Assembly: GCA_023441125.1 (NCBI GenBank)
Contig: JAEZQV010000169.1
Coordinates: 1 to 6,170 of the forward strand
Length of the DNA: 6,170 bases
Direction of reading: 5' to 3'
Origin: Bacillota bacterium
GTDB taxonomy: Bacteria; Bacillota_C; Negativicutes; Sporomusales; Sporomusaceae
Below are positions 1 to 6,170 of this stretch, one piece after another. The translations under genes and the position numbers were made by a program. The first letter of the stretch is position 1; each line of letters starts with the position of its first letter. The notes under the pieces are model-generated. The model had not been told where the DNA came from. It saw nothing but the letters and a program-made list of their open reading frames with translations, and ran no database searches.

Positions 1-1701
1 GAACGGACCCTAGCCCGGCAAGACCTGGTGCTGAATCCTATGCCCAAAGTGCTTGATCCGGCCTGCGGCTCGGGTAATTTTCTGGTACGGGCCTATGACT
101 GGCTGCTGGCAGAACTGACTGACAAACTGCCGGCGCTTCGAGACCGGTATGCCGCCCGGCAATACTGCATAAGCGACGGACGGGAGACGGCGCTGCTCGA
201 CGGCGGCCGTTACTGGTGCCGGGAGAATCTGCACTATCATATTATCACTCATTGTCTATACGGGGCCGATGTGGATGAACCGGCAGTGGCGTGTGCCAAA
301 ACCAGGCTGCAGGCCAAAAAACCGGGTAACTGGCCGGGAACGGCTACTTGCAATCTCCTTGTCGGCGACAGCTTGTTCAAATGGGAAACTGCCGCCGGTA
401 TTGCCGGGGCGGTACATGAAGACCGCCGGCAGCAACTGGCGGCATTCTGGTCGCGGCAGTATGATTGTGTTGTCGGCAATCCTCCCTATGTCAGCTTCGG
501 TCTCAACCGCGTCGGCAAAATGACTGCTGGTCAGGCGGCCTATTTGCGGACCCATTATCCCCATTCGGCTCAGTATAAGCTGAGTTACTACGCCCTGTTC
601 TTTGAGCGGGGGATTTTAGCGTTGCGGCCTGGCGGCTTTCTGGGATTTATAACGCCTGACAGTTACCTCTTGGGACGGTATTATTCCAGAATTCGCGATT
701 ACATATTGAATACTTGTGCGATACGGGAACTGACATTAATTGAGGACAAGGTATTCCGCGGGGTGTTGGTCGGTATTCCGGCCATTACCATTCTCCAGAA
801 AAATATTGCCGGTCAACCGGCCAAACCGGTGTCGGTGAACAAACTGGGGTGTAAAGGGGCGGCGGCCATATCGCACCAGTACAGCCAGGACTATTTTGCC
901 AGCCAGGCTTATAAGCGGTTTCGCCTGTTTTTTAATGCCCGGGACAAAGCCATTATTGAAAAGATGGAACAAGCGCCATACCGGTTTGGCGACCTAACCA
1001 AAATCAGGACAGGCATGCGCTCGCTGACTGTCCAGGCCGATATCAAAAGCCAAAGCCGGCAGGGAGATACCTGGCGGCCGGGACTAACGTCCTCGGCGCA
1101 AGTATTGCCCTTTACGGCGGTATACCGGGAAGACTGGCTGGATGTTAACCCGGAAAAGCTAAATAAGGGTGGCTGGGATGCCCGGATTATGGCCGGTGCC
1201 AAAATCTTTCTGCGGCAAACCGGCGACCGGCTGATTGCTGCCATTGATCGCTCCGGTTTATACCATCTTAACAATATTCACTCCCTTACCAGCCTGCAGG
1301 CCGGCCTGAGTCTGGAATACCTGGCCTGTGTGCTTAATTCCCGGCTGATGAATTATTATTACCACACCGTGACTCTGGAGAAAGGGCGCTCCATGGCGCA
1401 GGTTGATATCGAAACGGTGGAAAAGCTGCCGCTGCTGTTCGTTTTGCCGCAAGTGGAACAAGTAACGGCTTGGGGGCTGCAATTAGAGTATTTTGCCGGC
1501 CAATTGCATAAACCGGTGCAGGCTGCCCAGCGCGGATTTGATTTAATGGCTGAGTTTACCAGGCTATATAATAGAATGAATCATATCATCTATGACATCT
1601 ATGGTCTGTCTGCTGAGGAGATTGGCTATATTGAGCAACTGGATATCCACTGCGGCCTGGCGGCGACCGGTGAGCCAAAAAAACGCAGCGGGCGCCGGTA
1701 A
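1..1701 (+). CDS. Eco57I/TaqI-type N6-adenine DNA methyltransferase, 5'-truncated
   Basis: The product is predicted to transfer a methyl group from S-adenosylmethionine to adenine N6 in a specific DNA site. The frame is open from the first base (ERTLARQDLVLNPMPKVLDP...), so the true start lies upstream; the GTG at 28 is only an internal codon directly before motif I. Visible landmarks, numbered from that GTG, are SAM-binding motif I DPACGSGNFL at 10-19, a motif II-like acidic segment GADVDEPAVACAK near 79-91, and catalytic motif IV NPPY at 151-154 (bases 478-489). The stretch from about 320 to 480 (IRTGMRSLTV, then LNSRLMNYYYHT and EKLPLL) resembles the TaqI-like C-terminal target-recognition domain. 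No nuclease motif is visible in this part. It could be an orphan methylase, the methylase of a type II system, or the back half of a fused type IIG enzyme; the missing N-terminus decides. The stop codon sits in the loop of the terminator hairpin. Confidence 0.9.
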   Translation, partial: ERTLARQDLVLNPMPKVLDPACGSGNFLVRAYDWLLAELTDKLPALRDRYAARQYCISDGRETALLDGGRYWCRENLHYHIITHCLYGADVDEPAVACAKTRLQAKKPGNWPGTATCNLLVGDSLFKWETAAGIAGAVHEDRRQQLAAFWSRQYDCVVGNPPYVSFGLNRVGKMTAGQAAYLRTHYPHSAQYKLSYYALFFERGILALRPGGFLGFITPDSYLLGRYYSRIRDYILNTCAIRELTLIEDKVFRGVLVGIPAITILQKNIAGQPAKPVSVNKLGCKGAAAISHQYSQDYFASQAYKRFRLFFNARDKAIIEKMEQAPYRFGDLTKIRTGMRSLTVQADIKSQSRQGDTWRPGLTSSAQVLPFTAVYREDWLDVNPEKLNKGGWDARIMAGAKIFLRQTGDRLIAAIDRSGLYHLNNIHSLTSLQAGLSLEYLACVLNSRLMNYYYHTVTLEKGRSMAQVDIETVEKLPLLFVLPQVEQVTAWGLQLEYFAGQLHKPVQAAQRGFDLMAEFTRLYNRMNHIIYDIYGLSAEEIGYIEQLDIHCGLAATGEPKKRSGRR

Positions 1702-1725
1702 CGACACCCTCTGCGTTTCTTTTTT
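1677..1725. terminator. Bidirectional Rho-independent terminator between convergent genes
   Basis: Arms 1681-1692 and 1707-1718 form a 12-bp stem (AAACGCAG, one C/T mismatch, then GGG) around a 14-base loop. On the plus strand the stem runs into TTTCTTTTTT (1716-1725). On the minus strand it runs into a seven-T tract (complement of 1677-1683). It therefore fits the ends of both the methyltransferase (+) and the 55-residue gene (-). The last methyltransferase codons and stop lie inside the hairpin. Confidence 0.8.
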
Positions 1726-1730
1726 GCCGC

Positions 1731-1898
1731 CTACTGTTGGGGGCGGGCTTTACTATCCTTGGTTGGCGGGAGAACGCCGGCTGCTTTTTTGCTGGTCAGG
1801 TTATCCGCGTCTTTCCCGCCGTAAGGACCTTGCTGATTCTGCGCCAGACCCGAGGGGCCATGCGGGGACTTCTGATTGTTGTCGTATATGCTGCCCAT
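1731..1898 (-). CDS. Small Gln/Asn/Pro/Gly-rich hypothetical protein (55 aa)
   Basis: I do not recognise this family. Translation from the ATG at 1898 down to the TAG at 1731-1733 gives a complete 55-residue protein starting MGSIYDNNQKSPHGPSG and ending TKDSKARPQQ. It has no cysteine, tryptophan or hydrophobic segment and is rich in Q, N, P, G, S and K, so it is likely soluble and disordered. There is no signal peptide. The case for a real gene is the near-ideal ribosome site AGGAGGTGAT at 1905-1914 and a terminator 6 bases past the stop. It is convergent with the methyltransferase and divergent from the CAP gene. The composition recalls small spore or coat proteins of Firmicutes, but no known spore-protein motif is visible, so a spore role is speculation. 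Plus-strand frames across it lack comparable signals and look like shadows. Confidence 0.72.
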   Translation of the reverse strand: MGSIYDNNQKSPHGPSGLAQNQQGPYGGKDADNLTSKKAAGVLPPTKDSKARPQQ

Positions 1899-1904
1899 AT
1901 AATA

Positions 1905-1914
1905 ATCACCTCCT
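1905..1914 (-). promoter_or_regulatory. Strong ribosome binding site of the 55-aa gene
   Basis: Read on the minus strand this is AGGAGGTGAT, a ten-base match to the anti-Shine-Dalgarno end of 16S rRNA. Six bases separate it from the ATG at 1898 (ten if only AGGAGG is counted). It is the best ribosome site in the window and the main reason for calling this very short gene. Confidence 0.8.
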
Positions 1915-2008
1915 GGTGGATAGTGTTCCCCATTTGGCTGTTCCGTGTGCGGAAATTTAAGTTTGGCGGCTTGGTTTCTTTACCAGCAGGCTTGCAGACA
2001 AAAAATAC

Positions 2009-2040
2009 TAACATTATGTTAACAGGAAATTAATCATTCA
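2009..2040 (-). promoter_or_regulatory. Weak promoter candidate with overlapping palindrome, 55-aa gene
   Basis: On the minus strand TGAATG (2035-2040) and CATAATG (2012-2018) are separated by 16 bases, loosely like a sigma-G promoter (TGAATA/CATACTA) but one or two bases short in spacing. CATAAT could also be a sigma-A -10 with no good -35. The -10 candidate sits inside a perfect 13-base palindrome, TAACAT-T-ATGTTA (2009-2021), that could be an operator. The leader to the ATG would be about 100 bases long. This is a weak call. Confidence 0.25.
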
Positions 2041-2092
2041 GCGCGAATATAGAGAAAGTCAGATTGTATCATCATTCCGTAATCACCAATTT

Positions 2093-2101
2093 TGCTATAA
2101 T
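2093..2101 (+). promoter_or_regulatory. Extended -10 promoter of the CAP-domain gene
   Basis: TGCTATAAT carries a perfect TATAAT hexamer (2096-2101) preceded by the extended -10 TGn. No good TTGACA exists 17 bases upstream (2073-2078 reads CATTCC), which is tolerable for an extended -10 sigma-A promoter. Transcription would start near 2108, about 30 bases before the ATG. Confidence 0.6.
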
Positions 2102-2139
2102 TTAAAAACAAAACTGGAAAGTAGGTTGGTGTTCAATCT

Positions 2140-2871
2140 ATGAAACTCAAAAAGCAGCTGGCAAAAATGGTTTTTGGTGTAGTAATCATGTCCCTGGTTA
2201 CCACTTCGTTTGGCGGGGCTTGGGCTACCGCGGCCTATGCAGCTTCAGCCGAGGAGGAGACGGCAGTGGAAAATGATGGCGGTAATGCGGCCATCGGCGG
2301 AATTCTGGCGCTTGGTCTGATTGCCGTACTGGCCGGCGGCAAAAAAGGCGGCGGCAGCAAGACTCCTGCCAAGACTACCGATACGGCGGCGCCGGCTCAA
2401 CCGGCTGCCGGTACCACGACGGCCAATACCACCAGTACCGGGTCGGTAGCGACGAAACCGGCGACAACAACAGCTGCTTCTGCCGGACTTACGGCTGACG
2501 AAGCCAAAGCCTTTCAGTTGTTAAATGCCGATCGTGCCGCCAAGGGTTTGCCGGCGCTAAAGGTTAATATGAATCTGGTGCATTTGGCTGAGAATTATGG
2601 CCAGGACATGATTAACCGCAACTATTTTTCGCATTACAATCCGGAGGGACAGTCCCCTTTTGACCGAATGACGCAAGCCGGTATCAGTTACCGCTATGCC
2701 GGCGAGAACCTGGCTATCAACAGCAGCGTCCCGGCTGCTGAAAACGCTTTTATGAACAGCTCCGGACACCGCGCCAATATTTTAAGTCCCAACTATACCG
2801 ATGTGGGCGTCGGTGTACGCAAAGATGCGGCCGGTTCCGTCTATGTGGTGCAGGAATTTATCAGTCAATAA
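2140..2871 (+). CDS. Secreted CAP/SCP-domain protein, YkwD-like (243 aa)
   Basis: An exported protein of the CAP (cysteine-rich secretory/PR-1) superfamily; bacterial YkwD-type members occur widely in spore formers and their biochemical role is mostly unknown. Residues 1-36 form a signal peptide: KLKKQ, a hydrophobic core, and an AYA-A type cleavage site near 34. Residues 48-66 are a second Gly/Ala/Leu hydrophobic stretch ending GGKKGGG, which could be a membrane segment. Residues 72-115 are a Thr/Ala/Pro linker of the kind that crosses cell wall. The CAP domain fills 117-243, with the expected FSHYNPEG (H165), AGENLA (E189), E201 and NSSGHRANIL (H210) making the usual His/Glu cavity. The Trp normally just before N-S-x-G-H-R is Phe here (F204). 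The ribosome site is poor (AGG at 2123-2125), so the start rests on the signal peptide. A single-gene unit is likely. Confidence 0.9.
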   Translation: MKLKKQLAKMVFGVVIMSLVTTSFGGAWATAAYAASAEEETAVENDGGNAAIGGILALGLIAVLAGGKKGGGSKTPAKTTDTAAPAQPAAGTTTANTTSTGSVATKPATTTAASAGLTADEAKAFQLLNADRAAKGLPALKVNMNLVHLAENYGQDMINRNYFSHYNPEGQSPFDRMTQAGISYRYAGENLAINSSVPAAENAFMNSSGHRANILSPNYTDVGVGVRKDAAGSVYVVQEFISQ

Positions 2872-2881
2872 ACACTACGAT

Positions 2882-2923
2882 AAAAGCAAAATCCCGCGCA
2901 AGGGTGCGCGGGATTTTGCTTTT
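2882..2923. terminator. Perfect 19-bp bidirectional terminator
   Basis: Arms 2882-2900 and 2905-2923 are exact inverse complements around the four-base loop AGGG. The GC-rich heart (TCCCGCGCA) is flanked by AAAAGCAAAA and TTTTGCTTTT, giving U-rich 3' ends on both strands. It lies 10 bases past the CAP stop and 2 bases past the stop of the minus-strand Cys-rich gene, serving both. Confidence 0.92.
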
Positions 2924-2925
2924 CC

Positions 2926-3204
2926 TTACATGCATTTAGGACAGTTGCCGTGATGCTGGTGGTAATCGAATTCATGGCCGCAGTAGGGACATATTTTGTA
3001 CAAACGGTGAGTGCAGATTTTATATAGTTTATAGTAGCATTTAAAAGTTTTTACACATTCCTTGGTGGGCATGCATTTCACTTTGGGCATACAGCAGGAC
3101 ATATCCATATCCTGGCAGTCGTCCATCTCGTATTTCTCCATACAGCCGCATTTGTTGTACTCGTCATCACACTTCCAGTAAGGATACTTTTTATAAGCCT
3201 TCAT
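2926..3204 (-). CDS. Cys/Tyr/Lys-rich protein with C-terminal zinc-ribbon pattern (92 aa)
   Basis: No family is recognised with certainty. The protein starts MKAYKKYPYWKCDDE and has 14 cysteines (12, 19, 21, 30, 37, 38, 44, 50, 56, 64, 72, 75, 88, 91), many Tyr and Lys, six Met between 22 and 45, and no hydrophobic segment. The C-terminus has CPYCGHEF followed by NCPKC, a Cx2C-x12-Cx2C zinc-ribbon spacing, with HQHH between. The N-terminal two thirds has irregular Cys spacing, as in cross-linked spore coat or exosporium proteins. The start at 3204 is chosen because AAGGAGGT (3215-3222) lies just upstream. A 19-residue longer reading from ATG 3261 has no ribosome site and would begin at the predicted transcription start. 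A sigma-K/E-like promoter (3268-3295) supports expression in the mother cell. A spore-surface or metal-binding role is inference. Confidence 0.82.
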   Translation of the reverse strand: MKAYKKYPYWKCDDEYNKCGCMEKYEMDDCQDMDMSCCMPKVKCMPTKECVKTFKCYYKLYKICTHRLYKICPYCGHEFDYHQHHGNCPKCM

Positions 3205-3214
3205 CAAAAGCAGT

Positions 3215-3222
3215 ACCTCCTT
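3215..3222 (-). promoter_or_regulatory. Ribosome binding site fixing the Cys-rich gene start
   Basis: Read on the minus strand this is AAGGAGGT, 10 to 11 bases before the ATG at 3204. It selects that ATG over the in-frame ATG at 3261. Confidence 0.8.
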
Positions 3223-3242
3223 ATTATTTAGATGGCTGACTT

Positions 3243-3257
3243 TCACCCCCAGGGTGA
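3243..3257. repeat. Short perfect palindrome TCACCC-CCA-GGGTGA in the Cys-rich leader
   Basis: A 6-bp perfect inverted repeat with a 3-base centre lies just downstream of the predicted minus-strand transcription start (about 3260) and 20 bases before the ribosome site. It could be a small 5' stabilising hairpin in the mRNA or a repressor or activator site. Its sequence does not match an operator I know. Confidence 0.4.
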
Positions 3258-3267
3258 GCATCTGCTA

Positions 3268-3295
3268 TATTCTATGAAAAATACCGGAAAAATGT
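3268..3295 (-). promoter_or_regulatory. Sigma-K/sigma-E-like sporulation promoter, Cys-rich gene
   Basis: On the minus strand ACA (3293-3295), a 16-base spacer, then CATAGAATA (3268-3276). The B. subtilis sigma-K pattern is AC-N16/17-CATAnnnTA, and all fixed positions match. The sigma-E -10 (CATACANT) matches with one change. Predicted start is about 3260, giving a 55-base leader. The match is to known consensus; the regulation itself is inference. Confidence 0.55.
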
Positions 3296-3500
3296 TATGT
3301 AGTTTTCACTATCAGTATGGTTTTTTTCAAATTTCAGCAGGACAAGCAATGAATTTACAGTAGAACGATTCATTTTACATACTTTTAGTATTCCCCAAGT
3401 CATCTTTTACCCGGATGCATCATAGTTATACTTTAGGAATTGCCTGTAGGAACAACAGTCTCAGGATGTACCGCCTATTGCCATTTTTTGATTTGTTGTC
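3296..3500. other. AT-rich intergenic spacer without a recognisable gene
   Basis: This is the centre of the 353-base gap between the divergent Cys-rich and SPOCS genes. Both strands are broken by frequent stops, and I see no ribosome site followed by a credible reading frame, no tRNA and no strong hairpin. Only a weak 7-bp inverted repeat (AATGAAT at 3348-3354, ATTCATT at 3368-3374) and T-rich runs were noted. It could hold binding sites for sporulation regulators. Confidence 0.5.
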
Positions 3501-3528
3501 ACATAAAAATTAGTGCAGGCATATATAT
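3501..3528 (+). promoter_or_regulatory. Sigma-K/E-like promoter of the SPOCS gene pair
   Basis: ACA (3501-3503), a 16-base spacer, then GCATATATAT (CATA at 3520-3523). The spacing equals that of the divergent promoter at 3268-3295. The downstream TA of the sigma-K -10 is offset by one base, so the match is partial. The start would be near 3535, leaving a leader of about 20 bases carrying the ribosome site AAAGGGGGG (3542-3550), 7 bases before the ATG. Confidence 0.42.
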
Positions 3529-3557
3529 AACTAGAATATACAAAGGGGGGAATCTGC

Positions 3558-4232
3558 ATGAATGATAGAGCTATTAACGACAAGTGCACCCTGGGAGCGT
3601 CAACAGGTACAATTATTGTCCGGCAGATAGTGGGAGAAAAGGAAAAGCAAAAAGCTCTGGATATCCACATCGTTGTACCGGATAATAAGCCGTCCATTGA
3701 GCAGATTGTTGATGTGTTTGTAAAAGATGTGGACATCTGCAGCATTGATGTTATTACAGATAAAGTTATTGTCCGGGGAGAATTCGAAATTAAGGCTATT
3801 TATGTAGCCGACCTGCCGGATCGACCTGTTCATGCCGTACAAATTAAACACTACAAATGGACGCAGGATATTGACCTGGCGGGCGCACGCCGCGGCATGG
3901 ATGCCGAAGCCAGTGTGGTCGTCGAGTTTGTTGATTATGATGTTGACCATCACTATCGCGCCTACAAGTATAAAAACTTTGATCCTATTGACTGCGAAGA
4001 AGAAGATGATGATGACACTGACACTGAATGCGACACTGATGAGACCACCGATAGTACCGATACTACTGATACCGACGACGACGACTGCGGGCATCACCAC
4101 CACCACCACCATCATCATCATGCTTGCCGCGAGTTTGACGTATCCGTTATCCTCAAAGTTATAGCCAAAGTTATGACCGACCGCGAAGTAACGATTGGCA
4201 CTAGTACACTGCCAACCACGCCCAAAGGGTAA
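3558..4232 (+). CDS. SPOCS-domain (DUF3794) protein with acidic/His10 insert (224 aa)
   Basis: A predicted spore-envelope protein. Residues 18-130 match the SPOCS/DUF3794 fold, known from SipL, the SpoIVA-interacting coat protein of C. difficile; key stretches are IEQIVDVFVKDVDI (47-60), DVITDKVIVRGEFEIKAIYVADLP (64-87), VHAVQIKHYKW (91-101) and VVVEFVDYD (120-128). The last strand resumes at 191-214 (EFDVSVILKVIAKVMTDREVTIG). Between them is an insert of about 60 residues absent from the downstream paralog: YRAYKYKNFDP, then residues 147-176 made only of D/E (19), T/S (10) and one C, then CG, ten His (179-188) and AC. Cys 146, 158, 177 and 190 bracket the tracts. No signal peptide or membrane segment, consistent with mother-cell cytoplasmic assembly. 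Likely co-transcribed with the next gene 35 bases on. Metal binding is inferred from the His/Asp/Cys content. Confidence 0.88.
   Translation: MNDRAINDKCTLGASTGTIIVRQIVGEKEKQKALDIHIVVPDNKPSIEQIVDVFVKDVDICSIDVITDKVIVRGEFEIKAIYVADLPDRPVHAVQIKHYKWTQDIDLAGARRGMDAEASVVVEFVDYDVDHHYRAYKYKNFDPIDCEEEDDDDTDTECDTDETTDSTDTTDTDDDDCGHHHHHHHHHHACREFDVSVILKVIAKVMTDREVTIGTSTLPTTPKG
3996..4121 (+). repeat. Imperfect trinucleotide tract (GAA/GAY/ACY then CAY x10) in coding DNA
   Basis: Codons GAA x3, GAT/GAC x4, mixed ACY/GAY, GAC x4, then CAT, CAC x5, CAT x4 (4092-4121). The low-complexity code gives the acidic and His tracts of the first SPOCS protein. All repeats are in three-base units, so replication slippage would lengthen or shorten the tract without breaking the frame. 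Codons are mixed within each run, which points to some selection on the residues and not only recent slippage. Confidence 0.75.
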
Positions 4233-4253
4233 GGGTGAACAGGCATACCAGAA

Positions 4254-4264
4254 AAGGGGGGGAG
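4254..4264 (+). promoter_or_regulatory. Ribosome binding site fixing the start of the SPOCS-SH3 gene
   Basis: AAGGGGGGGAG lies immediately before ATG 4268. The purine run supports this ATG over the in-frame GTG at 4235, which sits only 2 bases after the previous stop and has the ribosome site inside its own coding sequence. Confidence 0.7.
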
Positions 4265-4267
4265 ACA

Positions 4268-5224
4268 ATGGACGAAGATAAAACAAGGGTGGTTTCAGCC
4301 TCGACCGATACCTTGAATACCACGACAAAATCCGTTACAGGCACGACTACCGTAGACAGCTCCGAACTCGTATGCGGCTGCCCGGAACCCGGGCCGGAAA
4401 CCATTGAGATCGAACAGGTCTTAGGGGCCGAAATGTCGCAGCGGGTCGTCGAACTGGATATGTTCGTTCCTGCAGGGGAACCTGACATTCAACAGGTTAT
4501 TGACGTTTATGTAAAAGATTTGGAAATAAAGAAGATTGACGTAATCCGGGATAAGGTTATCGTCCGCGGCGATTTAGAGGTCAAAGTCATGTATGTGGCC
4601 GATTTGCCGGATGAGCCGGTTCATGCCTATGAAAAGAAACATATCCGCTGGACCCGGGATATTGAGGTAGATGGTGCCGAACCGGACATGAAAGCTACCG
4701 CCGACGTAGCGGTTGAATTTGTCGACTACGACTTTCATCGCCACCATGATCCGCGTAAGGTACACATTACTATTGTACTTAAGGTCTGGGTTAGAGTAGT
4801 AACTACCACCCAAATGGATGTGTATGCTATGAGTCCTGTTGATGAAGTCGGGATCGTGGAAAGCACTACCGCCAGCAATTCCAACTCGGATCACGCCAGT
4901 TCCAGCCAGTTTGCCAGCGACATGACATCGGCTTCCGAAACGGGCGGCGGCAATATAGAAGGCTATGGTGAGCAAAATGTTGTTGTCACCGGGCCGATGA
5001 CCCCGACGGCAGGTACACCTACCGGTATCAGCGGAACCGTAACCGTCAGCGGCGATAAGGTTAATATCCGCAGCGGGCCGGGCACTAATTTCCCGATCGT
5101 CACCAAGGTAAACCGCGGGACTACGCTAACTGTGAAAGAGCAGGCCTTTGGCTGGTATAAAGTAGTCCTGACCGACGGCACAACGACTGGCTGGATTGCC
5201 AGCTGGCTGGTAAGTGGTACGTAA
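4268..5224 (+). CDS. SPOCS-domain (DUF3794) protein with C-terminal SH3b domain (318 aa)
   Basis: A predicted spore-envelope assembly or anchoring protein, paralogous to the upstream gene. Residues 1-45 are Thr/Ser-rich with a CGC motif (36-38). The SPOCS domain spans about 46-187: IQQVIDVYVKDLEIKKIDVI (74-93), DKVIVRGDLEVKVMYVADLPDEPVHA (95-120), VAVEFVDYD (147-155), then FHRHHDP (156-162) where the paralog carries its large insert, and VHITIVLKVWVRVV (165-178). Residues 188-253 form a Ser/Asn/Gly/Thr-rich linker. Residues 255-316 are a bacterial SH3 domain: VNIRSGPGTNFPIVTKVNRG, WYKVV, TGWIASWLV. SH3b domains usually bind cell-wall peptides or glycans. SipL and SpoVID carry LysM at this place, so the SH3b may be the peptidoglycan (cortex) anchor; that is inference. 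It follows the first SPOCS gene by 35 bases and is ended by a strong hairpin, so the two form an operon. Confidence 0.9.
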   Translation: MDEDKTRVVSASTDTLNTTTKSVTGTTTVDSSELVCGCPEPGPETIEIEQVLGAEMSQRVVELDMFVPAGEPDIQQVIDVYVKDLEIKKIDVIRDKVIVRGDLEVKVMYVADLPDEPVHAYEKKHIRWTRDIEVDGAEPDMKATADVAVEFVDYDFHRHHDPRKVHITIVLKVWVRVVTTTQMDVYAMSPVDEVGIVESTTASNSNSDHASSSQFASDMTSASETGGGNIEGYGEQNVVVTGPMTPTAGTPTGISGTVTVSGDKVNIRSGPGTNFPIVTKVNRGTTLTVKEQAFGWYKVVLTDGTTTGWIASWLVSGT

Positions 5225-5233
5225 GCCGCACAG

Positions 5234-5280
5234 GGGAAAACGACCCAGGGATAATAGACATCCCTGGGTATTGTTTTCCC
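5234..5280 (+). terminator. Long hairpin terminator after the SPOCS operon
   Basis: The outer stem GGGAAAAC (5234-5241)/GTTTTCCC (5273-5280) encloses an inner perfect 10-bp stem (5243-5252/5260-5269, ACCCAGGGAT) with loop AATAGAC; the two are joined by a small internal loop. The U-rich part (ATTGTTTT) lies just after the inner stem, so the inner stem plus this tract works as a classical terminator. It begins 9 bases after the stop. Confidence 0.8.
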
Positions 5281-5290
5281 AAAGGTATGA

Positions 5291-5343
5291 CTTGCCGCTA
5301 GCTAAAAGCAGTGCCGGGTTTTCAGCCGCAGTCGGGCGGCAAG
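5291..5343. repeat. 8-bp inverted repeat upstream of the HipA-like kinase
   Basis: CTTGCCGC (5291-5298) and GCGGCAAG (5336-5343) are exact inverse complements with 37 bases between. The enclosed sequence is GC-rich and could fold further. It lies 50 bases before the kinase start, near a poor -10-like CATAAT (5355-5360) with no matching -35. It may be a leader structure, a protein site or chance. Confidence 0.3.
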
Positions 5344-5392
5344 CCGTGTTGCTGCATAATTTCTAATGGTAAGTAAGAGAGGAGTTGGCCTG

Positions 5393-6170
5393 ATGTTTCG
5401 GGCACTGGCATACATAGGTCCGGTTGGCCTGGGGGCAACTTCGCCCCAGCTGTTCCGGGCCGAAACTGTTAGCGGGGAACGCAAAATCTGTGTTGTGAAG
5501 CTTTCTGCCAACCGGTTGGGAGCCAAGGTTCTGGTCAACGAACTGTTGGCCGCCCGGTTTGGCCAGTGGCTTAAGTTATGTTTTCCGGCCGGCGGATTGA
5601 TCGATATTCCGGCTGAAGTCCTGAGTAAAAGCCGGCGGCTGACAGCCGCCGGGGTTAAGCCGGGCTGGCATTTTGGCTGCGAATATTTAAAGGGAGTCAG
5701 CTATGTGACCAAGTATAATCTGCACCGGGCCGTCAATAAAGAACAAATGGCCGGAGTTATGTTATTCGACCATTTGTTTCATAATCCGGACCGTACCGAG
5801 AACCGCAAAAATCTCTTGATTCGCAAAGAACGGGACGGGTATAAACTGTATGCAATTGACAATTCCCATTTATTCCGCCGCGGCAAGTGGACTATTGATA
5901 TGCTAAGGGATTTTACCGAAAAGATAACGCTGAACCACCGGCGTTCGTATGGGGTACTGCTGAAGTATTACCTGCAGCCGGAGCATTTTTTTCGGTATGC
6001 CCGGCAGGTTACAGCCCTTGACCGGGACACATTTGTCCGGTTGATCGAAGAAGTTCCCCGGGAATGGCTGCCTGATAACTGTGAACGTCAGGCTTTGCTT
6101 GATTTTCTTGCCGCCCGCAGCCAAAAAGCCGACTGGGTGGCGCAGCGCTTAAGCGAGCTAATCCCTGATG
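5393..6170 (+). CDS. HipA-like kinase (HipA_2 family), 3'-truncated
   Basis: The reading frame runs from ATG 5393 to the window edge without a stop (259 codons), so the end is missing, though family members are near this length. It resembles the HipA_2 group of HipA-related kinases: N-terminal GLGATSPQLFRA (12-23) as the nucleotide loop, CVVKLSANRLGAKVLVNELLAARF (33-56) with the likely ATP lysine K36, LFDHLFHNPDRTENRKNLLI (124-143) as the catalytic loop with D133, and AIDNSHLF (154-161) with D156 as the metal-binding Asp. After 165 comes a helical C-terminal region. Classical HipA phosphorylates glutamyl-tRNA synthetase with HipB as antitoxin; this group is usually found alone and its substrate is unknown. 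AGAGGAG (5378-5384) sits 8 bases before the ATG, favouring it over an in-frame ATG at 5366. No HipB-like gene is seen upstream. Promoter not clear. Confidence 0.8.
   Translation, partial: MFRALAYIGPVGLGATSPQLFRAETVSGERKICVVKLSANRLGAKVLVNELLAARFGQWLKLCFPAGGLIDIPAEVLSKSRRLTAAGVKPGWHFGCEYLKGVSYVTKYNLHRAVNKEQMAGVMLFDHLFHNPDRTENRKNLLIRKERDGYKLYAIDNSHLFRRGKWTIDMLRDFTEKITLNHRRSYGVLLKYYLQPEHFFRYARQVTALDRDTFVRLIEEVPREWLPDNCERQALLDFLAARSQKADWVAQRLSELIPD

Follow-up and report, generated by a model that had tools for sequence, protein, structure and literature searches.

The gene at positions 3558 to 4232 of the window (the whole analysed stretch of DNA, 6,170 nucleotides from a member of the Sporomusaceae) encodes a modified form of the SPOCS domain, a known fold of spore proteins, extended by a loop of about 60 residues rich in Asp, His and Cys. 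Among related spore-formers the composition of this loop is kept but its sequence is not; by analogy with known metal-binding tails, this suggests that the loop lets the spore coat bind metal ions. We give an even chance to the reading that the protein is a coat scaffold made in the mother cell, whose hairpin loop is metal-binding and pH-sensitive and is used in coat assembly. A search of open-licence papers yielded neither a description of such a coat protein in diderm spore-formers (Negativicutes) nor one of this loop, and no function described for single-domain SPOCS proteins. The relevant features of the window are:

1-1701: Eco57I-type methylase, found upstream in four of 11 related loci
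2926..3261, minus strand: small Cys-rich protein, divergent, coat-like by eye, with a tblastn match in eight of 11 loci
3500..3530, plus strand: candidate mother-cell-type promoter, CACATA (3500-3505) and then CATATATATAA (3520-3530), similar upstream of orthologs
3542..3551, plus strand: ribosome-binding site AAAGGGGGGA, read from the sequence, with a similar one upstream of orthologs
3558..4232, plus strand: gene of the SPOCS protein with the D/H/C loop, 224 aa (open reading frame and PF12673)
3900..3941, plus strand: strand β5, aa 115-128, first arm of the hairpin (AlphaFold2 model)
3948..4127, plus strand: insert, aa 131-190, predicted disordered loop between β5 and β6 (AlphaFold2), missing in the tandem paralog
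3957..3974, plus strand: conserved collar RAYKYK, aa 134-139, which opens the insert (column conservation in the homolog set A1)
3993, 4029 and 4086, plus strand: Cys146, Cys158 and Cys177
3996..4085, plus strand: acidic tract, aa 147-176
4092..4121, plus strand: His10, aa 179-188, codons CAT, CAC x5, CAT x4
4125..4127, plus strand: Cys190, directly before REF of the last strand
4131..4196, plus strand: strand β6, aa 192-213, second arm of the hairpin, past the Pfam profile (AlphaFold2 model)
4268..5224, plus strand: tandem paralog, SPOCS plus SH3_3 (PF12673, PF08239), with the short turn FHRHHDPRK
5366-6169: HipA-like kinase (PF20613), downstream of the SPOCS pair in ten of 11 loci

An earlier note on this DNA had read positions 3948-4127 as an insert of about 60 residues, with a D/E/T/S/C tract of 30 residues followed by C-G-His10-A-C and four Cys around the tracts, and translation agreed. 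The acidic tract comprises 30 residues that are D, E, T or S except for one Cys; C177-G178, His179-188, A189 and C190 follow, and the four Cys of the insert lie at 146, 158, 177 and 190. In the Pfam profile search the 224-aa protein matched PF12673 over aa 47-129 with 42 bits (cut-off 23.6), which places it in the SPOCS/SipL family by the curated cut-off. This single SPOCS match was the only family found by the Pfam scan, which gave no LysM domain. Sporomusa aerivorans supplied the nearest named homologs, 82% identical to the insert protein and 85% identical to its tandem neighbour.

We then compared the AlphaFold2 models of the two proteins. That of the insert protein (92 sequences, mean pLDDT 75.6) has strands at residues 17-39, 47-66, 69-84, 91-106, 115-128 and 192-213, with no strand between the last two and a pLDDT of 47-65 across the ten-residue blocks of 131-190. 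The model of the tandem paralog likewise shows six strands, ordered as in the insert protein, with a 7-residue turn between 142-156 and 164-186; the paralog is unbroken at the insert position (VEFVDYDFHRHHDPRKVHITIVLKV by translation), as the note had claimed. Strand order, low pLDDT and the short turn of the paralog together predict that the insert is a disordered loop in the β5-β6 hairpin; that is, the supposed loop appears in the model as a low-pLDDT stretch between two confident strands. Its placement 'inside a SPOCS domain' stood structurally, since the predicted β-sheet resumes after the insert with strand 192-213, but not by the Pfam definition: the SipL profile (78 positions) aligned only as far as profile position 77, at residue 129, so the insert begins where the profile ends. 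Foldseek against solved structures returned no match at E≤0.001 for the insert protein. The tandem paralog, for which there was no sequence match among solved structures, had one match at this threshold, and its best rows were mostly SH3-type. A resemblance to the alpha-crystallin (small heat-shock) fold came up once; the aligned ranges of a second look at the paralog covered its SH3 part.

Whether homologs share inserts with D/E and H runs, a question raised by the earlier note, was answered by a search that gave 328 homologs at E≤1e-3; our counts rest on the best 120 of the 328. SOV_02100 of S. ovata DSM 2662 is one of the orthologs named by this search. All 120 carry an insert at the hairpin position, with a length of 44-82 aa (median 61). 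His runs of at least 4 occur in 118 of these 120 proteins, of at least 6 in 88 and of at least 10 in 3, the window's protein included, and in 118 the longest run ends 3-8 residues ahead of the Phe of the last strand. The variable part, defined as the insert minus its first 14 and last 2 residues, consists of 36% D, 26% H, 10% C, 7% N and 6% E among the 120 listed homologs; together these five residues make up 85% of it, versus 20% of the core. Acid precedes His (mean relative positions 0.38 for D and 0.71 for H). Each of the 120 inserts has 2-9 Cys, at no fixed spacing, and most of these relatives have D/H/C/N mixtures; the residues vary too strongly for a fixed site. Having exactly His10 and an acid tract rich in Thr is a particular feature of the window's strain. 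Within the set A1 (92 of the 120 listed homologs), A135 of the collar is invariant, while R134, Y136, K137, K139 and the C177 column are at least 90% conserved.

Since the 120 listed homologs are the best third of the matches and are biased towards the query, we also drew 300 genomes of the class. The A1 profile matched 53 of them, and 52 of the 53 orthologs were parsed (L067, cut off by a contig end, was omitted). All 52 have the insert, at 27-156 aa; a His run of at least 4 is present in 44, at least 2 Cys in 52 and at least 20% Asp+Glu in 50. The His run is absent from eight (L047, L048, L054, L057, L058, L060, L063 and L068), among which E/P-, P/C-, E/A- and D/C-rich loops occur; the L058 insert measures 45 or 62 residues, depending on the end pattern used. 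On a core tree of 119 columns, which includes the second paralog described below and leaves many forks unresolved, the state without a His run needs nine changes, of which well-supported branches force only two. These changes indicate that His clustering is not indispensable, and because of the eight orthologs a metal function based on His only cannot be universal. What stays constant is thus a long loop with acid and Cys; the His cluster is the majority state and was probably lost or replaced more than once. A strain-specific expansion or a misassembly, which the earlier note had set against its own reading, is ruled out by the presence of the insert in many independent assemblies (120/120 listed homologs, 52/52 parsed orthologs class-wide).

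SpoIVA (PF09547) scored over its cut-off in 51 of the 300 class genomes and A1 in 53, with both in 49; as the genomes are related, the Fisher value of this overlap is not a true probability. The insert protein is present with and absent without sporulation genes in the class, as expected of a sporulation protein, with six exceptions: A1 without detected SpoIVA in G034, G041, G070 and G125, and SpoIVA without A1 in G029 and G055. What we observed directly is the loop, how it is composed across homologs and its occurrence together with SpoIVA.

Upstream of the gene, 14 bases separate CACATA from CATATATATAA. In 52 of the 53 genomes the pattern CATATATAT[AG] lies close to where the open frame begins, with CACA[T/C] ahead of it in 48; in the sole exception, L050, the frame starts at the edge of the retrieved DNA. 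A study of C. difficile gives common -10 boxes for sigma-E and sigma-K, for example CATATTAT/CATATAAT, and ATA or AC at -35 (PMC3789822), and we judged the resemblance by eye. In each of four Sporomusa genomes the promoter pattern had one match, just upstream of the insert gene; no wider regulon was defined from this single site per genome. From the promoter sequence we infer expression in the mother cell, and domain family, promoter and distribution together point to a location in the coat.

The genes keep a common order: CAP protein, Cys-rich protein, insert SPOCS, SPOCS/SH3, HipA-like kinase. Across 11 related loci we found the SH3 paralog in 11, the HipA-like gene in ten, and the CAP and Cys-rich genes in eight each; L004 and L009 begin too near the gene to show upstream genes, and L006 has 2.7 kb upstream without them. 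The Cys-rich protein at 2926-3261 matched no Pfam family over its cut-off. It ends with CPYCGHEFDYHQHHGNCPKCM, which is zinc-ribbon-like by eye.

Loops of this kind recur in other SPOCS proteins. We parsed 112 of 120 SH3 paralogs automatically and judged the other eight by eye. In 103 of the 112 parsed copies the hairpin turn has 9-10 residues, most often DFHCHHDRRK, and in 95 the loop contains His; an expanded H/D-rich loop is found in 11 of the 120 copies (nine parsed, two by eye). The second SPOCS paralog, located elsewhere in Sporomusa genomes (L012:1914-2681, L015:2176-2970, L016:1941-2645), has a long insert at the same hairpin that is D/Y/C-rich and then K/H/C-rich. It forms a clade of ten rows on the core tree and has its own CATATATAT box upstream. 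In a separate observation, the pair in L069 (G023) is divergent and long-branched, and its insert gene and SH3 paralog are both His-rich in the hairpin loop, that of the SH3 copy being about 40 residues long.

In a draw from the phylum, the profile matched 125 of 398 genomes, G001 included; the other 124 were placed outside the class because of a gap in scores (92 bits at most versus 385 for G001). We covered 28 of these 124, mostly the best-scoring, and obtained 107 SPOCS hairpins, 106 of them readable and one truncated. A His-rich insert was present in one of the 106 readable hairpins (HDHHDHHDHHDHHD), in the first SPOCS of L097:592-2298 (minus strand), a true SipL that combines three SPOCS with a LysM. 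This SipL also has a poly-Glu linker. The same genome encodes one of two proteins (L096:756-2099 and L095:785-2101, both minus strand) that combine FG-GAP repeats and one SPOCS with a His/Asp-rich C-terminal end of the HDKYHDK type. In Sporomusa sp. KB1, a SPOCS gene cluster contains a protein of 635 aa (L013:2401-4308; PF12673 at 27.3 bits) in whose gene a 24-base repeat occurs about 43 times and encodes octapeptides of the CKPHHNDD/E type. A YmaF-family gene (L079:1438-1986, also L077 and L078; PF12788 match established on L079) has a run of 6-7 His near its start and an acid/Cys-rich C-terminal part, with DDPC repeats in L077. In three of four Sporomusa genomes, the match to His6-coding DNA that lies outside the SPOCS gene falls in this gene. 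The pattern CAY x6, which encodes His6, had one match in two of these genomes, none in one and three at two places in one; as the reversed control pattern had 0-2 per genome, this count shows rarity only.

How could such a loop work in a coat scaffold? We propose that the tip of the β5-β6 hairpin was lengthened before the sampled spore-forming Negativicutes diverged, giving rise to the long disordered Asp/His/Cys loop. It may act like the metal tail of SlyD, with numerous sites of weak to moderate strength at which Asp/Glu would be the hard and His/Cys the softer ligands of divalent and transition metals. Its charge would fall strongly on protonation of His: the computed net charge of the window's insert goes from -21.2 at pH 8 to -6.6 at pH 5, and the median from -19.6 to -3.5. 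Most likely the loop would aid assembly or hardening of the coat by metal-bridged, pH-dependent contacts between neighbouring molecules. The SH3 paralog, whose turn at the same hairpin usually contains His, is a candidate contact partner. Both metal binding and cross-linking are thus suggested here by analogy.

Four other explanations have to be weighed. The one that survives best, though unlikely, needs no metal: the loop would be a pH-switchable polyampholyte (Asp versus His) whose protonation drives the association of coat proteins, metals being incidental. The shift in median net charge of about 16 units between pH 8 and 5 and the ordered arrangement of acid and His parts fit such a role, as does the His tail of CotY, which is reported to dock with CotVW at pH 6 but not at pH 8 (PMC12630357). 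However, Cys would be superfluous for pure electrostatics, and 2-9 Cys are found in 120 of the 120 listed inserts and at least two in all 52 class orthologs, including those without a His run.

Less likely again is a sponge or store, in which the loop would gather or sequester metals within the envelope of the spore for protective, storage or sensing purposes and have no structural role. The loop shares its ligand-rich composition with SlyD and with the His-rich tail of UreE (PMC7055735), and the same genomes hold other H/D/C-rich proteins, namely the CKPHHNDD-repeat SPOCS and the YmaF protein with His6. On the other hand, the loop is carried by a scaffold fold, and neither a transporter nor a known metallo-enzyme was detected among the other scanned genes of the window or those kept in related loci. 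The earlier note had proposed that the tracts form a metal-ligand loop acting as a sponge or sensor for spore divalent cations. The loop, its composition and its conservation among class members with SpoIVA partly support this, for a loop of putative metal ligands; the sponge role we rate slightly below coat assembly because of the scaffold-type fold and the reported docking precedent of CotY.

Could the insert be neutral? A hairpin tip that tolerates any hydrophilic filling, supplied by repeat slippage, would account for the great variation in length and sequence (27-156 aa among 52 orthologs), for internal repeats in inserts such as L004 and L045, and for E/P- or P/C-rich inserts in some lineages. 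The window's own His10 is clumped in its codons (seven of nine neighbours the same), so slippage may have lengthened it. Over 60 distinct inserts, however, synonymous codons are mixed: adjacent His codons were the same in 174 and different in 187 of 361 cases, where local usage predicts 204 the same, and adjacent Asp codons were the same in 203 and different in 193 of 396, with 235 expected to be the same. As codons are more mixed than local usage predicts, the tracts appear to be held as protein and not as DNA repeat, and a pure DNA microsatellite is disfavoured despite the clumped His10. Neutral filling is also difficult to reconcile with the enrichment of D/E/H/C/N over the core in the 120 listed homologs, with the kept position of the His run, with the parallel H/D expansion in the SH3 paralog or with the finding that, in 28 further genomes of the phylum, just one of 106 readable hairpins has a His-rich insert. 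We consider it improbable; new length variants probably come from slippage, with the composition maintained.

Finally, a redox clamp, in which the loop Cys form coat-cross-linking disulfides and D/H serve as a hydrophilic spacer, is very improbable: Cys occur in every insert counted and the neighbouring gene is Cys-rich, but their number varies from 2 to 9 at no fixed spacing and the His run is left unexplained.

Metal-bridged, pH-dependent coat assembly is therefore the reading that we carry forward. A more tentative and rather doubtful extension is that SPOCS is a recurrent platform for metal-coordinating low-complexity loops, and that diderm spore-formers build a metallo-coat bridged by divalent metals acquired during sporulation. 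The hairpin loops would then have originated or grown on several occasions, in the insert gene, the second paralog, the SH3 paralog and the SipL found elsewhere, and the CKPHHNDD-repeat SPOCS and His/Asp-Cys YmaF proteins might belong to the same system. If so, metal loading would set coat assembly and possibly release at germination. A loop with kept composition and unkept sequence in 49 of the 51 class genomes with SpoIVA offers a testable handle on metal coordination in the coat, and a spore protein that naturally carries a long run of His would help to understand IMAC-like binding in vivo.

Among known systems, the insert protein belongs with the SPOCS (SpoVID-CotE-SipL) proteins, whose domain PF12673 is called DUF3794 in the SipL paper. 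It resembles this family in its match to the PF12673 profile and, in the spore-forming members of the class, in its co-distribution with SpoIVA. It is not a SipL of the C. difficile type, which has several SPOCS domains and a C-terminal SpoIVA-binding LysM (three DUF3794 and a LysM according to PMC6436350). Whereas the SPOCS of the tandem paralog and nearly all SPOCS domains sampled from other lineages have a short turn at the hairpin, the insert protein has the long D/H/C loop.

By anatomy, the closest functional analogue is the tail of SlyD. The E. coli tail is reported to lack structure and to abound in His, Cys, Asp and Glu; it differs from one SlyD to another and binds up to seven Ni(II) (PMC7055735). 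Like the tails of E. coli and H. pylori SlyD, the insert is predicted to be disordered, is rich in the same four residues and varies among orthologs. In contrast, the SlyD tail is C-terminal and the insert is an internal loop on a SPOCS fold, for which metal binding is suggested by analogy; the protein has no FKBP-type prolyl isomerase domain, as Pfam gave PF12673 alone. Among spore proteins the closest precedent is CotY, a protein of the B. subtilis crust. Its His-rich tail is reported to mediate docking onto CotVW filaments at pH 6, though not at pH 8, and divalent ions fragment the CotVW filament (PMC12630357). That CotY stretch is short (KKHHHNG) and C-terminal, whereas the insert is an internal loop of 60 residues that holds acid and His parts together. 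What the two systems would share is a His cluster on a spore-surface protein, a negative partner and pH-dependent association, features described for CotY/CotVW that we infer for the insert protein.
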